Notes under the pieces: generated by a model
Told to the model about the DNA's origin: nothing
Seen by the model: the letters and a program-made list of their open reading frames with translations, nothing else
The model's database searches: none
Part shown: piece by piece, positions 1 to 55,019 of the stretch
Position numbering within the stretch: the stretch's first letter is position 1
Layout: each line of letters begins with the position of its first letter
Translations under genes and position numbers: made by a program
IMG/VR virus record: IMGVR_UViG_3300046323_000133
Span: 1 to 55,019 of that record
Source of the DNA: a virus
Length of the DNA: 55,019 nucleotides
Direction: 5' to 3' (one strand)

Positions 1-127
1 AAGAGCAGGAGAACAAGAAATACTTACAATCTCGTCAGCAGCTTTTTCTTTTATAGAATTTATACCGTTAATCCATAATTCATCTTTTACTTTAGATTTG
101 TAAGATTCTAGAGATATAGACATTCTA
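1..127. repeat. Terminal direct repeat (contig closure), left copy
   Basis: These 127 bases are identical to 54893-55019. The repeat lies inside one continuous reading frame (the exported ClpP-like protease), so it marks a circular or circularly permuted molecule rather than a biological long terminal repeat. A length of exactly 127 is what an assembler using k=127 leaves on a circular contig; that origin is inference. Confidence 0.95.
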
Positions 128-588
128 TTAGCGTTTACTTGCTCCATAGCTCTTACCATTCCTTTGTAAAAGTCTAATCTAGATTCTAGTTCTCCATTTT
201 CAAACTGTCCTTCTACGCCTCCATACGCTCTGTGAAACATGAGCACTCCTGTTTCTATGATATTACGTTTACCTGGTAACGCTTCTACAATCGCAGAACC
301 CATAGAGGCTGCAAATAATGTGACTGTTTCTAGATTTTTAACTGTTTTGGCAAATTCAATAAAAGTAAGTCCAGCATCAATAGAGCCTCCTGGAGTGTCT
401 AATACTAAATAAATAGTATAATCCTTAGAGCCTCTTTTAGCCACTTTAGACGCTAAATCTAATTGCGCTTTAGTAACTGTTTGGTCACTAATTTCATTTC
501 TAATTAATACTATATTATCTTCTGTTAATTCTATATTTTTAGAAAATACAGTTCCACAAAATAACATTATTGCTAAGAACACCTTCAT
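1..588 (-). CDS. Exported ClpP/SppA-like serine protease (N-terminal 196 codons; continues at 54892-54728)
   Basis: The ATG is at 588. The frame stays open to base 1 and continues, after circular closure, to a stop at 54728, giving a 250-residue protein. The first 16 residues (MKVFLAIMLFCGTVFS) look like a cleavable signal peptide, so the enzyme should act in the periplasm or outside the cell. It follows the ClpP fold: DTPGGS near residues 64-69, a nucleophile-type AASMGSA with Ser95, and MFHRAYGG with His119. The third acid is less clear; AADEIV near the C-terminus sits where ClpP has its final motif. It shares no obvious sequence with the cytoplasmic ClpP at 782-1369 beyond these motifs. 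It lies in the minus-strand late arm upstream of the terminase. Possible roles are virion-protein processing or degradation of host envelope proteins. The family call is firm, the role is not. Confidence 0.85.
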   Translation of the reverse strand, partial: MKVFLAIMLFCGTVFSKNIELTEDNIVLIRNEISDQTVTKAQLDLASKVAKRGSKDYTIYLVLDTPGGSIDAGLTFIEFAKTVKNLETVTLFAASMGSAIVEALPGKRNIIETGVLMFHRAYGGVEGQFENGELESRLDFYKGMVRAMEQVNANRMSISLESYKSKVKDELWINGINSIKEKAADEIVSISCSPAL

Positions 589-590
589 AC

Positions 591-782
591 TTACTCGCTT
601 TTCTGCACCGTAGTGCTGTTTTGTTTTGATTTCTCTTCAAGCAATGCCTGAATTTGAAATTGTGCTAAAGTTAATCGAACATAAAAGTCTGCTGCTTGTC
701 GTACCAACTCATTCTTAGATAGGTCTTTAAGTTGATTTTTAAACTCTCTTAAAGCTGCTACCATTTTTACATCTTGACTCAT
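591..782 (-). CDS. Small helical protein of unknown function
   Basis: This 63-residue protein has a strongly helical, charged sequence (ALREFKNQLKDLSKNELVRQ). It sits between the two ClpP-family genes; its ATG overlaps the stop of the upstream ClpP at 782 (TAATG), so translation is probably coupled. It could be an adaptor or partner for one of the proteases, but the only support for that is position. Not recognised. Confidence 0.7.
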   Translation of the reverse strand: MSQDVKMVAALREFKNQLKDLSKNELVRQAADFYVRLTLAQFQIQALLEEKSKQNSTTVQKSE

Positions 783-1369
783 TAAAATATCTCCTTGGCT
801 ACGCCTAATTTTACTACTTGTTCAGCTGTTAAAAAAACATCCTTCTTAGAGTGTAACATTTTCTTCCAAAAATTGCTACTTTTCTTACTATTTTCTTGTA
901 AAAACTCACAATACATTTTTTCTTCACGGTTTAAGCTGTTAATTACATTTACTATAGAGTGGACTGGTCCTTCTATGCCCACAGAAGCTTGATGAAACAT
1001 GAATTCACAATATTTTGAAACAGCACGCTCTTCCCCTGCAGCAAAAATCATAGTGGCTGCAGACATAATAGCTCCATAAGCTTCTGTTCTTATAACACAT
1101 GGAGATTTTTTAATTCTAGCAACAATAGCCCAAGCATCGTATATAGAACCTCCGCAGCTATTAATTTTAATAGTTATAGGAGCTAAATCGGGACCTGCAT
1201 CTCGTTCTAATAGATTTAATTTCGCATCTATTTCTTGAAAAGAGTGATGGTCTATATCTTTATTTATACAAAATGTTCTATTAACGCAGTCAATACCGTA
1301 GTCCAGCATCAAATCATTTTGCATGTTCCATATATGGACAGCTAGTTCTTGTACATTTTTTTCAGACAT
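782..1369 (-). CDS. ClpP-family (S14) serine protease, cytoplasmic
   Basis: The protein has 195 residues, close to the usual ClpP length. It shows INSCGGS (oxyanion region, about 70-75), the nucleophile in AYGAIMSAAT (Ser103), FMFHQAS with His126, and KKDVFLTAEQ with Asp177 as the likely third catalytic residue, followed by the family's usual ending (VVKLGVAKEIF). There is no signal peptide. S14-type proteases in phages often serve as capsid maturation proteases, which fits a late operon with a scaffold gene but no other obvious prohead protease. The gene lies well upstream of the terminase rather than in the more usual place between portal and capsid. It could instead be a ClpP mimic that works with host Clp ATPases. 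Confidence 0.9.
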   Translation of the reverse strand: MSEKNVQELAVHIWNMQNDLMLDYGIDCVNRTFCINKDIDHHSFQEIDAKLNLLERDAGPDLAPITIKINSCGGSIYDAWAIVARIKKSPCVIRTEAYGAIMSAATMIFAAGEERAVSKYCEFMFHQASVGIEGPVHSIVNVINSLNREEKMYCEFLQENSKKSSNFWKKMLHSKKDVFLTAEQVVKLGVAKEIF

Positions 1370-1377
1370 AGAAGCTC

Positions 1378-1815
1378 CTACTTAACTGTGTTCATTAATA
1401 TGTATGGATGGTATATTAGGTTAAACTTTTCATCGTTTCTGTCACCTATAACAGTTTGATGGGTGTAGCATCCTAAAACTCCGAAATCATGGTTAGTTTC
1501 TTCTAACATACGTCTAGCTAATCCTAATTTACGGTATATATTTTTTACATATATGTAATGTAGAACAAACTGTCCTTGTATACGTTCAAAGACGCAGTAT
1601 CCATATATTATTCTAGGGTCTTCTGAGTTACAGCAGATTATAACGGTACTTGTCTTTAGTAATCTTTCAATGACATCGTGTTGATTAGTATAATAAATAC
1701 TATTATCTACATTGTTACATAGAGTTCCTGCTCTAAAAGATTTTAACCAGCTGCTGAATAAGAAAGCTGTATCTTCTTCTAAAAATGGTCGCATAATAAT
1801 AGGCAAACTAGTCAT
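1378..1815 (-). CDS. GNAT-family acetyltransferase-like protein
   Basis: The start is set at 1815: GGAG lies 7 bases upstream and the ATG overlaps the end of the preceding gene. The frame also continues 10 codons further upstream. The 145-residue protein has the GNAT acetyl-CoA segment (VLHYIYVKNIYRKLGLARRML, R/K-x-x-G-x-A type) at about residues 90-110. Small GNAT proteins are common near the packaging genes of short-tailed phages; their substrate is usually unknown. A second GNAT lies at 41160-41507. Confidence 0.7.
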   Translation of the reverse strand: MTSLPIIMRPFLEEDTAFLFSSWLKSFRAGTLCNNVDNSIYYTNQHDVIERLLKTSTVIICCNSEDPRIIYGYCVFERIQGQFVLHYIYVKNIYRKLGLARRMLEETNHDFGVLGCYTHQTVIGDRNDEKFNLIYHPYILMNTVK

Positions 1816-2065
1816 TTGAAATCTCCATTTCTTCTTCGTCCTCATCCCATTTTAGAGATACGCTAACTCTTAATGCACTTCCTAAGTATTGTAAGGCATC
1901 GTGTTCGGAAATTCCACAAGAGATAGCTAAATTCTCATAAGGGATATCTACTTTAAATTGATAATTAGTCTTTTTTAATGTTGCCATGGTTATGGCGTAT
2001 TGAAGCATATTTAATGCTGAATATTCAGATACTTCGGCTGTTGAAGGCCTTATTATTTCACTCAT
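1808..2065 (-). CDS. Small acidic protein of unknown function
   Basis: This 85-residue protein is mostly helical, with a very acidic C-terminus (KWDEDEEEMEISND). Its last codons overlap the start of the GNAT gene. A segment reading AISCGISEHDALQYLGSAL could be a short helix-turn-helix, but it is too weak to call. It sits in a run of tightly packed minus-strand genes and is not recognised. Confidence 0.7.
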   Translation of the reverse strand: MSEIIRPSTAEVSEYSALNMLQYAITMATLKKTNYQFKVDIPYENLAISCGISEHDALQYLGSALRVSVSLKWDEDEEEMEISND

Positions 2066-2091
2066 ATATCAGTTGCTCCTATACTAGAGCT

Positions 2092-2412
2092 TTATGGTTT
2101 TTTAGATTTCTCGTGATATAGCTGCAAAAGCTCTTGTTCGGACATATTTTTTAAAGCATCGTCCAATCCGTCGTGCTTATCTTGTTCACGTTCTTCTCTA
2201 CTTATATCACATATAGACTGGACCAAAGTCCTCAAAGATTTTATTTGTTCTTGGTCTAAAGAATATCCTGTATTTGATTTTACTCTTAAAATCTGTATCT
2301 GGTCGTTTAATATACTGAGCGCGTCTGAAAGAGCAGAAGCTGTATTAGTTTCTCTTACTACTGCTGAGTTTACAGGACGTCTTTGCAGTCCTGCAGGTAT
2401 TAGTTTAGCCAT
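2092..2412 (-). CDS. Small helical protein; possible small terminase subunit
   Basis: The start is placed at 2412 (MAKLIPAG), with GAGG 6 bases upstream; the open frame begins 4 codons earlier. The protein is 106 residues. It has a basic N-terminus (GLQRRP) and a helical C-terminal half, IKSLRTLVQSICDISREEREQ, then MSEQELLQLYHEK, a layout seen in some small terminase subunits. It is upstream of the large terminase but separated from it by several genes. The TerS idea is a low-confidence inference. Confidence 0.65.
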   Translation of the reverse strand: MAKLIPAGLQRRPVNSAVVRETNTASALSDALSILNDQIQILRVKSNTGYSLDQEQIKSLRTLVQSICDISREEREQDKHDGLDDALKNMSEQELLQLYHEKSKKP

Positions 2413-2641
2413 TTTTAACCTCATATACAGTTACAAATCCTTCATTATCTGCTATATATATTTTATTACTAGGGCAGCTTATATCACATACTACTTTATA
2501 ATGTATGGTGCTATCCATATCATTACACACTCTTACAATTTCATCAAAACTGTCAAAAGAGCACAGTATAGAGTTGCGTACTTTATCTAAAGTAAACACT
2601 TGTATATTTTCACTAACTTGTTCTGTACTCCAACTGTTCAT
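2405..2641 (-). CDS. Small protein of unknown function
   Basis: The protein has 78 residues with three Cys and a probable beta-rich C-terminus (NKIYIADNEGFVTVYEVKNG). Its ATG overlaps the stop of the small exported protein at 2638-2811 (ATGA-type overlap), and its 3' end overlaps the next gene. It is not recognised; the calling basis is codon structure and tight packing in the operon. Confidence 0.65.
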   Translation of the reverse strand: MNSWSTEQVSENIQVFTLDKVRNSILCSFDSFDEIVRVCNDMDSTIHYKVVCDISCPSNKIYIADNEGFVTVYEVKNG

Positions 2642-2811
2642 AATAATCTCAATTCAAGTTTTAGTTCTTGTTTGGCTTTTTCTACTTGAATATTAAGCTC
2701 CTTATTAAAATCTAATAGTTTTTTTAGGTCTTTAGTTTTATTATAACAGTTAGAATCATGTTTTGCATGTATATTAATACTGAATAGTAAACTTAACAGT
2801 AACATTTTCAC
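2638..2811 (-). CDS. Small exported protein with signal peptide
   Basis: A GTG start at 2811 is chosen because GGAGG lies 6 bases upstream; the internal ATG two codons later would be too far from it. The 57-residue product begins with a signal-peptide-like segment (VKMLLLSLLFSINIHA), followed by a charged helix with a single Cys. It overlaps the 3' end of the preceding gene and the start of the following one. After processing it would be about 40 residues in the periplasm. Function unknown. Confidence 0.6.
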   Translation of the reverse strand: MKMLLLSLLFSINIHAKHDSNCYNKTKDLKKLLDFNKELNIQVEKAKQELKLELRLL

Positions 2812-3049
2812 TGGATACCTCCGTTATAAGGTTATTTGATAGCTTTAACACTGCTTTTTTGCCCATAACCACTGACATAACAGGAAATACATACATAATT
2901 ACGGCTTTTGGCATTAACTGTATGGCATTTTCATAATATACACTGCTATTTCGCACTATTTCAGGGTTATAGTAAGCATATGTGTTCAAAGTGCTAGTAC
3001 ATCCTGTGTTATTTATACATGCAAAGGCTAAAACGACCTCTTGAATCAT
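2774..3049 (-). CDS. Hypothetical protein with hydrophobic segments
   Basis: The 91-residue protein has hydrophobic stretches (VVLAFACINN; KAVIMYVFPVMSVVM) and two N-terminal Cys. It overlaps the preceding gene by 4 bases and the following gene by 38 bases. It could be membrane-associated. Not recognised. Confidence 0.6.
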   Translation of the reverse strand: MIQEVVLAFACINNTGCTSTLNTYAYYNPEIVRNSSVYYENAIQLMPKAVIMYVFPVMSVVMGKKAVLKLSNNLITEVSSENVTVKFTIQY

Positions 3050-3258
3050 ACAGGCTCTCTTATTCCGCAGATTTTACACGTTCTATCACTCTGCAGCAGT
3101 CCTAGATACGTTTCCCAGTCATGATAACATTGATGTTTGTGAATATTTGTAGGTATAATCTCGGGTACCTCTACTAAAGACTGGTATTTTATGATATTTC
3201 CATACTTATCTAAGCCTTCAACCCATTTTATAGCAAATAAACCTTTAATTTCTTTCAT
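3046..3258 (-). CDS. Small putative zinc-binding protein
   Basis: The 70-residue protein ends with HKHQCYHDWE and then CKICG, a Cys/His arrangement that could hold one zinc ion, as in small treble-clef or ribbon proteins. It is the first gene after a 68-bp gap that contains the recurrent GGACCGGCATAAAA motif (3277-3290, co-oriented, 19 bases before the ATG), so it may begin a transcription unit. Function unknown. Confidence 0.7.
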   Translation of the reverse strand: MKEIKGLFAIKWVEGLDKYGNIIKYQSLVEVPEIIPTNIHKHQCYHDWETYLGLLQSDRTCKICGIREPV

Positions 3259-3276
3259 GTTTAACTGTGTTGCAGA

Positions 3277-3290
3277 TTTTATGCCGGTCC
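3277..3290 (-). promoter_or_regulatory. GGACCGGCATAAAA motif upstream of 3258
   Basis: An exact copy of the recurrent GGACCGGYATAAAA motif lies on the minus strand 18 bases before the start codon of the next gene. Other copies or close variants are at 13780, 14074, 14397, 15545 and 22591, always read in the direction of local transcription. The role (promoter part, leader or protein site) is inferred. Confidence 0.6.
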
Positions 3291-3326
3291 AAATCGTTTA
3301 TTCTGTATTAGAATATGGAATATTGT

Positions 3327-3698
3327 TTAAGTTTTAAGCAAATGCCAAGCATTTTTGTACAGCAAGTATTTTTTAGTAGGTCTAAAAGCGTTTGTTTTAA
3401 TTAATTTGGATGGGATAATATAATAGTCTGAAGATTTATAGTCATAAAATACAAAAAAGTGTATAGTTTTTACCCATTTTGGATTGTAGTTTATAGTAAA
3501 AGTAGGATAGGCTATTCCTTTTTCAAAATAACGAGAAGATTTAACTTGTATTTTGAGTAGAGACTTACTATTATCGATTATAAAGTCATAAGGTACATTA
3601 TCTGAATGTGGAAAACATACAACTAGTCCGTGCTTACAGCATTCAGCTGCAAATAATAGCTCTGCACGTTCTCCAGATGACTTTGAGCTTAATTTCAT
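3327..3698 (-). CDS. PD-(D/E)XK nuclease of the intron-encoded (I-Ssp6803I-like) group
   Basis: The 123-residue protein matches the compact PD-(D/E)XK group: GERAEL (Glu13), VPYDFII (Asp38) and LKIQVKSS (Gln51-x-Lys53), where Gln replaces the usual Glu as in I-Ssp6803I-type enzymes. The family includes homing endonucleases and stand-alone restriction-like nucleases. No intron is visible around it; it is packed against its neighbour (4-base overlap with 3695-4435). It may be a free-standing homing enzyme or serve in DNA processing. Confidence 0.75.
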   Translation of the reverse strand: MKLSSKSSGERAELLFAAECCKHGLVVCFPHSDNVPYDFIIDNSKSLLKIQVKSSRYFEKGIAYPTFTINYNPKWVKTIHFFVFYDYKSSDYYIIPSKLIKTNAFRPTKKYLLYKNAWHLLKT

Positions 3699-4435
3699 AA
3701 AGCCTTATACGCTTCTACGCAAATTTCTCCCATACCAGGTATAGTATTGTCTGCAGAACCGTTGTTATAATAGTTTAACATGTTTGGAATAGCTTTATCA
3801 TACTTTTTAAACAGTTTGGTAGCTATGTAAGAAGATATAGTTGGTAATTTACGCTTAGCAACTTGTAAATACGTTAAAGTTTTAACATCGGTATCCCAAG
3901 TATTTACTTTGTTTAGCCAAACTACGTCTAGTATATGAGCTAAATCTATAACTGTTAATACTGGGTATAAAATCCATAAATTAAATCCTCTAATCCAAAG
4001 TCCAATTTCATTTATACCAGGAATGTCAGGAGTCTTTGAAATCCAGCCGTCGCTCTCTAGCGTATTAAAATGCATAAGCTTATTATACTGCCAGCGCGCA
4101 CGCCAAATTTGCCATAATAAATCAGTTCGGTTCCACATAATCATAGAAGCTTGTAACATAGCTGATTGGTCTCTACTAAATGTTTCGTAGCGAGAGTACC
4201 ACTTAGTTGGGTCTGGATGTCGAACGTAAAATCCTTGGGGCAGTTCAATGGGACGCAACTTACGAATAGTTTCGGTGTATCCTACTAGAGTATCAGTGCC
4301 TAGAGCTGATAAGCAGGTATATAGTACGCCACAATTATGAGCATTATCTCCGGAGTCTCCACTTAGTGTTTTTAACATGCCATAATTGTCAAAAGTACTT
4401 TCTATATTTTCTACTAGCTGTTGTATATTACTCAT
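3695..4435 (-). CDS. Trp-rich conserved phage protein, function unknown
   Basis: The 246-residue protein is rich in Trp and Tyr. It has a motif-like N-terminal part: GDSGDNAHN (about 26-34), then YVRHPDPTKWYSRYETFSRDQSAM (about 70-93). The pattern of conserved GD, HP and SRDQ residues and helical repeats resembles hypothetical proteins I associate with other short-tailed phages, but I cannot name the family. An alpha/alpha-barrel enzyme is possible. It sits between two nuclease genes with overlaps at both ends. Confidence 0.7.
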   Translation of the reverse strand: MSNIQQLVENIESTFDNYGMLKTLSGDSGDNAHNCGVLYTCLSALGTDTLVGYTETIRKLRPIELPQGFYVRHPDPTKWYSRYETFSRDQSAMLQASMIMWNRTDLLWQIWRARWQYNKLMHFNTLESDGWISKTPDIPGINEIGLWIRGFNLWILYPVLTVIDLAHILDVVWLNKVNTWDTDVKTLTYLQVAKRKLPTISSYIATKLFKKYDKAIPNMLNYYNNGSADNTIPGMGEICVEAYKAL

Positions 4436-4911
4436 TATGTCTCCTGTGTAAATAGTAAATAAACTAAATGCGCCTCTTCTTCTGTTCCGTATGAGCCTAA
4501 ATAGTTATTGATTCTAACACCTTTGACTTGTATTCCAGCTTGGGCTACGTACCTGTTATACTTTGTTTTTAAGGTTCCTGGAAGTTTGCCTTCTCTATGT
4601 ACTTTGTAATTTTGATTATTTTCTCTGCAAGTAGCTTCTCTTAAGTTTTCTATTCTATTATCAGACTTGTTACCATTTATATGGTCTATTATAGAAGGCA
4701 TATATCCGTATACAAAATACCAAGCCATTCTGTGAGCTTTGTAGCTCTTATTTTTAAATTTTAATATAGTGTAACCGCTTCTTTTTTGAAAAGAGCCTGC
4801 TTTTGTTCCTATTGTACACCTAGAGTATACGCTAAATTTTTTTTGAAAAAAGAAGTTTCCACAACTCTCATTATAGTGTAAGTATTCTTTTATGTCTTCT
4901 AGTCCACTCAT
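4435..4911 (-). CDS. HNH homing endonuclease with C-terminal AP2-like region
   Basis: The 158-residue protein has the HNH core SIIDHINGNKSDNRIENLREA (about residues 74-94: D-H-x-N-G, D-N-R, N-L-R) and a C-terminal RYVAQAGIQVKG...NYLGSYGTEEEAH segment like the AP2-type DNA-binding part of phage HNH enzymes. It is a free-standing homing endonuclease, probably selfish. Its stop overlaps the next ATG (TAATG), so it is fitted neatly into the operon. Confidence 0.85.
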   Translation of the reverse strand: MSGLEDIKEYLHYNESCGNFFFQKKFSVYSRCTIGTKAGSFQKRSGYTILKFKNKSYKAHRMAWYFVYGYMPSIIDHINGNKSDNRIENLREATCRENNQNYKVHREGKLPGTLKTKYNRYVAQAGIQVKGVRINNYLGSYGTEEEAHLVYLLFTQET

Positions 4912-4913
4912 GT

Positions 4914-5198
4914 TTAAAATTTCTCCACTTTAACTGTTACTTTTTTGCCGTTCTTTAATACTTTTATGTAAGCTGTTTCTCCAAGGTCTACAGATATGTC
5001 TCTAATATATGTCAGTCCGTCGACAATTACAATATTTTTATGTGTATAGTCATAGCACCACAAAGTTTCATTTTTAATAATCATTTTGATACCTGTCCAA
5101 TAGGTCTTCAACACATCTTTTATAACCAAATATCTATAAATTATAGCAATTTTTACTTTGGTCCAAAAAGGAGTTTTAGATACGTAATAAATTTCCAT
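4914..5198 (-). CDS. Hypothetical protein, hydrophobic N-terminal half
   Basis: The 94-residue protein has a basic, hydrophobic first half (FWTKVKIAIIYRYLVIKDVLKTYW) that may lie in or on the membrane and a beta-rich second half. Its ribosome-binding site (AGGAG) directly follows the U-tract of the terminator hairpin at 5209-5233. Not recognised. Confidence 0.65.
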   Translation of the reverse strand: MEIYYVSKTPFWTKVKIAIIYRYLVIKDVLKTYWTGIKMIIKNETLWCYDYTHKNIVIVDGLTYIRDISVDLGETAYIKVLKNGKKVTVKVEKF

Positions 5199-5208
5199 GT
5201 TGCTCCTA

Positions 5209-5233
5209 AATAAAAAGGCCGCTTACGGCGGCT
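5209..5233 (-). terminator. Rho-independent terminator after the lipoprotein gene
   Basis: On the minus strand a GCCGC/GCGGC stem with a CGTAA loop is followed by TTTTTATTT. It lies about 60 bases after the stop at 5296. The U-tract abuts the ribosome-binding site of the next gene, so termination must be partial or the next gene is served by another promoter. Confidence 0.75.
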
Positions 5234-5295
5234 AGTCGTTAACATTACTAATTAAGCACGACTCGAACGTGTACACTGTAGCCCTGTTAAATAAC

Positions 5296-6024
5296 TTACA
5301 TATTAAATAATAAACTACCTGGAACGTCTTGTAAAGCACTAACTCCAGAGCTTGTTACACCTTGAATTTGTAGTTTTAAAGCAATTTGAGTTAACGGTCC
5401 TTGGTAGTACAAAATATTAATCTTGTTTAAGCCTTTATACAGTAAAGTAGGAGCAGAAGAGCCCCAAGTAGGAGGCTGCAATACATCCATGTTAATTAAA
5501 GTTACGCTATTAATTGCTAAACGTGCATTGTCATCAGATAACAGTTTAAAGTTATACATATTTGATACTGGAATGTTAATGTAGCCATCGCAGTCTAGAG
5601 CATAATCTTCTGTTCCAATTAAGGCTTGTTCTTGAGCTGTAAATTTAGGAAAGCCGTTTGCTGCTAAACTATCCCCTATGTTGAACAGTTCTATGACCTT
5701 GGTAAATTTTGGGGTAGCGGAAGCTAAAATGCTAATCAGGCCGTTGTTACGGTTTACAACATTTGAATCGTATACAGAGCACTTTAAGCCTTTTTGTAAT
5801 AATAGATTTTGACCAGGTGCCCCTGTGGCCCCTACATTTCCTTGAGCTCCAGTAGCTCCTGCTTGTCCATTTTGTACATAAGTAGTAGTGCCATCTTCAC
5901 ATTTAATAGCTGCTCCAGAACTGGTTTGAACTGTTGTACAGTTAGTTCCATTTTTGGGCGCATCTGTAAAAGTTGTACGAGCACAGCCTGTTAGTAGCAC
6001 AAGACCTAAGATGAACAGTTTCAT
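5296..6024 (-). CDS. Lipoprotein with short collagen-like segment
   Basis: The 242-residue protein starts with a lipoprotein signal (MKLFILGLVLLTGC, lipobox LLTGC, Cys14), so it should be lipidated and anchored in the host envelope. After a Cys-containing stretch comes a collagen-like run of G-x-x triplets (GQAGATGAQGNVGATGAPGQ, about 53-72), then a beta-rich domain to the end. Collagen-like triplets usually promote trimers. A phage lipoprotein made during infection often blocks superinfection; here that is inference. It has its own leader region and a terminator (5209-5233). Similar lipoproteins are frequent in Bdellovibrio-type genomes as I recall, which is a weak host hint. Confidence 0.85.
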   Translation of the reverse strand: MKLFILGLVLLTGCARTTFTDAPKNGTNCTTVQTSSGAAIKCEDGTTTYVQNGQAGATGAQGNVGATGAPGQNLLLQKGLKCSVYDSNVVNRNNGLISILASATPKFTKVIELFNIGDSLAANGFPKFTAQEQALIGTEDYALDCDGYINIPVSNMYNFKLLSDDNARLAINSVTLINMDVLQPPTWGSSAPTLLYKGLNKINILYYQGPLTQIALKLQIQGVTSSGVSALQDVPGSLLFNM

Positions 6025-6178
6025 GAAATCTCCTTTGTTAGTTTAGTTTGTATACAGGTTATAGCACATTGAGTGCCAAATCTAAGTAAGTTATATGTCT
6101 TTTGAGCATGTAAATATGACCATAAATTGCACATTTGTATCGGTTTATATATACAGTGTGACTTTTAAACAACACTGC
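6025..6178 (-). other. Leader region of the lipoprotein gene
   Basis: This gap contains the ribosome-binding site (AGGAG) for the lipoprotein and a sigma70-like promoter candidate at 6144-6172. No further gene is visible. Confidence 0.5.
6144..6172 (-). promoter_or_regulatory. Candidate sigma70-type promoter for the lipoprotein gene
   Basis: On the minus strand TTGTTT, a 17-base spacer and TATAAA are seen, about 120 bases before the lipoprotein ATG. The -35 element is only a partial match, so this is a moderate candidate. Confidence 0.4.
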
Positions 6179-6337
6179 TTAAATAAATGTTAAAATTTGC
6201 CAGTCAGCTGTGTATACGTAGTGATACGATTCGCCTACGTCTATTAAGAACATGCCGTTTACCATGCAGGGTTGTCCGACCAAATCTTTTTTAGCGTTGT
6301 ATACGGAATAACAGAATTTTACTTTATTAATAGCCAC
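6179..6337 (-). CDS. Small hypothetical protein (GTG start)
   Basis: This 52-residue frame starts with GTG at 6337, with GGAG 9 bases upstream, and has normal codon character (VNGMFLIDVGESYHYVYTAD). A competing 16-codon ATG frame (from 6377, with AGGAG) overlaps its start and could be a leader peptide that couples translation. It lies in a run of very small genes between the LuxR-type gene and the lipoprotein. Confidence 0.55.
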   Translation of the reverse strand: MAINKVKFCYSVYNAKKDLVGQPCMVNGMFLIDVGESYHYVYTADWQILTFI

Positions 6338-6411
6338 CTTGTGTTGCTCCAAAGTATGTGAATAGGCAAAGTTGCATGTTAATCTCCTGTATGTAAATTA
6401 TGTATAAATGC

Positions 6412-6558
6412 TTAGAAAAGTCCTGCTAAAATGTACGCCGGATGCCAGAACAGTAAATCAATATCTCTAGTTAATAATCCTACTACAAAAATTAATGGAC
6501 ATGTAAATATGAAGGTTATTGTAGCGACTGTTAGTGTGTCTAGTACATAATACTTCAT
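6412..6558 (-). CDS. Small membrane protein
   Basis: The 48-residue protein begins at an ATG with AGGAG upstream. A hydrophobic helix (LTVATITFIFTCPLIFVVGLL) is followed by a short polar stretch and a second hydrophobic end (YILAGLF). It is too short for standard ORF cut-offs but is clearly spaced within the operon (1 base after the upstream stop). Likely an inner-membrane peptide of unknown role. Confidence 0.6.
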   Translation of the reverse strand: MKYYVLDTLTVATITFIFTCPLIFVVGLLTRDIDLLFWHPAYILAGLF

Positions 6559-6559
6559 A

Positions 6560-6706
6560 CTACTCCTTTAAACTGTTTCTAATTGTTATATCTACTGCTA
6601 AAACTATTGCGCAAGCTAAATTTATCAGAGCAGTTCCTTTGTCAATGTCTATTAAGAATAGTGCAAACCATAGATTAACTGCTAGTAATATGTATCGCCA
6701 ATACAT
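6560..6706 (-). CDS. Small membrane protein
   Basis: The 48-residue protein has two hydrophobic segments (YILLAVNLWFALFLI; TALINLACAIVLAVDI). The ATG overlaps the stop of the upstream gene (TAATG), so it is translationally coupled. It resembles the next gene in size and layout, so the two may form a membrane pair. Confidence 0.6.
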   Translation of the reverse strand: MYWRYILLAVNLWFALFLIDIDKGTALINLACAIVLAVDITIRNSLKE

Positions 6707-7119
6707 TATTCTTCCGTATCCATAGGTATGCTGATTTCTACTGTATCTATGAACTGTACTACTGTATACCCCAACTCTTTTAATTTTTTTATAATTAGTT
6801 TATGTGGCATAGGATACTCGATGATTCCGCCGTCTGTAATAACCTGCTTGATAATTTCTTGTACTTCTACAGCTTGTAAGGCTTCAATTTCTTTTATAGC
6901 TTGAGAAGCAGTTAACAGTTTGCTACTAGGTTTAGCAGTTTGAACTGTTGCTGGAGTAGCCTGCCAGGACTGTTCAATCTGTTGGATTTTTTCAGGTGTA
7001 ACTCTTTCTTCATTTATAAATGCTGCTATATCGTCATTGTTATATACGTACTGGTCAGCTTTTGCGCGTGTATCAAAGCTTGCTAAGACTATTCCGTTGT
7101 CATCATAAACTGTATACAT
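6706..7119 (-). CDS. Hypothetical protein
   Basis: The 137-residue protein has an N-terminal beta-like part (MYTVYDDNGIVLASFDT), a linker rich in Pro, Thr and Ala, and a helical/beta C-terminus. No known family is recognised. It lies directly downstream of the LuxR-type regulator gene. Confidence 0.7.
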   Translation of the reverse strand: MYTVYDDNGIVLASFDTRAKADQYVYNNDDIAAFINEERVTPEKIQQIEQSWQATPATVQTAKPSSKLLTASQAIKEIEALQAVEVQEIIKQVITDGGIIEYPMPHKLIIKKLKELGYTVVQFIDTVEISIPMDTEE

Positions 7120-7139
7120 TAAAGCTCCTTTATTCTTAA

Positions 7140-7433
7140 TTACTTTTTGCTTAATTCTACTTCTAATTCTAATATACGCGCAGACAAAAGTCCAGTAATA
7201 TCTTTTATTCTCATTTTTCTAAATAATCTAGTTTTGTGAAAGCGAATAGTCTTGTCAGTAATATTTAAGGCTTTAGAAATATCCAAATTCTTTGCACCTT
7301 TGTACAACAGTTCTCTGACTTCAAATTCCCGTGGAGATATGAAATAGGGGCCGGGAGAATATCCAGGAGGTAATATTTGATACCTTGGTTTACTTTCTTT
7401 TACTTGAACTTTATTTATTCCTGTAGGCAACAT
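7140..7433 (-). CDS. LuxR/GerE-type helix-turn-helix DNA-binding protein
   Basis: The 97-residue protein is essentially a stand-alone GerE domain: ISPREFEVRELLYKG, NLDISKALNITDKTIRFHKTRLFRKM (about residues 32-75), where LuxR proteins read LTxRExEVL...G...IA..L.IS..TV..H...I. No receiver or ligand domain is present. It is a likely phage transcription regulator, perhaps for late genes. It overlaps the next upstream gene by one base. Confidence 0.85.
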   Translation of the reverse strand: MLPTGINKVQVKESKPRYQILPPGYSPGPYFISPREFEVRELLYKGAKNLDISKALNITDKTIRFHKTRLFRKMRIKDITGLLSARILELEVELSKK

Positions 7434-7666
7434 TAGTTTGAACCTTTTTCTGCGGCTTCACATGCTTTTAATAACTGTTGTGCATCATATATTGCTTGTT
7501 CTGAAAGTCTTTTTATATCAAATAGTACTGTTTCAGGATTTTCATCTCTTACTCTAAGATAGTGTAATAAGAACTGCGTACTTATATATTCTAACTTTGA
7601 CATACCTCTCTCGATGCCCATGCCAGTGCGACCTGGAAAAGCTTGCTTAGTTTTATTGTTACTCAT
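7433..7666 (-). CDS. Hypothetical protein upstream of the LuxR-type gene
   Basis: The 77-residue protein has a basic N-terminus (MSNNKTKQAFPGRTGMGIERG) and a helical remainder. Its ATG overlaps the stop of the HNH gene (ATGA), and its stop overlaps the LuxR gene start, indicating coupled translation. Unrecognised. Confidence 0.65.
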   Translation of the reverse strand: MSNNKTKQAFPGRTGMGIERGMSKLEYISTQFLLHYLRVRDENPETVLFDIKRLSEQAIYDAQQLLKACEAAEKGSN

Positions 7667-8304
7667 GTTAAGTCTCCTTGTTTATTCGGTATAAAGTCTT
7701 TGTATTGTTTTAATATTTCTTTAGCATATTTAATTTTATCAATAACTCTTTGTCCTGCCGGTTGGTATGAAGACCATAGTTCCAGATTTTCCAGCCTATT
7801 ATCAGTCCTGTCTCCATTAAGATGATGTACTGTTTCATATTTTTTTAAAGCTCTGTCTAAATATCTCATCATTATCAATCTATGTTCAGGTATAGAATAC
7901 CATCTAGACTTTGTCCTTCCAAATCTATTTAAATCGGCATCGGTCATTTTAACAATTTTATATCCATTATTATCTATAGTGTATCTATTTAAAGCCCTTA
8001 GTCTATGGCTCAATATTTTTACACCATTTCTTTTTAATAACATCTTTACGGCATTATAACTTATTTTATATCTATTAGCTATTTGCAATATGGTCTTGTT
8101 GCTATTATATTGTTCTATAATTTGTCTTTTAAATCTATCTGCTACATAGTTTGTATTTCTTGGTACACCATGTTTGGATAATATTCTACTTATAGTATCT
8201 CTACATACTTTATACTTCTTTGCTATTTTTTGTTGTGACATAAAGTTTTTATAGTCTTTTACTATTTTTCTCTCTGTATTATAGCCTATACCCGCAATAA
8301 TCAC
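7663..8304 (-). CDS. HNH homing endonuclease with N-terminal helix-turn-helix repeats
   Basis: It starts with GTG at 8304 (AAGGAG 7 bases upstream) and has 213 residues. Two helix-turn-helix segments come first (QQKIAKKYKVCRDTISRILSKHG; LQIANRYKISYNAVKMLLKRNG), then the HNH core VHHLNGDRTDNRLENLEL (about 159-176). This is the usual build of a free-standing phage homing endonuclease. It is inserted between small operon genes with tight overlaps. Confidence 0.85.
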   Translation of the reverse strand: MIIAGIGYNTERKIVKDYKNFMSQQKIAKKYKVCRDTISRILSKHGVPRNTNYVADRFKRQIIEQYNSNKTILQIANRYKISYNAVKMLLKRNGVKILSHRLRALNRYTIDNNGYKIVKMTDADLNRFGRTKSRWYSIPEHRLIMMRYLDRALKKYETVHHLNGDRTDNRLENLELWSSYQPAGQRVIDKIKYAKEILKQYKDFIPNKQGDLT

Positions 8305-8307
8305 GAT

Positions 8308-8496
8308 TCACTCCTTATTATTCTTATTACGTTTCCAGGCTGTAAAGTCTTTTAAGTTACCGTGCAGCCTTGACTCTTCAACTGTTTGTCCTGTAAATTT
8401 ATATGTCTTATGTTTAGAACGGCTATTACTTATCATACGTATACGCTGCTCTTTTGCTCTTACGGCTTCTGCTATGCTTCTATATTCTTTAGACAT
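8308..8496 (-). CDS. Small basic protein
   Basis: The start is placed at the ATG at 8496 with GGGGGA four bases upstream; an in-frame TTG four codons earlier is less likely. The 62-residue product is basic and mostly helical (RAKEQRIRMISNSRSKHK). It could bind nucleic acid. Unrecognised. Confidence 0.6.
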   Translation of the reverse strand: MSKEYRSIAEAVRAKEQRIRMISNSRSKHKTYKFTGQTVEESRLHGNLKDFTAWKRNKNNKE

Positions 8497-8508
8497 TATA
8501 TCCCCCAA

Positions 8509-8835
8509 TTAGTGTAAGTATGTATCGTACTCAGACGCCTTGTCAAGTTCTTCTAAGAATTCAGGGTCTGCATGTTTAGCTAAAAGCTTTTCTGCATTGT
8601 CTGAGAAAAAGTTGTCGATAGCGTCGTTAGCGGCTTCTATCATTTTAGCCTGTTGGTCGTGTGAGTAGTTACGCATATCTATTTCAAAGTCCATGCCAGA
8701 TTCGTCAATGCCTATTAGTCTTATATCATTAGCGATGAAGTCGTAGTCGGGACCTGGTAACTGTTCGACTTCTACTGTAAAATCTACAAAGGTGTCTGCG
8801 TCTATTTGTACTGAGTATGTTGTTTCGTCGTTCAT
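8509..8835 (-). CDS. Acidic protein, first well-supported gene after the minus-arm leader
   Basis: The 108-residue protein is strongly acidic (about a quarter Asp and Glu by eye) with a beta-rich start and helical C-terminus. It could be a DNA mimic or an inhibitor, but only charge supports that. Its leader carries the 21-bp sequence (8841-8861) that is also found before the first gene of the plus arm. Confidence 0.75.
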   Translation of the reverse strand: MNDETTYSVQIDADTFVDFTVEVEQLPGPDYDFIANDIRLIGIDESGMDFEIDMRNYSHDQQAKMIEAANDAIDNFFSDNAEKLLAKHADPEFLEELDKASEYDTYLH

Positions 8836-8840
8836 AATCT

Positions 8841-8861
8841 CTCCTTGGTTAAAGGTACATA
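8841..8861 (-). repeat. 21-bp leader repeat, minus-arm copy
   Basis: On the minus strand this contains ATGTACCTTTAACCAAGGAG plus one more matching base, identical to 10621-10641 on the plus strand. It ends in the AAGGAG ribosome-binding site of the acidic gene at 8835. Confidence 0.9.
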
Positions 8862-8903
8862 AAGAAGGACTCAGACCTTGAGTCTTTTATTCATCCATGT
8901 TTA

Positions 8904-9059
8904 TTAGTAGGCTAGCAGTAAAAATATTATTAGAATAATTATCATTGTCATGTTATATTTGTTATATTGCATAGTTTGTGCCTGGGTTTTAGAGGCTATA
9001 AAGGACTTGAAGTACAGTAAGCGTTTAAGCTTTAAACACCTGTTAGCGTAAAATGTCAC
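8904..9059 (-). CDS. Possible small membrane protein (weak)
   Basis: A frame of up to 51 codons from a GTG at 9059 ends in a hydrophobic helix (MTMIIILIIFLLLAY). No good ribosome-binding site precedes any start; an internal ATG at 8972 would give 22 residues. It may be a real small membrane protein or chance. Confidence 0.25.
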   Translation of the reverse strand: MTFYANRCLKLKRLLYFKSFIASKTQAQTMQYNKYNMTMIIILIIFLLLAY

Positions 9060-9272
9060 TTTTAGTTCTTAAAAAGCTACGTATTGTGTTGAGACGCTTA
9101 AGGTCTTGGCCTGTACTTTGCATAATTAAATGGTGTGCCAGGTTTAAAAGACTAAACGTACCACAATGTAGTACAATCGTACCAAAGTTGTGAACGTAAG
9201 CGTACGCGACAGCGTGCAAGAAGTGTGCCTATTTACTAGCAGGTCTTTAAAGCTTGCAAGTTTAATGCCAGT

Positions 9273-9974
9273 CTAATACTTCGCTTCTTTGTGTTTTAAA
9301 TTAACTGATAGTCCTAGGGGGCCTAACACGCTATTATAATACTCATGAGTACCTTTACAGTCTAAGCCTAGTAGGCCAAAGATTTCTAAGTCTTTAGGGC
9401 GTAGTTCGCCTTGAGGGCTTGTAACGTGCCAAAGCCAGCAGTGGTTTAGGATGCGTCTAATCTTGTTGTACGCCCAGTAATGGGACTTATAGAGCTGTAA
9501 CGGCTTAAAAGCGTTAGGTATTTCTACATTAGGATACAGTTTACAGAAGGCGGCTAAATCTCCAGTGTTCGCAAGGGCTGATATATCTCTGTATTCTGCT
9601 TGTTCTATGTAGCAGTTTAATAAAAATAAACAGTTAGTGTACGACTTACCGTACTTGTGCCTAGCTGCTCTTGAATTCATGTAGTAATTTATATAGGTTT
9701 GAACGTAACTGATAGCCTCTGAAGGGTCGTGCTGGTACTCAAAGGACTTAAAGTTCTTAGTGCCACGTAAAAAAGGCGAAGAAAGTCCAGGCAGACAGTC
9801 CGAAAAGGACTCAATGTCAGCATGTCCCGATTTTTGCAATTTAAGTTGCCACTCACGAAATATCTTATTAACTTGCTCAAGTGTGTATCCAGGGGGTATG
9901 TAGTACCCAGCGCCTTCATAGTGCGTTCTAGCTCCTGAAACGGTCGAATTAGGTTGTTTTTGTCTTTTAGCCAT
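9273..9974 (-). CDS. Unknown protein from a probable leaderless mRNA
   Basis: The 233-residue protein starts at 9974. It has a basic N-terminus (MAKRQKQPNSTVSGART), a Pro/Gly/Tyr stretch (GYYIPPGYT), and a central helical part rich in Tyr (YVQTYINYYMNSRAARHKYGKS). No family is recognised. A near-consensus sigma70 promoter (9981-10009) ends only 6 bases before the ATG and there is no ribosome-binding site, so the mRNA probably starts at or next to the ATG. Leaderless starts are typical of some phage repressors, and the place beside the divergent control region suggests a regulator or replication initiator. That role is inference. Confidence 0.75.
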   Translation of the reverse strand: MAKRQKQPNSTVSGARTHYEGAGYYIPPGYTLEQVNKIFREWQLKLQKSGHADIESFSDCLPGLSSPFLRGTKNFKSFEYQHDPSEAISYVQTYINYYMNSRAARHKYGKSYTNCLFLLNCYIEQAEYRDISALANTGDLAAFCKLYPNVEIPNAFKPLQLYKSHYWAYNKIRRILNHCWLWHVTSPQGELRPKDLEIFGLLGLDCKGTHEYYNSVLGPLGLSVNLKHKEAKY

Positions 9975-9980
9975 GTAGTA

Positions 9981-10009
9981 AGCATAGCAGCTGTATATTT
10001 GATAGTCAA
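9981..10009 (-). promoter_or_regulatory. Sigma70-type promoter for the 9974 gene
   Basis: On the minus strand TTGACT, a 17-base spacer and TATGCT are seen. The expected start of transcription falls at or within a base or two of the ATG at 9974. Confidence 0.75.
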
Positions 10010-10012
10010 GTG

Positions 10013-10192
10013 TTAATTAAATAGTTCTGCTCTATCTATTAATAATCTAGCTAAATCTTGGTTGATTTGAACTACTTTCTGGTTTAATTTAGTATATAGT
10101 CTATTATGAACTATATACACTTTTAGTCCATATCTATTATAGATAAGTCCTTTATCATATTTTTTAAACTTATAGCTGTAATTAAATAACAT
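10013..10192 (-). CDS. Small basic protein
   Basis: The 59-residue protein starts with an ATG that overlaps the stop of the upstream gene (TAATG). It is basic and rich in Tyr and Asn (LFNYSYKFKKYDKGLIYNRYG) with a helical end. It falls below usual length cut-offs. Codon use and coupling support it. Function unknown. Confidence 0.55.
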   Translation of the reverse strand: MLFNYSYKFKKYDKGLIYNRYGLKVYIVHNRLYTKLNQKVVQINQDLARLLIDRAELFN

Positions 10193-10356
10193 TATGCAGC
10201 CTTTATATTATTTAATTGAGCTGTTAATAACTCTATAATCAAATCTTTAATATTAGCTCTTTGGTTTAGTAGTTCTAGTCTTTCAACATTGTTATCACAT
10301 TTCAACAGTAACTGGGCATTTATACTTAACTCTCTTTGTAAGATAACTATGCACAT
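10192..10356 (-). CDS. Small helical protein, first gene of the minus arm
   Basis: The 54-residue protein has AAGGAG six bases before its ATG at 10356. It is helical with leucine-rich stretches (ERLELLNQRANIKDLIIELL) and may dimerise. As the gene closest to the divergent region on the minus side it may be expressed early. Unrecognised. Confidence 0.6.
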   Translation of the reverse strand: MCIVILQRELSINAQLLLKCDNNVERLELLNQRANIKDLIIELLTAQLNNIKAA

Positions 10357-10646
10357 GCTAACTCCTTTATAAGCTATACATTAACTGAGTGGTTATCTAG
10401 TCTGGAAAGAAAAGTATCGACTCAATTGTTGTATATTATATATATATAGCTGCAATAGCTTTGCCAGGTTATGAGCAGTATATGCCATTTAACAGCTTAA
10501 ACCAGTAAACAGTAACAATTTACGGCACACAGCGGTTAAAGCTTATACATGTAAGGACTGTCTAAAGGTCTAGGTTGCTGATGAAGTAGGTATGTAGTGT
10601 GCAATAGTATTAATAGAGACTATGTACCTTTAACCAAGGAGTTCAC
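10357..10646. other. Divergent intergenic region between the two arms
   Basis: About 290 bases separate the first minus-arm gene from the first plus-arm gene. It holds an alternating AT run (10436-10448, TATATATATA), a TTAAAGCTTA element (10536-10545) and the 21-bp leader repeat at its right end. I could not find a clean sigma70 promoter for either arm here; a regulated or non-canonical promoter is likely. Confidence 0.6.
10621..10641 (+). repeat. 21-bp leader repeat, plus-arm copy
   Basis: Identical to the minus-strand sequence at 8841-8861; it ends with AAGGAG, the ribosome-binding site of the transglycosylase gene at 10647. Confidence 0.9.
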
Positions 10647-11195
10647 ATGAAAAGACTTATATTAGCTGCTTTTACAATATGGATATTAATAGTTATTATA
10701 GTATTAGACAAGGTTAACGAGACTTCTAAACTTGGGCCTATTAAAGACTATGTAGAAACTGTCAATGGAGACGGAACTGGTTCTATAGAATTTATAGATA
10801 AGGTAGCTCCAAAGTACAAGCTATTAAACAGATATATAGATGAGGCGGCTATAAAGCATAATGTAGACCCTAGCTTGCTTAACTGTATATTCCATGTAGA
10901 ATCTACGCATACTTTAGATGCTGTAAGTAAAACTGGAGACTATGGTATTGGTCAAATAAATATACGCTCTTGGAAGAAGTTTAGTCCAGATAGGCTATTA
11001 ACAGACCTCCAGTACTCCATAAACGCTTCAGCAGAGGTTCTAAGTTTCTATAAACAATTAGCAGCACAAGACGAGCCAACAACATGGCCTTGTCGCTATA
11101 ACGTTGGAGGCGCTTCATTAACTAAAGGAACTGTTGGGGCGCGCTGCGTCCATTACATGTCCAAATTGAACAGTTGTTTGCAATCTAAAAACTAA
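10647..11195 (+). CDS. Lytic transglycosylase (SLT) with N-terminal membrane anchor
   Basis: The 182-residue protein starts with a hydrophobic segment (LILAAFTIWILIVIIVLD, residues 4-21) that may be a membrane anchor or a signal-anchor-release signal. The SLT domain follows: HNVDPSLLNCIFHVESTH with catalytic Glu85, then GDYGIGQINI (98-106) and a C-terminal helix bundle containing YNVGG. It cleaves peptidoglycan glycan strands. As first gene of the early arm it is odd for a late endolysin; it may help DNA entry or be delayed by membrane anchoring. AAGGAG lies 5 bases before the ATG, inside the shared leader repeat. Confidence 0.9.
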   Translation: MKRLILAAFTIWILIVIIVLDKVNETSKLGPIKDYVETVNGDGTGSIEFIDKVAPKYKLLNRYIDEAAIKHNVDPSLLNCIFHVESTHTLDAVSKTGDYGIGQINIRSWKKFSPDRLLTDLQYSINASAEVLSFYKQLAAQDEPTTWPCRYNVGGASLTKGTVGARCVHYMSKLNSCLQSKN

Positions 11196-11859
11196 TTGTG
11201 CCGGACCTACTGGCGCAGTGTGCCACTTTAAAAAACGAAGTGGCGCACCACTATCCTTAATGATATCATATACTTGGAAGCCCGTGCGCCAGTGTGCCAC
11301 TAAAAAGACACTTCAGACGCCATTTTCGTATATGGCTATGTGCCCAAATCTACCACAATAGAACTGACACTCAGCTCGCATATACTCGTTTTAAGAAAAA
11401 ATATTTTCCGGATTGTCAAAACACTGGCACACTGGCACACTTTGATTATAACTGTTATATAATATATAAAAGAGAATATAGAAGACTTAATAGTACTAAA
11501 AGTCCTAAATACCTAATATTGTTAACTAAATACCAAATTACTAAAAGTGGCGCAATAGTGGCGCACGGACTGGCACACTGGCACACGGAAGGGCTTAAAG
11601 TGCGCCAGCGACTCCAAATAGTGTGCCGGTCCATTAGTTTAGTGCGACAATAAAATAGTGACGTTTTAGGCTGACACTCGACTACTTCTTAAACAGTTTA
11701 CCCGACCCAAATAGAGTATAAATGAACTAAACTGGCCTGCAAAGTGCATCAAGTCTTATACTTACTTAAACACTGCATAAACTTTACTTATGTTAAGTAT
11801 TAAAGAAGCTTAATCGGGTCTACAAAGATTAACCGATTTACAAACTAAAAAGGACTAAC
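11196..11859. other. Non-coding region; candidate replication origin
   Basis: About 660 bases without a convincing gene. At least eleven copies of the heptamer TGGCRCA (or its complement) occur between 11211 and 11607, in two GC-rich groups flanking an AT-rich core (about 11441-11540). This is the classic build of an iteron origin: protein-binding repeats next to an unwinding element. From 11640 to 11859 only AT-rich leader sequence is seen. Confidence 0.65.
11211..11607. repeat. Iteron cluster, heptamer TGGCRCA
   Basis: Forward copies start at 11211, 11241, 11425, 11433, 11548, 11559, 11571 and 11579; reverse copies (TGYGCCA) start at 11219, 11285, 11293 and 11601. Three pairs are spaced 8 bases apart (11285/11293, 11425/11433, 11571/11579) and 11211/11219 form an inverted pair. 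An 11-bp stem with one mismatch can form from 11218 to 11248. Near-copies (TGTGCCG) lie at 11197 and 11622. Confidence 0.85.
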
Positions 11860-12081
11860 ATGATTACAAAACAGTTCTACATCAATCAGTTCACAGGTTA
11901 CGCACAAGAAGTAACTGGGTTGTCCTTAGACGAGTTGGAGTCCTTAGTTGGCCGTTACAAGCGTAATAGTATCAGAGAAGGACAATTGAGAGGCGAGCTG
12001 CTTATTTTTGTGGACAATTCAATTAAAATCCGTCATGCTTTTACTAAGAAAGTCCTTTGGACAGGAGAGATTTATGAGTAA
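11860..12081 (+). CDS. Hypothetical protein downstream of the putative origin
   Basis: The 73-residue protein has an AAAGGA site before its ATG. It has a helical start (FYINQFTGYAQEVTGLSLDELESLVGRYKRN) and a beta-like end. It overlaps the following gene by 8 bases. Position next to the iterons makes a replication or control role possible; not recognised. Confidence 0.7.
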   Translation: MITKQFYINQFTGYAQEVTGLSLDELESLVGRYKRNSIREGQLRGELLIFVDNSIKIRHAFTKKVLWTGEIYE

Positions 12082-12451
12082 TTTAAAGCAACCTAAATTT
12101 AAATTTGGCGATAAACTAATCCTACCTGAAAGCAGAAGAGGGCCTCCACATAACTCTTTACCCTATTTTGAAGTGCTCAATATAAAATATGCTGATATAT
12201 TTGATGCATATGTGTACATAGGAATTGATAATCGCAACTATATATATGAATCAGATGCAGAACTATTTGTAGAGCCGCCCCGTACTAAAAAAGTCTACCA
12301 GTTTATTTACAAAACAGATGGACGGCCTCCTTTAATGGGGGATAGACTATGCGACAATCAAGAACAATTTAGAGAATACTTGCTTGAGTTTAATAACGTA
12401 TCTACTATAGAATATATTGAAATTGCAAACACTTTTGAAGTACCGGAGTAG
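12074..12451 (+). CDS. Hypothetical protein
   Basis: The start is placed at 12074 (AGGAGA upstream); the frame is open 22 codons further but without a ribosome-binding site. The 125-residue protein is probably beta-rich with an SH3-like N-terminus (KFKFGDKLILPES). Its start overlaps the previous gene. Function unknown. Confidence 0.65.
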   Translation: MSNLKQPKFKFGDKLILPESRRGPPHNSLPYFEVLNIKYADIFDAYVYIGIDNRNYIYESDAELFVEPPRTKKVYQFIYKTDGRPPLMGDRLCDNQEQFREYLLEFNNVSTIEYIEIANTFEVPE

Positions 12452-12453
12452 GT

Positions 12454-12711
12454 ATGCAAGACTCTATTCATCAACAAAACGAAGAGTTGAAACTCTTAAG
12501 AAAGTATATAGCTAGCCTAGAAACAAGAATTACTATACTACTAGAAGGATTAGATAATGTATATAAAGAAACACACAAAGCCCGACTAGCCTTCATCGAA
12601 CCTATAGCTAAAGAGGATTGTAAGCATGAGCCAATCGAAAGCGTAATGATAGGACACATTTGCATGTACTGCGGAGTTAAACTGCAAGCCACATGGACGG
12701 AGAAGAAATGA
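12454..12711 (+). CDS. Coiled-coil protein with C-terminal zinc-ribbon-like motif
   Basis: The 85-residue protein begins with a coiled-coil segment (QQNEELKLLRKYIASLETRITILLEGL) and ends with DCKHEPI...HICMYCGVKLQ, a C-x-H plus C-x-x-C arrangement able to bind zinc. Its stop overlaps the next ATG (ATGA). Unknown role. Confidence 0.7.
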   Translation: MQDSIHQQNEELKLLRKYIASLETRITILLEGLDNVYKETHKARLAFIEPIAKEDCKHEPIESVMIGHICMYCGVKLQATWTEKK

Positions 12712-13073
12712 TTAAAGCAAAAGAGCTTTGGGTAACAACAGACTTAACAGAAGTTGCATTTTCTGATGGAAAAAAAGCAGGATTAGCTTTCATTGAAAAA
12801 CACGAAGACGAGGACTGTTTTAAAGTCATTGAATTTTCGGCTTATGAACAGCTTAAAGATGAGCACGAAAAAATACTTGCTGAGAATATGTATGGGCTTA
12901 TTAATCAAATTAAACTTAGGGATGTTGAACTTGAAAAGCTTAAAAAGGATAATGAAATACTTATTGAGACTCTGAAGGAATACAAAGGAATCAAAGTTAA
13001 GAAATACAAAATGTTTCCTGATGAGCTTTTTGATTTAGCAGATGAAGCGTTAAATAAAATAGGTGAGTCGTGA
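12708..13073 (+). CDS. Hypothetical coiled-coil protein
   Basis: The start is set at 12708, where GGAG is 5 bases upstream and ATGA overlaps the previous stop; an ATG five codons earlier has no site. The 121-residue protein has an N-terminal beta-like domain and a coiled coil in the second half (LRDVELEKLKKDNEILIETLKEYKG). Unrecognised. Confidence 0.65.
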   Translation: MIKAKELWVTTDLTEVAFSDGKKAGLAFIEKHEDEDCFKVIEFSAYEQLKDEHEKILAENMYGLINQIKLRDVELEKLKKDNEILIETLKEYKGIKVKKYKMFPDELFDLADEALNKIGES

Positions 13074-13183
13074 AAGTAAAAGATTGGTTATTGCTTCCAT
13101 TCATGAATCCTTTATTTTTTATTATTACTTTTCTTTTAATATGTATTTTATTTAGATTGGATATTTTTAATGAGACGCTTTAA
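13070..13183 (+). CDS. Small single-pass membrane protein
   Basis: A GTG start overlaps the previous stop (GTGA). The 37-residue product is mostly a hydrophobic helix (MNPLFFIITFLLICILF) between short charged ends. It is below usual length limits. Coupling and the fit between neighbours support it. Confidence 0.5.
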   Translation: MKVKDWLLLPFMNPLFFIITFLLICILFRLDIFNETL

Positions 13184-13206
13184 AAACAAAATAGGAGTTA
13201 TATAAC

Positions 13207-13398
13207 ATGAAAGTATACATAGTACATTTAGAAACAGAAGATTACGATGATTATTATAGAGTTTTTAAAAACAAACCTACTGCTAAACAAATATCAAGTT
13301 TTAAGAAAGAAGTATATAAAAAATACTATTCGTCCGAATCGGAAGATGGCTTACTATACATTAAAAATATATTAGAAGAAGAAGTTGTGGAGAACTAG
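13207..13398 (+). CDS. Small Tyr/Lys-rich protein
   Basis: The 63-residue protein has AGGAG ahead of its ATG. It starts with a beta strand (MKVYIVHLE) and has an alternating Tyr/Asp/Lys composition. Unrecognised. Confidence 0.65.
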   Translation: MKVYIVHLETEDYDDYYRVFKNKPTAKQISSFKKEVYKKYYSSESEDGLLYIKNILEEEVVEN

Positions 13399-13401
13399 TA
13401 C

Positions 13402-13605
13402 ATGCAAACAATAATCCTCCTTCTAGCACTAAAAGGTACTACCACCTTCAATAAAATGGACATAGCCTGCAAAGACATTACGGCTACTTGGTCCTCCTCC
13501 ACTCAACATGGCATACGTACTGGTAATACTGAGTACACTAGCATCTTTGACACATATGAAGCTTTGATGTCCGAGTTAAAAAAACATTGTCCAAGGTACT
13601 TTTAA
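13402..13605 (+). CDS. Small hypothetical protein, possible signal sequence
   Basis: The 67-residue protein begins with MQTIILLLALKGTTTF, which could be a short export signal or a buried helix. It contains two Cys. It follows the previous stop by 3 bases. Unknown. Confidence 0.55.
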   Translation: MQTIILLLALKGTTTFNKMDIACKDITATWSSSTQHGIRTGNTEYTSIFDTYEALMSELKKHCPRYF

Positions 13606-13625
13606 TCTATAAACAAGGAGCACAC

Positions 13626-13772
13626 ATGAGCCGCTACTTATTTTTCTCAATAATACTCGCAATTTGTTCTTTTATGTATTACAATACAGGAACCAGCAAT
13701 GGTGGATTTTTAGGATTACTCATATTTACCAGCCTAGCTGGCATATTAGAGCATATTTTTGAGTACACTTAA
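13626..13772 (+). CDS. Small membrane protein
   Basis: The start is at 13626 with AAGGAG upstream; the frame is open 13 codons earlier inside the previous gene. The 48-residue protein has two hydrophobic segments (YLFFSIILAICSFMYY; GLLIFTSLAGILEHIF). Likely integral membrane, unknown role. Confidence 0.6.
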   Translation: MSRYLFFSIILAICSFMYYNTGTSNGGFLGLLIFTSLAGILEHIFEYT

Positions 13773-13779
13773 TACTATT

Positions 13780-13793
13780 TGGACCGGCGTAAA
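13780..13793 (+). promoter_or_regulatory. GGACCGGCGTAAAA motif
   Basis: A one-base variant of the recurrent motif lies 20 bases before the start of the gene at 13814. The bases after it (TTTTAAAAAGGAA) also match the leader of the gene at 14103. Confidence 0.55.
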
Positions 13794-13813
13794 ATTTTAA
13801 AAAGGAATAAGGA

Positions 13814-14050
13814 ATGAATGATTTTTTAGCTGTAGCCTACATGTTTATTCAAATTGCTGGCACATGTGCTATTACGCACTACTGGCACGACGTCAGAAAA
13901 GACAGAAAGACCATCTCAATTTTAGACATTTTTATAATACTATTATTTCCACTAGTTCCGTTAGTTATGTTAGTACTATTTATAGGTATTATAATATTTA
14001 AAATATGTAAACCAGTATTAGATATAGAACTGTTTAAGCTTGACAAGTAA
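13814..14050 (+). CDS. Small membrane protein with two or more hydrophobic segments
   Basis: The 78-residue protein has a hydrophobic N-terminus (FLAVAYMFIQIAGTCAI), a basic loop (RKDRKTISI) and a long hydrophobic stretch (FIILLFPLVPLVMLVLFIGIIIF). It may be holin-like by topology, but the location in the early arm argues for host-membrane takeover. Function unknown. Confidence 0.65.
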   Translation: MNDFLAVAYMFIQIAGTCAITHYWHDVRKDRKTISILDIFIILLFPLVPLVMLVLFIGIIIFKICKPVLDIELFKLDK

Positions 14051-14068
14051 AGTAAACTGTGGTATGAT
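14040..14068 (+). promoter_or_regulatory. Strong sigma70-type promoter for the gene at 14103
   Basis: TTGACA, a 17-base spacer and TATGAT are seen, with an extended -10 TGG. The -35 element lies inside the last codons of the previous gene. The motif ACCGGC (14073-14078) falls near the expected transcription start. Confidence 0.75.
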
Positions 14069-14102
14069 AAATACCGGCTTACATTTTAAAAAAGAAAGAA
14101 AC

Positions 14103-14327
14103 ATGATTAAATTTATAATACTAACAGCACTAACAGCTTTACTACTACTATCAGGCAATTTACGAGCTTCAAATCTCGGATGTATCATAGAAGACCGCAT
14201 ATTATACACTGTAACCGAGAACGATGGAAACATAGTTGTGGCGCGCAATAAAGACAGTAAGAACATAGAATTGGTTATAATTAGACAGTTAAAAGACGTC
14301 TTAATAATAGACTGCTTAGCAAAGTAA
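14103..14327 (+). CDS. Small exported protein
   Basis: The start is placed at 14103 (AAGAAAG-type site); the frame is open upstream but those codons overlap the promoter. The 74-residue protein has a clear signal peptide (MIKFIILTALTALLLLSGNLRA) followed by a small domain with two Cys that could form a disulphide. It is followed by a terminator (14365-14386), so it forms its own short transcription unit. Confidence 0.7.
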   Translation: MIKFIILTALTALLLLSGNLRASNLGCIIEDRILYTVTENDGNIVVARNKDSKNIELVIIRQLKDVLIIDCLAK

Positions 14328-14364
14328 CAATTTACGCTAACATTTGACTGAAACTTACACACTA

Positions 14365-14386
14365 ACGGACCCTCAAGTCCGTTTTT
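14365..14386 (+). terminator. Rho-independent terminator after 14103-14327
   Basis: An ACGGAC/GTCCGT stem with a six-base loop is followed by a T5 tract. Confidence 0.8.
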
Positions 14387-14396
14387 AGCGTTTTAA

Positions 14397-14410
14397 GACC
14401 GGCATAAAGT
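14397..14410 (+). promoter_or_regulatory. AGACCGGCATAAAG motif
   Basis: A two-mismatch copy of the recurrent motif lies between the terminator and the start of 14439; it also shares TCTGCAA after it with the copy at 3277. Because a terminator precedes it, a promoter is needed here, which favours a promoter role for the motif. Confidence 0.55.
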
Positions 14411-14438
14411 CTGCAATAATTTAAAATATGGAGGACAT

Positions 14439-15041
14439 ATGATTATAAATGCCACTTTAATAAGTTCACTAAATGCTTGTTCAGACCGATATGATAATTA
14501 CGTATTACATTATGGTACAACAGACTATGACGTCGATACTTTTTTAGACTTAGACAATATTACTTATCAAGATAAAATATGGGTGTTAAGACGCATTATG
14601 AACGCCACACAAGCTAGAATTTTTGCAATTCTATGTGCGGATAGCGTTTTGCCTATTTTTGAATCTAAGTATCCTAATGATTACAGAGTAAGAAACTGTC
14701 TTAACTTCTTAAAATCTATAAAAGATTTAGGAAACTTAACAGAAGAAGAAAAGACTGAGCTAAAATTTCAAAGAAAAGCTGCTGCTGCTACTTACTCTGC
14801 TGATGCTGCTACTTACTCTGCTGCTGCTGCTTATGCTGATGCTGCTACTTACTCTGCTGCTGCTGCTGCTACTTACTCTGCTGCTGATGCTGCTACTTAC
14901 TCTGCTGCTGCTGCTGCTACTTACTCTGCTGCTGCTGCTGCTACTTACTCTGCTGCTGCTGCTTATGCTGCTTATGCTGATGCTAAAATACAGCAACAAA
15001 ATTTAAACTTAGAATACTTAAAACAAGCAATGAGTATTTAA
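14439..15041 (+). CDS. Protein with Ala/Thr/Tyr/Ser tandem repeats
   Basis: The 200-residue protein has GGAGG before its ATG. Residues 1-113 form a helical domain. Residues 114-182 are a repetitive run of units such as AAATYSA and AAAYADA, encoded by GCT-rich tandem repeats (14778-14984). The last residues are helical. A similar host or phage family with A-x-A-Y repeats is known to me only vaguely. It stands immediately before the primase (its stop overlaps that ATG by design: TAAATG). Confidence 0.75.
   Translation: MIINATLISSLNACSDRYDNYVLHYGTTDYDVDTFLDLDNITYQDKIWVLRRIMNATQARIFAILCADSVLPIFESKYPNDYRVRNCLNFLKSIKDLGNLTEEEKTELKFQRKAAAATYSADAATYSAAAAYADAATYSAAAAATYSAADAATYSAAAAATYSAAAAATYSAAAAYAAYADAKIQQQNLNLEYLKQAMSI
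14778..14984 (+). repeat. GCT-rich coding tandem repeat
   Basis: About 207 bases are built from variants of a 21-base unit (four GCT codons, then ACTTACTCT) with GAT and TAT codon substitutions and unit-length changes. It is in frame throughout and is likely to vary in copy number by slippage. Confidence 0.85.
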
Positions 15042-15872
15042 ATGTACAAAACACAACTAGAACACATATTCCAAAATGAACAGTTTATATTTACTGGGGA
15101 CGAATATTACTTACTACCTATAGACCGTTCAGCTTTCTTCTGCATTAATCCTGTTAAAAATTTAGACAATCGTCAATTAGAAAACTTATCAAACTTACAG
15201 AACTTCCTCATAGAATTTGACGAAGCATCTTATGAACAACAGTTCAAATCTATTGCGCAAATAGAAGCTTCTGGATTAAATATTGCTAGTGCAGTATTTT
15301 CAGGTTCTAAAAGTATACACCTAATATTTAGCATGGCCGAAACTCTTCAATTAGATTATAAGACAGCTTGGTTAGCCCTAGCCTCAGAAGTTCGCAGTAT
15401 AACAGGACTAACAGCAGACGCACAATGTAAAAATGCAAATAGGCTTAGCAGACTTGCAGGATTTGTGCGCCCAGATACTGGAAAAGTTCAAGAGCTGCTG
15501 CACCTTGGAGGCTTCATCAAGAATGATAAACTAATGGAATTAGTGGACCGGCATAAAATTAAGCACGCTGTAACTCAAACAACAGTTAGCCAAGACCCTA
15601 CCATGAGCGTTGAGAAGTTTGAATTAATACTAATAAAGAGGCAAAACGGACTCTACTCAAAAATAGCTAGAGTAGACGAATGGGCAGGAAGTGTAGGAAT
15701 GTATAAAGAACTATTTAACATTACCTGCTGGGCTATAGACGCTACAGGAGTTCCAGAAAGTACCTTCAAACAGTTTGCGCAAAATAAAATATTTCCTGCG
15801 CTATTAGAAGCCGGTTACCCAATAAACAAACTTGACAAGCCTATTGATAATGCTTACACTTATAAAACATAA
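15042..15872 (+). CDS. AEP-type DNA primase
   Basis: The 276-residue protein shows archaeo-eukaryotic primase features: IEFDE (57-61, metal-binding acidic motif) and SGSKSIHLIF (87-96) with the s-x-H motif His93, then NANRLSRLAGFVRPDTG. It would make primers for replication. The next gene is an SF3 helicase, the usual partner in primase-helicase modules of this type. An internal copy of the GGACCGG motif is at 15545-15558. Confidence 0.8.
   Translation: MYKTQLEHIFQNEQFIFTGDEYYLLPIDRSAFFCINPVKNLDNRQLENLSNLQNFLIEFDEASYEQQFKSIAQIEASGLNIASAVFSGSKSIHLIFSMAETLQLDYKTAWLALASEVRSITGLTADAQCKNANRLSRLAGFVRPDTGKVQELLHLGGFIKNDKLMELVDRHKIKHAVTQTTVSQDPTMSVEKFELILIKRQNGLYSKIARVDEWAGSVGMYKELFNITCWAIDATGVPESTFKQFAQNKIFPALLEAGYPINKLDKPIDNAYTYKT
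15545..15558 (+). promoter_or_regulatory. GGACCGGCATAAAA motif inside the primase gene
   Basis: An exact copy of the recurrent motif, encoding D-R-H-K in this frame. It could be an internal promoter for the helicase or a coincidence of coding. Confidence 0.35.
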
Positions 15873-15884
15873 ACAAGGGGCAAC

Positions 15885-17291
15885 ATGTACACTTCAGATT
15901 TTATACTAGACGAATTAATAGTCGGATGTAGAAACGGCTTAAAATTTGACAAAATAGTACATAATTTTATAAATAATGACAAAAAGCCTGTACCACACGA
16001 CATGGTTGATAAAGTTAAAAAAATGTTTGAAGAAGAGAAAAAGCGCTTTAATAATTTTAACTACACACAACAAGTATTAGACTTAGAATTTATATTAGAT
16101 ATTACTACTGGAGAGTACCATTTAGTAGACATATTTACTAAAGAAACTACTCCTATTAAAATTGCAGCTGTCGAAAACGCTTTTAATAAAGGAGCATTTC
16201 AGCGTATAAAAGAAAGAAAACTTTACAGCGTATTCCTAGGGTGGAACCCAGATGAAAATGTTTTCAAATACAAGGAGTCTTTAGTGGAGTCTATAAATTT
16301 ATACAAACCTGCAAAGTGGCAACTACCATATTTCTTTGAAGGTGTAGAGGTTCCAAATACCCCTATGCCTAAAGTATATGTAGATTTTTTCAAACACTTA
16401 ACAGGAAATGAACTGTCTTTAGATTACCTAATGGCTTTTACAGCTGCGACGGTACAAAGAGGGTTTAAGCCGCAGAATTATTGCGTACTTACTGGAATAC
16501 AAGGAACTGGTAAAGGCGTTTATTTCCAAATCATGCAGCAGTTATTAGACCCAGCCAACACAGGATATACAGAAGCTGTTAAAATAATTGATTCAAAATT
16601 TAATGCTTTTGCTAGAAACAAAAAGTTGATTTTTATAGACGAATTAAAGATTAAAAGCCCTGGAGAAGAAGATATATTAAAACCGTTTGTAAATGATACA
16701 ATTGCTATTGAAGCTAAAGGAGTAGATTCTCTATCAGTTAAGAATTATGCATCTCTTTTAATAGCATCTAATGACGTTGGAGAAATGAGAATTAGCACCG
16801 AAGACAGACGATTTTGCTTTGTGGACCCAGGAAATATAAAATTAGCAGACTATGTAAACAACTTAAAAAATGGACATAATGTTTCCAGCTACATTAAAAA
16901 AGTTTTATTAGACCCAGAAAATATAAAACAATTTGGAGAATTTTTACTTAATTATAAGTACGATGAAAACTTACTAATTGATATGCTAGAATCAGATACT
17001 CGTAGAACTTTAAAAGAAGAAACAGCATCTGACTGGGTAACCTCTTTACTTGCTAATGTGTGTCCTAAAAATAAGGGTAAAAAGCTTAAATTAGGCGATG
17101 TTCAAGAACAGCTTATGGAAGTTACCAATTCTAGTAAAGTACCAGGACGACGTCAATGGGTTAAAATATCTAAGGACTACCCTGGATACTTTGAAGTTAT
17201 TAGAATTAAAGAAACTAACGGAGAACAAAATTATTACATACAATTTGCAACTACAGAAAATATGCCCACTTACCTAAAGGAATCAAAATGA
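15885..17291 (+). CDS. SF3-type replicative helicase (D5/DUF5906-like)
   Basis: The 468-residue protein has Walker A GIQGTGKG (about 204-211), Walker B LIFIDEL (about 247-253), a motif C region SLLIASND (about 284-291) and an arginine-finger-like EDRRFCFVD. It should unwind DNA at the replication fork, likely as a hexamer, with the upstream primase. AAGGGG precedes the ATG. The stop overlaps the exonuclease start by 4 bases. Confidence 0.85.
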   Translation: MYTSDFILDELIVGCRNGLKFDKIVHNFINNDKKPVPHDMVDKVKKMFEEEKKRFNNFNYTQQVLDLEFILDITTGEYHLVDIFTKETTPIKIAAVENAFNKGAFQRIKERKLYSVFLGWNPDENVFKYKESLVESINLYKPAKWQLPYFFEGVEVPNTPMPKVYVDFFKHLTGNELSLDYLMAFTAATVQRGFKPQNYCVLTGIQGTGKGVYFQIMQQLLDPANTGYTEAVKIIDSKFNAFARNKKLIFIDELKIKSPGEEDILKPFVNDTIAIEAKGVDSLSVKNYASLLIASNDVGEMRISTEDRRFCFVDPGNIKLADYVNNLKNGHNVSSYIKKVLLDPENIKQFGEFLLNYKYDENLLIDMLESDTRRTLKEETASDWVTSLLANVCPKNKGKKLKLGDVQEQLMEVTNSSKVPGRRQWVKISKDYPGYFEVIRIKETNGEQNYYIQFATTENMPTYLKESK

Positions 17292-18127
17292 AACTAGTTA
17301 CTAAAGAGCCTAAAATACTACAAGATGGTTTAAATGATTGCGACAACTCTGATTACCATGCAGATAGAAAGTATCTAAGTAGTAGCGTTTTAAAAGCTGT
17401 ATACAAGTCTTTAGACATTTACTATAATGAATACATCTTAGGTAATAAAAGAGAAATTAGTACTAGCACCCAGTCTGCATTTGACCTAGGTTCATTGGTA
17501 CACAGCTACATATTAGAACCAGACAAAACTTTAAATGACTTTGCTTTTTTTACGGGATTCAGAAAAGCAGGTAAAGAGTATGAGGATTTTTTAGCAGCTC
17601 AAAATACTGGAAAGACTGTTGTAAGCAGCGCTCAGAAGCAGCAAGCAGAGGCCATGATTGAATCTTTTAAGACTTGTGACGCGGCAAAAAATTTAATTAG
17701 TAATGGATTTGCAGAGCAGACAATTTGTGGAACTCTTAAAGGAGTCCCTATAAAAGTACGCTTTGACTGGATTAACGTAGAAGATGGATACATAGCAGAT
17801 GTAAAAACTACTAGCTATCCATCAGAAAAAGAAAGCTTTAAAATGACAGTAGACGGATTAATGTACCACTTAAGTGCCGCTCTATATTGTGCAATGGCTG
17901 AGCAGTATTATGGAAAAAAGTTTGACTTCTACTTTATTGTTCTTAGTAAAAAAGACAGAACCACAGATGTATTTAAAATGAGTGAAGAAACTATGCAGGC
18001 CGGTATAGATGTTATGAATACAGCTCTCATGAAATATAAAAAAGCAAAAGAAATAAATGTCTGGACAGAACTAACAGAACCAGCTAAAGTATTAAAAGAC
18101 GTAGACTATATAATCCAGGAGATTTAA
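17288..18127 (+). CDS. RecE-like PD-(D/E)XK exonuclease (DUF3799-type)
   Basis: The 279-residue protein follows the exodeoxyribonuclease VIII pattern: N-terminal YLSSSVLKAVYKS, FDLGSLVHSYIL (with His near 70), then VRFDWINVEDGYIADVKTTSY (Asp and Lys of the D-x-K core, about 159-178) and a C-terminal YHLSAALYCAMAE helix. It would resect double-stranded DNA for recombination; a single-strand binding partner could be 19112-19489. Confidence 0.85.
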   Translation: MKLVTKEPKILQDGLNDCDNSDYHADRKYLSSSVLKAVYKSLDIYYNEYILGNKREISTSTQSAFDLGSLVHSYILEPDKTLNDFAFFTGFRKAGKEYEDFLAAQNTGKTVVSSAQKQQAEAMIESFKTCDAAKNLISNGFAEQTICGTLKGVPIKVRFDWINVEDGYIADVKTTSYPSEKESFKMTVDGLMYHLSAALYCAMAEQYYGKKFDFYFIVLSKKDRTTDVFKMSEETMQAGIDVMNTALMKYKKAKEINVWTELTEPAKVLKDVDYIIQEI

Positions 18128-18259
18128 ATGACTGAAGAACAAATCAAAATAATTATTGGCAATATTATATATGAAAGCATGTTAAAATTTGGTATTGATA
18201 AAATGGACCAAGTTTCAGAGATAGTCTACGCAGAACTTAAGAGTAAAGATTTAATATAA
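18128..18259 (+). CDS. Small helical protein
   Basis: The 43-residue protein starts one base after the exonuclease stop region (AGGAG upstream) and its stop overlaps the next ATG (TAATG). It is acidic and helical. Too short for standard cut-offs. Unrecognised. Confidence 0.55.
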   Translation: MTEEQIKIIIGNIIYESMLKFGIDKMDQVSEIVYAELKSKDLI

Positions 18260-18450
18260 TGGACACTACAATAAATGTACAATTTGACCTTTTACAAAGA
18301 TTAAAATATTATGAATCTGCTTATAATAGTAGCATCAGACTATTAAAAGCTATGCAATCTGGCTCTGAAGGACAAATACATTTATTTAGTGCTGCCAAAT
18401 ACTACAAAGAGAAGATAAACAGTATAAGAAAGGAATTACAATTAGTATGA
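18259..18450 (+). CDS. Small helical protein
   Basis: The 63-residue protein is helical and Tyr-rich (LLQRLKYYESAYNSSIRLLKAM) and overlaps the following gene by 4 bases. Unrecognised. Confidence 0.6.
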   Translation: MDTTINVQFDLLQRLKYYESAYNSSIRLLKAMQSGSEGQIHLFSAAKYYKEKINSIRKELQLV

Positions 18451-18854
18451 GTAAAAATATTGACCAGTATTTAACAGAATGCATACCAGACACTTTAACA
18501 ATTGAAAAATTTAAGACGGAAGCAAAATCTGCATTAGGACACAGAGATAATAAACAAAAGACACGCTGGAGAAATGTACCCTTATTTCTGTTTGAAGATG
18601 TAATTAAGGTAGGACAGTTCGGAGAAACAAAATATGCTACTTACAACTATCTAAAAGGATTAGGACTAAACGATACTTTAGATGCTCTTAAACGACACTT
18701 AGTTAAATTTGAATCTCCATATGAATCTGATAATGATGAAGAGTCTTTACAAAATCATTTAGCTCATGTGGCATGGAATGCAATAGTAGCTCTTCACATG
18801 TTAAAAACCCGTCCAGAATTAGACGACCGATACAAGCTACCAACCAAGGAGTAA
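18447..18854 (+). CDS. dATP/dGTP pyrophosphohydrolase-like protein (DUF5664/PF18909-type)
   Basis: The 135-residue protein matches the family pattern: GQFGETKYATYNYLKGL (56-72), LDALKRHL (78-85), and DEESLQNHLAHVAWNAIVALHML (97-119). The family, as annotated elsewhere, hydrolyses dATP or dGTP. In a phage this can shape the nucleotide pool, and in some phages it supports modified bases. No base-modification synthase (for example PurZ-like) is visible here, so simple pool control is the safer reading. Confidence 0.75.
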   Translation: MSKNIDQYLTECIPDTLTIEKFKTEAKSALGHRDNKQKTRWRNVPLFLFEDVIKVGQFGETKYATYNYLKGLGLNDTLDALKRHLVKFESPYESDNDEESLQNHLAHVAWNAIVALHMLKTRPELDDRYKLPTKE

Positions 18855-18856
18855 AT

Positions 18857-19048
18857 ATGAACTTTACAAATATAGAAGCTTCAGCAACTTTATTACTAAA
18901 CGAATTAGAATATGCAATAATAAATGGAGCTAATATTCCTGCAAATGTAATTTTACAAATGAATCAGTTAAAAATAGTTTTAGAAGATGAAAATATAAAG
19001 CTAGCCAAAGACTTAGAAGAGATGTACAATAGAAGTAAATTATTTTAA
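18857..19048 (+). CDS. Small helical protein
   Basis: The start is set at 18857 (AAGGAG upstream); the open frame extends into the previous gene without a site. The 63-residue protein is helical (ASATLLLNELEYAIINGANIPANVILQMNQLKIVLED). Not recognised. Confidence 0.65.
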   Translation: MNFTNIEASATLLLNELEYAIINGANIPANVILQMNQLKIVLEDENIKLAKDLEEMYNRSKLF

Positions 19049-19111
19049 TTAATAGTAGTGCATATAGCACGACTTAAACAGACGTTTTGATACGTCAGAA
19101 AAGAGCAACAC
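19049..19111 (+). promoter_or_regulatory. Leader with two small hairpins before the OB-like gene
   Basis: Two short inverted repeats occur in a row: GTGC-ATATA-GCAC and GACGT-TTTGAT-ACGTC. No good -35/-10 pair is seen. They may shape the leader of the 19112 mRNA. Confidence 0.35.
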
Positions 19112-19489
19112 ATGGCAAAAGAAACAGTATTTAAGAAGCAAGAGAAAGCTACGGCAGCAGGAACAACTTACATTAAGGCAAAAGAACTTAATGATAACAA
19201 AATTAAAGGAGTTATTGCAGAAGGAATTTTTGTAGGAACAGTACCTAATAATTTTGACGAGACTCCAGACAAGTCTAAGCCTAATATTAAAATTGAATTA
19301 GCTAAACCAGATTTAAATGGTAATAAGGAAGTTATTTTAAATGCAGCTGGAAATCTTAATGCACAGTTCAGAAGTGTGTCTGTAGGAACTCCAGTTCAAG
19401 TACAATACTTAGGCATGGAAAAAATTACTAGCAAAGACCCGCGTAAAAACGGAAAATCTACTCATCAATTTGAAGTTTTAGTAGGATAA
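19112..19489 (+). CDS. Possible single-stranded DNA-binding (OB-like) protein
   Basis: The 125-residue protein is beta-rich with a pattern of strands (IKGVIAEGIFVGTVPNNF, NIKIELAKPDLNGNKEVILNAAGNLNAQFRSVSVGTPVQVQYLGMEKI, QFEVLVG) that reads like an OB-fold binding protein. It sits between recombination and replication genes, where phage SSBs often lie. It lacks the acidic tail typical of SSB. Moderate inference. Confidence 0.6.
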   Translation: MAKETVFKKQEKATAAGTTYIKAKELNDNKIKGVIAEGIFVGTVPNNFDETPDKSKPNIKIELAKPDLNGNKEVILNAAGNLNAQFRSVSVGTPVQVQYLGMEKITSKDPRKNGKSTHQFEVLVG

Positions 19490-19508
19490 TATAAATAGGA
19501 GCCATACA

Positions 19509-19961
19509 ATGATAAGCAAAAAAGAACTTACAATGGGAAGAGACGTACAGTTTAAAGCTGAATATACAAAAGAAATTGACAACAATTTAAATGTTCTCTT
19601 ACAGAAGATAAATGTAGTTCGCTCAAAGTATGGCAAACCTATGACAGTAAGTAGTGGATGGAGGCCATCGGCTATTAATTCAGGAACTCCTGGAGCAGCT
19701 AAGGCCTCTAAACACTTATCAGGTTTAGCAGTAGATATAAAAGATACAGATAACAGCTTATGGAACTGGACAATAGCAAATTTAGATTTGATTCAAGAAT
19801 TAGGACTATATTTAGAAGACCGAAGATTTACAGGTACTTGGGTACATTTTCAGATTGGAGCACCTAAGTCCGGAAAACGTATATTCAAACCTTCAACAGC
19901 TCCTATGCCACACCCAGACCTATGGGATGGAAAATACGATATAAAGTACGACAAGGTATAG
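19509..19961 (+). CDS. Peptidase M15-family cell-wall peptidase
   Basis: The 150-residue protein has the zinc site SKHLSGLAVDI (His69, Asp76) and TWVHFQIG (His113), with SSGWRP upstream (48-53), as in M15 D-Ala-D-Ala carboxypeptidases and phage L-Ala-D-Glu endopeptidases. It would cut peptide stems of peptidoglycan and may be an endolysin. There is no signal peptide. It is placed oddly, inside the replication block rather than with the late lysis cluster. Confidence 0.9.
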   Translation: MISKKELTMGRDVQFKAEYTKEIDNNLNVLLQKINVVRSKYGKPMTVSSGWRPSAINSGTPGAAKASKHLSGLAVDIKDTDNSLWNWTIANLDLIQELGLYLEDRRFTGTWVHFQIGAPKSGKRIFKPSTAPMPHPDLWDGKYDIKYDKV

Positions 19962-19962
19962 C

Positions 19963-20202
19963 ATGAATATTTTAAAACAGTTAAAACAATATAAAGCAAT
20001 TTCAACTACTATAAAAGATTTAGAGTCGCGTATAGTAGATTTAGAAAATAAAATGAAATATCCCAAATTAGCACAAAGATTAAATGATACTGGACTTGGA
20101 GGAAGATATAAGAGTAAACTAGATACTCTATTACAACTTCGTTACAAAATGGAGTGTGAGAGTCGATTATTAAGACTACTAGTATTTTTAAACTTAGCAT
20201 AG
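19963..20202 (+). CDS. Coiled-coil protein
   Basis: The 79-residue protein begins one base after the M15 stop. It has a coiled coil (LKQYKAISTTIKDLESRIVDLENKM) and a hydrophobic C-terminus (LLRLLVFLNLA). Unknown; a partner for the neighbouring peptidase is possible. Confidence 0.6.
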   Translation: MNILKQLKQYKAISTTIKDLESRIVDLENKMKYPKLAQRLNDTGLGGRYKSKLDTLLQLRYKMECESRLLRLLVFLNLA

Positions 20203-20211
20203 GAGATAATC

Positions 20212-20784
20212 TTGTCTATTTCAGATGAAAAATGGGAACAAATAAGAGCTAAATGGGCAACTCAAACTGAAAAAAATACCGAAAAAGAATTTAAAAAAGA
20301 TTTAAAAAGAGGACATCAAGGAGAACATACTTTCTTTCAACTGTTTCAATCCTCAGTTACACATCTAGACGGACGTAATGCAGATTTTGAAATCAATAAA
20401 ACTGGCGAAACAATTGAGCTGAAGACAGATTATTACGACCATAGTCTAACTGAAAATTTCTTCATGGAGCGCTACTCCTACGACGATAAACCAGGAGGAC
20501 CTTGGCAGTCGGTTTCAAAGAAAATAGATTATTACATTTACTACTACCCGTCTCATAATGAGCTGTATATATTTAATGCAGAACAGTTAGTGAGACGTTT
20601 AGACCGTATCATGAAAAATGAAAAGCTTGTAAGTGTTAAAAATAAAGGCTACACTACAAGAGGTTATAAAGTTAAGCGCTCTTTAATTGAAGAGTTGTGT
20701 TTAAATTTTGAAGACATTGGACTAGTAGAAAGTAAAGGTAAAGATGATAGTAAGACAAAAAGAACATATAAACCTAGTACTTAA
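20212..20784 (+). CDS. PD-(D/E)XK nuclease, Holliday-junction-resolvase-like
   Basis: It starts with TTG, supported by AGGAG six bases upstream. The 190-residue protein has GHQGEHTFFQLF (Glu38), RNADFEI (Asp58) and IELKTD (Glu69-x-Lys71), the PD-(D/E)XK core. It may resolve branched replication or recombination products. It overlaps the polymerase gene by 41 bases, implying coupled expression. Confidence 0.75.
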   Translation: MSISDEKWEQIRAKWATQTEKNTEKEFKKDLKRGHQGEHTFFQLFQSSVTHLDGRNADFEINKTGETIELKTDYYDHSLTENFFMERYSYDDKPGGPWQSVSKKIDYYIYYYPSHNELYIFNAEQLVRRLDRIMKNEKLVSVKNKGYTTRGYKVKRSLIEELCLNFEDIGLVESKGKDDSKTKRTYKPST

Positions 20785-22981
20785 TATGTTGAAAAGTTCT
20801 TTATATTGGTCTTGGGATATCGAGTCCACAGGGCTTAATGTAAGAAAAGACAAAACTATAGGATTTGGTTCTTGTAATCCTTTAAATCTCAATCAATACT
20901 TTTATATAATTACTAAAGAATGGGTAGATAATCAGCTAGTAGAACTACTTACTTTAGAAGATGTAAAACCAGTTTTAGACGCTCTTAAAACCAAAAGATT
21001 AATAACATTCAATGGTTCATACGATACGCGATTAACATACCATTATCATAAGTCTAATTTAATAGATTCTATATATTGTGACGTTATGTTGCTAGTACAC
21101 ACTTGTGATGAAAATAGAATATCATATAAAATGAAAGACATTGCAGAAGACGCTTTTGGCAGTAGTGCTAAAGATTCTCAAAAAGATATGTTGGAGTCTA
21201 TAAAAGCTAATGGAGGAACAGATAAAGAATATTATAAAGCCGATTCTAATTTAATGGCATTGTACGGCATTCAAGATAATATATTAACTTGTAAACTGTT
21301 TAATCACTATAATCGCATACTAAAAGCTGAAGGCCTTGAAAAATTCTTTTATGAAGATGAAGTTATGCCTCTTTACAGACTTGTAACCATACCTATGGAG
21401 TTAAAGGGAGTACCTCTAGATTTACCTTTAATGCATCAATGCTTAACAGATATTAGGACAGACATGGACAAGCTACATACAGACATACAAGCAGCTATAG
21501 AGCCGCATTTAACTGATTTTAAAGCCTGGTACTTAAATAAAGAATATCCTGGAATACAGTTATCTGGGCAGTTTTTAGAAGCTTTATGCGCCATTATTGC
21601 GCCATCAAACTGGCCTAAAACTAAAGCCGGTACCCATAGTTTCTCAAAGACCGCGTTTAAAAAGCTGCCAGAGCTATTAGAGACAGATTTGTGGGCATAT
21701 CAGCAAGGAAATAAGCGCATAAGTAAAGAGCTAGCTGATAGTGTACGTTTAAAGCTGTTTCAAGATTCCGGAGAACAGTTCATGTTTAACATACTGTCTA
21801 AGCATCATTTAAAGAAGTTATTTTTTGAAGAGTTGGGAGAAACTCCAAGTTCTACAACAGATAAAGGGAATCCTCAAGTAGAAGATGATTTTTTAGAACA
21901 AATGGCACAAAAATATGAATGGGTAAAGTGGCTACGTACTTACAACAAATTAACTAAGATTAAATCTACATATATTGAACGCTTTTTAGATAAGCAAGAA
22001 GATGGTATTTTTTACCCTTCATACTTTATGCATAAAACAACATCGGGCAGATTTTCTGGAGATTTACAACAATTACCCCGTATTAAAACTCTAGAAGATG
22101 AAAATGACCCGATTTTTTTAAAACATAACAATAACATTAGAAATTTTTTCATTTCAGGAGAGGGTAAGAAATTAGTAGACGCCGATTACAGTTCACTAGA
22201 AGTTGTTGTGTTCGCAGATGATGCACAGGATGAGGCCCTACTAGACGTTATCAATAAAGGATATGACTTGTATTCACAAGTTGCTATTAACGTTCATGGA
22301 TTAACGGAGTATTCAGCAGATAAAAAAGCTGCTAACTTTTTAAAGAAGCATAAGCCAGAATTACGTCAACAAGCTAAGGCATTCGCTCTAGGATTTAGAT
22401 ATAATTTGCAACCATATAAACTTAGTCAAGATTTAGGAATAAGTGAGGCTGAAGCTACACGCCTACAAAAAGGATACTTCAAATCATATCCTAGACTAAA
22501 AGAACGTATGGATGAAATTATTGAATCGGCTAAAAAGAATGGGTATGTAGTTTCTAAAGCTGGTAGAGTTAGAAGATTAACAAACTTGGTGGACCGGTAT
22601 AAAAAATATGGTGAGGTGTTGTTTAACTCTTTAGACCTTTGGAAGGAATACCACGAGAGACACAATGATTATAATCGCATGAAGCAGATTGCAAAAGAGT
22701 GTAGAGGGGCTGTTAATAACAGTTTAAATTTCCCAATTCAATCGTTTGCGGCGTCTATAGTCAGTAGAGCTTCTATTGAGATTGCAAAAGAGTTAAAGAG
22801 TAGGGGACTACAGTCTTATATATGCATGAGCACTCACGATGAGCTGTGTTTATTAAGCCCAGACAATGAGGTGGCAGAAGCTTCTTTAATTTTACGAGAC
22901 AAAATGGAGAATACAACAAAATTATCGGTACCTTTAGAGGCTGAGCCAATAGTAGGAGTGAGATATGGAGATGTTAAGTAA
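20744..22981 (+). CDS. Family A DNA polymerase with 3'-5' exonuclease
   Basis: The 745-residue protein has exonuclease motifs (WDIESTG with Asp25 and Glu27; TFNGSYD; LYGIQDN) and polymerase motifs A (DADYSSLE, Asp479), B (RQQAKAFALGFRYN, about 540-553) and C (STHDELC, Asp699/Glu700). Size and layout are like T7 DNA polymerase. The start at 20744 overlaps the nuclease gene; a later ATG at 20786 lacks a ribosome-binding site. A GGACCGGTATAAAA motif copy lies within it at 22591. It is the replicative polymerase. Confidence 0.95.
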   Translation: MIVRQKEHINLVLNMLKSSLYWSWDIESTGLNVRKDKTIGFGSCNPLNLNQYFYIITKEWVDNQLVELLTLEDVKPVLDALKTKRLITFNGSYDTRLTYHYHKSNLIDSIYCDVMLLVHTCDENRISYKMKDIAEDAFGSSAKDSQKDMLESIKANGGTDKEYYKADSNLMALYGIQDNILTCKLFNHYNRILKAEGLEKFFYEDEVMPLYRLVTIPMELKGVPLDLPLMHQCLTDIRTDMDKLHTDIQAAIEPHLTDFKAWYLNKEYPGIQLSGQFLEALCAIIAPSNWPKTKAGTHSFSKTAFKKLPELLETDLWAYQQGNKRISKELADSVRLKLFQDSGEQFMFNILSKHHLKKLFFEELGETPSSTTDKGNPQVEDDFLEQMAQKYEWVKWLRTYNKLTKIKSTYIERFLDKQEDGIFYPSYFMHKTTSGRFSGDLQQLPRIKTLEDENDPIFLKHNNNIRNFFISGEGKKLVDADYSSLEVVVFADDAQDEALLDVINKGYDLYSQVAINVHGLTEYSADKKAANFLKKHKPELRQQAKAFALGFRYNLQPYKLSQDLGISEAEATRLQKGYFKSYPRLKERMDEIIESAKKNGYVVSKAGRVRRLTNLVDRYKKYGEVLFNSLDLWKEYHERHNDYNRMKQIAKECRGAVNNSLNFPIQSFAASIVSRASIEIAKELKSRGLQSYICMSTHDELCLLSPDNEVAEASLILRDKMENTTKLSVPLEAEPIVGVRYGDVK
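22591..22604 (+). promoter_or_regulatory. GGACCGGTATAAAA motif inside the polymerase gene
   Basis: A copy of the recurrent motif (C to T at one place) encoding D-R-Y-K. It may be an internal promoter for the downstream HNH gene, or coincidence. Confidence 0.3.
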
Positions 22982-23453
22982 GGTTTGTAATAAATGTAAA
23001 AAGGAAAAGAACAAAAACCAGTATAATAACGATAAAACAAACAAAGATGGTTTGGAATACTCTTGCCGAGACTGTAGAGGAACAAGAAGAAGACAGCTAT
23101 ATTTGGAGAACCATGAAAAAAATAAAGTAAAAAGCAAAATAAAATCTAAAAATTTCAGAATGACTAGGAAAGAGTATTGTAGAAATTACGATTTAAAAAG
23201 ACATTACGGGATAACCTCTGAAGATTTTGATAATATGCTAAAAGAGCAGAATGGTGTATGTAAAATTTGCTCAAGAGAAAATCCTACCGGTAAACACAAT
23301 AGATTTCACGTTGACCATTGTCATGAGACTAGTAAAGTTAGAGGTCTTCTATGTAGTCCTTGTAATTTAGGATTAGGAGCTTTCGGAGATAATACTGAAG
23401 TGTTGACAGAAGCCATAAAATATCTTAAACTGAGTAAAGGAGAAAATATATGA
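22965..23453 (+). CDS. Endonuclease VII-like HNH protein
   Basis: The 162-residue protein has an N-terminal zinc-like pair (CNKCKKEK; CRDCRG) and a C-terminal core, CKICSRENP and VDHCHETSKVRGLLCSPCN (about 110-128), matching recombination endonuclease VII. It could debranch DNA or be a homing enzyme. The start at 22965 has AGGAG 6 bases upstream and overlaps the polymerase 3' end; it may be a late addition. Confidence 0.85.
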   Translation: MEMLSKVCNKCKKEKNKNQYNNDKTNKDGLEYSCRDCRGTRRRQLYLENHEKNKVKSKIKSKNFRMTRKEYCRNYDLKRHYGITSEDFDNMLKEQNGVCKICSRENPTGKHNRFHVDHCHETSKVRGLLCSPCNLGLGAFGDNTEVLTEAIKYLKLSKGENI

Positions 23454-23851
23454 AAAATACTATAATCGCACTAATCGTAGGCTTATTATTAGGAGGAGGC
23501 TTAGGCACCTTCTTATTTCCTCAGATTAAAACTAAAGAAGTTCAAGTAGAAAAAGAGGTTGTAGTAAAAGATATTGTAACAGTCACAAAAGTAATCACTA
23601 AACCAGATGGCACTAAAGAAGAGGTCACTACCACTACTGACAAAACTAAAGAGAATAAACAGATTACTAGCACTAAAACAGTTGCAAAAGCTAACTGGCA
23701 TGTTAGCGCATCTGCAAAGTCAAAAATCGACAAGCTGCAAATAGATATTTACACAGTTCAAGTAGAAAAGAGAATTATTGGCGACTTATTCTTAGGAGTA
23801 ACAGGGTCAACTGACAAAACAGTTGGTTTAACTATAGGACTTGAATTTTAA
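23450..23851 (+). CDS. Membrane-anchored protein with Val/Lys-rich stalk
   Basis: The 133-residue protein has an N-terminal hydrophobic anchor (IIALIVGLLLGGGLGTFLF), a Lys/Thr/Val-rich stalk (EVQVEKEVVVKDIVTVTKV) and a beta-rich C-terminus (DLFLGVTGSTDKTVGLTIGLEF). Similar small phage proteins with this layout exist, function unknown; a spanin-like role is possible but no second component is seen nearby. Confidence 0.65.
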   Translation: MKNTIIALIVGLLLGGGLGTFLFPQIKTKEVQVEKEVVVKDIVTVTKVITKPDGTKEEVTTTTDKTKENKQITSTKTVAKANWHVSASAKSKIDKLQIDIYTVQVEKRIIGDLFLGVTGSTDKTVGLTIGLEF

Positions 23852-23852
23852 T

Positions 23853-24002
23853 ATGGAACTTCTATATATGATAGGAAATAAAGGCCTTATATCTTTTAGA
23901 GTTATATAAGGAACAAATATTGTAAAAGTGTATGGAGATTCAGATGTCACTAGTATAACAATATTAGAATTGGAATATTTAATTAGACAAGAAGATGTAT
24001 AA
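23853..24002 (+). pseudogene. Small gene interrupted by an in-frame TAA
   Basis: An ATG at 23853 opens a frame of 18 codons, stops with TAA (23907-23909), then continues in the same frame for 30 codons to a second TAA (24000). The second half has good coding character (IVKVYGDSDVTSITILELEYLIRQEDV). It could be a decayed gene, a sequence error, or read-through. The upstream half is short enough that chance cannot be excluded. Confidence 0.4.
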
Positions 24003-24021
24003 TTTATAGGAGAGGTTTAGT

Positions 24022-24366
24022 ATGTTAGGTTTATCAGTTAATATAGTAGAAGAAACAGTCGAACTATTTAGACAAAGTAAGGCTCCTGTTAAGCTTGAAA
24101 ACTACAAGAGATATCAAGAGGACTGGGTTAAATTCTATGATGCTGTAATGGCCAAATACGCTTTAGACATGGAAAAAGTACACAATCTACTTGAAAAGGG
24201 AGAAAAACGCTTAATTAAAAAGTGGAATAAAAAGGTAGAAATTCCATATCCTAAAACTGTGTCAGAAATGAATGAACTGCTAGAAGAATACATGGTACCT
24301 ATCATGTTTGCTCAAACAGCTGACAAATCTAGGATAGTAGGCGTCATTATGGACGAATATTCTTAG
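24022..24366 (+). CDS. Hypothetical helical protein, last gene of the plus arm
   Basis: The 114-residue protein has AGGAGA upstream. It is helical and charged (KLENYKRYQEDWVKFYDAVMAKYALDMEKVH). Its 3' end overlaps the convergent RusA-like gene by 20 bases, so the two arms run into each other with no visible terminator between. Unrecognised. Confidence 0.7.
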   Translation: MLGLSVNIVEETVELFRQSKAPVKLENYKRYQEDWVKFYDAVMAKYALDMEKVHNLLEKGEKRLIKKWNKKVEIPYPKTVSEMNELLEEYMVPIMFAQTADKSRIVGVIMDEYS

Positions 24367-24808
24367 GAAGCTTTTTTACACATATAGTTATATTAGTTTT
24401 AAAGTCCTTAGCTGGACTTTTTTTCGTTACAAGCATAGTGATAAATTTATCATCAACATTTAAATTATCACATTGATACGCACCGGTTCCATTAAAATTT
24501 GGAGTAAATACTACATCTAATAAAGTTTTAGTTATATTTCCAACGTCCATAGATTGAGCGCTAATCTGCTTATCTTTATTAAAAAATTTGGGAGTATAAT
24601 AATCTACAAATACAGTAAAACAGTGTTTAGAAGGGTCAAAAGCCAACCTTAATTCGGACATAGCAGCTTTATTAATTGGGTGATTTAATTGTCTACAAAG
24701 CTCTGCTATCCATTTTTTAGTAGCAGCATTGTATCCTAGTCTTTTGTCATTATAATAGGCAGAGTTTAAAGAGGTCGCTTGAATATCTAATTTTATTGTT
24801 TGCTTCAT
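24347..24808 (-). CDS. RusA-like Holliday junction resolvase
   Basis: The 153-residue protein has the RusA pattern: MDVGNITKTLLDVVF (Asp88, Asn91, Lys94, Asp98), then a Gly-rich loop, DNLNVDDKFI (Asp119/Asp120) and a Lys-rich segment (VTKKSP). It would resolve four-way junctions before packaging. It is the last gene of the minus late arm. Confidence 0.8.
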   Translation of the reverse strand: MKQTIKLDIQATSLNSAYYNDKRLGYNAATKKWIAELCRQLNHPINKAAMSELRLAFDPSKHCFTVFVDYYTPKFFNKDKQISAQSMDVGNITKTLLDVVFTPNFNGTGAYQCDNLNVDDKFITMLVTKKSPAKDFKTNITICVKKLPKNIRP

Positions 24809-24826
24809 ACTAGAAGCTTATGGTTT

Positions 24827-25069
24827 TTACGGTTTAAAATATTGAACAACGCCTACAACTGAAGCGCAAAATAGTATAAATCCAATAATACCGTAAGTAG
24901 CGTACATAAACTTATTTAAAGGAGAGACTTGCTCTTCCAACAGCTCAGTTCTAGCCATATGCAGTTTCAAATTCTGTTCCTGTAGAATAAGAACTTTTTC
25001 CATATCGTCCATACGCTCATCTAGTACGTCTAGCTTATCTGTTATGTATAAAAACTCACTTTTTTTCAA
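24827..25069 (-). CDS. Small membrane protein with N-terminal coiled coil
   Basis: The 80-residue protein has a helical, charged N-terminal half (LDVLDERMDDMEKVLILQEQNLKLHMARTE) and one transmembrane helix near the C-terminus (YATYGIIGFILFCASVVGVV). Together with the next gene it looks like a lysis accessory protein (spanin- or holin-related). It overlaps that gene by 14 bases. Confidence 0.65.
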   Translation of the reverse strand: MKKSEFLYITDKLDVLDERMDDMEKVLILQEQNLKLHMARTELLEEQVSPLNKFMYATYGIIGFILFCASVVGVVQYFKP

Positions 25070-25298
25070 TGTCAGCCTCTAATTCAGTTTTACCTTCAAA
25101 GTTTTTTTGTACAACTTTAGCGCCTAAACCAAATCCTAGAAACGTGCTGCATAAACCAATTAATTGGTTTAAATCTACTTTTGTCCACATACCGTAAACA
25201 GCAATACTACAAGCAGTCAACACGCAAATAAGACTTAAAAATCTTGTCATGCTTACATTACTACTCTCGGCTAATAAATTAAGAAAAAATTGTTTCAT
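25056..25298 (-). CDS. Holin-like membrane protein
   Basis: The 80-residue protein has two hydrophobic helices (FLSLICVLTACSIAVYGMW; LIGLCSTFLGFGLGAKVV) and a charged C-terminus (KTELEADIEKK). Size and topology fit a class II holin and it lies next to a papain-fold hydrolase gene at the end of the late arm. Confidence 0.65.
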   Translation of the reverse strand: MKQFFLNLLAESSNVSMTRFLSLICVLTACSIAVYGMWTKVDLNQLIGLCSTFLGFGLGAKVVQKNFEGKTELEADIEKK

Positions 25299-25792
25299 TT
25301 TGGTTTCAATCCGTTGTTATGTAAAATGGTGTCTAGGTCGCTAGGAGTTACATAGTCTAAATTATCTGGTACTTTTATTCCTAATATTCTACATACTATA
25401 GCTGCAAATTCACTACATATAAAATACTTATCTGCATTGTATTTTTTAATTTCAAATTTTAGAAGCTTTTTTATAGCTATTAGAAATATTTGCATTTTAG
25501 AGTAAATGCTACCTAGTTTAGAGCCTATAAAAGTTAGTGCTAATTTAAACTGAGCGTCTGTAATGGCCAACTCATACTCTTTAATAACTATATTAGATTG
25601 TATAAAATGCTCTAAAGGCACTTCATTTACAAAACCATGAGAAGCTTGAGCTACCATGTGACACTGTTTTTCTTCTGAGAAGTAAGTTATATAGGCGTGA
25701 CTATAATCTCTTTTTTCAGCTATTTGTATAGCAGTGCTGCCTATTTTAAATATGCTTTTTGACTTTGAAAATCCAACTGTAATCTTTTTCAT
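25295..25792 (-). CDS. Permuted papain-fold (NlpC/P60, YiiX-like) hydrolase
   Basis: The 165-residue protein has the permuted order: His first (YSHAYITY, His32) and the Cys late (FICSEFAAIVC, Cys126). Such proteins are amidases or thioesterases; near a holin-like gene it could be an endolysin or act on lipids. There is no signal peptide. It overlaps neighbours on both sides by 4 bases. Confidence 0.75.
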   Translation of the reverse strand: MKKITVGFSKSKSIFKIGSTAIQIAEKRDYSHAYITYFSEEKQCHMVAQASHGFVNEVPLEHFIQSNIVIKEYELAITDAQFKLALTFIGSKLGSIYSKMQIFLIAIKKLLKFEIKKYNADKYFICSEFAAIVCRILGIKVPDNLDYVTPSDLDTILHNNGLKPK

Positions 25793-26166
25793 AAAGTAGC
25801 CGCAAATATAAATAATTGGTCTATTTGAGATTCGGTTAATCCTAATACTGGTCCCATAGAAGCGATTAAAGGATTATTTCTTTGAAACTCTACGGAATAT
25901 TCCCATGTTACTTTAGCTATTGATTTATTAGGTTCGGGTAAAGCTGCTATAGCGTTTTCTATAGTATCTAAAGATATTCCCGAAGCAATAAGAGCGATTC
26001 TTATTTGACGCGGAGTAACAATTTTTGGAACAGTGTTTGTAACAACAGAGTTTACAACTCCATTAAAGTCATTTCTCACCAACTGCTTTTGTTCTTCACT
26101 TAAATTTAATATTTGCTCTTCCAACTGTTCAATCGTTTCACAAAATATACCATTAATTGTCATCAT
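25789..26166 (-). CDS. Tail-fibre-associated small protein
   Basis: The 125-residue protein ends with a pattern common in proteins encoded next to phage fibres: TPRQIRIALIASGISLDTIENAIAALPEP, then WEYSVEFQRNNPLIASMGPVLGLTESQIDQLF (about 52-121). It may be an assembly or capping factor; exact role unknown. It overlaps the fibre gene by one base. Confidence 0.7.
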   Translation of the reverse strand: MMTINGIFCETIEQLEEQILNLSEEQKQLVRNDFNGVVNSVVTNTVPKIVTPRQIRIALIASGISLDTIENAIAALPEPNKSIAKVTWEYSVEFQRNNPLIASMGPVLGLTESQIDQLFIFAATL

Positions 26167-28370
26167 TATACACCTACTTTTCTAATAATTAGCATAGAAT
26201 CGGGTCTAATAGAACTGCCAACTCCATTATTTTCAGAACGTAATTGAACAGAAATAGTGCCTGCTGTAGATATTCTAAATACTCCCACGCCTAAAACTGG
26301 AAAATTAGTATTAGCTGCAACAACACTTGCCGAGATTATATTATCTGCAGTAGATATTTGAGAGTAATTATAATCTTTATCCGTACCTGCTACAGCTTGA
26401 GATAGTGCCCAGTTGATACATAAAGTAGAGAACGCCGCAGTACCATTTACTAATCTTAAACCTACTCCGTTTGTTGTTGCTGTAGATTGCATTATGCCTT
26501 TTAGCGTAAGCTCATAAAGACCTGTTTCTAAACTTCCGGTAGTAAATGCTGTAATATTAGCATATGCGTTACTTGTTGTGGTTTGAATTGCTGTAGTTAA
26601 AAGCTGACACTCAAATGTCCAGTAAGTACCATTGTAGGTACATAAACATTGTTGGCTAGTGTCGTAAACAATAAGACCAGGAGCAGGTGACGCTATTGCT
26701 AGCCGTTGTGTAGCTGTCATACGTGGGGGTAGGAAACCTTGAGTAGTAGAGTCGATTTGCAACTTTGATGACGCTACAGGAGTTTGCGCCCCTATACCCA
26801 TTTGGTCTAAGAAATAAGACTGTCCGCTAACTGCCATACTTCTACCTGTCCCACCATATTTTATATTATATTGTGTTCCAGGGTCCGGGTCCGTATATCC
26901 ACCTATGCCAAATCTTGTCTCTCCATCACTGTTAAAAATAATTGTTCCACCACTAAAATCTTGAGTGCCCGTAATCACATTACCGCCAACTAAGTTTGCT
27001 TTTCCATCTAAAGCAGTTTGCGTAGCAGTACTAATAGGCTTATTTGCGTCTGATGTATTGTTTACATTTCCCAAACCTACTTGAGCCGCTGTAGTATTGT
27101 GGGGATTTGAAGTGTTAGCAATATGAGAATCAATTTGAGCGTGAGTATTTGTTCCAATATTAGTTAATAAAGTATGGTCTGTTACTCCAGAAGAAACTGT
27201 AGCAGGTGCCCAGGCAGTACCATTCCATTGAGCAACTTGTCCAGTTGTAGCAGCTGATTGACTTAATGTTGATAAAGCTTGAGTGCCTGTGTGATTAGTT
27301 CTATTTCTATTATTCGTATCTCTTGTGTTTAATTGCGAAGGTGTTTCATATCCATTAGGATTAGAAGCATCGTATTTTAAATTAAGTGCAGTTTGCGTCG
27401 CTGTACTTACTGGCTTATTAGCATCAGAAGTATTATCGACGTTATTAATAGCCAACATAGTCTTAACTTGGGATACAGTTAAATCTAGAGGGTCTGCAAC
27501 ACTTCCAGTATTATTGCCTTTAATAGTATTAGCGCCCATATCTGCTAGTTTTGGATTTGTAACAGCATTAGATAATATTCTATTAGTTACAATTGAATCA
27601 TCAGCTATTTTTAAACTAGTGACTTGACCGTCTTGAATTTTAGCAGAGGTAATCGCATTATTATCAATATCAGCATTTGCTACAGTGTTCTTAGTAGCTA
27701 AAGCACCAAGTCCTGTAATTGTTCCAACGGCTTGAGTACCTGTGTGATTAGCTCTGTCTCTGTCAGCTGTTGATGCCGCATTTACAGTAGAAGTCACTTG
27801 AGCCGCTGTTTGATATCCAGAAGGATTTGATGAATCGTATTTTAAATTTAAAGCTGATTGAGTAGCATTTGAAATAGGTTTATTTAAGTCAGAAGTATTA
27901 TCGACGTTTTGCAAATCAATATTAGTTTTAGCATTTGTCTTTTGTGTAGAGTTTAGACCTTGAGCTGCAGTATCTACTCTCAATCTATTTGTAAGACCAG
28001 TTTGCAAGCTGGTTATTTGAGAATTTTGTAATATTTGCTCTAATTGAATATCTCCTAAAGCAATATCTAAAGTATCATCAGTTTGCGTAAGCTGTACTAA
28101 AGCCGCTTGTACATTTGTAGCAGTTAAATTACCCGATGTAGTAGAAGGGATTTGAGCCGCTGTAGTAGCATGAGGATTAGCAGTATCAGCTATATGTGTA
28201 TCAATTTGAGCGTGTGTATTAGTCCCAATATCTTGTAAACTAGTATGGCTAATATTAGTCCCAGAAGTAGGACTATAATCTATTTCAATTTTTAATCTAT
28301 TATTATTAATCAGCGTATCATCAAATGTTAAAGGCTGATTACTTATGTTATTGCCACCTAATTTACTCAT
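26166..28370 (-). CDS. Long tail fibre protein
   Basis: The 734-residue protein is built of fibre repeats: [32 protein letters not shown], and [39 protein letters not shown] blocks, with [19 protein letters not shown] type strands between. A region near 565-610 reads [29 protein letters not shown], known from many virion fibres, then a C-terminal beta domain for binding. It is a receptor-binding fibre or a part of it. Confidence 0.85.
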
Positions 28371-28765
28371 GAAACCTCCGCTAAACGACAGTTAAGACCT
28401 GTATTGGCACTAATCACCCAAATAGAAAGAGAGCCAGAGACGTCAAAGCCTCTTTCGCTTCCTGCAGAAACAAGAAGTCCTGTAGATGTAGTTACAGAAC
28501 TATTAAATCCAAAATATATAGACTTATTACTTAAATTTTGAAAAAGAATATGTTTTCTATTTGCTAGAATTGTTCCTCCAACTTTAAGTTCTACAGCAGT
28601 TGTTCCTACTGTAATAGCGCCATAAACCGCGCCACCCTTTAAAACGTCAGCAACAAACAGTTCGCCTGTTGCCGATGAATTTACAAAATTAGTCTCAACG
28701 CCAGAGCTGTCGCTACCGGCAATCTTAACAGTTTGAGCAGCTTCAAGACTATTTAAATCTGCCAC
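28367..28765 (-). CDS. Fibre-associated beta-sandwich protein
   Basis: The 132-residue protein is Ser/Thr/Val-rich and beta-structured ([36 protein letters not shown]), a pattern seen in small virion decoration and fibre proteins. Overlaps the long fibre gene by 4 bases. Confidence 0.6.
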
Positions 28766-28777
28766 AAATACTCCTTA

Positions 28778-29725
28778 TTATACGTATCCGCAAATAGTTG
28801 AATAAACGTCTTGAGCTTGATTGTCTCTGTTCGTTCTAACAACAATTATAGTTTGGCCAGAGGTAATAGGTAATGGATTTTGCAATTCAATACTCATATT
28901 AGTCTCTGCTGTAGAGCTAAACTGTGTAAATTTTGGAGTTCCATTAACAGAAACAACAATTTTCATTTTACCAGAACCAGAAGCTTCAATTTGTGTTAAA
29001 AAGAAGTTACCAGTAGCAGTATAAGTATGAGTAGAACTTGCTCCAGAAGCTACAGAAGCAACTGTATTAAAATCTGCAACAGAAGTACCAGCAGCAACTA
29101 TAGAAATAGAAGAGCCTGAAACATCAACTTTATCAGTTGCAAATACTAAATTACGAATATCTAAATCACTAGCAGAAACAGTAATATTTTCAAGAGCAGC
29201 TAAAGTAGTAGAGCTTAAAGAAACTTCTGAACCTGTTACATCGACTTTGTCTGTAGCAAATGCCAAATCCCTAATATCAAGGTCTGTAGCAGATACAGTT
29301 ATATTCTCTAAAGCCGCTAAAGTTGTAGCGCTTAAATTTATATCTCCTGAGATTGTTGCCGTTATATTTTCTAAAGCTGCTAAAGATGTTGAATCTAAAG
29401 TAACAGTAGAACCTGTAACATCTACTTTGTCTGTAGCAAAAGCAAGGTCTCTAATATCTAAATCGGTAGCTGAAACAGTTATGTTTTCTAAAGCCGCCAA
29501 AGTAGCAGAATCTAAAGACACTTCAGACCCAGAAACATCTACCTTATCTGTTGCAAAAACTAGATTACGAATATCTAAATCAGTTCCTGTTATTGTAGAA
29601 TTGGTATTAATACTACCATCTGACTCTACCTTTAATTGATTTACGCCTAACGAATCTACAACCTTTACGGCTACATCTCCGGCTGTCTCCGTTCTTATCG
29701 GTAAACTTGAATTATAATCTGACAT
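28778..29725 (-). CDS. Repeat-containing tail fibre protein
   Basis: The 315-residue protein has several copies of a 40-residue unit containing DLDIRDLAFATDKVDV, then a strand, then LAALENITVSAT (residues about 43-208). One copy carries a 20-residue extra insert. After the repeats a beta-rich C-terminal domain (about 210-315) may bind a receptor. It resembles a trimeric fibre shaft. Confidence 0.75.
   Translation of the reverse strand: MSDYNSSLPIRTETAGDVAVKVVDSLGVNQLKVESDGSINTNSTITGTDLDIRNLVFATDKVDVSGSEVSLDSATLAALENITVSATDLDIRDLAFATDKVDVTGSTVTLDSTSLAALENITATISGDINLSATTLAALENITVSATDLDIRDLAFATDKVDVTGSEVSLSSTTLAALENITVSASDLDIRNLVFATDKVDVSGSSISIVAAGTSVADFNTVASVASGASSTHTYTATGNFFLTQIEASGSGKMKIVVSVNGTPKFTQFSSTAETNMSIELQNPLPITSGQTIIVVRTNRDNQAQDVYSTICGYV
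29108..29605 (-). repeat. Coding 120-bp tandem repeats in a fibre gene
   Basis: Four copies of a 120-base unit (40 codons) lie in the fibre shaft, with starts near 29130, 29250, 29430 and 29549 when followed by the conserved GTNGCAAA segment; the 180-base gap marks an extra 60 bases. Copies differ at many third positions, so they are old, not recent duplications. Confidence 0.75.
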
Positions 29726-29726
29726 A

Positions 29727-29906
29727 CTACCCCTTCATTTCTGCAATTTCTTTTTGCAATCTTAATTCTGTGATTTCTTGAGACCGTATTGCCTCTTTTA
29801 ATCTTTCTATTTCTACGAGCCTCTCCTCTATTTTGAGGTCTAACTCTTCTTTGGCTAAAATGACTCTTTTTAGCTCTACTTCTTTTTTCTTTAAATCTAA
29901 ACTCAT
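29727..29906 (-). CDS. Small coiled-coil protein
   Basis: The start is set at 29906 with GGAGG upstream; the frame is open 18 codons earlier. The 59-residue protein is nearly all coiled coil (LKKKEVELKRVILAKEELDLKIEERLVEIERLKEA). Lies within the fibre block; possibly a fibre chaperone or connector. Confidence 0.65.
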   Translation of the reverse strand: MSLDLKKKEVELKRVILAKEELDLKIEERLVEIERLKEAIRSQEITELRLQKEIAEMKG

Positions 29907-29907
29907 A

Positions 29908-30531
29908 TTATTCCTCCAAAATGAACTTTGCATTAAAATCAGCGCTGTAAGGCCTATCATGTCTAGCCCTTATTGACAGCACATCTCCTGATATAAGAGA
30001 TATACCGTTTTCAAATGAAAAAGAACAGTTTAATTGCGTCCCAAAATTAGTTCTCTGCTTATCAATAACATTTCCATTTAGAACAATCTCGTAAGCAGCT
30101 ATATTTGTTCCTGACGATTGTATTAGCTTTAGCTTAGAATTGACACTAACAGTTTTGGTTAATATCGTAACGTAAGAGCCGCTAGAAACCGCTAATATTT
30201 CATTATAATAATTTTTAACTGCAATATTAAGTTTACCGTCTATACTAGTCAGTAACCCTTCAACTCCATCTACATGTAAATCTATAGAATTTAACAATAT
30301 ACTATTAGCTTGTATTTCATTTTCTATACTATCTAATAATACAGTTTGGGCTTGTTGCTCTACTAAAGTAGAAACACCTGTAACTGCTACTGTACCATTT
30401 ACTGGTATTGGATTTCCAACATCATTTTTAACTTCTACTTCATTAGTAACGGTAATAGGACCATTAATAGTTAAAGTAGAGTTTGTAATCTCTGTTAAAT
30501 TTTTAGGTAGCTTTTTGTAAAAATTAGCCAT
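29908..30531 (-). CDS. Fibre-type protein
   Basis: The 207-residue protein has an N-terminal beta part (ITVTNEVEVKNDVGNPIPVNGTVAV), a helical segment (VEQQAQTVLLDSIENEIQANSILLNSIDLHV) that could trimerise, and a beta-rich C-terminus. Overlaps the coiled-coil gene's frame start region slightly. A small fibre or adaptor. Confidence 0.65.
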   Translation of the reverse strand: MANFYKKLPKNLTEITNSTLTINGPITVTNEVEVKNDVGNPIPVNGTVAVTGVSTLVEQQAQTVLLDSIENEIQANSILLNSIDLHVDGVEGLLTSIDGKLNIAVKNYYNEILAVSSGSYVTILTKTVSVNSKLKLIQSSGTNIAAYEIVLNGNVIDKQRTNFGTQLNCSFSFENGISLISGDVLSIRARHDRPYSADFNAKFILEE

Positions 30532-30885
30532 TTACCAACCTTTGGCGTTAAAACGTAAAGTATCTAAATTAGCGTTTCCTATAACAACAACTCTAACCCA
30601 GTTATAACCTACGTCAGATACATCAAATACCCCTAAACCAGAAGCATTTAAAGCAGTCTCAGACTCTTCAACATCTGTCCAATTGACAACTTTGTAATCT
30701 TCGGGCCTAGTTGCTTCTGGATTACCTCTATCTGTAGAACATTGTAGTTTTACTATAGCAGTAGCAGTATTAAAACCTATTTGTATGCTATAAGTGCTAG
30801 TACGTCCAACAAACAGCGCTTCTGACTGCCATGTGCCAGAAATAACTGAAGGTGCATTTATAAGCGTATCATTTATAGTTCTCAT
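30532..30885 (-). CDS. Beta-sandwich fibre-associated protein
   Basis: The 117-residue protein has a beta-sandwich pattern (STYSIQIGFNTATAIVKLQCSTDRGN... VGYNWVRVVVIGNANLDTLRFNAKGW). It resembles 34396-34758 in order of motifs (sample-type strand, W/Y-x-R strand, terminal KG), suggesting paralogues. Structural role inferred. Confidence 0.6.
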   Translation of the reverse strand: MRTINDTLINAPSVISGTWQSEALFVGRTSTYSIQIGFNTATAIVKLQCSTDRGNPEATRPEDYKVVNWTDVEESETALNASGLGVFDVSDVGYNWVRVVVIGNANLDTLRFNAKGW

Positions 30886-30907
30886 TGAGGCCCCTTGTTG
30901 TTAAATA

Positions 30908-33793
30908 TTAGACTTCAACAATAGTTATGTAATTGAATTTATCATCAGCAAACAAAGACGCCGCAGACCCTGAGTTCACTCGAATATCAAAATATTCTCC
31001 AGCTAAAAGACTAACAGATGTAGCCACAGCAGAAGTAGCATCAACACCGACTTCATTTATAACTTTATGAAATACTCCATTTTTATATAAATCTAAACGT
31101 CTAGATGCAGTTGAAACTCTACTTGCTCCCGTGATTGATACAGTCATAGCTCTAGGAGCTGTGAATTTCCAAGAAGCTCCAGTTGTTACGGCTCCATGAG
31201 TGTCATCGTCTTTTGTTGCATAATTTAAAATTACTACACCAGTACCTAGTGATTGCCCTGCACCTGTTTTGTATATAGCTCTAATTTTTTCACTAGCAGC
31301 AATAGTCTGAGGTGCCATTAACTTAGAAACATTAAAAAATGTTGCAATAGCATCGTTAGCCACTCCTAAAGCTCCACCACTATTTTGAAATCCAAAAACT
31401 TCTAAATAATCACCTACATTCAAATCAACTCTGAATCCTACAAACGGCTGTGCATTAATCCCAGAAGGGACATAGCTTCTACCTTCAAAAATTGACACTC
31501 CATTTTTAAGTACTCTTACTAGTCCCGTATATACTCCGGATGTGCCAAATTGTAAGCTAGCCTCTCCAAAGTAAGTACCCGTACTAACACAAACTACTCT
31601 GCTATTTACAGAATCCCAGACAAGACCCTTTGATTGAATAGTTGAATCGAAAGTTATTTTTGTAAGTGTGGCATTTGTTAGAGATTGTGATGCTCCTACT
31701 TTACCCATTCTCAAAGTTAACTCTCGACCGTCATAATTATCAGATACTCTAACACTTGAAGATTGACCTTGTATTGGAATCCCATAAGCTGTGAACGAAA
31801 CTTCTACAGATGCAGAAGCGACCTGACTACCATTTAATCTTGTCAAACCAAGGCCGGAACCGCTTGCTGCGTTAGAAAAATTAACTACAGTACTATTTTC
31901 ATTTAAAATAGAATGAAGTATTTGTCCAGATGTTCCATTATATGCCAATGTTCCATAGTTTCTATAACCAGGTAAACCCTTTATACTATCTGTCCTAAAT
32001 CCATTCGGAAGACTTATTTCTGCAATTGTTGCCGTAGTTGTACCCGCTGTAAACCGACCTTGAATATCAATCGAATCGCCATTTCTTCTGTATAAAAATT
32101 TAGAAGTAGTTATTGTTCCAAAGCCAGCTGTTGTTGGTGTATACTCTATCCAATCAGTAACCGGAGTCCCATATACATAAACTTGAGGACTAAGAAGAAT
32201 ATTGTCTAGTTTAATACTATAATCATCAACAAGAGACAGTCTATTATGCAAAATAAATCTTACAGAAGTACAGTTAGAATCAAATTGAACAGTGGCCTCA
32301 TACACATCACTAGTAGTTGACGAATTGGATAACAATTTAATATTAGAAGGTTCAACTAATTTAGAGTTAGTAATATCATAAAAAGTACAAATTACACTAC
32401 CATTATCAGGAGAAGCTCCGTTAAATCCTGGAAAAAAACCTCCTCCAGTATTGTCTACCAGGTATGCAAAAGAAATTTTTAGGGATTTTGCTCGGTATGC
32501 TAAGTCTAAAGGAATATTATCTATAGCCCACCCATTACCCTGAGCACTACCAAACGGTTTAGTCAATACATATGATTTAGTTCCAGCTAAAGGGCTTACA
32601 GAACTAATTGAAGTAGTGACAATAGGACTTCCACCAATACCATCTATAGGATATTGTACAGCACCGTCAGCATAAGGAACGAATATAGAAGAGTTAGTAG
32701 AGTCCGCGCTTCCGTTAGATATAAGATTAATAACACCTGAACTCGGAAGACTAGTCCAAGATAAATCTCCTGAAGTAGTAGAACTTAAAATTTGCCCATC
32801 TGCAGCAGGTACAGCTTCAGGCAATACATAAGCTTGAGTAGCAGCTGTGTTACTAGCTGAAAAAGAAATTTCGTTTCCAAGTGAATTAGCCCAAGATAAC
32901 AGCTTATTAGCACCGATTGTTAGTTTATTTCCAGTCCAACTAGCAATTGTACCATTTGTTGTAAAATCCGTTAGAGCACCATTGGTTAATACTAACAAAT
33001 TAGCAGCTTGATTTTGTATTTTTTGAATATTAAGAGTAGTCCAACGTCTTAATGTAGTACCTAAAGACTTAGAAACGTCAGTATCTGGGACTAAAGGCTG
33101 ATTTATACTTGTAGCAGTTAAATTTCCTAAGTCCGTATTAGCTTTTAAAGCTACTGCATCAAATACTGCATTTTGAGAAGGAGCAACATCTATAACTCCA
33201 TCTACTATAGCATCTGAAACCGTCGCAGCTTTTGCACGCGCATTAGTATAATATAAGTTTGTTACGCCTTCAGACAAGTCATCTGTAGATTTAGCTGAAA
33301 AAGCAGTATTAAATCTTGTAGCCGTATAGTACAACTTAGAACCTTCTGCAATATCATCAGTATCTAAGGTTACAGCTCCAGTTAACCCGTTAACAGAAAC
33401 TACTTCATTTGAATTAATAGATTTTTGCCAAACAGTGCCATTATACACTACCCAGTCTCCAATATTAAAACTTATAGAACCAGAACCTAAATTTTGCGAC
33501 CCAGCAACAATAACCTCATAAACATCTCCAGTATTACCAGTTCCATCAGCAAGTGTAGGCGTATTAGTAGAAGCGTTATATTGTCCTTGATATTGCATAA
33601 CTGAATTTGGCAAATTAGCTATAGGAACTTTTCCACCATTATCAAGAGGAGCATATCCATTTGCAGACCCTTTTTCAGATAGCAGTTGATAATCATTCAA
33701 ATCTGCAGACTCTGCCAAATCGGTAACATCTACTATTGTATCAAATTGTCCAGTAATCGGATTAAATATAAGTTTCTTTTTTTCTGTTGCCAT
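30908..33793 (-). CDS. Large tail fibre/spike with carbohydrate-binding-like and C1q-like domains
   Basis: The 961-residue protein starts with a virion-attachment-type segment (LIFNPITGQFDTIVDV) and fibre repeats (SKLYYTATRFNTAFSAKSTDDLSEGVTNLYYTNARA, about 150-190), a middle jelly-roll-like module (about 355-535), and two C-terminal beta domains (about 685-825 and 835-961) that look like C1q/TNF-type trimeric heads (FVGFRVDLNVGDYLEVF; SLLAGEYFDIRVNSGS). It is probably a main receptor-binding protein. Confidence 0.8.
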   Translation of the reverse strand: MATEKKKLIFNPITGQFDTIVDVTDLAESADLNDYQLLSEKGSANGYAPLDNGGKVPIANLPNSVMQYQGQYNASTNTPTLADGTGNTGDVYEVIVAGSQNLGSGSISFNIGDWVVYNGTVWQKSINSNEVVSVNGLTGAVTLDTDDIAEGSKLYYTATRFNTAFSAKSTDDLSEGVTNLYYTNARAKAATVSDAIVDGVIDVAPSQNAVFDAVALKANTDLGNLTATSINQPLVPDTDVSKSLGTTLRRWTTLNIQKIQNQAANLLVLTNGALTDFTTNGTIASWTGNKLTIGANKLLSWANSLGNEISFSASNTAATQAYVLPEAVPAADGQILSSTTSGDLSWTSLPSSGVINLISNGSADSTNSSIFVPYADGAVQYPIDGIGGSPIVTTSISSVSPLAGTKSYVLTKPFGSAQGNGWAIDNIPLDLAYRAKSLKISFAYLVDNTGGGFFPGFNGASPDNGSVICTFYDITNSKLVEPSNIKLLSNSSTTSDVYEATVQFDSNCTSVRFILHNRLSLVDDYSIKLDNILLSPQVYVYGTPVTDWIEYTPTTAGFGTITTSKFLYRRNGDSIDIQGRFTAGTTTATIAEISLPNGFRTDSIKGLPGYRNYGTLAYNGTSGQILHSILNENSTVVNFSNAASGSGLGLTRLNGSQVASASVEVSFTAYGIPIQGQSSSVRVSDNYDGRELTLRMGKVGASQSLTNATLTKITFDSTIQSKGLVWDSVNSRVVCVSTGTYFGEASLQFGTSGVYTGLVRVLKNGVSIFEGRSYVPSGINAQPFVGFRVDLNVGDYLEVFGFQNSGGALGVANDAIATFFNVSKLMAPQTIAASEKIRAIYKTGAGQSLGTGVVILNYATKDDDTHGAVTTGASWKFTAPRAMTVSITGASRVSTASRRLDLYKNGVFHKVINEVGVDATSAVATSVSLLAGEYFDIRVNSGSAASLFADDKFNYITIVEV

Positions 33794-33794
33794 G

Positions 33795-34394
33795 TTATGC
33801 CTTTGTTACTGAAGTTAAGCGATTAGAGCCATCATATCCTAAAGTTAAAGTAGCTACAGTAGTTCCAGCAGCGCCCCCATCTTTATACGTAACTGTAGAA
33901 ATATCTGTAGTCGCTCCTACATAAGTCATAGATATATAATCATGTTTAGCAGTCACAAGAGCAGCAGCTAACTTAGCATTTATAGAATCTGCATCAGCCT
34001 CTACATTGTTTAAGCTAGTATCTATAGAAGTTAAAGTAGAGTTTGCATCTACTAACTCAGCAGTTACAGAATTTAATTCAGAGTTAATATCATTAAGAGA
34101 AGTTTGGGCAGCAGCTTGATTAGTCTCAATGGCATCTACAAAACCAGCAATAGCTACTAAATCCGCTTCAATATTATCAGTATTTGCGTTTATAGCAGTT
34201 AACTGTACATTAGATGCAGCTACTAAAGCCTCTAAACCATCAGTATTAATGTTTATACTTTCAACATCTATTTCTAGATTATTAATTTCTGTTACAATAT
34301 TCTGTAATTCAGTTAATTGAGCTGTTTGTAGAGCTGAAGTAGCTAAACCCGTTTTATCTAATGTAACTGGAGGAAAAATAAAAATAGCAGCCAT
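33795..34394 (-). CDS. Coiled-coil fibre protein
   Basis: The 199-residue protein has a long heptad-like central part (LQNIVTEINNLEIDVESININTDGLEALVAASNVQL... to about 145) and a small beta C-terminus (DYISMTYVGATTDISTVTYKDGG). It suggests a trimeric shaft connecting to the large fibre gene just downstream. Confidence 0.7.
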   Translation of the reverse strand: MAAIFIFPPVTLDKTGLATSALQTAQLTELQNIVTEINNLEIDVESININTDGLEALVAASNVQLTAINANTDNIEADLVAIAGFVDAIETNQAAAQTSLNDINSELNSVTAELVDANSTLTSIDTSLNNVEADADSINAKLAAALVTAKHDYISMTYVGATTDISTVTYKDGGAAGTTVATLTLGYDGSNRLTSVTKA

Positions 34395-34395
34395 A

Positions 34396-34758
34396 TTAAG
34401 CTCCTTTAGCTTTCATAAGTAAGTACGCAGACATAGTTCCAGAAGCTGAAGTTGGAGTCCAAATTAATCTCATTTCTTTAAATGGCAATTCATTTAGAAC
34501 TATTTGAACATCTAATTCAGCAGTTATAGTAAGTGGTGCACCGAAATTAAGGTCATACCACGCTAGCGCAGCTTGGTCTGGTCTAAAATCAACATTTCTA
34601 GCTTGAACGCTAAAAGTACCAGAAGCTGGAGCACTAAATTTTACGTGATATGAGCAAGTATCTTGATTTTCAACACTTGTTACTGGATTTTGTATTTGGG
34701 CTACTGCAGCGTTTAAAGCGTCAAAAGCTGTATGTTTTACTACGGGACGTCTAGACAT
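34396..34758 (-). CDS. Beta-sandwich structural protein
   Basis: The 120-residue protein is beta-rich (YHVKFSAPASGTFSVQARNVDF... APLTITAELDVQIVLNELPFKEMRLIWTPTSASGTMSAYLLMKAKG), a pattern common to small tail or decoration proteins. It is the first gene after the ejection proteins. A hairpin (34778-34792) lies in its leader. Confidence 0.65.
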   Translation of the reverse strand: MSRRPVVKHTAFDALNAAVAQIQNPVTSVENQDTCSYHVKFSAPASGTFSVQARNVDFRPDQAALAWYDLNFGAPLTITAELDVQIVLNELPFKEMRLIWTPTSASGTMSAYLLMKAKGA

Positions 34759-34777
34759 GAAAACTCCTTATGGGCTA

Positions 34778-34792
34778 GGGGTTTTTGACCCC
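34778..34792 (-). other. GC hairpin in the leader of 34758
   Basis: GGGGT and ACCCC can pair across a five-base loop between two late genes. No U-tract follows on the minus strand, so it is more likely an mRNA stability or processing element than a terminator. Confidence 0.4.
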
Positions 34793-34816
34793 AGTTCTAT
34801 AAGAGTATTCTTGTTT

Positions 34817-37585
34817 TTAGTCGCCTATTTCATGCTGCTCAGTGCTAGATGATAAAGAGTCTGATTTGGACATTTTCCCAACTTGACCTGGATTAAAACC
34901 AGTTGGAGCTGATTCTTGTTCAGAGTTAAAACCAGCTTGCAAAGATTGAATATTTTGAGGATTCATACTTTCATGAGATTGCATGTCTAAAAGTAGTCCT
35001 AATTGAAGCTTTTCAGAATATTTTAGTTTGGTTTCATTTTTAGAAATATACTCCATAGTCACTTGCTTCATATTGTTGTGCATTTCAGGATATATATTTT
35101 TCATGACTTCTACATGTTCACGGCTTAAAGTGCCTTTAGCAGCTTTTTGTAGCATTTCAGACGGATTGTTTATAGCATCTAAATATCTAGACATTTTAGC
35201 TGTTTCAAATCCAGAAACTTTTGGCTGCTTACCAATATCAAATATACCTACACTTTTATTACTTTTTTTAGCTTTTGACGCTATAAACTGCATAACTTGC
35301 AAATACTTAGCATCAATAGCCGCTGCTGTGTTAGGAGCATGTTCAAACATGGCTGCAGTTTGTCTATTAGACTGTTGTAGAACTCTTTCTGGGTCTGTAA
35401 CAGCTACCATAGCATTGTCTACTATGTTGTGATAAGCTTCAGACTCATCTTTTGGCTTACTTTTTTTACCATCTACATTTTTAACAGCTAATTCTGAAGA
35501 TACTAATTGACGTAAAGTAGCAGGAGCTGCAGCTTTAGTAGTCTCTTTAACACCCGTTCCAAATGCTTTTAAGGCTTTAGAAGACATTAATTTAGCTTTC
35601 TGTATAGAGCCATCTAAAGAACCCATAATTAATTTTTTTTGTACTGGAAAGGTATTGAAAGCCGCTTTTGCGGTTTTAAAAGCTAGTGCGGACGCTGGGT
35701 CTATAGCAATTCCTACAGCAACATCGTCTGCGCCTACTCTAATTCCCGAAGTTCCGAGCCCCTCTTTTGCTAAAGATTTTTGAGAATTAAACACAACTTC
35801 ATTTAACACACTATAAGACTTATTTGCAACTAATAATTGGTCTAATAAAGAGCCTTTAGTAGCTTCTGTTCCTGAAAAAGCAGCAGCTTCTCTAACTAAC
35901 TCTCTTTGTTCAGCTCTTACAACATCTAAAAGCTTTCTACGTAATAACTTTTGAGAAGCTTCAGCTTCGGTAGCTAAAGAGCCGCCTTTAGGATAAATCT
36001 TTTTTTGTAAACTAACAGCATAGTCTTGTAACTTAGTAGCACTCAGACCGTTAGAGTCTATATCTTTTTTAACAGCAGAAGCAAATTCATCAGCTAATCT
36101 AAAAAGACCTTCTCTCTCTGTACTAGATACAGCTATTCCTAATCCTTCTAAATGGTCATCAGCAGCTTTTATTAAATTAGAACTTACAGAATCTCCGCTT
36201 CTTTGAGAACCAGTTCCTATAACAGTCGCATCGGAATTCATACGTTGTTTAACAGCTTCAGCATTTATTTCATCAGCCTGTTTGTAAATATCTCGTATCT
36301 TTTGTCCTTTTTTAGAATGAGTGCTTATTATAGCCTCATCAAATTCTTTATAAGATTTAGGATTAACAGTTTCTAATATATCTTGAACTTCAGACGTTAT
36401 TAAAGAATCAAAATCAGGTCTTTTTATACGGGCTTTAGCTAATGCTGAAGGAGTTAAATCTACTAAGTTCATAGCTAATTTTTCTTTACCAATATAACTA
36501 TCTAACTTATCAGACACTAAACCTTTAGCTTTACCAAAAGTATTAGAAGCTAAATCGGACGCAGAAGGAACTAAAGCTTTTCCTAAACCTAAAGCTGCTC
36601 CAAAAGTCCCTCCAATAATAGAACCTACTCCAGCATATGCTAATAAATTTTCAGCATTAAATTCTGCAGTACCAAAAGCTTCTTCAGTAACTAAACGTCC
36701 AGCACCTTGCATTGCACCTTGAACAGCTAAATTAGCAGCTCCTGGAGCCATGTGCTCAAGACCTCCATATAACATCTTATTAGCAATAGACTTTGCTTGT
36801 GATGCAGCGTATCCAGATTTCTCTAAAGATTTACTAAACAGGTTTAAGGATTTTTCAGCAGCTTTTTCAGAAAGCATTCCAGAAGTTGTAGCGGCCTCAT
36901 CAGCCAGAGAAGCAACAGTTTTAACTTCTGCAGCACTTAGTTTTTGAGTGCTATTAGCTAATATTTTTTTAGCAATAGCTTTTTCGGCAGCAAGACCTAC
37001 AGCTTCAGAAGCAGCTATTCCTGCTCCTACTTTTGTAGCACCTTTAGCTAGTAAAGAAGTACCTCCAGAAAGAAGAGCAGGGGCAACAGTTCCTACAACC
37101 TCTCCTCCTATAGACGCTACAGTATTTGCATTTTCTAAGCCACGTAATTCGTCGCCTTCATATAAATTTGCACCTTTTAGAAACTGGTCGGAGGCTCCAA
37201 AACTTAAACCTCTAGCAGCTCCTAGCACACCTGCTTCTAAGTTTCTATCTCCATATTTTATCTCATCATTACGTAATTGAGTTTCTTCTTTAGTCTCTAG
37301 AGTATAATCTCCAGAACTTAAAACGGCCTTAATATTTTTACCTTGAACTTGACCAGTAGAACCGTCGTATTTTTTAACGTTAAACATTTCCTCAGGATTA
37401 ACAGAGTAAGAATCAGATAGTATAGCTGTACTTAAATCGGACTCATTGTCTACAGGTACTAATTGATTATTATCTGTAGCTTTTACTTGATACTTTGGAA
37501 TAGCGGCTTGTTGCTGATTTTGCTGGTCCATTAACCCAGCTTCTGCAAACGTAGGAATTTCGTTACCTTGTAAATCTTTTGCCAT
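34817..37585 (-). CDS. Large ejection-type internal virion protein
   Basis: The 922-residue protein has Gly/Ala-rich hydrophobic stretches at about 150-200 (GEVVGTVAPALLSGGTSLLAKGATKVGAGIAA) and 315-335 (LLAYAGVGSIIGGTFGAALGLGKAL) that could insert in membranes, and long helical regions. Position downstream of the tail nozzle with two more large helical proteins matches the internal/ejection protein trio of P22- and T7-like phages. It has no lytic-enzyme motif that I can see. Confidence 0.7.
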   Translation of the reverse strand: MAKDLQGNEIPTFAEAGLMDQQNQQQAAIPKYQVKATDNNQLVPVDNESDLSTAILSDSYSVNPEEMFNVKKYDGSTGQVQGKNIKAVLSSGDYTLETKEETQLRNDEIKYGDRNLEAGVLGAARGLSFGASDQFLKGANLYEGDELRGLENANTVASIGGEVVGTVAPALLSGGTSLLAKGATKVGAGIAASEAVGLAAEKAIAKKILANSTQKLSAAEVKTVASLADEAATTSGMLSEKAAEKSLNLFSKSLEKSGYAASQAKSIANKMLYGGLEHMAPGAANLAVQGAMQGAGRLVTEEAFGTAEFNAENLLAYAGVGSIIGGTFGAALGLGKALVPSASDLASNTFGKAKGLVSDKLDSYIGKEKLAMNLVDLTPSALAKARIKRPDFDSLITSEVQDILETVNPKSYKEFDEAIISTHSKKGQKIRDIYKQADEINAEAVKQRMNSDATVIGTGSQRSGDSVSSNLIKAADDHLEGLGIAVSSTEREGLFRLADEFASAVKKDIDSNGLSATKLQDYAVSLQKKIYPKGGSLATEAEASQKLLRRKLLDVVRAEQRELVREAAAFSGTEATKGSLLDQLLVANKSYSVLNEVVFNSQKSLAKEGLGTSGIRVGADDVAVGIAIDPASALAFKTAKAAFNTFPVQKKLIMGSLDGSIQKAKLMSSKALKAFGTGVKETTKAAAPATLRQLVSSELAVKNVDGKKSKPKDESEAYHNIVDNAMVAVTDPERVLQQSNRQTAAMFEHAPNTAAAIDAKYLQVMQFIASKAKKSNKSVGIFDIGKQPKVSGFETAKMSRYLDAINNPSEMLQKAAKGTLSREHVEVMKNIYPEMHNNMKQVTMEYISKNETKLKYSEKLQLGLLLDMQSHESMNPQNIQSLQAGFNSEQESAPTGFNPGQVGKMSKSDSLSSSTEQHEIGD

Positions 37586-37606
37586 TTTAAATCCTTTTAT
37601 TACAGT

Positions 37607-39262
37607 TTAATTCTTTTTAACTAAAGAGTCAATATTTCCAGGCTTTTTACTATTAGGAGTAAATCCGTAATTTTCAATTTTATTATCCATTTTCTTTTCT
37701 AGATTTTTAAGAGTTTGCATTAGTCTAGCTTTAGTATTTACAATAGGACTAAGAGACGTAGGGTCCCCTGTAACTTTTTGTAATAAATCCATATCTGGAC
37801 CAGTTAAAACCCCTAATTTATAATTTTCTTCGTCTTTTAAAGTCAGCTGTAAATCGGTCATTATAGATTCTAAAGCTTGTCTATCTGTAAAATTCCATTT
37901 AGAAAGTTTATCTACTTGTGTCATAGTGTCTTTAAGTTTTCTAACTGTATCTGCCATAGGCTTAACTTTTTGAATAAAGTCTTTAGCTAGTTGTGGGTCT
38001 GTAGCCATACCATAACCTTTAACATATTTATCAGCATCTTTTCCAAAACTTTGAAGAGCCTGTTCATTACTCATATTATAATAATCTACATTTTGCATCA
38101 TTTGTTGTTTTTCAAATTGCTGAGCTTGAGCAGCTTTTAGTTGCATCTCATACTGTTCTCTTTTTTGCATAATTGCAGAACGAGCAGCATTTGCTTGAGA
38201 TTTAACAGCTAAATCAGTGGCTCCACCTTTTTTAGTTAATTCAGCATTCATTTGGTCTTGAACCATAGCTAACATTGCATTTTTTGTAGCAAGTACAGCT
38301 GACTTTTCATCTCCAAATTTTTCACGCATTTTATTTAATAAACTAGACTGGTCATCGATATTAGCTTTAGACACATTATATTTATACTGCATATTAAACT
38401 GTTGAGCAGCTACATCTTTATCAATAGCCTTTTCAATCATTTCTAAACCTATATTTTTATTAGTACCTTGAAGAGCTCCACCAATACCTCCTAAAGCAAC
38501 AGCTAATCCTGTCATAATAGAACCTTGAGTGTCTTGACGAGCTAAAAAAGCTCCTGGAATAACTTTATCTCCAGCTAAAGCTTTAAAATCTTTAATACTT
38601 TGTGTATAATCATCCATCTTATTTTGATAATTAAATTCAAAAGTTTCTTGTAATTTTTGTTGCTCATCCATTTTTTGCTGTTCGATATCTGCTTTTTTCT
38701 GAAAATACGCAGACTCTGCTACAGCTTTTTCTAAACCAGCTTTCTCAGCTTGATTTACTCCTAGCATAGCTGTTCCTAAAGAACCGCCAAACGGATTTAC
38801 AATCTTGGAAGTATCAGCTACAGTTTGAGTATTTTCTATAGGCATGTTTGCTACAGGAGGAGCAGCGATAGAATTCGCGGTTCCTTGTAAATTAGGGTCT
38901 ACAAAGGGTTTACCAGAAATTGTGCCCACTTGTTCTGGACTCAAAGGAGCTTGATTAGCTCTAGCAGCTGTATTTATAGTAGCCTGCTCCATAGCTTGAG
39001 TAACAGGAGCATTTAAAAAATCTTTAATTCCATTTTTACCATAAACATCATTAGACATTTGAACAGAATCTAGCAATGGACTTGGTATTTGAGAAAAATC
39101 AGTTGTTAAATTATTTTCAAAATTTTTAATAGGAACGTCTACTTGTGGAGCATAAGCAGTACCAGTTAAATCTGTAGCTGGTAAATTTGCAGGACTGTAG
39201 ACACCCATAGCTTTTTCTTCTGGACTTACATACGTATTACCAGTTTTAAAATCTTCAGCCAT
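37607..39262 (-). CDS. Ejection-type internal virion protein
   Basis: The 551-residue protein is helical and Gln/Ala/Met-rich, with a Gly-rich segment (SIMTGLAVALGGIGGALQGTNKNIG, about 255-280) and long coiled coils (AVAESAYFQKKADIEQQKMDEQQKLQETFEFNYQNKMDDYTQ). Member of the putative ejection trio. Confidence 0.65.
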   Translation of the reverse strand: MAEDFKTGNTYVSPEEKAMGVYSPANLPATDLTGTAYAPQVDVPIKNFENNLTTDFSQIPSPLLDSVQMSNDVYGKNGIKDFLNAPVTQAMEQATINTAARANQAPLSPEQVGTISGKPFVDPNLQGTANSIAAPPVANMPIENTQTVADTSKIVNPFGGSLGTAMLGVNQAEKAGLEKAVAESAYFQKKADIEQQKMDEQQKLQETFEFNYQNKMDDYTQSIKDFKALAGDKVIPGAFLARQDTQGSIMTGLAVALGGIGGALQGTNKNIGLEMIEKAIDKDVAAQQFNMQYKYNVSKANIDDQSSLLNKMREKFGDEKSAVLATKNAMLAMVQDQMNAELTKKGGATDLAVKSQANAARSAIMQKREQYEMQLKAAQAQQFEKQQMMQNVDYYNMSNEQALQSFGKDADKYVKGYGMATDPQLAKDFIQKVKPMADTVRKLKDTMTQVDKLSKWNFTDRQALESIMTDLQLTLKDEENYKLGVLTGPDMDLLQKVTGDPTSLSPIVNTKARLMQTLKNLEKKMDNKIENYGFTPNSKKPGNIDSLVKKN

Positions 39263-41128
39263 TTACGACTCCTTCTTTTTCTTAGAGTACATTTTTTCTA
39301 TTTGGGATAATCGTTCATTAAGATGAGCTTGAGAGGCTAATATAGCTCCAAAACCTTTTCCATAGTCTACGATTTTATTCCCTTGTTCATCTTCTTCAAC
39401 CATGTTTTTACCAACAGGACCAGCTTTTTCTAAATCTTGAGCCATTACAGACAACTGTCTACCTTCTCCAGCACCTTCTAAACCTTTAGCACTCTTTTTA
39501 TATTCATAAGAATTTGCTTCTAATTTATCTAAGAAAGATTTAGGATTAAATGCATTTGACTGAGCAGCTTTTTCAGACTTAATATCTTCTTTTTGATTTT
39601 CATCTGAAATACTTCTTGCTCTTGAATACATACTATTAGCAGGTACAGAGTATTGTAAATTATTATTAATAGTATCTCTCACAAAATCCATGGTTCCACG
39701 AGACTGGTCGCCAATTCCTTGAGACCGTTGATACGCTTGAGCTGCACCCCAGTCAGAAGCAGCTAATTCTTGTTTTGGAGCGTATTGAGAAGCTATAGCA
39801 CCGGCAGAACCTGTGTCGATTCCTGTGTAAAATCTGTTTAACCTAGCAGTACGTTGAGCGTCTTTTGCTAAGTTTTCTTCTGCCACTACGCTTTGTTGTG
39901 CATCGTAAGCAGCATTTTTAGCATCTTGAGCAGCTTGCCATTCTGCCATATATTGAGCATAATTCTCTCTGTCAGACCGTTTTACGTTTCCAAATATATC
40001 TCTAGTTTGTCCACGTTGAGCTCTCATACTCATGTCTAAAATCTCAGCTTGAGAAGGACCAGCAGCCCCTCTTTCTAAAGTATTTACTGAATTTTTAATA
40101 TTAGAAACATTTCCACCGCCCTTAGAAGACCTTTGAGCTTGTTGTAGCATTTCAGCAGTTATTCCTGGAGGAGGGTTAGAAGTAGGAGCAGGTGCAGGAG
40201 CTTGAGGAGCGGATGCTTGTGAGGTAGCTTGAGCAGGCTGAGCAGTTTGTGGAGCTTGCATGCCTTGAGGCTGTTGAGCCGCTTGATTTTGCATTTGTAA
40301 ATTATTCGAAGCAGGTAAATTTTCACTTTTAATTAAATCTTTTTGGCGTTCATCAGACATCATTTTCATGCTGTACGACTGTTTATTCTTTTTCATTTTT
40401 TCATCTGAGTAAGAAGTTAAATCAGTATCGGCACCTAAAGAATAGCTGTTGTTTATTTGAGCCGCTTTATTTCCAGAATCAGTTAGAGAAAGTCCAGAAG
40501 TATTCATAGGCTCTTTTACAGAATTAGAATCTGTTGCCATTTTTTGCTGTTGAGCAGCCATTTGATTTTGAGCGTCTTGTTTCTGAGCTTGTAAAGCAAA
40601 ACTAGAACCTAAACTGTTGAAACCAGCTCCTAACATATTATTAGCTTGCTGGTCCGCAGCTCTTTCAAAACCCAAATTTTGAGCAGCTATACCTGCATTC
40701 ATTTGTTGAGCTTGCATATATTTAGCTAAAGCTTGATTACGCTCTTCAGCAGCCAATATAGCAGCATTTTGAGCATTTGCTTGAGACTGTTCAGCAGCAA
40801 TCCTATTTACATTTCTAGATAGTAAACCTGGATTAACACCACGAGACGCTTTTGCTGCAGCAATCTGCTGAGCTAGAGTCTTATCATACATTTGAGCGCC
40901 TTTTAGTTCGCCAATTGTAGGAGTATTTCCTATAGATTGTTGATACAGTTTATTAACGACATCTTGTGGAACAACTGGAGGCAGCTGAGCAACAGAATCA
41001 TCTTGTTGAGAGCCTAAAATTCCACCTAATATTGCACCGCCTGCAATAGCGTAAGGATTACCTGTTTGAGCTCCAGCAGCAGCACCACTCATAGCTCCAC
41101 CCATAACATTTTTATTTTTTCGTCCCAT
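39263..41128 (-). CDS. Ejection-type protein with C-terminal S74 (intramolecular chaperone) domain
   Basis: The 621-residue protein has a Gly/Ala-rich N-terminus (GGAMSGAAAGAQTGNPYAIAGGAILGGILGS), Gln/Ala-rich helical middle, and a C-terminal part matching the endosialidase-chaperone (S74) domain: SDENQKEDI, YEYKKSAKG, RQLSVMAQDLEKAGP, KIVDYGKGFGAILASQAHLNERLSQIE (about 508-614). Two earlier shorter copies of the start motif (SDEKMKKN, SDERQKDL) lie near 240-265. In known S74 proteins the Ser of SD cuts the chaperone off after trimer folding. Such a domain on a likely ejection protein rather than a fibre is odd. Confidence 0.75.
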   Translation of the reverse strand: MGRKNKNVMGGAMSGAAAGAQTGNPYAIAGGAILGGILGSQQDDSVAQLPPVVPQDVVNKLYQQSIGNTPTIGELKGAQMYDKTLAQQIAAAKASRGVNPGLLSRNVNRIAAEQSQANAQNAAILAAEERNQALAKYMQAQQMNAGIAAQNLGFERAADQQANNMLGAGFNSLGSSFALQAQKQDAQNQMAAQQQKMATDSNSVKEPMNTSGLSLTDSGNKAAQINNSYSLGADTDLTSYSDEKMKKNKQSYSMKMMSDERQKDLIKSENLPASNNLQMQNQAAQQPQGMQAPQTAQPAQATSQASAPQAPAPAPTSNPPPGITAEMLQQAQRSSKGGGNVSNIKNSVNTLERGAAGPSQAEILDMSMRAQRGQTRDIFGNVKRSDRENYAQYMAEWQAAQDAKNAAYDAQQSVVAEENLAKDAQRTARLNRFYTGIDTGSAGAIASQYAPKQELAASDWGAAQAYQRSQGIGDQSRGTMDFVRDTINNNLQYSVPANSMYSRARSISDENQKEDIKSEKAAQSNAFNPKSFLDKLEANSYEYKKSAKGLEGAGEGRQLSVMAQDLEKAGPVGKNMVEEDEQGNKIVDYGKGFGAILASQAHLNERLSQIEKMYSKKKKES

Positions 41129-41159
41129 TAGTACCTCATATAAGTCTATGTGTTTTTAA

Positions 41160-41507
41160 TTAAATATTACCAATATAGTAAGTTAAGTGTCCGACTTTCT
41201 TATAAAATTGCCATCCTAGTTTCTTCATAAGCTGTTCACTATACTCATAATTAGCAGTAGTTTCGTCAACAGACCCTATCATTTTAGAATAGCCGTCGGC
41301 TTTAGCCAAATTACACAACCGTTTATACAAATTAAAAGCGGCTGTAGTACCTCTAAACTCAGGAATTATATATATTTCAGCTAAATAACAAGCTTGTAGT
41401 TCTGGATAAAAGCAGTAGGTAACAAAACCTTTTTCGTTTTCATACATTTCCATGTTATCTCTTTCTTTTAAATAAGCGGCATATTTATTCATATAAACAG
41501 TGTACAC
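41160..41507 (-). CDS. GNAT-family acetyltransferase-like protein
   Basis: The 115-residue protein has the GNAT core YLAEIYIIPEFRGTTAAFNLYKRL (about 41-64) and a C-terminal strand (FYKKVGHLTYYIG). The frame opens with GTG at 41507; an ATG at 41492 is an equally possible start and neither has a clear ribosome-binding site. Small GNATs within the structural block recur in short-tailed phages; function unknown. Confidence 0.65.
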   Translation of the reverse strand: MYTVYMNKYAAYLKERDNMEMYENEKGFVTYCFYPELQACYLAEIYIIPEFRGTTAAFNLYKRLCNLAKADGYSKMIGSVDETTANYEYSEQLMKKLGWQFYKKVGHLTYYIGNI

Positions 41508-41527
41508 TATCTATACACCGTTGTAAA

Positions 41528-44500
41528 CTATTTAGTTCCAAAAGACTTGTTTCCAGAAGTCTTAAATGAGCCATTTTTAACTCCTACTTCAGCCATAATA
41601 TGAGACAAGCTAAAAGATTCTCCATCTACAGTAGTTTTAAAATCTTGTAACTCAAATTGAAAGCTTTGACATTTTTGTATTTTAGGATAAACCTGCCATT
41701 GATATAAGGGAAATTCTCCTCCGTATACGCCTGTTCCATAGGTTCCAGTACCATAAGTTGAAGGATTTAAAACATCTTCTGTATTTATAGTAGTTTCTTG
41801 CTGGTAAAACGGATTAAAATCATATGCAAACTTAATTAACAGTTTATGAGCGGATTTGTAATTTCCTAAGAACATCATTTGGTAAAATCGTTCGAAGCCT
41901 TGGACTCCTGCAATTTGAATCCAAGCAGATTTAATACGCATTTTAATAAATTGACCGTTATCTTGATACTGCCCCTTAGTCTCTTTATAAACTAGCCCAT
42001 CAGCTCTTACATAGTGATAGACTCCTTTGAACTCTATAGAATCAAGGCCTCTTATATTTGTAAAAGTAGACCAGCGATTTGTATAGTAGTCGTAAACTAA
42101 TGCTTTTCCAGTTTCAGTAATTAATCTAATTTGATTAGCTGTTGATAATAAAGTAGCACTTGTAATCTTTTCATTGTTGTAAGCTTCTACACTATCTCCA
42201 ATATATTGAAGTCCAAAGTTTCTTTTCAACATATAAATGCCTTTAGAAGACTTAAACATAATACCTTCTGGATTTTCTACTAAACTATTAGCATCAATAC
42301 ATCCAGCATCAGAAGTTATATTATAAGGAGTTCTATAATCATCTTGTTGACCTAATTCGTTTGGACCTTCTCCAGTTAGCGCAAATATAGCACGTTCTTT
42401 AAAAATAATCAAATGGTCATCTACAACTGCTAAAGCTGTAGCTTTTCCACCTTTATCATCTAAAGGAATTTTAAATGCTGCATTAAATCTAACAGGCTCT
42501 CCAATACCAGTCACCTTGGAATATTGAAGAGTAAATCCATCAGAGAGTATAAGAAATGTACGAGCTTTATAAGAAGCAACGTAAGAGCTACTTAAGGCCG
42601 CATCATTTTCTAATACTCCGCCTGTAGTATATAAAGGCTCCGCATAAGCCAGTTCTTGGTCTGTAACATAATCAGTTATAGAAATAAACTTCTTATTTTT
42701 AATATTAGCGTATGAACCAGTTATAAAATCATCAGTTCCAGGAGTATTAACAGTATCTACAACTTTACTTATTTTATAAAATATAGTACCGTTGCCTTGA
42801 GTACGATATATTTCAATTTCTACATCGTTTTTAGAAGTCAAATAACAAGGTATAAAACTTAAATTAGCTAAGAATTTAGTACCAGCTGGAGTAGTAACAG
42901 ATATAGGTAAAGAAGGGCTACTTCTATGTATTTTACCAGTTCTATCTGTCCATTTATACACTATAGAATACAAGTATCTTTTAGAAGCGTCTAGGCCGTC
43001 AGAAGTGCTTGCTATCAAATCAGTTACAGGGTCAATATCTTTTGGAGCTTCAGGAATATCTAAAAACCCGTGTTCTACAACTTTATAGCCGTCATACATC
43101 TTTAATAGTCCACCACTAATATGCAAAGCCTCTCCTTGAGAAACGTCGAAGTAGTTTGAAGATTGAGAAAAGTCTGCAATTTGTTTTTTAATTACTGTAG
43201 ACGCTAAAACTTTTGAAGCGCCTGCAGGTTGTAACGAAGTTATAACGGCACTTGGTTTTGTAATAACTAGTCCATTTAAATCTACATTAGTTAAACCATT
43301 TACATAGTCAGAATTTATAAAACAGTTTTCATCAACATCATACTGTCCTAATATTTCTGTCTTAAAATCTAAAGTACTGTCTAACAAATTCTTTATTAAA
43401 TATAAAGTTCTTACAGGCTTATTGACTTCATATGCGGGGTCAATATCTCCATTTGACAGTATTCCAGAAGCTGTATATCTAGGGTCAACGTTCTTAGAAG
43501 CAAAAAAGTATACATAGCCTTCTAAACTTACAGGCTTTGATTGTAACTCTAGACCAATGTGGGCAACAGTAGGACTAAATGCTGACTGGACCCCACTATT
43601 AGTTATTATAGCTGTGCTTATAGCGCCTAGTCTAGTCTTCCAAGCTTTTACTTGTATAAAAATTATAGACTGAGTAGAGTTATTAGGGTCTTCTACAGCA
43701 GTTATAGTGTATTTACCATCATTAGCATCGTCAAGAGTGCTGGTTGCTGGTAGAGGAATAGTAGTTAACGTTACAGGCGCATGAAAAGGGGCTGTTAAGC
43801 TAAAATTAACTAGATATGTTTGAGCAAGTGTACCATCTGATTTTGTTAAAACAGTTCGTACGTTTGAACCCTCTTTAGAAATGCTTACGTTGTTTAAAAC
43901 ATAATTTGTTGCTAAACTGAATGCGGGGCTTATATCTTGATTTTCATCTATAGATTTTAACACAGTATCTAAAGCTAAGGTAGTATAAGCTATAAACACT
44001 CTATTAGAAATAGTTTGTAAGTCGTATTTAAAAGTAGACAAGCTAATGTCAGGGTCTATACTTATTCCTGAAGCTGTACTAATTTTAATATTTGAATTAG
44101 AAATAACTTTTGGATTTAAATAGTCTACTGTACTAAAGCGAAATCCTCCGCCTAAACCGTCTACAAAGTTACACATATAAGTTACTATGAACTTTGAACC
44201 ACTAAATCCTACTTTTGGAGCTAATATACTACCTCCAATAAGACTTCCAAAATCCTGAGACTTCAACTCATGTTTAGCTAATATAGTGTTTGTGATATTG
44301 TCTACTATAACTATTTGTATATTTTTATATTCAGAATATAAAGTAGGACTAGAAAGAATACCAGCTTCAATTGTTAATATCTTTTTTTCATAAGCATAAC
44401 AAGTAATGTTTTCGTACGTATATGCATTTGGATTTTCTAATATACTATTATCAGCTGAGATTTGAAGAGAAGAAGAACTGCAGAATTTAATTTCTCCTTT

Positions 44501-44788
44501 ACCCTCCCATTTTTGTTCTCCTTCAGAATAGGAGTATAAGTTAGAATTACTATATAGTAATAATTCATCTCTAAAACTAGAAACTGCAGAGCCTGTGCTA
44601 ATCGTATTTAAATCTAAATCTTTATTAGGCAAAGCTTCATAGCCAAACCGCTTTTGTATGGAACCAGGATTTGTAAATATAACATTTTCTAATTCTAAAA
44701 ATCGAGTAGGAAGAACAGTTTTTGAATCACCTTTAGTATCTATACCGTCTACTATAGGCATTGCTATCTTTTGTTTATTTAATGCCAT
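41528..44788 (-). CDS. Tail nozzle/stabilisation-type protein
   Basis: The 1086-residue protein is almost wholly beta-structured. Its start (MPIVDGIDTKGDSKTVLPTRFLELENVIFTNPGSIQKRFGYEAL) is the usual opening of podovirus nozzle or packaged-DNA-stabilisation proteins that form the tail tip. Gene order (adaptor, collar protein, then this, then ejection proteins) agrees. Length is at the high end for the family. Confidence 0.75.
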   Translation of the reverse strand: MALNKQKIAMPIVDGIDTKGDSKTVLPTRFLELENVIFTNPGSIQKRFGYEALPNKDLDLNTISTGSAVSSFRDELLLYSNSNLYSYSEGEQKWEGKGEIKFCSSSSLQISADNSILENPNAYTYENITCYAYEKKILTIEAGILSSPTLYSEYKNIQIVIVDNITNTILAKHELKSQDFGSLIGGSILAPKVGFSGSKFIVTYMCNFVDGLGGGFRFSTVDYLNPKVISNSNIKISTASGISIDPDISLSTFKYDLQTISNRVFIAYTTLALDTVLKSIDENQDISPAFSLATNYVLNNVSISKEGSNVRTVLTKSDGTLAQTYLVNFSLTAPFHAPVTLTTIPLPATSTLDDANDGKYTITAVEDPNNSTQSIIFIQVKAWKTRLGAISTAIITNSGVQSAFSPTVAHIGLELQSKPVSLEGYVYFFASKNVDPRYTASGILSNGDIDPAYEVNKPVRTLYLIKNLLDSTLDFKTEILGQYDVDENCFINSDYVNGLTNVDLNGLVITKPSAVITSLQPAGASKVLASTVIKKQIADFSQSSNYFDVSQGEALHISGGLLKMYDGYKVVEHGFLDIPEAPKDIDPVTDLIASTSDGLDASKRYLYSIVYKWTDRTGKIHRSSPSLPISVTTPAGTKFLANLSFIPCYLTSKNDVEIEIYRTQGNGTIFYKISKVVDTVNTPGTDDFITGSYANIKNKKFISITDYVTDQELAYAEPLYTTGGVLENDAALSSSYVASYKARTFLILSDGFTLQYSKVTGIGEPVRFNAAFKIPLDDKGGKATALAVVDDHLIIFKERAIFALTGEGPNELGQQDDYRTPYNITSDAGCIDANSLVENPEGIMFKSSKGIYMLKRNFGLQYIGDSVEAYNNEKITSATLLSTANQIRLITETGKALVYDYYTNRWSTFTNIRGLDSIEFKGVYHYVRADGLVYKETKGQYQDNGQFIKMRIKSAWIQIAGVQGFERFYQMMFLGNYKSAHKLLIKFAYDFNPFYQQETTINTEDVLNPSTYGTGTYGTGVYGGEFPLYQWQVYPKIQKCQSFQFELQDFKTTVDGESFSLSHIMAEVGVKNGSFKTSGNKSFGTK

Positions 44789-44804
44789 GTAAAATACTCC
44801 TGTA

Positions 44805-45680
44805 TTAAGTTTTAATCATTTTTAACATAACAGTAGATGGTTGCATATTATTATGAGACAACCCTCCTCCAGTAGCAACGTTTGTAGCTGTAGTACTAGT
44901 TGTAGCTACTTCGGAACCTGTAAATACAAAACCCGCATCGTCATAAGGTCCTCCGTTATTAAGATTAGATACACCTTGAGACACAAAGTGTTCATGAGGA
45001 TTTTGAGTATGATTATGACTAGGCATTTGAGGAGTAGTCAATATATGAGAAGCGGCTCCTAAAGTTTGAGCTATTGAGCGTGTAATTGTACTGTCTACAA
45101 TGTCTACATAAGTTCCAGAACCTATAGTAGTTCTACCATTTAAATTAGGAAGATTAAATGTAGTGGAGCCATCTCCTACCCCCCAGATAGTTCCAATAGA
45201 TGCAAATAAATCAGAGTATGTAGACCTAGAAACAGCCGCTCCATCACATAGTAAAAATCCAACAGGTGCTACAGGCCCAGCAAAATCTAAAACTGTTCCT
45301 GAAGGCATAAGAGGGGACGCAGGAATAACAACACTAGAAACAATACTGTTTCCATTGGTAATCTGAACTGGAACTCCGCCAGCATTTGTAAACCAAATGT
45401 TTCCATTTATAACTTGAAGCTTATTAGCATTTAAAGCGCCACTTAAAGCAGTAGGTAAATTTTGTAAGTTTAAAGATTTAGCATTTAATATAGTCTTTAA
45501 AAGTAAATCTAAATCTTGATTAATGTCTACAGCACTAATAGGTACTTTTTTACCTTTATCAGGTGTATGGTCATGGTCATCAATTAACTGTATTAGTACG
45601 TTTATAGCGTACGCCCAGTCTGGTCCTGGAGTAACAGTTGGGTCTGGTAAATTAAGTAACATATTTGGCGTAATTGACAT
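44805..45680 (-). CDS. Tail-collar-domain fibre protein
   Basis: The 291-residue protein has a phage tail collar domain (PVGFLLCDGAAVSRSTYSDLFASIGTIWGVGDGSTTFNLPNLNGR, about 153-197) and the typical end GGLSHNNMQPSTVMLKMIKT. A helical N-terminal part attaches to the virion. It may be a short tail fibre. Confidence 0.85.
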   Translation of the reverse strand: MSITPNMLLNLPDPTVTPGPDWAYAINVLIQLIDDHDHTPDKGKKVPISAVDINQDLDLLLKTILNAKSLNLQNLPTALSGALNANKLQVINGNIWFTNAGGVPVQITNGNSIVSSVVIPASPLMPSGTVLDFAGPVAPVGFLLCDGAAVSRSTYSDLFASIGTIWGVGDGSTTFNLPNLNGRTTIGSGTYVDIVDSTITRSIAQTLGAASHILTTPQMPSHNHTQNPHEHFVSQGVSNLNNGGPYDDAGFVFTGSEVATTSTTATNVATGGGLSHNNMQPSTVMLKMIKT

Positions 45681-45692
45681 AAAAACTCCTAT

Positions 45693-46010
45693 TTAAAATA
45701 TCCAAAGAGAAATAGTGCAAGGCACTGTAGCTTGTAAAGTCAAAAACTTAGTAACGTCGTTTCCAGTAGTTACAAGTTTTAACTGAGAAAAATTATCATT
45801 TTTACAAAGAATGTATCCTCTAAAAGAGCGATTTAGTTTATGCTCTACTAAAGTATCGGAAGTGCCTATTAGTATGTTTTCTAAATAAACACCGTCTAGA
45901 AGTATGGACCGACTTAAATTTCCAAAAGCTGTTTCTACATTAGTTTGAGCTGTAAAACTCTCTTGGTTTCCACCGGCTTGCTTTCTAAACGGTTGTGCTC
46001 TTCCTGCCAT
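45693..46010 (-). CDS. Small structural protein after the adaptor
   Basis: The start is placed at 46010 (AAGG upstream, one base after the preceding stop); the frame is open 24 codons further into the adaptor gene. The 105-residue protein is beta-rich (SRSILLDGVYLENILIGTSDTLVEHKLNRSFRGYILCKND), like small phage virion proteins that bind the tail hub. Unknown exact role. Confidence 0.65.
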   Translation of the reverse strand: MAGRAQPFRKQAGGNQESFTAQTNVETAFGNLSRSILLDGVYLENILIGTSDTLVEHKLNRSFRGYILCKNDNFSQLKLVTTGNDVTKFLTLQATVPCTISLWIF

Positions 46011-46011
46011 A

Positions 46012-46689
46012 TTAAGACCTTGTAAACCAGAAATCAGAATTTTCAGCATATATATCTGAAACTGATTCAGGTTGACCTTCATCTCTATTGTTAGCCATAG
46101 TTTCTATACGTCTTTTTAATTCTGACTTTTGCTGCATAAGGACAGAAACATCTGATTCTTCTTTTTGTAAGTATTTAATAGCAGCATCAACTATTACATA
46201 TTCAGCATAGAAATTTAAGTCTTTTAAGGTATCTGTATCTAAGACTAATTTTGGAGCTACTGGAGTATACCATAAACGTATATTGTACGCAGCTTCTGGA
46301 GCTGGGCTAAATTTTATATTGTCGCCTAACAGTCTGTAACGTATATGCGGTCCGTTAACTAGGCCCCAAGTAACATCATTATCTCTGTTACGCTCATTAA
46401 AATTAAAAGGTCTCATAGAGTACCATTTATCATTAGTTATTTGAGCGTCGACACCTTTCATTTTATAGAAATTAGCAGGTAGAGCGTAAGAATCAGTATT
46501 AGCAACTGTTGTAAAAGTAGTATCTTGAATACTGTAATCTGCAGAACCAGCTGATACTAACAAATCATGTAACTCGGCAATAGAGCCATTTATTAAAAAA
46601 TTAAGTTCGGCATCTTCTATAAAATTAGAAGCTTCTCTATCAGCTCTTTGTCTTGTTCGAAGTCTAAGCTCTACTAGTGTATGAGACAT
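46012..46689 (-). CDS. Head-tail adaptor (P22 gp4-like)
   Basis: The 225-residue protein has the adaptor pattern: N-terminal RADREASNFIEDAELNFLINGSIAELHDLLV, a middle YALPANFYKMKGVDAQI and RYRLLGDNIKFSPAPEAAYNIRLWYTP, and a helical C-terminus (LNFYAEYVIVDAAIKYLQKEE). This is typical of proteins that join portal to tail in short-tailed phages. A fair match in length. Confidence 0.8.
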   Translation of the reverse strand: MSHTLVELRLRTRQRADREASNFIEDAELNFLINGSIAELHDLLVSAGSADYSIQDTTFTTVANTDSYALPANFYKMKGVDAQITNDKWYSMRPFNFNERNRDNDVTWGLVNGPHIRYRLLGDNIKFSPAPEAAYNIRLWYTPVAPKLVLDTDTLKDLNFYAEYVIVDAAIKYLQKEESDVSVLMQQKSELKRRIETMANNRDEGQPESVSDIYAENSDFWFTRS

Positions 46690-46988
46690 TAGTATCCCCC
46701 AACAGGCTTTTCTTGGTCGTCTTCTAAATTAGTAAGCTTTATTAAATCAATAATAGCAGAGGCTATAGATTTAGGATTCTTAGATTCCAAAGCAGACATA
46801 AGAGACGTAGCAGCAGCTTCTTGAGCTGTTCCTGCGTTTATATCGTCTTCTTGACTAGATAACTGTTCCATATTTTCTTCATTTTTAGCTTTTAAAGCTT
46901 CTGAACTGTTTTCAGATGTAGAAGAATCTTTTAGTTTACCTAAAATCATTGTAATATCTTGTTTTTTATCGGAATGCATTAGTCCCAT
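46689..46988 (-). CDS. Small acidic helical protein
   Basis: The 99-residue protein is acidic and helical (SSENSSEALKAKNEENMEQLSSQEDDINAGTAQEAAATSLMSAL). It lies between the HNH gene and the adaptor. It may be a late morphogenesis factor. Overlaps the adaptor gene by one base. Unrecognised. Confidence 0.65.
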   Translation of the reverse strand: MGLMHSDKKQDITMILGKLKDSSTSENSSEALKAKNEENMEQLSSQEDDINAGTAQEAAATSLMSALESKNPKSIASAIIDLIKLTNLEDDQEKPVGGY

Positions 46989-47022
46989 AGTACACCGCCT
47001 TTACTTAGGAGTGTACCCGTTT

Positions 47023-47430
47023 TTATTTAAAATTACTGACTATGAGCTTTGCCCACTCAATAAAATCTGTCTGAGAGAAGTCTGATTTAGCTCTATTACA
47101 TCTAAAACAACAGGTTACTACGTTACTAGTCACATATCCAAGTGAACTGTCTACCCTATCTATCCCATTATACGTTATTTCGCAGTTTTCAAATTGAACC
47201 AGTCCGCTGTCTTTTGCTGGATTTACTGTCCTATAGGGCTCTTTTTTACAATAAAAACACACTGCGTAGATAAGCTCTATGAATAGTTTATCTGAAATCT
47301 CCCAAGTCTTTCCTCTAGCATTTTTTTTCATCCTATTTTTTAGATATTTTTCAGCGGTCTCTTTGTCCGATGATTTCCTTCTTTTTACTCCTGGTCTACC
47401 TTGTCCTGTATTTTTTAGTATTGTTTTCAT
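47023..47430 (-). CDS. HNH endonuclease with its own promoter
   Basis: The 135-residue protein has a basic N-terminus, then CFYCKKEP, NGIDRVDSSLGYVTSNVVTCCFRCNRAKSDFSQTDFIEW: an HNH core (about 59-128) with two C-x-x-C pairs. Its promoter (47436-47466) ends 5 bases before the ATG and no ribosome-binding site is present, so translation is likely leaderless. It follows the terminator of the capsid gene. It has the look of a mobile, independently expressed homing enzyme. Confidence 0.85.
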   Translation of the reverse strand: MKTILKNTGQGRPGVKRRKSSDKETAEKYLKNRMKKNARGKTWEISDKLFIELIYAVCFYCKKEPYRTVNPAKDSGLVQFENCEITYNGIDRVDSSLGYVTSNVVTCCFRCNRAKSDFSQTDFIEWAKLIVSNFK

Positions 47431-47435
47431 AGTTC

Positions 47436-47466
47436 ATTATACCATAACAAAGCCTATATATGTCAA
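47436..47466 (-). promoter_or_regulatory. Consensus sigma70 promoter for the HNH gene and downstream late genes
   Basis: TTGACA and TATAAT are both perfect, with a 19-base spacer and an extended -10 (TGG before it). The long spacer is the only weak point. It could drive not only the HNH gene but the late genes beyond the capsid terminator. Confidence 0.8.
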
Positions 47467-47517
47467 TATAGAAATAGTTAACGATTTGGTTATATTCGGT
47501 ATTTTTATAGTTTAGAC

Positions 47518-47547
47518 AAAAAAAAGACCCTGTATTTCTACAGAGCC
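47518..47547 (-). terminator. Rho-independent terminator after the capsid gene
   Basis: On the minus strand a 9-bp stem (with two G-U pairs) capped by GAAA is followed by eight Ts. It lies 26 bases after the capsid stop codon. Confidence 0.9.
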
Positions 47548-47572
47548 TTTTAGTTTTATAATCTATTTAAGA

Positions 47573-48784
47573 TTAAGCAAACTTGATACGAGCGTTGTAT
47601 CCTGGAGCTCTACAGCCCATTTGAGCGTAGTAACCTACTCGGATTTCAACTGAATCTGCATTAGAATCACGTAACATCTTAAGACCGTCAGTATCTAAAA
47701 TCTTAGGAGCTTTTCCTAAAGAGTATAGTTTCCAAGTGTCTAATTGTAACATGTATCCAACGTTAGCAGGACAGTTTTGGTCTGCAAATACGTTAATAAT
47801 TCCACGCGGACCGTTAACTTCAATACCACGGAAACCAACAAAATTAGTTACTTTTAAGTCCATATATCGAACTTTAGTTCCTAATTCTTTTTCTAACTGA
47901 GCGTACTTGCTGTAAGCAATAACACAATGAGTTGGTTTAGCACCTTCACGAGCAAGTCTAGAAGCAGTGTTTATCAAAGCCTCTTCGATTGGTAAAGCAG
48001 TTGCATCGTAACGGATACCGGCTAAACGAGTAGCGTCAGAAGAACGGTTTACAGAGAAAAAGTTATCAGAAGGAGAAGGAGAAGTTGCAGGAATCCAAGC
48101 AGCTAAACCTTTAATTTTTTGGTCATAATCTCCATCAACAAAGATAAAATCTAAGTCAGCAACAGCAGGAATAGCTGTATTTAAAGGAGCATTAACAGTT
48201 ACTTGACCTAAATCACGGTCAACACCTGTCACAGTTACAGTTCCAGCTCTTACAACAGTTCCACCGTCAGTACCAGAAACTTGCAATACTTGACCAACTT
48301 CAAAATTAGTTACTGATTCAATAGATTGTAACTGGATTAAGTTAGTTGTAATATCAGTAGCTACTGCGATTTGACCAACTGTTCCAGAACCTGTACCGAA
48401 CATAGCAATAGCTAATGAACGAGCAGCAGAGTGGATAGCTCCGTCGATTTCAGTTGAAGCAGCTTCCATGAATGCATTTGCATTACCTTTTGAAGCTTCA
48501 ATTGTTTCATTGTCGATAGATGCTAAAGAATAATCTTTGCTTCTTGTCAACACGAAATCTTTTAATTGAGAATTAGATTTGTTAGCCTGTGCTTTGATAA
48601 AATTAGCAGAACGGCCTTGTGGGTTTCCGTAGATTATTGGAATTGGTAAATTTTTTCCACCGAAATCTTCCATTTTAGGTATCATAGCTAAAAGAGGATT
48701 ATCAGCATATACCATATTTTCTACAGCGTCATTTGTGTACTTTACTTTTAAAGCACTTGCGAAAGTTACTAGGTCTAAAGACAT
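47573..48784 (-). CDS. Major capsid protein
   Basis: The 403-residue protein has the features of a phage major capsid protein (HK97-like fold, P22/N4-type sequence group): N-terminal FASALKVKYTNDAVENMVYADNPLLAMIPKMEDFGGKNLPIPI, a middle insertion (about 135-215) and C-terminal MLRDSNADSVEIRVGYYAQMGCRAPGYNARIKF. It follows the scaffold gene, has its own leader hairpins (48798-48835) and its own terminator, so its mRNA can accumulate to high level. AAAGGA precedes the ATG. Confidence 0.9.
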   Translation of the reverse strand: MSLDLVTFASALKVKYTNDAVENMVYADNPLLAMIPKMEDFGGKNLPIPIIYGNPQGRSANFIKAQANKSNSQLKDFVLTRSKDYSLASIDNETIEASKGNANAFMEAASTEIDGAIHSAARSLAIAMFGTGSGTVGQIAVATDITTNLIQLQSIESVTNFEVGQVLQVSGTDGGTVVRAGTVTVTGVDRDLGQVTVNAPLNTAIPAVADLDFIFVDGDYDQKIKGLAAWIPATSPSPSDNFFSVNRSSDATRLAGIRYDATALPIEEALINTASRLAREGAKPTHCVIAYSKYAQLEKELGTKVRYMDLKVTNFVGFRGIEVNGPRGIINVFADQNCPANVGYMLQLDTWKLYSLGKAPKILDTDGLKMLRDSNADSVEIRVGYYAQMGCRAPGYNARIKFA

Positions 48785-48797
48785 TTTGTGTTCCTTT

Positions 48798-48835
48798 GTT
48801 CGTTTTCCGAACGGTTTTTTTGACTCCGAAGAGTC
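48798..48835 (-). other. Two hairpins in the capsid-gene leader
   Basis: On the minus strand GACTC-TTCG-GAGTC (48822-48835, a C(UUCG)G tetraloop) and GTTCG-GAAAA-CGAAC (48798-48812) lie one after another just before the ribosome-binding site. Neither is followed by a U-tract. They probably stabilise or process the capsid mRNA. Confidence 0.6.
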
Positions 48836-48855
48836 TTATATATTTAATTTGTGTC

Positions 48856-48866
48856 TAAGCTTTAAA
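48856..48866 (-). promoter_or_regulatory. TTTAAAGCTTA element upstream of the capsid gene
   Basis: This 11-base element is also found (minus strand) at 9026-9036 and nearly so at 10535-10545 (plus), each upstream of an operon start or a highly expressed gene. Role unproved. Confidence 0.35.
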
Positions 48867-48903
48867 GGCGCTAAAACGTTATACCTTGATTAGGATTTAT
48901 GGC

Positions 48904-49794
48904 CTAGTCAACCCATCGAAGCAATTTCGCTGCTTCTTTAGTCAACTCGTCTCGACTAAGTTTGCGTTCTCCCGATACTGGTACTTCGGTAGACAGAGTA
49001 TTCGACAATGTTTGCGATGTCTGTTTTACAGATTGCTCTTCTTTTTTTGGAGCTTGTTTAGCCCGTTTTGCTTCATATGTTCTAGTAACTTGCTCATCTA
49101 AGTGCGCTTCAACCGCGTCACACGCTTCTTTATAAGATAATATTTTAATCAACTGGTCCGGTATTCCTTTTTGAACCTGTTCAGTATAGTGCTGATTCAT
49201 AACTTCATACACCATGTCTACATTATTGTAAGACTTAATAAGTTCGTAATCTTCAGACTTGTTTACAAACTCAGTTAAATCGGCCATAACGCCCTGTATA
49301 ACCTTCTCGTGTTGTTTTTTTAACTCTTCTTCTTCAGACTGTTTTTTCTTAGTTTCTTTATTTTCAAACTCTTCTCTTAAGGCTTTTAACTCAGCTCTTA
49401 AACTGTTTTCAGTCTCGGAAACTGCTTTTTTCATACGAACTTCAGGGTCTGGATTAGCATGGTCCATTAACATTTGACCAATTTCGTCAATAGAAAGTCC
49501 TTTAGATAGTAAAAAATCTAAGGCTTTGGACTTATTTGTGCTTATTTCTCTGTCTAACTCTTCATATGGAGCAAACTTTTTTCTATTTTCTTCGATTTGA
49601 GATAGTTTTTGAGCGTATTCCGTCTCTTTAGACTTAAATTTCTCATTAAACTCTTTTTCTTTTCGAGTTAAAGCAGCAAACTTAGACGCAAATTTGTCTA
49701 TATGTTCGGTATCTTTAATTTCTGGTTTTGTTATTTCCTGCGTTATAACAGGTACTTCTGATACTGCTGGCGCAGCTACTACTGAATCTGACAT
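48904..49794 (-). CDS. Scaffolding protein
   Basis: The 296-residue protein is highly charged and helical with long coiled coils (IDKFASKFAALTRKEKEFNEKFKSKETEYAQKLSQIEENRKK, about 33-74; LRAELKALREEFENKETKKKQSEEEELKKQ), and a basic C-terminus (RDELTKEAAKLLRWVD). Placed between portal and capsid gene, as usual for scaffolds. Its ribosome-binding site lies within a stem-loop (49798-49841), so translation may be controlled. Confidence 0.8.
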   Translation of the reverse strand: MSDSVVAAPAVSEVPVITQEITKPEIKDTEHIDKFASKFAALTRKEKEFNEKFKSKETEYAQKLSQIEENRKKFAPYEELDREISTNKSKALDFLLSKGLSIDEIGQMLMDHANPDPEVRMKKAVSETENSLRAELKALREEFENKETKKKQSEEEELKKQHEKVIQGVMADLTEFVNKSEDYELIKSYNNVDMVYEVMNQHYTEQVQKGIPDQLIKILSYKEACDAVEAHLDEQVTRTYEAKRAKQAPKKEEQSVKQTSQTLSNTLSTEVPVSGERKLSRDELTKEAAKLLRWVD

Positions 49795-49797
49795 AAG

Positions 49798-49841
49798 GAA
49801 CCCCTTTGGCTTAATAAGAGCTTAATGCTCATAAGGGTTCC
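49798..49841 (-). promoter_or_regulatory. Hairpin that sequesters the scaffold ribosome-binding site
   Basis: On the minus strand GGAACCCTT pairs with AAGGGGTTCC (about 9 bp) around an inner GAGC-ATTAA-GCTC hairpin. The AAGGGG site before the scaffold ATG at 49794 is in the outer stem. It may serve as a translational switch. Folding is by eye. Confidence 0.6.
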
Positions 49842-49848
49842 GCTGTTT

Positions 49849-51690
49849 TTAAACCGCTGGTAATAAATCTGAAACGGGCATTTGGGCTGGTTGTCCAGTA
49901 GGGTCTGCTGTTATAGCCCCGTCCATTTGCTGTAAAGCTGGAGTTACAGGAGCTAAACCTTCAGGAGGAGTACTAGCTATAACCAATAGCTCATTAGCAT
50001 CTGACATCCATTGTCTAAACATTTCTAAAAGCTCTTCTGGAGCTGATTGCGATTTATACATTAGATATGCTTGTTGCATCTTCTCTATCCCATATTTTAG
50101 ATTTTGAAACGGTTCTGGACTCTGATATTCCATTTTGTCAACCATAAGCTCTATCTGTCTTTCAATATCTTCTACTCCTGAATTTTGCATGTTATAAAAA
50201 GATTTTAAATCAGGATAGTCTAAAAGCTTCATAGCATCTACTTTATTAATAAAACCTGCTTGTACCATTTCTTGTACTTCAGCCATTCTTGCACTTGGGG
50301 TACTTGATAAAGCACTAGTAGGAAATATTTGCATCATGTATTGGTCTTTTTCCATGTTTACATCTTCCCATTTAATAGTCCTAAGAAAATCAGAACCTGG
50401 GACTTTAACAGAATAGTTTTTAGTTTCTTCAGCTATGTCTTTTGCGTAATCAATCATTATTTCACAAGCATCTAAAAAGGTTTGCTCATAGCGCTTAGCA
50501 CAGGCCATAAAACGCTCAGTTTCAATTTCATTGTAGGTTCTCATAGCTTTACCGCTATTTAAACCGACAGGCTTTTGGGATTGTGCGCTTAGTTGGCTCA
50601 GTCCTATAATTTCGTAAGACCGGCTATACAATCTATCTAATTGAGAAAATAGTTCTGCAGGAATACTTCCTAAAGTGCTCCACTCAGGTTTAGTACCAGC
50701 ATACTTAATTATACCACCTATTTTATTATTTAAATGAGTAGACATGATTTTAGAACTTGCTTCTACCATAAGTTTAGGAACAGATACTAAATGCATAGAA
50801 ACTTGAATAGTTCTTAACAGTTTATTCATTTCTGTTTGAATTCCAGTCAACTGTTCTGAGATTCCTTGTCCCCAAAATCCTAAAGGCCGTTCGTTCCAGC
50901 GACTAAATACAAATGGAAAATAGTCTTTACACCATTCTTCAGAAAATAAAGTTTCATTGTTTATGCATATAGTATGAATGCCATCTTTTGATTCTGGAGA
51001 ACTTCTTAAGTGCCATGATTCTACTACTAGTAACATGTCACCATTTTTAGTGCTATTATCAGTATTCTCATTGTTCATATCTACTGCAGCGTCTATAGAG
51101 CCCTTATACTTAGGGTAGCAAGCCTTTAGAACATCTTTATTAATCCATTTAGACTGATGTAATTGTCTTGGAGCTCCGTATATAGACTCATTATTATCAA
51201 CTGTTAACTCATCAATAAACACTCGTTCTGCACATATCTTATTATCTTTTATATAAATCTTTAAAGCGCCTGTTCCAAATATACAAGCATCAGAAAATAT
51301 TCTAGGCATAAGCTCGTACAACTTAGTGCTGTAGAATTGACCCTCAGCAAATTTTGTAAGCTTTTCTGCTTTTCTTTTTAAGCTAAAATCTCCGTCGTCC
51401 GTTAAAAAGTACGGCTTAGGCTTATTTTTAGTTATTTTAGAAACAGCTGTATCAATCATAGATTGTATGACATTTAAAGTAACCCTGTTTTGAATAGAGT
51501 AGCTGCTCTCTGCTTGAGTATTGTTAAAATCAGCAATACCGTTATATTCGTAATTGCCGTATAGTCTCATATTTCTCAAATTATCTGTTTGGGTACCTAT
51601 TTGGCGTGCTTTTAACATTTTAAGATATGGAAATACCGAATTGTGAATTTCGGACTTTTTCTTCCACCAATAATAATGTGCATTATTCAT
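49849..51690 (-). CDS. Portal protein
   Basis: The 613-residue protein opens WWKKKSEIHNSVFPYLKMLKARQIG, has IQSMIDTAVSKITKNKPKPYFLTDDGDFSLKRKAEKLTKFAEGQF (about 75-120) and FGTGALKIYI, LNSGKAMRTYNEIETERFMACAKRYEQTFLDACEIM (about 371-406), all usual for podovirus portals. Gene order is terminase, small gene, portal, scaffold, capsid. The C-terminal part is rich in Gln and Pro. Confidence 0.9.
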   Translation of the reverse strand: MNNAHYYWWKKKSEIHNSVFPYLKMLKARQIGTQTDNLRNMRLYGNYEYNGIADFNNTQAESSYSIQNRVTLNVIQSMIDTAVSKITKNKPKPYFLTDDGDFSLKRKAEKLTKFAEGQFYSTKLYELMPRIFSDACIFGTGALKIYIKDNKICAERVFIDELTVDNNESIYGAPRQLHQSKWINKDVLKACYPKYKGSIDAAVDMNNENTDNSTKNGDMLLVVESWHLRSSPESKDGIHTICINNETLFSEEWCKDYFPFVFSRWNERPLGFWGQGISEQLTGIQTEMNKLLRTIQVSMHLVSVPKLMVEASSKIMSTHLNNKIGGIIKYAGTKPEWSTLGSIPAELFSQLDRLYSRSYEIIGLSQLSAQSQKPVGLNSGKAMRTYNEIETERFMACAKRYEQTFLDACEIMIDYAKDIAEETKNYSVKVPGSDFLRTIKWEDVNMEKDQYMMQIFPTSALSSTPSARMAEVQEMVQAGFINKVDAMKLLDYPDLKSFYNMQNSGVEDIERQIELMVDKMEYQSPEPFQNLKYGIEKMQQAYLMYKSQSAPEELLEMFRQWMSDANELLVIASTPPEGLAPVTPALQQMDGAITADPTGQPAQMPVSDLLPAV

Positions 51691-51692
51691 GC

Positions 51693-51941
51693 TTAACTCC
51701 TGCTAGACCAGAATAAATCTTCGTCTTGCTCTTCTTTAGAGCTAACATCAGAATCTATCAAATCTTTTTGAAAAACTGTTTTTTTATCTTCATTTATAAC
51801 AGCATCTTCTATAGAAGTAAGGCTTTCTACTAGGCCCAAATCACTGATTTCAAACGAAATATCTCCTACTTTCAAGGATTTAACTTTTTCGTCTTTACAC
51901 CATTTTATAAGGGTTTGAAGCTCATTTATACTGTTTATCAT
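51693..51941 (-). CDS. Small protein between terminase and portal
   Basis: The start is set at 51941 (AAGGAG 9 bases upstream); the open frame continues 18 codons into the terminase gene. The 82-residue protein has a helical N-terminus (INSINELQTLIKWCKDEKVKSLKVGDISFEIS) and an acidic tail. Small proteins with a similar start and place occur in other podoviruses; function unknown. Confidence 0.7.
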   Translation of the reverse strand: MINSINELQTLIKWCKDEKVKSLKVGDISFEISDLGLVESLTSIEDAVINEDKKTVFQKDLIDSDVSSKEEQDEDLFWSSRS

Positions 51942-51963
51942 GCTAAGATACTCCTTGTTTTTG

Positions 51964-54492
51964 TTAGTCGTCCCAGTTTTCAACTCCAGAATCAAATATG
52001 TAGTCCATGTCCTGGTCTGTTATATTATCGTCTTCGTTAAAGTTCTTTTTGGCCTCTAAAGCCTCTATATCTCTTTGTTCTAATAAATCCATGTATTCTT
52101 GAGTATTGGTTTTAGGAGCTCTGATAGAACCTTCAGCTTCAATATAATGCTTACAATGCCTCCATGCGTACAAAACGGCATCTCCAATATCTGTATGATA
52201 AATATCGGAAACTTTTAACTTTGTAGGGTCCGAACGGTCCCATACTACTAAACTAGTATCTTCTTCAAACCTGGAGCCTTTGTATACTTTCATACGAGCT
52301 GTTCTTAAGTCATCATTCATTAGCTCAATAAACTCAAATTTTCTATGTTTTTCTGCTACTTCCATGTTTAAGCCGTGACGCTGTCTAACCTCTTCTTGGA
52401 TTTTTTTACCAAGACCTCCACCATCCATTACCATTTTTACAGGCATGTACTTGTCGTTTAAAGCTTTAATTTTAGCTATTAATACAGAAATGGTTTGCTT
52501 ATCCTGTATATCTTCTTCAATTAAATACACATTGCCATCTTGATAGTTATATCCTAATACAGCTATAGCGTCTGAATCATTCCATCCAATATCTACTCCA
52601 AATATATAGACCATGCGACCTGCTGGAGGAGCTGTAAATAGATTTTTCATAGGACTAAATTTGAATACTAGGCTATTTTCATCTTTTTCCCAGTCGCCAT
52701 ATGTCTCTCTTCTGTATGAAGGGTCATTTTCAGTAATTCCCTTTAGTTCTCTTTCTTCTTTTAGTCGAACATTTAAATCTTTAGCTGGTAAACTAAATTT
52801 ACCTTCTGGATTGTGCATATGAGGATTGTTAAAAGCATTCCATTTAAAATTAGGAATCATAGGACTTGTGCAATATTCATAAAAGGGGCCTGCTGGAACT
52901 GGTCCAGGAGTACCTGTTAATCCTAATTCTCCATTTAAATCTCGTAGTCCAGGTAACAAAATATCATTAATTAGTGTACGTAAATATGGTCTAAAAGACT
53001 GGGCCTCATCTACATAAGCTTTTCTCAGCTTTAAACCTCTGTACTTTTCAATTTCAGCTTCATCCTTTGCTCCACCACATCGTATTGTAGATTTAGTATC
53101 ATTGAAAAACATTTCTAAACGGGTCTCGTCAGTCTTAACGTTTATGCGCCACTTATCTGCTACTCTTTTTAACTCATCCCAAATAATAGAACGAGCGCTT
53201 CTTGATGTTAAAGTTAAATATAAACATAAAACATTAGATTCGGACATACAAGTATGTACAAAATCTGCTATAATTGTATTAGTATTATGAGTTATGATAC
53301 CGTTAGACAGCATATACAAATGAGTATCGTTATCCACTTCTAAATCATAGCATTCAGCTAAATATGGCTTACTTATATTAGTAAGCCCGTATCCTTGTTT
53401 TGATTTATTTCTAGATTCCAGAGACCTGTATTCTTTTTTAAATTTTTTTCTATCACATACTATATACGGGTTCAGTCGTTCCAGTAAATAGCAGGTATCT
53501 AGAGAGTTAGAAGTCCTTATGCTACATACCGGTCCATTTTTATACTTAGGACGATTATCTTTCATTAAGATACAATCTATTTGGAAAAGACAACTTATTA
53601 ACTCTTTGCAAATTTCTAAAACAGAAAGGGCTTGCATACTTATTTCAAACGACACTCTTTTCTTGTCATATCTCACACAGCCGTCTGTGTCCAATAAACC
53701 AGCTAAAAATTGCATTTGACTTTCTCTGTTCCAAGAAAATATTACATCCTTGTCTACAATTTTCTCGTGGGCATATTTATTATGTAACCAATCGCTGTAG
53801 TATGGGATATCAAAATGTTTTATATTTTTAAAGCTATATGTAAAGTTATACTGAGAGTTTTTATGCGCTGTGCCTAAAACAGTCTCTAATTTACTTATGA
53901 TGGAATAGTCATCAGAGCTGATACTGATGAAATGCTCTCTGCTACAGCCGTCTCCAATAAGAGCACCTAGTGCGTATGCGAAGGGCTCATTCTTACCACT
54001 CTTAGAGAATAGTTCGTGCTTTTTTATGGCAATAGAAGACTCTCCAATATTAGTGAGTTTTTCCAAAGTAGTTACTTTTTCAACACTGTTTTTATCTAAA
54101 AATAGAAAAGGATGTTGTTTTGTAGCAGTTACTAAAACCTTATTACCTCTTTTTATATCTACGACCGACTTTAGTCCTTTGTATACGTTATCTAATACTT
54201 TAGTTTCTGAAATGCTTCCATCTTTATTGTATCCATACACAATATCTCCAATATTAACATTTTCTATCGCTATAGAACCTCTAGAAGTTGCTACTAATGA
54301 CCCTTTTATTAGACATTTACCTGCTCTACGTGAAGTACAAGCGGACTTTATAATCTTTTTTTCTAAGGCAAAAGCCAACTGTTCTGGGAAGCAAAATTCT
54401 TCAATTTTAAACTGCAAAGCCGCTGCAGCCCTTTCGGACTCAGCGGCACGTTTTTTTAATTCTTTTAATAGTTTGGACTTAGATACTGCCAT
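51964..54492 (-). CDS. terL: Terminase large subunit interrupted by an intein
   Basis: The full frame is 842 residues. Without the intein (residues 60-403) it is 498. The ATPase shows Walker A split as SRRAGK | TNTIIADF, Walker B KAYVDEAQS (491-499) and a coupling motif LTGTPGP. The nuclease has FGVDIGWND (Asp634), KMVMDGGG (Asp690) and YHTDIGDAV (Asp768, Asp771). It cuts and packages DNA at the portal. The C-terminus is acidic. The intein must be spliced out to give a working P-loop. Confidence 0.95.
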   Translation of the reverse strand: MAVSKSKLLKELKKRAAESERAAAALQFKIEEFCFPEQLAFALEKKIIKSACTSRRAGKCLIKGSLVATSRGSIAIENVNIGDIVYGYNKDGSISETKVLDNVYKGLKSVVDIKRGNKVLVTATKQHPFLFLDKNSVEKVTTLEKLTNIGESSIAIKKHELFSKSGKNEPFAYALGALIGDGCSREHFISISSDDYSIISKLETVLGTAHKNSQYNFTYSFKNIKHFDIPYYSDWLHNKYAHEKIVDKDVIFSWNRESQMQFLAGLLDTDGCVRYDKKRVSFEISMQALSVLEICKELISCLFQIDCILMKDNRPKYKNGPVCSIRTSNSLDTCYLLERLNPYIVCDRKKFKKEYRSLESRNKSKQGYGLTNISKPYLAECYDLEVDNDTHLYMLSNGIITHNTNTIIADFVHTCMSESNVLCLYLTLTSRSARSIIWDELKRVADKWRINVKTDETRLEMFFNDTKSTIRCGGAKDEAEIEKYRGLKLRKAYVDEAQSFRPYLRTLINDILLPGLRDLNGELGLTGTPGPVPAGPFYEYCTSPMIPNFKWNAFNNPHMHNPEGKFSLPAKDLNVRLKEERELKGITENDPSYRRETYGDWEKDENSLVFKFSPMKNLFTAPPAGRMVYIFGVDIGWNDSDAIAVLGYNYQDGNVYLIEEDIQDKQTISVLIAKIKALNDKYMPVKMVMDGGGLGKKIQEEVRQRHGLNMEVAEKHRKFEFIELMNDDLRTARMKVYKGSRFEEDTSLVVWDRSDPTKLKVSDIYHTDIGDAVLYAWRHCKHYIEAEGSIRAPKTNTQEYMDLLEQRDIEALEAKKNFNEDDNITDQDMDYIFDSGVENWDD
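53284..54315 (-). mobile_element. Intein with LAGLIDADG homing endonuclease in terL
   Basis: The 344-residue intein begins with Cys60 (CLIKGSLVATSRGSIAIENV) and ends IITHN with Asn403 before Thr404, the first residue of the C-extein. Splicing blocks are all there: N-block with GDIVYGYN; VTATKQHPFL (T-x-x-H); YDLEVDNDTHLYMLSNGIITHN at the end. Two LAGLIDADG motifs, LGALIGDG (174-182) and LAGLLDTDG (263-271), mark an active-type homing endonuclease. It sits between Lys and Thr of the Walker A loop, a typical intein site. Confidence 0.95.
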
Positions 54493-54731
54493 TATTTTTT
54501 CTTATTATCAGCAGGTGTATTGTCGTATTCAATGTACTGAATATTATTCCAAGAGGTTAATGTGCTAAGATTTCCTTTTGTAATAAGTACACCATTTTCA
54601 ACTGTTTCAATCTTAAATCCTTTAGCAGCTGATAAGTTAGGAGTCAATTCGGAAACTAAAGGTTGAACAAATGAGTGAGTTTCTCCTCCTAGTTTAACTC
54701 CTTGATAAAATTTAACTCCTAATATTTTCAT
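54492..54731 (-). CDS. Small protein upstream of terL
   Basis: The 79-residue protein is beta-rich (MKILGVKFYQGVKLGGETHSFVQPL; NGVLITKGNLSTLTSWNNIQYIEYDN). It overlaps the ClpP-like gene by 4 bases and terL by one. It could be a small terminase subunit by position, but it lacks the usual helical fold; not recognised. Confidence 0.65.
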   Translation of the reverse strand: MKILGVKFYQGVKLGGETHSFVQPLVSELTPNLSAAKGFKIETVENGVLITKGNLSTLTSWNNIQYIEYDNTPADNKKK

Positions 54732-55019
54732 TTCAAAACTCCTCTGTTCATTTTCTTTTTATACTCTTGATATTTTAGCTTATTTTTAGGGTCAACTACT
54801 TGTCCCATTTTGATTAGAGGACAATTATTAAACTTTACTTGAATCTCAAACATTCCCATTAGTAAAAATGACTCAATAGAACTGCTATTTAGAAGAGCAG
54901 GAGAACAAGAAATACTTACAATCTCGTCAGCAGCTTTTTCTTTTATAGAATTTATACCGTTAATCCATAATTCATCTTTTACTTTAGATTTGTAAGATTC
55001 TAGAGATATAGACATTCTA
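54728..55019 (-). CDS. Exported ClpP/SppA-like protease (C-terminal part; starts at 588 after circular closure)
   Basis: This is the 3' end of the gene entered as 1-588: bases 54893-55019 repeat 1-127. The unique part is 54728-54892 (55 codons with the stop). It contains the C-terminal tail AADEIVSISCSPALLNSSS and a helical Lys-rich end (NKLKYQEYKKKMNRG). A separate start inside the repeat (ATG at 55015) would be an artefact of the window's edge. Confidence 0.85.
   Translation of the reverse strand, partial: RMSISLESYKSKVKDELWINGINSIKEKAADEIVSISCSPALLNSSSIESFLLMGMFEIQVKFNNCPLIKMGQVVDPKNKLKYQEYKKKMNRGVLK
54893..55019. repeat. Terminal direct repeat (contig closure), right copy
   Basis: Identical to 1-127; see the left copy. 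Confidence 0.95.

Follow-up and report, generated by a model that had tools for sequence, protein, structure and literature searches.

An identical 21-mer, TATGTACCTTTAACCAAGGAG, stands before two genes of the window (the whole 55,019-nucleotide stretch of DNA analysed here), once on each strand, and on a modest balance of probability we take it to be a translation-start module, that is, an SD with about 15 nt upstream of it, which became the same before two unrelated genes after the split from the closest known relative. The two copies match exactly (21/21), as the original prediction had it, and both end in AAGGAG 5 nt before the ATG of gene 8835(-) or gene 10647(+). This is a strong, well-spaced ribosome-binding site (RBS), placed on two outward-facing transcription units that point away from one common control region. 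Two details of the prediction need correction. Minus-strand genes 9974, 10192 and 10356 lie upstream of gene 8835, which is thus only the first after a 437-nt gap and does not open the leftward arm; nor are the leaders shown to be short, the gap ahead of gene 10647 being 290 nt.

The window, a virus record, bears a repeat of 127 nt at its ends and therefore probably represents a complete genome of ~54.9 kb. Among its products are an SU10/P22-type portal, DNA polymerase, primase, exonuclease and lytic transglycosylase. The DNA and protein queries tried gave no match to named phages, and no MCP relatives were found in GTDB genomes. The closest relative is IMGVR_UViG_3300049924_000170 (G001, with coordinates given as L003), with synteny over nearly the whole genome. 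Genes 8835 and 10647 are not homologous to each other; the latter is about 46-50% identical to its G001 orthologue.

Table 1. Features of the window, with the relative's counterparts under remarks (E-values are from the G001-only profile and are somewhat optimistic, see text)
Feature	Position	Strand	Sequence	Remarks
21-mer copy 1	8841..8861	-	TATGTACCTTTAACCAAGGAG	3' end is the SD (AAGGAG) of gene 8835
21-mer copy 2	10621..10641	+	TATGTACCTTTAACCAAGGAG	3' end is the SD (AAGGAG) of gene 10647
Gene behind copy 1	8509..8835	-		108 aa, no known family; 52% identical to G001 orthologue L003:10075-10392
Gene behind copy 2	10647..11195	+		182 aa; N-terminal hydrophobic segment and SLT lytic transglycosylase domain (Pfam SLT 4.1e-8)
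~30-bp GTGAC element	9033..9061	-	AGTGACATTTTACGCTAACAGGTG	Faces leftward arm; held-out E 8.7e-6
~30-bp GTGAC element, weaker	10510..10532	+		Faces rightward arm; held-out E 0.037
~30-bp GTGAC element	11657..11684	+		Before gene 11860; E 0.021; counterpart L003:4626(-)
~30-bp GTGAC element	14322..14349	+		E 3.4e-4; counterpart L003:701(-)
-24/-12-like site	9255..9271	-	CTGGCATTAAACTTGCA	Core TGGCATTAAACTTGCA recurs at L003:9348
-24/-12-like site	9215..9231	-	TAGGCACACTTCTTGCA	
-24/-12-like site	8968..8984	-	CAGGCACAAACTATGCA	Nearest to gene 8835 on the same strand
-24/-12-like site, weak	10587..10603	+	TAGGTATGTAGTGTGCA	Before 21-mer copy 2; 12.25 of 16
-24/-12-like site	10451..10467	-	CTGGCAAAGCTATTGCA	Faces gene 10356(-)
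Recurrent motif	3278-3293	-	GGACCGGCRTAAA	
Recurrent motif	13778-13793, 14393-14408, 15542-15557, 22588-22603, 45903-45918	+	GGACCGGCRTAAA	

That such a repeat is far from chance had been claimed from the outset, and the claim stood up. Among the ~70-80 leaders of the genome 21 nt is the longest string common to any two, and the second-longest is 12 nt. Column shuffles of the leaders gave maxima of 11-16 (n=60) and, in a further set, 11-14 (n=30), and those anchored on the SD 9-17 (n=3000), never above 17; the pair is therefore not due to chance, an origin which is in practice excluded. Roughly half of the 21-mer is nevertheless unremarkable. The stretch TTAACCAAGGAG, about 11 of the 21 nt, resembles the ordinary RBS context of the genome, [AT]AA[AC]NAAGGAG, so that only some 10 nt are truly unexplained. 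This context is what might be cited for a coincidence between two AT-rich RBS regions, a reading which the shuffles render scarcely credible.

The 60 nt adjoining each copy are unrelated (similarity score 8.0, vs a shuffle mean of 8.2), and alignment of the whole upstream regions was not significant, 25 of 300 shuffles scoring as high. Since the genes are not homologous either, only the leader is common to the two sides. No third copy occurs in the window at up to three mismatches, where shuffles predict 0.

The sequence was sought in related phages, as the original prediction had proposed, and was absent: there is none in G001 at ≤3 mismatches, none in the more distant L004 record and none in IMG/VR. 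The orthologous leader pair of G001 has in common a different string, the 12-mer TAACAAGGAGAC, whose length is matched or exceeded by 0.14% of all G001 leader pairs and by 2.5% of AAGGAG leaders. In the 15 nt that precede AAGGAG, the two window copies are alike at 15/15 positions, vs only 4/15 and 5/15 when compared with their G001 orthologues, and the identity therefore appears younger than the split; most likely it arose after the lineage had parted from G001. Such a lineage-specific module would likely have arisen recently, one leader being copied over the other or the two being homogenised repeatedly. A stretch copied in this way would give genes 8835 and 10647 equally strong initiation, and with it products in a fixed ratio early in infection.

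Other relatives possess their own genome-specific leader repeats, of 18-36 nt, which exceed their shuffles and mostly precede non-homologous genes. The repeat of G003 is 25-26 nt long (25 nt before adjacent genes), that of G010 is 36 nt, and those of G001, G004 and G005 are 18 nt, although in G001 and G005 this is only slightly above the 30 shuffles of each (null maxima 16). By the same method lambda, N4 and phiEco32 gave at most 15 nt, T7 25 nt (a promoter-RBS fusion) and Adephagia 19 nt, GGGATAGGAGCCCACAATG, which is the Start-Associated Sequence (SAS).

The SAS of cluster K mycobacteriophages is a short asymmetric repeat (13-bp consensus GGGATAGGAGCCC, 11-19 copies per genome) which contains the SD, lies within 3-7 bp of the start codon, precedes unrelated, mostly non-structural genes and is conserved between subclusters (PMC3203893). 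The 21-mer is similarly placed, with its AAGGAG 5 nt from the ATG of unrelated genes. It shares only the AGGAG core with the 13-bp consensus, however, has two copies at ≤3 mismatches rather than 11-19, and is missing from its relative G001 whereas the SAS is conserved across related genomes. By analogy the 21-mer would work like an SAS, yet it is not one.

A second comparison concerns promoters fused to the SD. The T7 class II promoters phi1.6 and phi4.3 (TAATACGACTCACTAAAGGAGACAC) form an exact 25-nt leader repeat which likewise ends at the SD, before unrelated genes. In G010, a member of the same phage group, a leader unit (TATATAATGATAGTACGAGTAAACTTAAAAAGGAGT), a -10-to-SD cassette, is repeated before non-homologous genes, with related sequence ahead of four. 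The 21-mer might be the downstream portion of a phage-specific promoter running into the SD, in the style of these exact promoter-to-SD repeats (TATAAT to AAGGAG in G010), and TATGTA could serve as a poor -10. T7, for its part, encodes the polymerase which reads its repeat and has many more promoter copies. The G010 repeat takes in a -10 of sigma70 type and part of the -35, and stands in varied form before its four genes, whereas the window pair shares the SD-proximal 21 nt only. We consider the promoter reading unlikely. Hmmscan of the larger window proteins revealed no RNA polymerase family, although in a genome scan with PF00940 for a phage RNA polymerase the controls were silent. The upstream flanks are unrelated, and a sigma70 scan of the window (18 sites found vs 8.6 expected) placed no consensus -35/-10 at either copy. 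The 21-mer could, all the same, also contain core-promoter bases.

The G010 cassette itself, at L060 2770-8237(-), has the form TTGCAA..TATAAT..AAAAAGGAG and precedes four mostly unrelated small genes. In the window, TTGACT-17-TATGCT stands directly before the ATG of gene 9273-9974(-), whose transcript is possibly leaderless; the product is a 233-aa conserved protein of unknown function, 69% identical in G001 and with a remote match in G003.

Since the copies are perfect 21-bp inverted repeats around a gene-bearing segment of 1.76 kb, one might also think of the ends of an invertible segment or mobile element. This is very improbable and is contradicted by the synteny with G001, where the genes keep their order and orientation and the repeats are missing. 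The genes of the segment include no recombinase or transposase, the flanks show no target duplication, and the repeats end on SDs, each equally far from its ATG.

The proposal that an RNA or a protein acts on the repeat, and so regulates the two arms together, divides into two parts. Common control of the arms is plausible: the G001 leaders are unusually alike as well, with their 12-nt string, and a ~30-bp GTGAC element (below) is common to both arms in both phages. The 21-mer would be at most one lineage-specific part of such control. That it is itself the binding site of a trans-acting RNA or protein governing translation or transcription of both arms is, in our opinion, rather unlikely, even though the identity is non-random and sits at matched positions. 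It is not conserved in G001 or elsewhere in IMG/VR, there are two copies only, half of its bases follow the usual RBS context, and no candidate regulator was identified. Nor is there significant structure: the leaders fold no better than shuffles (z 0.94 to -0.52 on 60-nt stretches). A 21-mer hairpin is unsupported and, with no Rfam match either, so is an RNA regulatory element (riboswitch, thermometer or similar).

Better arguments for shared control of the arms than the 21-mer are provided by two other features of the control region. The first is a conserved ~30-bp element, GTGACATTTTACGCTAACAG, which faces outward ahead of both arms in the window as well as in G001. Of the form AGTGACATTTTACGCTAACAG..TTGAC, it is dispersed in front of early transcription units and is possibly an operator or enhancer. 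G001 copies lie at L003:704(-), 4627(-), 5975(-), 9608(+) and 9953(+). A profile built from G001 copies alone and then run on the window found exactly four copies (Table 1), with no other match below E 1.9 and, in the reversed window, none below 0.84. Because the pattern that first picked out the G001 copies owed something to the window, these held-out E-values are somewhat optimistic. The copy at 14322..14349(+) has a small gene on one side and an intrinsic terminator on the other, ahead of gene 14439.

The second feature is a group of -24/-12-like sites. TGGCA-N6-TTGCA is a form of sigma54 promoter (examples in PMC3844500), and sites near the 21-mer, not the 21-mer itself, conform to the sigma54 type in their GG-N10-GC, their TGGCA/TTGCA context and their spacing-specific enrichment. 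The 1.8-kb control region of the window holds 8 such sites vs 0.67 in mononucleotide shuffles. Clusters above shuffles, mostly spacer-specific, occur in the window, G001, G003 and G007, where a spacer of 6 gives 8, 17, 20 and 14 sites, respectively, a peak vs other spacers; in the window spacer 3 also yields 8, and the peak there rests on clustering. The clusters were located at 8968-9271 and 10451-10603 of the window, at L003:9296-10047 and L003:5526(-), and at L061:575-1168. At each arm of G001 such a site precedes AAGGAG by 15 nt (CTGGCACGCTATCTGCT and CTGGCAGCGTACTTGCA). The window counterparts, 10587(+) and 8984(-), are weaker or farther away, and this promoter type therefore does not explain the 21-mer itself. 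Neither a sigma54 DNA-binding domain nor an activator domain was found encoded in the phages (controls positive), and thus a host factor would be needed. The control region suggests a phage group which relies on -24/-12 (RpoN-type) promoters; in a limited literature search we found none described.

One might go further and suppose that a single module switches both arms, composed of the outward-facing GTGAC element, -24/-12 promoters read with host RpoN, and an identical start leader evolving in concert. The leader sequence would then change from phage to phage, always together on the two arms. We regard this as decidedly doubtful. Were identical SD leaders before unrelated genes to vary in step from one related phage to the next, they would offer a testable instance of concerted evolution or leader copying, and would be relevant to the Start-Associated Sequences, which are themselves unexplained.

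Several minor observations may be added. The motif GGACCGGCRTAAA occurs 6 times in the window vs 0.46 expected; before genes 3258 and 14439 it runs on as CCGGCATAAANTCTGCA, which is -24/-12-like and also stands before the G001 orthologue of gene 3258. The intergenic stretch 11200-11660 is rich in short, iteron-like GGCACACT/GTGGCGCAC repeats and is a possible replication origin. The terminase large subunit gene, 51964-54492(-), contains a LAGLIDADG/Hint-like insertion, a probable intein, and at the same point G001 is without the insertion. Lastly, gene 14439-15041 includes, at 14780-15002, a long, alanine-rich tandem repeat of 12-nt units (GCTGCTACTTACTCT-like), the G001 counterpart of which is a longer array, L003:1-306.

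Follow-up and report, generated by a model that had tools for sequence, protein, structure and literature searches.

Locus and Gene Content

The window, by which we mean the whole 55,019-base virus record analyzed here, has the same stretch of about 130 bases at both ends and is therefore circularly permuted or complete. It encodes terminase, portal, head and tail genes as well as DNA polymerase, primase-like and exonuclease genes, and a tRNA search across it found none. The record represents an uncultivated, podovirus-like and probably virulent phage. No integrase was found in the window, and a search of four relatives (G000, G001, G003 and G008) gave none, with its control matching in 14 of 14 genomes.

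The gene under study is a real open reading frame of 233 codons, read from the minus strand, which the sequence-only reading of this DNA had left unnamed. Its ATG is the only plausible start, since the in-frame open stretch upstream contains no other ATG, GTG or TTG. A sister phage, G001, encodes an ortholog at a locus designated L002 that is 69% identical over its full length. Differences between the two genes number 72, 38 and 124 at first, second and third codon positions, respectively, and because they fall mainly on third positions, the frame appears to be under selection as protein.

On its 3' side the gene adjoins a non-coding region of about 400 bp (8862-9272). Directly upstream on the same strand are two small ORFs, one of 59 codons, with a homolog at 5721-5906 of L002, and one of 54 codons that has its own ribosome-binding site (AAAGGAG) and a similar ORF at 5357-5515 of L002. 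To judge from this arrangement, both may be cotranscribed with the 233-codon gene as part of a longer transcript. A divergent promoter region (approximately 10357-10646) follows, then a plus-strand lytic transglycosylase-like gene (10647-11195), and beyond that gene TGGCRCAC / GTGYGCCA repeats in a cluster that may serve as an origin or an operator array. The gene had been described as bordering the divergent regulatory region and the iterons; it does adjoin the non-coding region on its 3' side, but the two small conserved ORFs part it from the divergent promoters, and the repeats are more than 1.2 kb away. Table 1 lists the features of the locus.

An identical 21-bp element, TATGTACCTTTAACCAAGGAG, which includes a ribosome-binding site, stands before two divergent genes, at 8841-8861 (minus strand) and 10621-10641 (plus strand). 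The sister phage has TAACAAGGAGAC at the matching places, with sigma-54-like elements ahead. Elsewhere in the window, a tandem GCT-rich repeat of 24/48-base units occupies 14834-14984, within the gene at 14439-15041.

Table 1. Positions of features in the window and, where stated, in sister locus L002.
Feature	Position	Strand	Context or basis
233-aa protein gene	9273..9974 (ATG 9974, stop ending 9273)	minus	ORF, ortholog, codon-position differences, profile match
Sigma-70-type promoter TTGACT-17-TATGCT with extended -10 (TGC)	9981..10009	minus	6 nt before ATG; same gap and spacer in L002
Family N-terminal motif, residues 38-55	9810..9863	minus	Alignment, profiles
Predicted helix-turn-helix, residues 113-185 (helices 113-123, 128-137, 165-185)	9420..9638	minus	AlphaFold, low to medium confidence, matched to family model; alignment
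Conserved 59-aa ORF	10013..10192	minus	Directly upstream; homolog in L002
54-aa ORF with ribosome-binding site	10192..10356	minus	Similar ORF in L002
GNAT-like gene, the family's usual downstream neighbor	1378..1845	minus	About 7.4 kb downstream in the window
Sigma-54-like element TGGCA-N6-TTGCA (10/10)	9255..9270	minus	Directly past 3' end of 233-aa gene
Sigma-54-like element (9/10)	9215..9230	minus	
Sigma-54-like element (10/10)	10451..10466	minus	Upstream of the small-ORF operon leading into the 233-aa gene
Further sigma-54-like elements	6063-6078, 3271-3286	minus	
Further sigma-54-like elements	14400-14415, 9107-9122	plus	
Sigma-54-like elements of L002	6744-7112 and 7458		
TGGCRCAC / GTGYGCCA repeat cluster	11197-11632	both orientations	After lytic transglycosylase-like gene

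A Promoter in Leaderless Position

Read along the minus strand, the DNA ahead of the gene presents TTGACT, 17 nt that end in TGC (an extended -10), TATGCT, the six bases TACTAC, and then the ATG, as the sequence-only reading had it. Sigma-70 promoters of this shape begin transcription about 7 nt past the -10 hexamer, so the predicted transcription start is the A of the ATG itself. The earlier claim that no ribosome-binding site exists is borne out as well: the 17 nt before the ATG pair with the 3' end of 16S rRNA at a duplex energy of +0.5 kcal/mol, the weakest among 74 ORFs. The sister ortholog likewise starts without a ribosome-binding site (-0.9 kcal/mol), and its promoter, TTGACA-17-(TGC)CAGTAT-6 nt-ATG, has the same geometry; the gap between ORFs upstream of the ATG differs, being 38 vs 94 nt in the comparison of the window with L002.

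A score for promoters in leaderless position, fixed after the window site was already known, reaches 11 for the 233-codon ORF only among the 74, two others scoring 10. Genome-wide, 3 of 1698 ATGs reach 11, as do 0.35% of shuffled versions of the 60 nt upstream of this ORF. The L002 ortholog also scores 11, at an identical gap and spacer, which its shuffled versions do in 0.012% of cases. Few sigma-70 sites in the non-coding DNA of the whole window are strong, and this is one of them. Promoter-like matches are common near the gene, however, with 22 in 3 kb vs 10.7 +- 3.1 in shuffles, and the sister's CAGTAT is a weak -10, matching at 3 of 6 positions. L002 further contains an overlapping alternative -10, TATACT, 3 nt from the ATG, that would start transcription inside the gene. 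The lack of a Shine-Dalgarno sequence, together with promoter geometry kept in the sister phage, makes leaderless expression likely, and at that grade the leaderless transcript proposed earlier gains support from sequence.

In G007, positions 730-756 of L189 hold TTGACA-17-TAATAT 6 nt before the ATG of a nine-codon ORF whose stop overlaps the start of a gene of the family described below; judged by its layout, this ORF is possibly a leaderless leader peptide coupled to that gene.

A Family Found in Uncultivated Phages

Searches with the 233-residue protein gave no useful match in Pfam, PHROGs or the sequences of PDB, nor anything useful among cultured phages and bacterial genomes; used alone, the protein retrieved only its sister ortholog. 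A hit to PHROG 29618, labeled exonuclease (E 0.014), was rejected, as it is below significance and covers residues 111-176 only, which is the predicted helix-turn-helix region. Three weak bridging relatives (L092, L093 and L094) came from the records of phages whose head proteins are related, and an alignment of the three led to ten loci and from these to 97, of which 80 (L106-L185) were kept. The family so defined has at least 97 members on viral contigs.

When a family profile was built without the members chosen by means of the query, the 233-codon ORF ranked first of 691 ORFs (E 2.7e-4) and the sister second, the next non-ortholog appearing at E 0.032. With the three bridging members in the profile, the protein scores 18.7 bits vs 7.8 for the best of 2000 shuffled copies. 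The match lies mainly in the first helices and an N-terminal motif, W..KL..sGf.DIE (here W..KL..SG..DIE), from which W42, K45, L46, G50, D53 and E55 are aligned in 16 of 16 sequences. These sequence comparisons place the protein, as a divergent member, in a large family that is undescribed and was found in uncultivated bacterial viruses only. The assertion that it has no recognizable family thus holds for Pfam, PHROGs and PDB and gives way to an uncurated phage family. No member was found in cultured phages, where a few matches at E 0.3 are attributable to chance, or in the bacterial genomes searched, for which the scans used short exact patterns and absence is only likely. The C-terminal segment of members matches several helix-turn-helix families weakly, through generic models and always below cut-off.

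What the protein shares with L106-L185 is the motif, the predicted order of helices, and a position on the same strand upstream of a GNAT-like gene and terminase. It is larger by 100 residues: its N terminus is extended, its helix-turn-helix is interrupted by an insertion, and there is additional sequence in the C-terminal part. Its gene differs as well, having its own sigma-70 promoter and apparently no leader, whereas other members have overlapping starts or ordinary leaders.

Predicted Structure

Structure prediction and fold search, as suggested by the sequence-only reading, fared differently for the protein and for its family. AlphaFold modeled the 233-residue protein poorly (pLDDT 59), placing helices at residues 32-49, 84-108, 113-123, 128-137 and 165-185, and Foldseek returned only meaningless matches for this model, with Z never above 2.8. 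A representative of the family, L106, was modeled at pLDDT 87.7 with six helices, the last three of which form a trihelical, C-terminal helix-turn-helix. The order of helices is the same in the two models. In the 233-residue protein the predicted helix-turn-helix part has pLDDT 56-84 and contains a long insertion between its second and third helices.

Foldseek found no match to the family model at E <= 0.001, and the resemblance to sigma region 4 and LuxR domains comes from realignment to solved structures only. That realignment gave Z scores of 7.8 for YlxM/UPF0122, 7.6 for sigma-H and 6.6 for SigR region 4, in a range (below 8) that is common for small helical domains and can reflect a widespread arrangement. 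In the family model, the trihelical C-terminal fold resembles domains of the sigma region 4-like and LuxR types (YlxM/UPF0122, sigma-H, SigR region 4 and DesR; Z 6.6-7.8), but there is no significant sequence match to them, Pfam yielded no sigma-factor match for the 233-residue protein, and outside this domain the protein does not look like a sigma factor.

Gene Order and the Late Operon

A gene encoding a GNAT-like (GNAT-fold) protein lies directly downstream of the family gene, on the same strand and usually overlapping it, in 78 of the 80 loci. In two of the loci, L172 (2459-3268) and L173 (2459-3268), helix-turn-helix and GNAT-like protein are one continuous ORF. Neighbors that are fused or usually overlapping point to a functional link between the two. 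Most loci place the family gene a few genes upstream of the large terminase, and in G003, G007 and G008 it is first after a strand switch, or near the start of a run, that continues through GNAT, terminase, portal and head genes. For G008 only the C-terminal part of the 404-aa ORF was used; the ORF is probably over-extended, its N-terminal part overlying an array of GG-N10-GC elements. The window keeps the same minus-strand order across the ends of the record; about a dozen inserted genes separate the family gene from the GNAT-like gene. Such synteny, in the closer relatives and in the window, is consistent with a regulator that heads the late operon.

Sigma-54-like Elements

GG-N10-GC is the geometry of sigma-54 promoters. 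Perfect sites with this spacing number 2, 4, 11 and 8 in the window, G001, G003 and G008, respectively, vs no more than one each for other spacings. Window sites scoring at least 8 are non-coding in 9 of 21 cases, vs 14 of 126 for the other spacings tested, in a window that is 9.6% non-coding. Beside the ortholog, L002 6703-7500 contains nine TGGCA-N6-TTGCA elements, vs 0.5 in shuffles. Two elements stand exactly as far from a start codon in the window as in the sister phage, at 39 nt ahead of 6024 and 13 nt ahead of 3258. The motif was not enriched across the wider family, nor among other phages related by head protein. The elements may be promoters for the host sigma-54, or else operators for a phage protein or iterons. 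Neither the sigma-54 activator domain (PF00158) nor sigma-54 (PF04552) was found in the four relatives, so the phages appear to bring no sigma-54 machinery of their own.

The small gene at 3046-3258 (minus strand), whose start is the one preceded at 13 nt, lacks a ribosome-binding site, as it does in the sister phage, and its GG-N10-GC element would also yield a nearly leaderless message.

Proposed Function and Alternatives

The family to which the 233-residue protein belongs, the helix-turn-helix seen in that family, and gene order all support a role in transcription regulation. Our overall reading, which we regard as somewhat more probable than all others, is that a helix-turn-helix transcription regulator has a host sigma-70 promoter to itself, that its mRNA starts at the AUG or no more than a few bases away, and that it controls the late operon. 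Under this reading, host RNA polymerase with sigma-70 would read the gene, and the protein could be made on entry of phage DNA, with no need of a Shine-Dalgarno sequence. Its C-terminal trihelical domain would bind phage DNA and would probably touch the transcription machinery much as sigma region 4-like proteins do. The protein would then turn on, or time, a minus-strand late operon that runs from this gene through the GNAT-like gene to terminase and on to portal, head and tail. The ORF, the promoter-like sequence, the missing ribosome-binding site, the partial conservation of this layout in the sister phage, the family membership and the gene order are observed; that transcription truly begins without a leader, and that this protein binds DNA, at which target and with which sign, we infer.

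The message of lambda cI, transcribed from PRM, is the standard example of a leaderless mRNA, and it too encodes a phage DNA-binding regulator read from a host sigma-70 promoter. That 70S ribosomes can start on leaderless messages is established in work cited within PMC8138138, where lambda cI serves as a leaderless reporter. The analogy to phage repressors drawn in the sequence-only reading is only partial: the proteins are unrelated, and the window's phage gives no sign of lysogeny. Together with the predicted helix-turn-helix, the cI precedent could suggest a CI-like lysogeny repressor, yet neither a repressor family nor a CI-like second domain was matched, and the lack of an integrase in four relatives and of any member in the bacterial genomes searched makes such a repressor the least probable of the readings considered. 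The same earlier text offered an initiator as a candidate beside a regulator. The sister phage has a repeat array adjoining the ortholog gene (L002 6744-7112), as might be expected of a replication initiator that binds iteron-like repeats, but the TGGCRCAC repeats of the window are remote from the gene, distant members occur in late regions without such repeats, no initiator family was matched, and in the closest relatives the gene opens the late operon. We consider an initiator only marginally less improbable than a lysogeny repressor; of the two proposals, regulator and initiator, the regulator is the one supported.

Nearness of most family genes to the large terminase raises the prospect of a protein for packaging or virion assembly, such as a second one of the small-terminase type, the more so as small terminases often have helix-turn-helix domains. 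Small terminases usually lie directly upstream of the large terminase, however, and in those loci that place is taken by a separate gene of about 110 codons; in addition, family members carry the helix-turn-helix at the C terminus, and the gene in the window, remote from terminase, is served by a sigma-70 promoter of its own. Such a function seems unlikely. A more substantial challenge, one to which we give a distinct minority share of belief, concerns expression: the transcript might come from upstream of the two small ORFs, with translation by reinitiation or some other Shine-Dalgarno-independent route and with the promoter-like site incidental. Both ORFs are conserved, on the same strand and directly upstream, a sigma-54-like site (10451) precedes them, and family members elsewhere, whose starts overlap the preceding gene, for that reason show no Shine-Dalgarno pairing either. 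Against such polycistronic expression stand the rarity of strong non-coding sigma-70 sites like this one in the window and the position of the promoter relative to the ATG, which is kept in the sister phage.

A bolder extension of the regulator reading, and a doubtful one in our estimation, brings in the GG-N10-GC elements clustered around the gene: the protein, as the early switch of its phage lineage made from a leaderless host sigma-70 message, would recruit or replace the host sigma-54 machinery at these elements, and later genes would be expressed from sigma-54-type (-24/-12) promoters. Should the elements be promoters, a phage organized around the sigma-54 of its host would be out of the ordinary.

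Leaderless expression is best known from lysogeny repressors, and its use for a regulator of a probably virulent phage would widen that range. Phages carrying the family yielded no RNA polymerase gene of their own; in the search for the single-subunit enzyme (PF00940), the control gave no match either. Within the searches made here, this regulator family, linked to the late operon in many uncultivated phages, has no entry in Pfam or PHROGs, and naming it would provide a handle on how these phages time their late genes.

Follow-up and report, generated by a model that had tools for sequence, protein, structure and literature searches.

A cluster of short repeated sites at positions 11196–11660 of an uncultured tailed phage genome is very probably the place where this phage starts copying its DNA. 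The genome is virus record IMGVR_UViG_3300046323_000133, which was analysed over its whole length of 55,019 bp (hereafter, the window), and its source is a tailed phage of an uncultured podovirus family. We favor an origin because this iteron field occupies a conserved position, its iterons have changed in concert while keeping their spacing, the DNA that it encloses has the lowest stability in the genome, and genes for a primase and an SF3 helicase accompany it. On this evidence, which is drawn from sequence, the iteron and unwinding-element origin proposed by an earlier, sequence-only reading is well supported. Moreover, we are quite confident that the field is the replication origin of the phage and that the SF3 helicase is most likely its initiator, acting through a predicted C-terminal winged-helix-like domain.

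The iteron field and its AT-rich core

The field is located between a transglycosylase gene (10647–11195) and a gene starting at 11860, in a part of the window where the leftward genes begin at about 10.36 kb and the rightward ones extend from 10.65 to 24.4 kb. Twelve exact copies of TGGCRCA/TGYGCCA start at 11211, 11219, 11241, 11285, 11293, 11425, 11433, 11548, 11559, 11571, 11579 and 11601, which bears out the earlier count of at least twelve, and four near-copies with one mismatch (11197, 11339, 11349 and 11622) extend the array to 11197–11628. The whole genome contains 21 exact sites, and at the density found elsewhere in it, 0.08 sites would be expected within the 465 bp of the field (Poisson P ~8e-23); dinucleotide shuffles lead one to expect 5.8 sites genome-wide. 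The word GGCACAC is present seven times in the field, a number reached in one of 1000 dinucleotide shuffles of the field. Such a cluster of short repeated sites is a defining trait of iteron-type origins, as is an adjacent AT-rich unwinding element, and both are found here.

The sites are also ordered. The three direct pairs with an 8-bp period that had been described are indeed present (11285/11293, 11425/11433 and 11571/11579), and 11211/11219 form an inverted pair at the same 8-bp distance. The left module (11241–11299) has sites starting at 11241, 11285 and 11293, spaced by 44 and then 8 bp, and the right group (11548–11628) comprises the sites at 11548, 11559, 11571, 11579 and 11601 together with the near-copy at 11622. 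Between them, the direct pair on the plus strand at 11425–11439 aligns with a pair reading TGGTATAG TGGTATAA in the closely collinear relative G001, whose field is orthologous. The sole sizeable plus-strand frame inside the field is a GTG frame of 119 codons, open at 11294–11653. Neither Pfam nor PHROG gave a match for this frame, and G001 has nothing corresponding to it; the field is therefore counted as non-coding, as the earlier reading had held.

The AT-rich core (11441–11544) is probably a DNA unwinding element. In a nearest-neighbor stability scan, no other 100-bp stretch anywhere in the 55-kb genome is as unstable as 11445–11544, and in a 60-bp scan of the window only 0.02% of segments are less stable than the field core. 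The GC fraction is about 0.52–0.56 on the sides of the field versus 0.22 in the core, so the earlier description of GC-rich groups around an AT-rich core holds in general, but not for the pair 11425/11433, which lies at the left edge of the core. The potential for the strong hairpin reported with it is real (single-stranded DNA fold z = -4.8) and is explained by motif copies that face each other. GC skew, which had been put forward as a check, has its minimum near the field and its maximum at the strand switch at about 24.3 kb; because it tracks gene orientation, it is not usable as an origin indicator and gives no pointer to replication.

Just downstream of the field, GCATAAACTTTACTTATG occurs at 11775–11792 and, identical and at the same place, at 51062 of G001, as a single copy in each genome. 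It is possibly the promoter of the gene at 11860.

Fields in related phages

A nucleotide search of a collection of 50,697 phage records returned no match to the window, and its portal and major head proteins likewise have no match there, which is why the group is called uncultured, a term that holds for that collection. Relatives were found among other records. Searching with the helicase yielded G001 (IMGVR_UViG_3300049924_000170, 55,571 bp), which is collinear with the window along almost all of its length; the majority of the matched proteins are 45–90% identical. The major head protein led to 125 contigs, several of them near-complete and collinear, and an exonuclease query added more, while scans with the transglycosylase, the helicase alignment and P0003 (the protein of 9273–9974) produced no further relatives.

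Several further features were noted elsewhere in the window, some of them by comparison with G001. The terminase large subunit gene (51964–54492, minus strand) carries an insert of about 344 residues (residues 60–403) that is missing from G001 and matches LAGLIDADG (PF14528, E 3e-7); it is probably an intein with a homing endonuclease. The gene at 14439–15041 contains an AGCAGC-rich repeat that is far more expanded in G001 (about 54950–55571 and 1–500), where the contig break falls in this gene. The product of 30908–33793 (minus strand), 961 residues long, aligns over no more than its first 346 residues and may be a tail protein whose tip has been swapped. Genes resembling HNH endonucleases are present at 4435–4911 and 7663–8304 (minus strand), the latter with helix-turn-helix matches as well.

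In G001 the field occupies the same place and contains 14 TGGTRYA/TRYACCA sites within 50590–50955. Three relatives more distant than G001 carry clear or probable fields. In G006, about eight RTGTACR sites are found within a gap (52947–53562), and this field lies 44 bp upstream of the helicase gene; in G034 (L134), seven TGACCA/TGGTCA sites are found between the transglycosylase and primase genes, a marginal case whose count is reached in 4–8% of its own shuffles; and in G035 (L135), eight AGCCGCA/TGCGGCT sites form a field that lies upstream of the primase gene at a distance of about 5 bp. The fields of G006 and G035 thus adjoin the primase/helicase genes, about 8 kb from the transglycosylase gene, whereas the primase gene is 3.4 kb from the field in the window and 5.2 kb in G001 and is adjacent in neither. 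Each field has a core of low stability: in G034 no 60-bp stretch of the genome is less stable than the core, and the 60-bp cores rank in the lowest 0.3% (G001), 0.5% (G006) and 1.2% (G035). An unbiased scan of intergenic gaps ranked the field first genome-wide in G001, G006 and G034; in the window, it fell outside the scored gaps owing to a spurious frame placed over it by a simple gene caller, and that of G035 was not scored either.

Four near-complete genomes (G016, G017, G037 and G038) have no field recognized by these scans, and the field is therefore either not universal or diverged beyond their reach. Suggestive repeats, which we do not count as fields, are a 9-bp tandem AAAAAGCTA in G003, direct repeats of AAATCTGTTTAC ahead of the helicase gene in G005, and four copies of TGTACGT ahead of the primase gene in G009. 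Other repeats from around the same position were rejected as coding, namely those at 282–1214 of G005 (a collagen-like protein), those at 1–600 and elsewhere in G006 (pentapeptide repeats), and those of L139 and L143. In the relatives L099 (282–1214) and L102 (1637–2338 and 3162–3911), genes of the early region code for collagen-like and pentapeptide-repeat proteins, and their DNA repeats are very regular.

Conservation of the heptamer array in relatives had been named as a check on the origin, and the outcome is divided: the word TGGCRCA is not kept, but the array is, and its word changes as a set. When the window and G001 fields were aligned with MAFFT, nine full sites were paired, in which TGG and the final A are kept at 36 of 36 positions, while C has become T at position 4 in nine of nine sites and at position 6 in eight of nine (TGGCRCA to TGGTRYA), counts that are somewhat flattered by the tendency of MAFFT to align similar words. 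Positions outside the sites are 52% identical. Site order and spacing agree as well, with the succession of site, 44 bp, site, 8 bp, site common to both fields. Spacings of 44/9 and, mirrored, 9/43 appear in G035, so that a distance of 43–45 bp beside one of 8–9 bp recurs; random placement gives such triples with P of 0.03, 0.0003 and 0.0008. Concerted change at the same base positions implies a sequence-specific binder, and, as judged from the aligned sites, it is the trace that would be expected if one DNA-binding protein had altered its specificity.

The candidate initiator and rival explanations

Genes for a primase and an SF3 helicase accompany every field, in the genome or at the locus (in G006 the helicase was identified by DUF5906). 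In the window, all on the plus strand, the primase-like protein (PHROG 2597, 15042–15872), which is present in every field-bearing relative, is followed by the helicase (15885–17291) and, in the same replication cluster, by a family A DNA polymerase (20744–22981). The helicase belongs to the SF3 (DUF5906/D5-like) family, with E 3.4e-20 and 73.2 bits against PF19263 (cutoff 27.6), and matches the C-terminal region (CTR) of the NrS-1 primase by sequence. An AlphaFold2 model built from 12 sequences (pLDDT 85) gave predicted fold matches to the NrS-1 CTR (Z 25.1) and to the SaPI5 primase-helicase over residues 15–441 (Z 18.9). Modelled alone, the C-terminal 103 residues (pLDDT 78) match mostly winged-helix proteins, among them Rok, LmrR, SarX and Fur, at Z values of 6 to 8.5, which are middling; Foldseek alone returned nothing for this domain at E ≤ 0.001. 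The putative iteron-binding part is this predicted winged-helix-like domain (17025–17264, residues ~381–460). Between the window and G001, identity is 76% over residues 111–356, a segment containing the ATPase core, but 59% over residues 381–460, and this faster change might hint at a DNA-reading part.

The helicase probably opens the origin and is the best candidate for the initiator. The initiator would bind the heptamers as an ordered array, with tandem pairs 8–9 bp apart and modules about 44 bp apart, and, once bound on both sides of the core, would melt the AT-rich DNA. The helicase would then be loaded at the melted core, after which primase and polymerase could start. If the initiator is the phage's own SF3 helicase, it would read the sites through its C-terminal winged-helix-like domain, a proposal modelled on the published SaPI Rep and Cch2.

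It is also conceivable that the field is an origin but that its iterons are bound by the primase, by P0003 or by an unrecognized small early protein, in which case the helicase would only be recruited. Lambda and RepA-type replicons divide the roles of initiator and helicase between separate proteins, and P0003, encoded close to the field, shares 69% identity with its G001 counterpart and has a near-invariant C-terminus; it had no match among solved structures. Nevertheless, we regard this arrangement as rather unlikely. P0003 and the 73-residue protein of 11860–12081, the two binders that the sequence-only reading had proposed, have no homologue in the field-bearing G034 or G035 and are unsupported on that ground, whereas primase and SF3 helicase are found with every field. 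An array of operator sites for a phage regulator of early genes, with the AT-rich core as promoter region, is more improbable still. A repressor would also fit the concerted change, and the conserved element at 11775 just downstream of the field could be a promoter. However, no promoter excess was found in the field region and no recognizable repressor among the genes searched, it would be unusual for an operator to comprise 12 or more sites, arranged in fixed modules about the genome's least stable DNA, and the fields of G006 and G035 directly precede primase/helicase genes.

Short arrays of 7-base repeats stand beside the terminal repeats of T7, and the window has T7-like head genes and 7-base words, which raises the question of whether the field marks a physical genome end or a concatemer junction. 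The ends of the record itself are probably not true termini: 127 bp at 1–127 are identical to 54893–55019, and since ends of the same or similar length (123 or 127 bp) are identical in several related records, this repeat probably arose as an overlap in the assembly of a circular map and not as a biological terminal repeat. Yet a long distance separates the field from the terminase gene, fields in relatives are next to primase/helicase genes, and its tandem pairs of mixed orientation and very AT-rich core are unlike a terminal repeat, so we hold this reading to be highly improbable. Repeat arrays also occur in attP arms and in parS, and the low folded energy of the field might suggest a structured RNA. 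We give hardly any credence to an attachment site, a partition centromere or an RNA, as no integrase, recombinase or ParA/ParB family was detected among the proteins searched, Rfam and tRNA scans were both empty, and the fold is explained by the facing motif copies.

Known replicons and the re-keyed iterons

Lambda O and P4 alpha act at phage or satellite origins that, like the field, combine iterons with AT-rich DNA. Unlike the helicase of the window, lambda O is a different kind of initiator, and P4 alpha has primase and helicase fused in one protein, with P4 crr as a second cis region.

PICIs always have an AT-rich region with an iteron set on either side, a layout that, according to the authors, no other known bacterial replicon shares (PMC6092414). 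The field shows this layout, with short iterons grouped on both sides of an AT-rich, probable melting region as in PICI/SaPI origins (PMC6092414, PMC7581432), and the earlier suggestion that it represents a novel type of origin is accordingly unsupported. In these elements, as in the window, the origin is linked to a primase and a self-loading helicase, for which SaPI5 provides the fold match given above, and the iteron word varies from element to element. However, the PICI/SaPI origin is directly 3′ of the rep gene, whereas the field is upstream of the primase/helicase genes in the window, G001, G006, G034 and G035, and for this reason it is not a PICI origin by position. Moreover, PICIs are satellites without a full set of virion genes, while the window phage has its own structural genes (including portal, major head, terminase and head protease) and a family A polymerase, and its iterons differ in their mixed orientation and 8–9/44-bp geometry.

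The SaPI Rep reads its iterons with its C-terminal domain, and so does Cch2 of SCCmec, a D5-like helicase whose C-terminal domain binds short direct repeats (PMC7581432); SCCmec has only three 5-nt iterons, located downstream of cch2, versus 12 or more heptamers in the window. In PLE satellites, the DNA-binding domain of the initiator and the iterons covary between lineages and must be cognate (PMC7145576, PMC8263062), as the field would lead one to expect here, but the PLE initiator is a RepA_N protein without a helicase and its origin has three semi-palindromic repeats of about 30 bp. The closest solved relative of the window helicase is the NrS-1 PrimPol/helicase (6k9c, 6lrb), in which, unlike in the window, the primase is fused to the helicase; the available part of that source describes an 8-nt recognition sequence that is present twice in each genome, and no iteron field (PMC7102993).

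Hence, the layout of the probable origin is a known one, and the novelty lies in finding it, with re-keyed iterons, in an uncultured podovirus family. One possibility, which we offer tentatively and consider doubtful, is that the initiator helicase and the iterons have been re-keyed repeatedly (five lineages and words, one layout), perhaps blocking cross-use by co-infecting phages or satellites, and that the replicon shares ancestry with that of PICI/SaPI5. Because two main positions of every aligned iteron and a limited number of C-terminal helicase residues differ between the window and G001, specificity could be tested by a domain swap. The occurrence of a PICI-like layout with a SaPI5-like helicase in a family of complete phages bears on the origin of such satellite replicons. 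The five field maps propose replication origins for a phage group without a cultured member in the collection searched, in which each lineage has a different word at the same place, as if a lock had been re-keyed together with the protein that starts replication.
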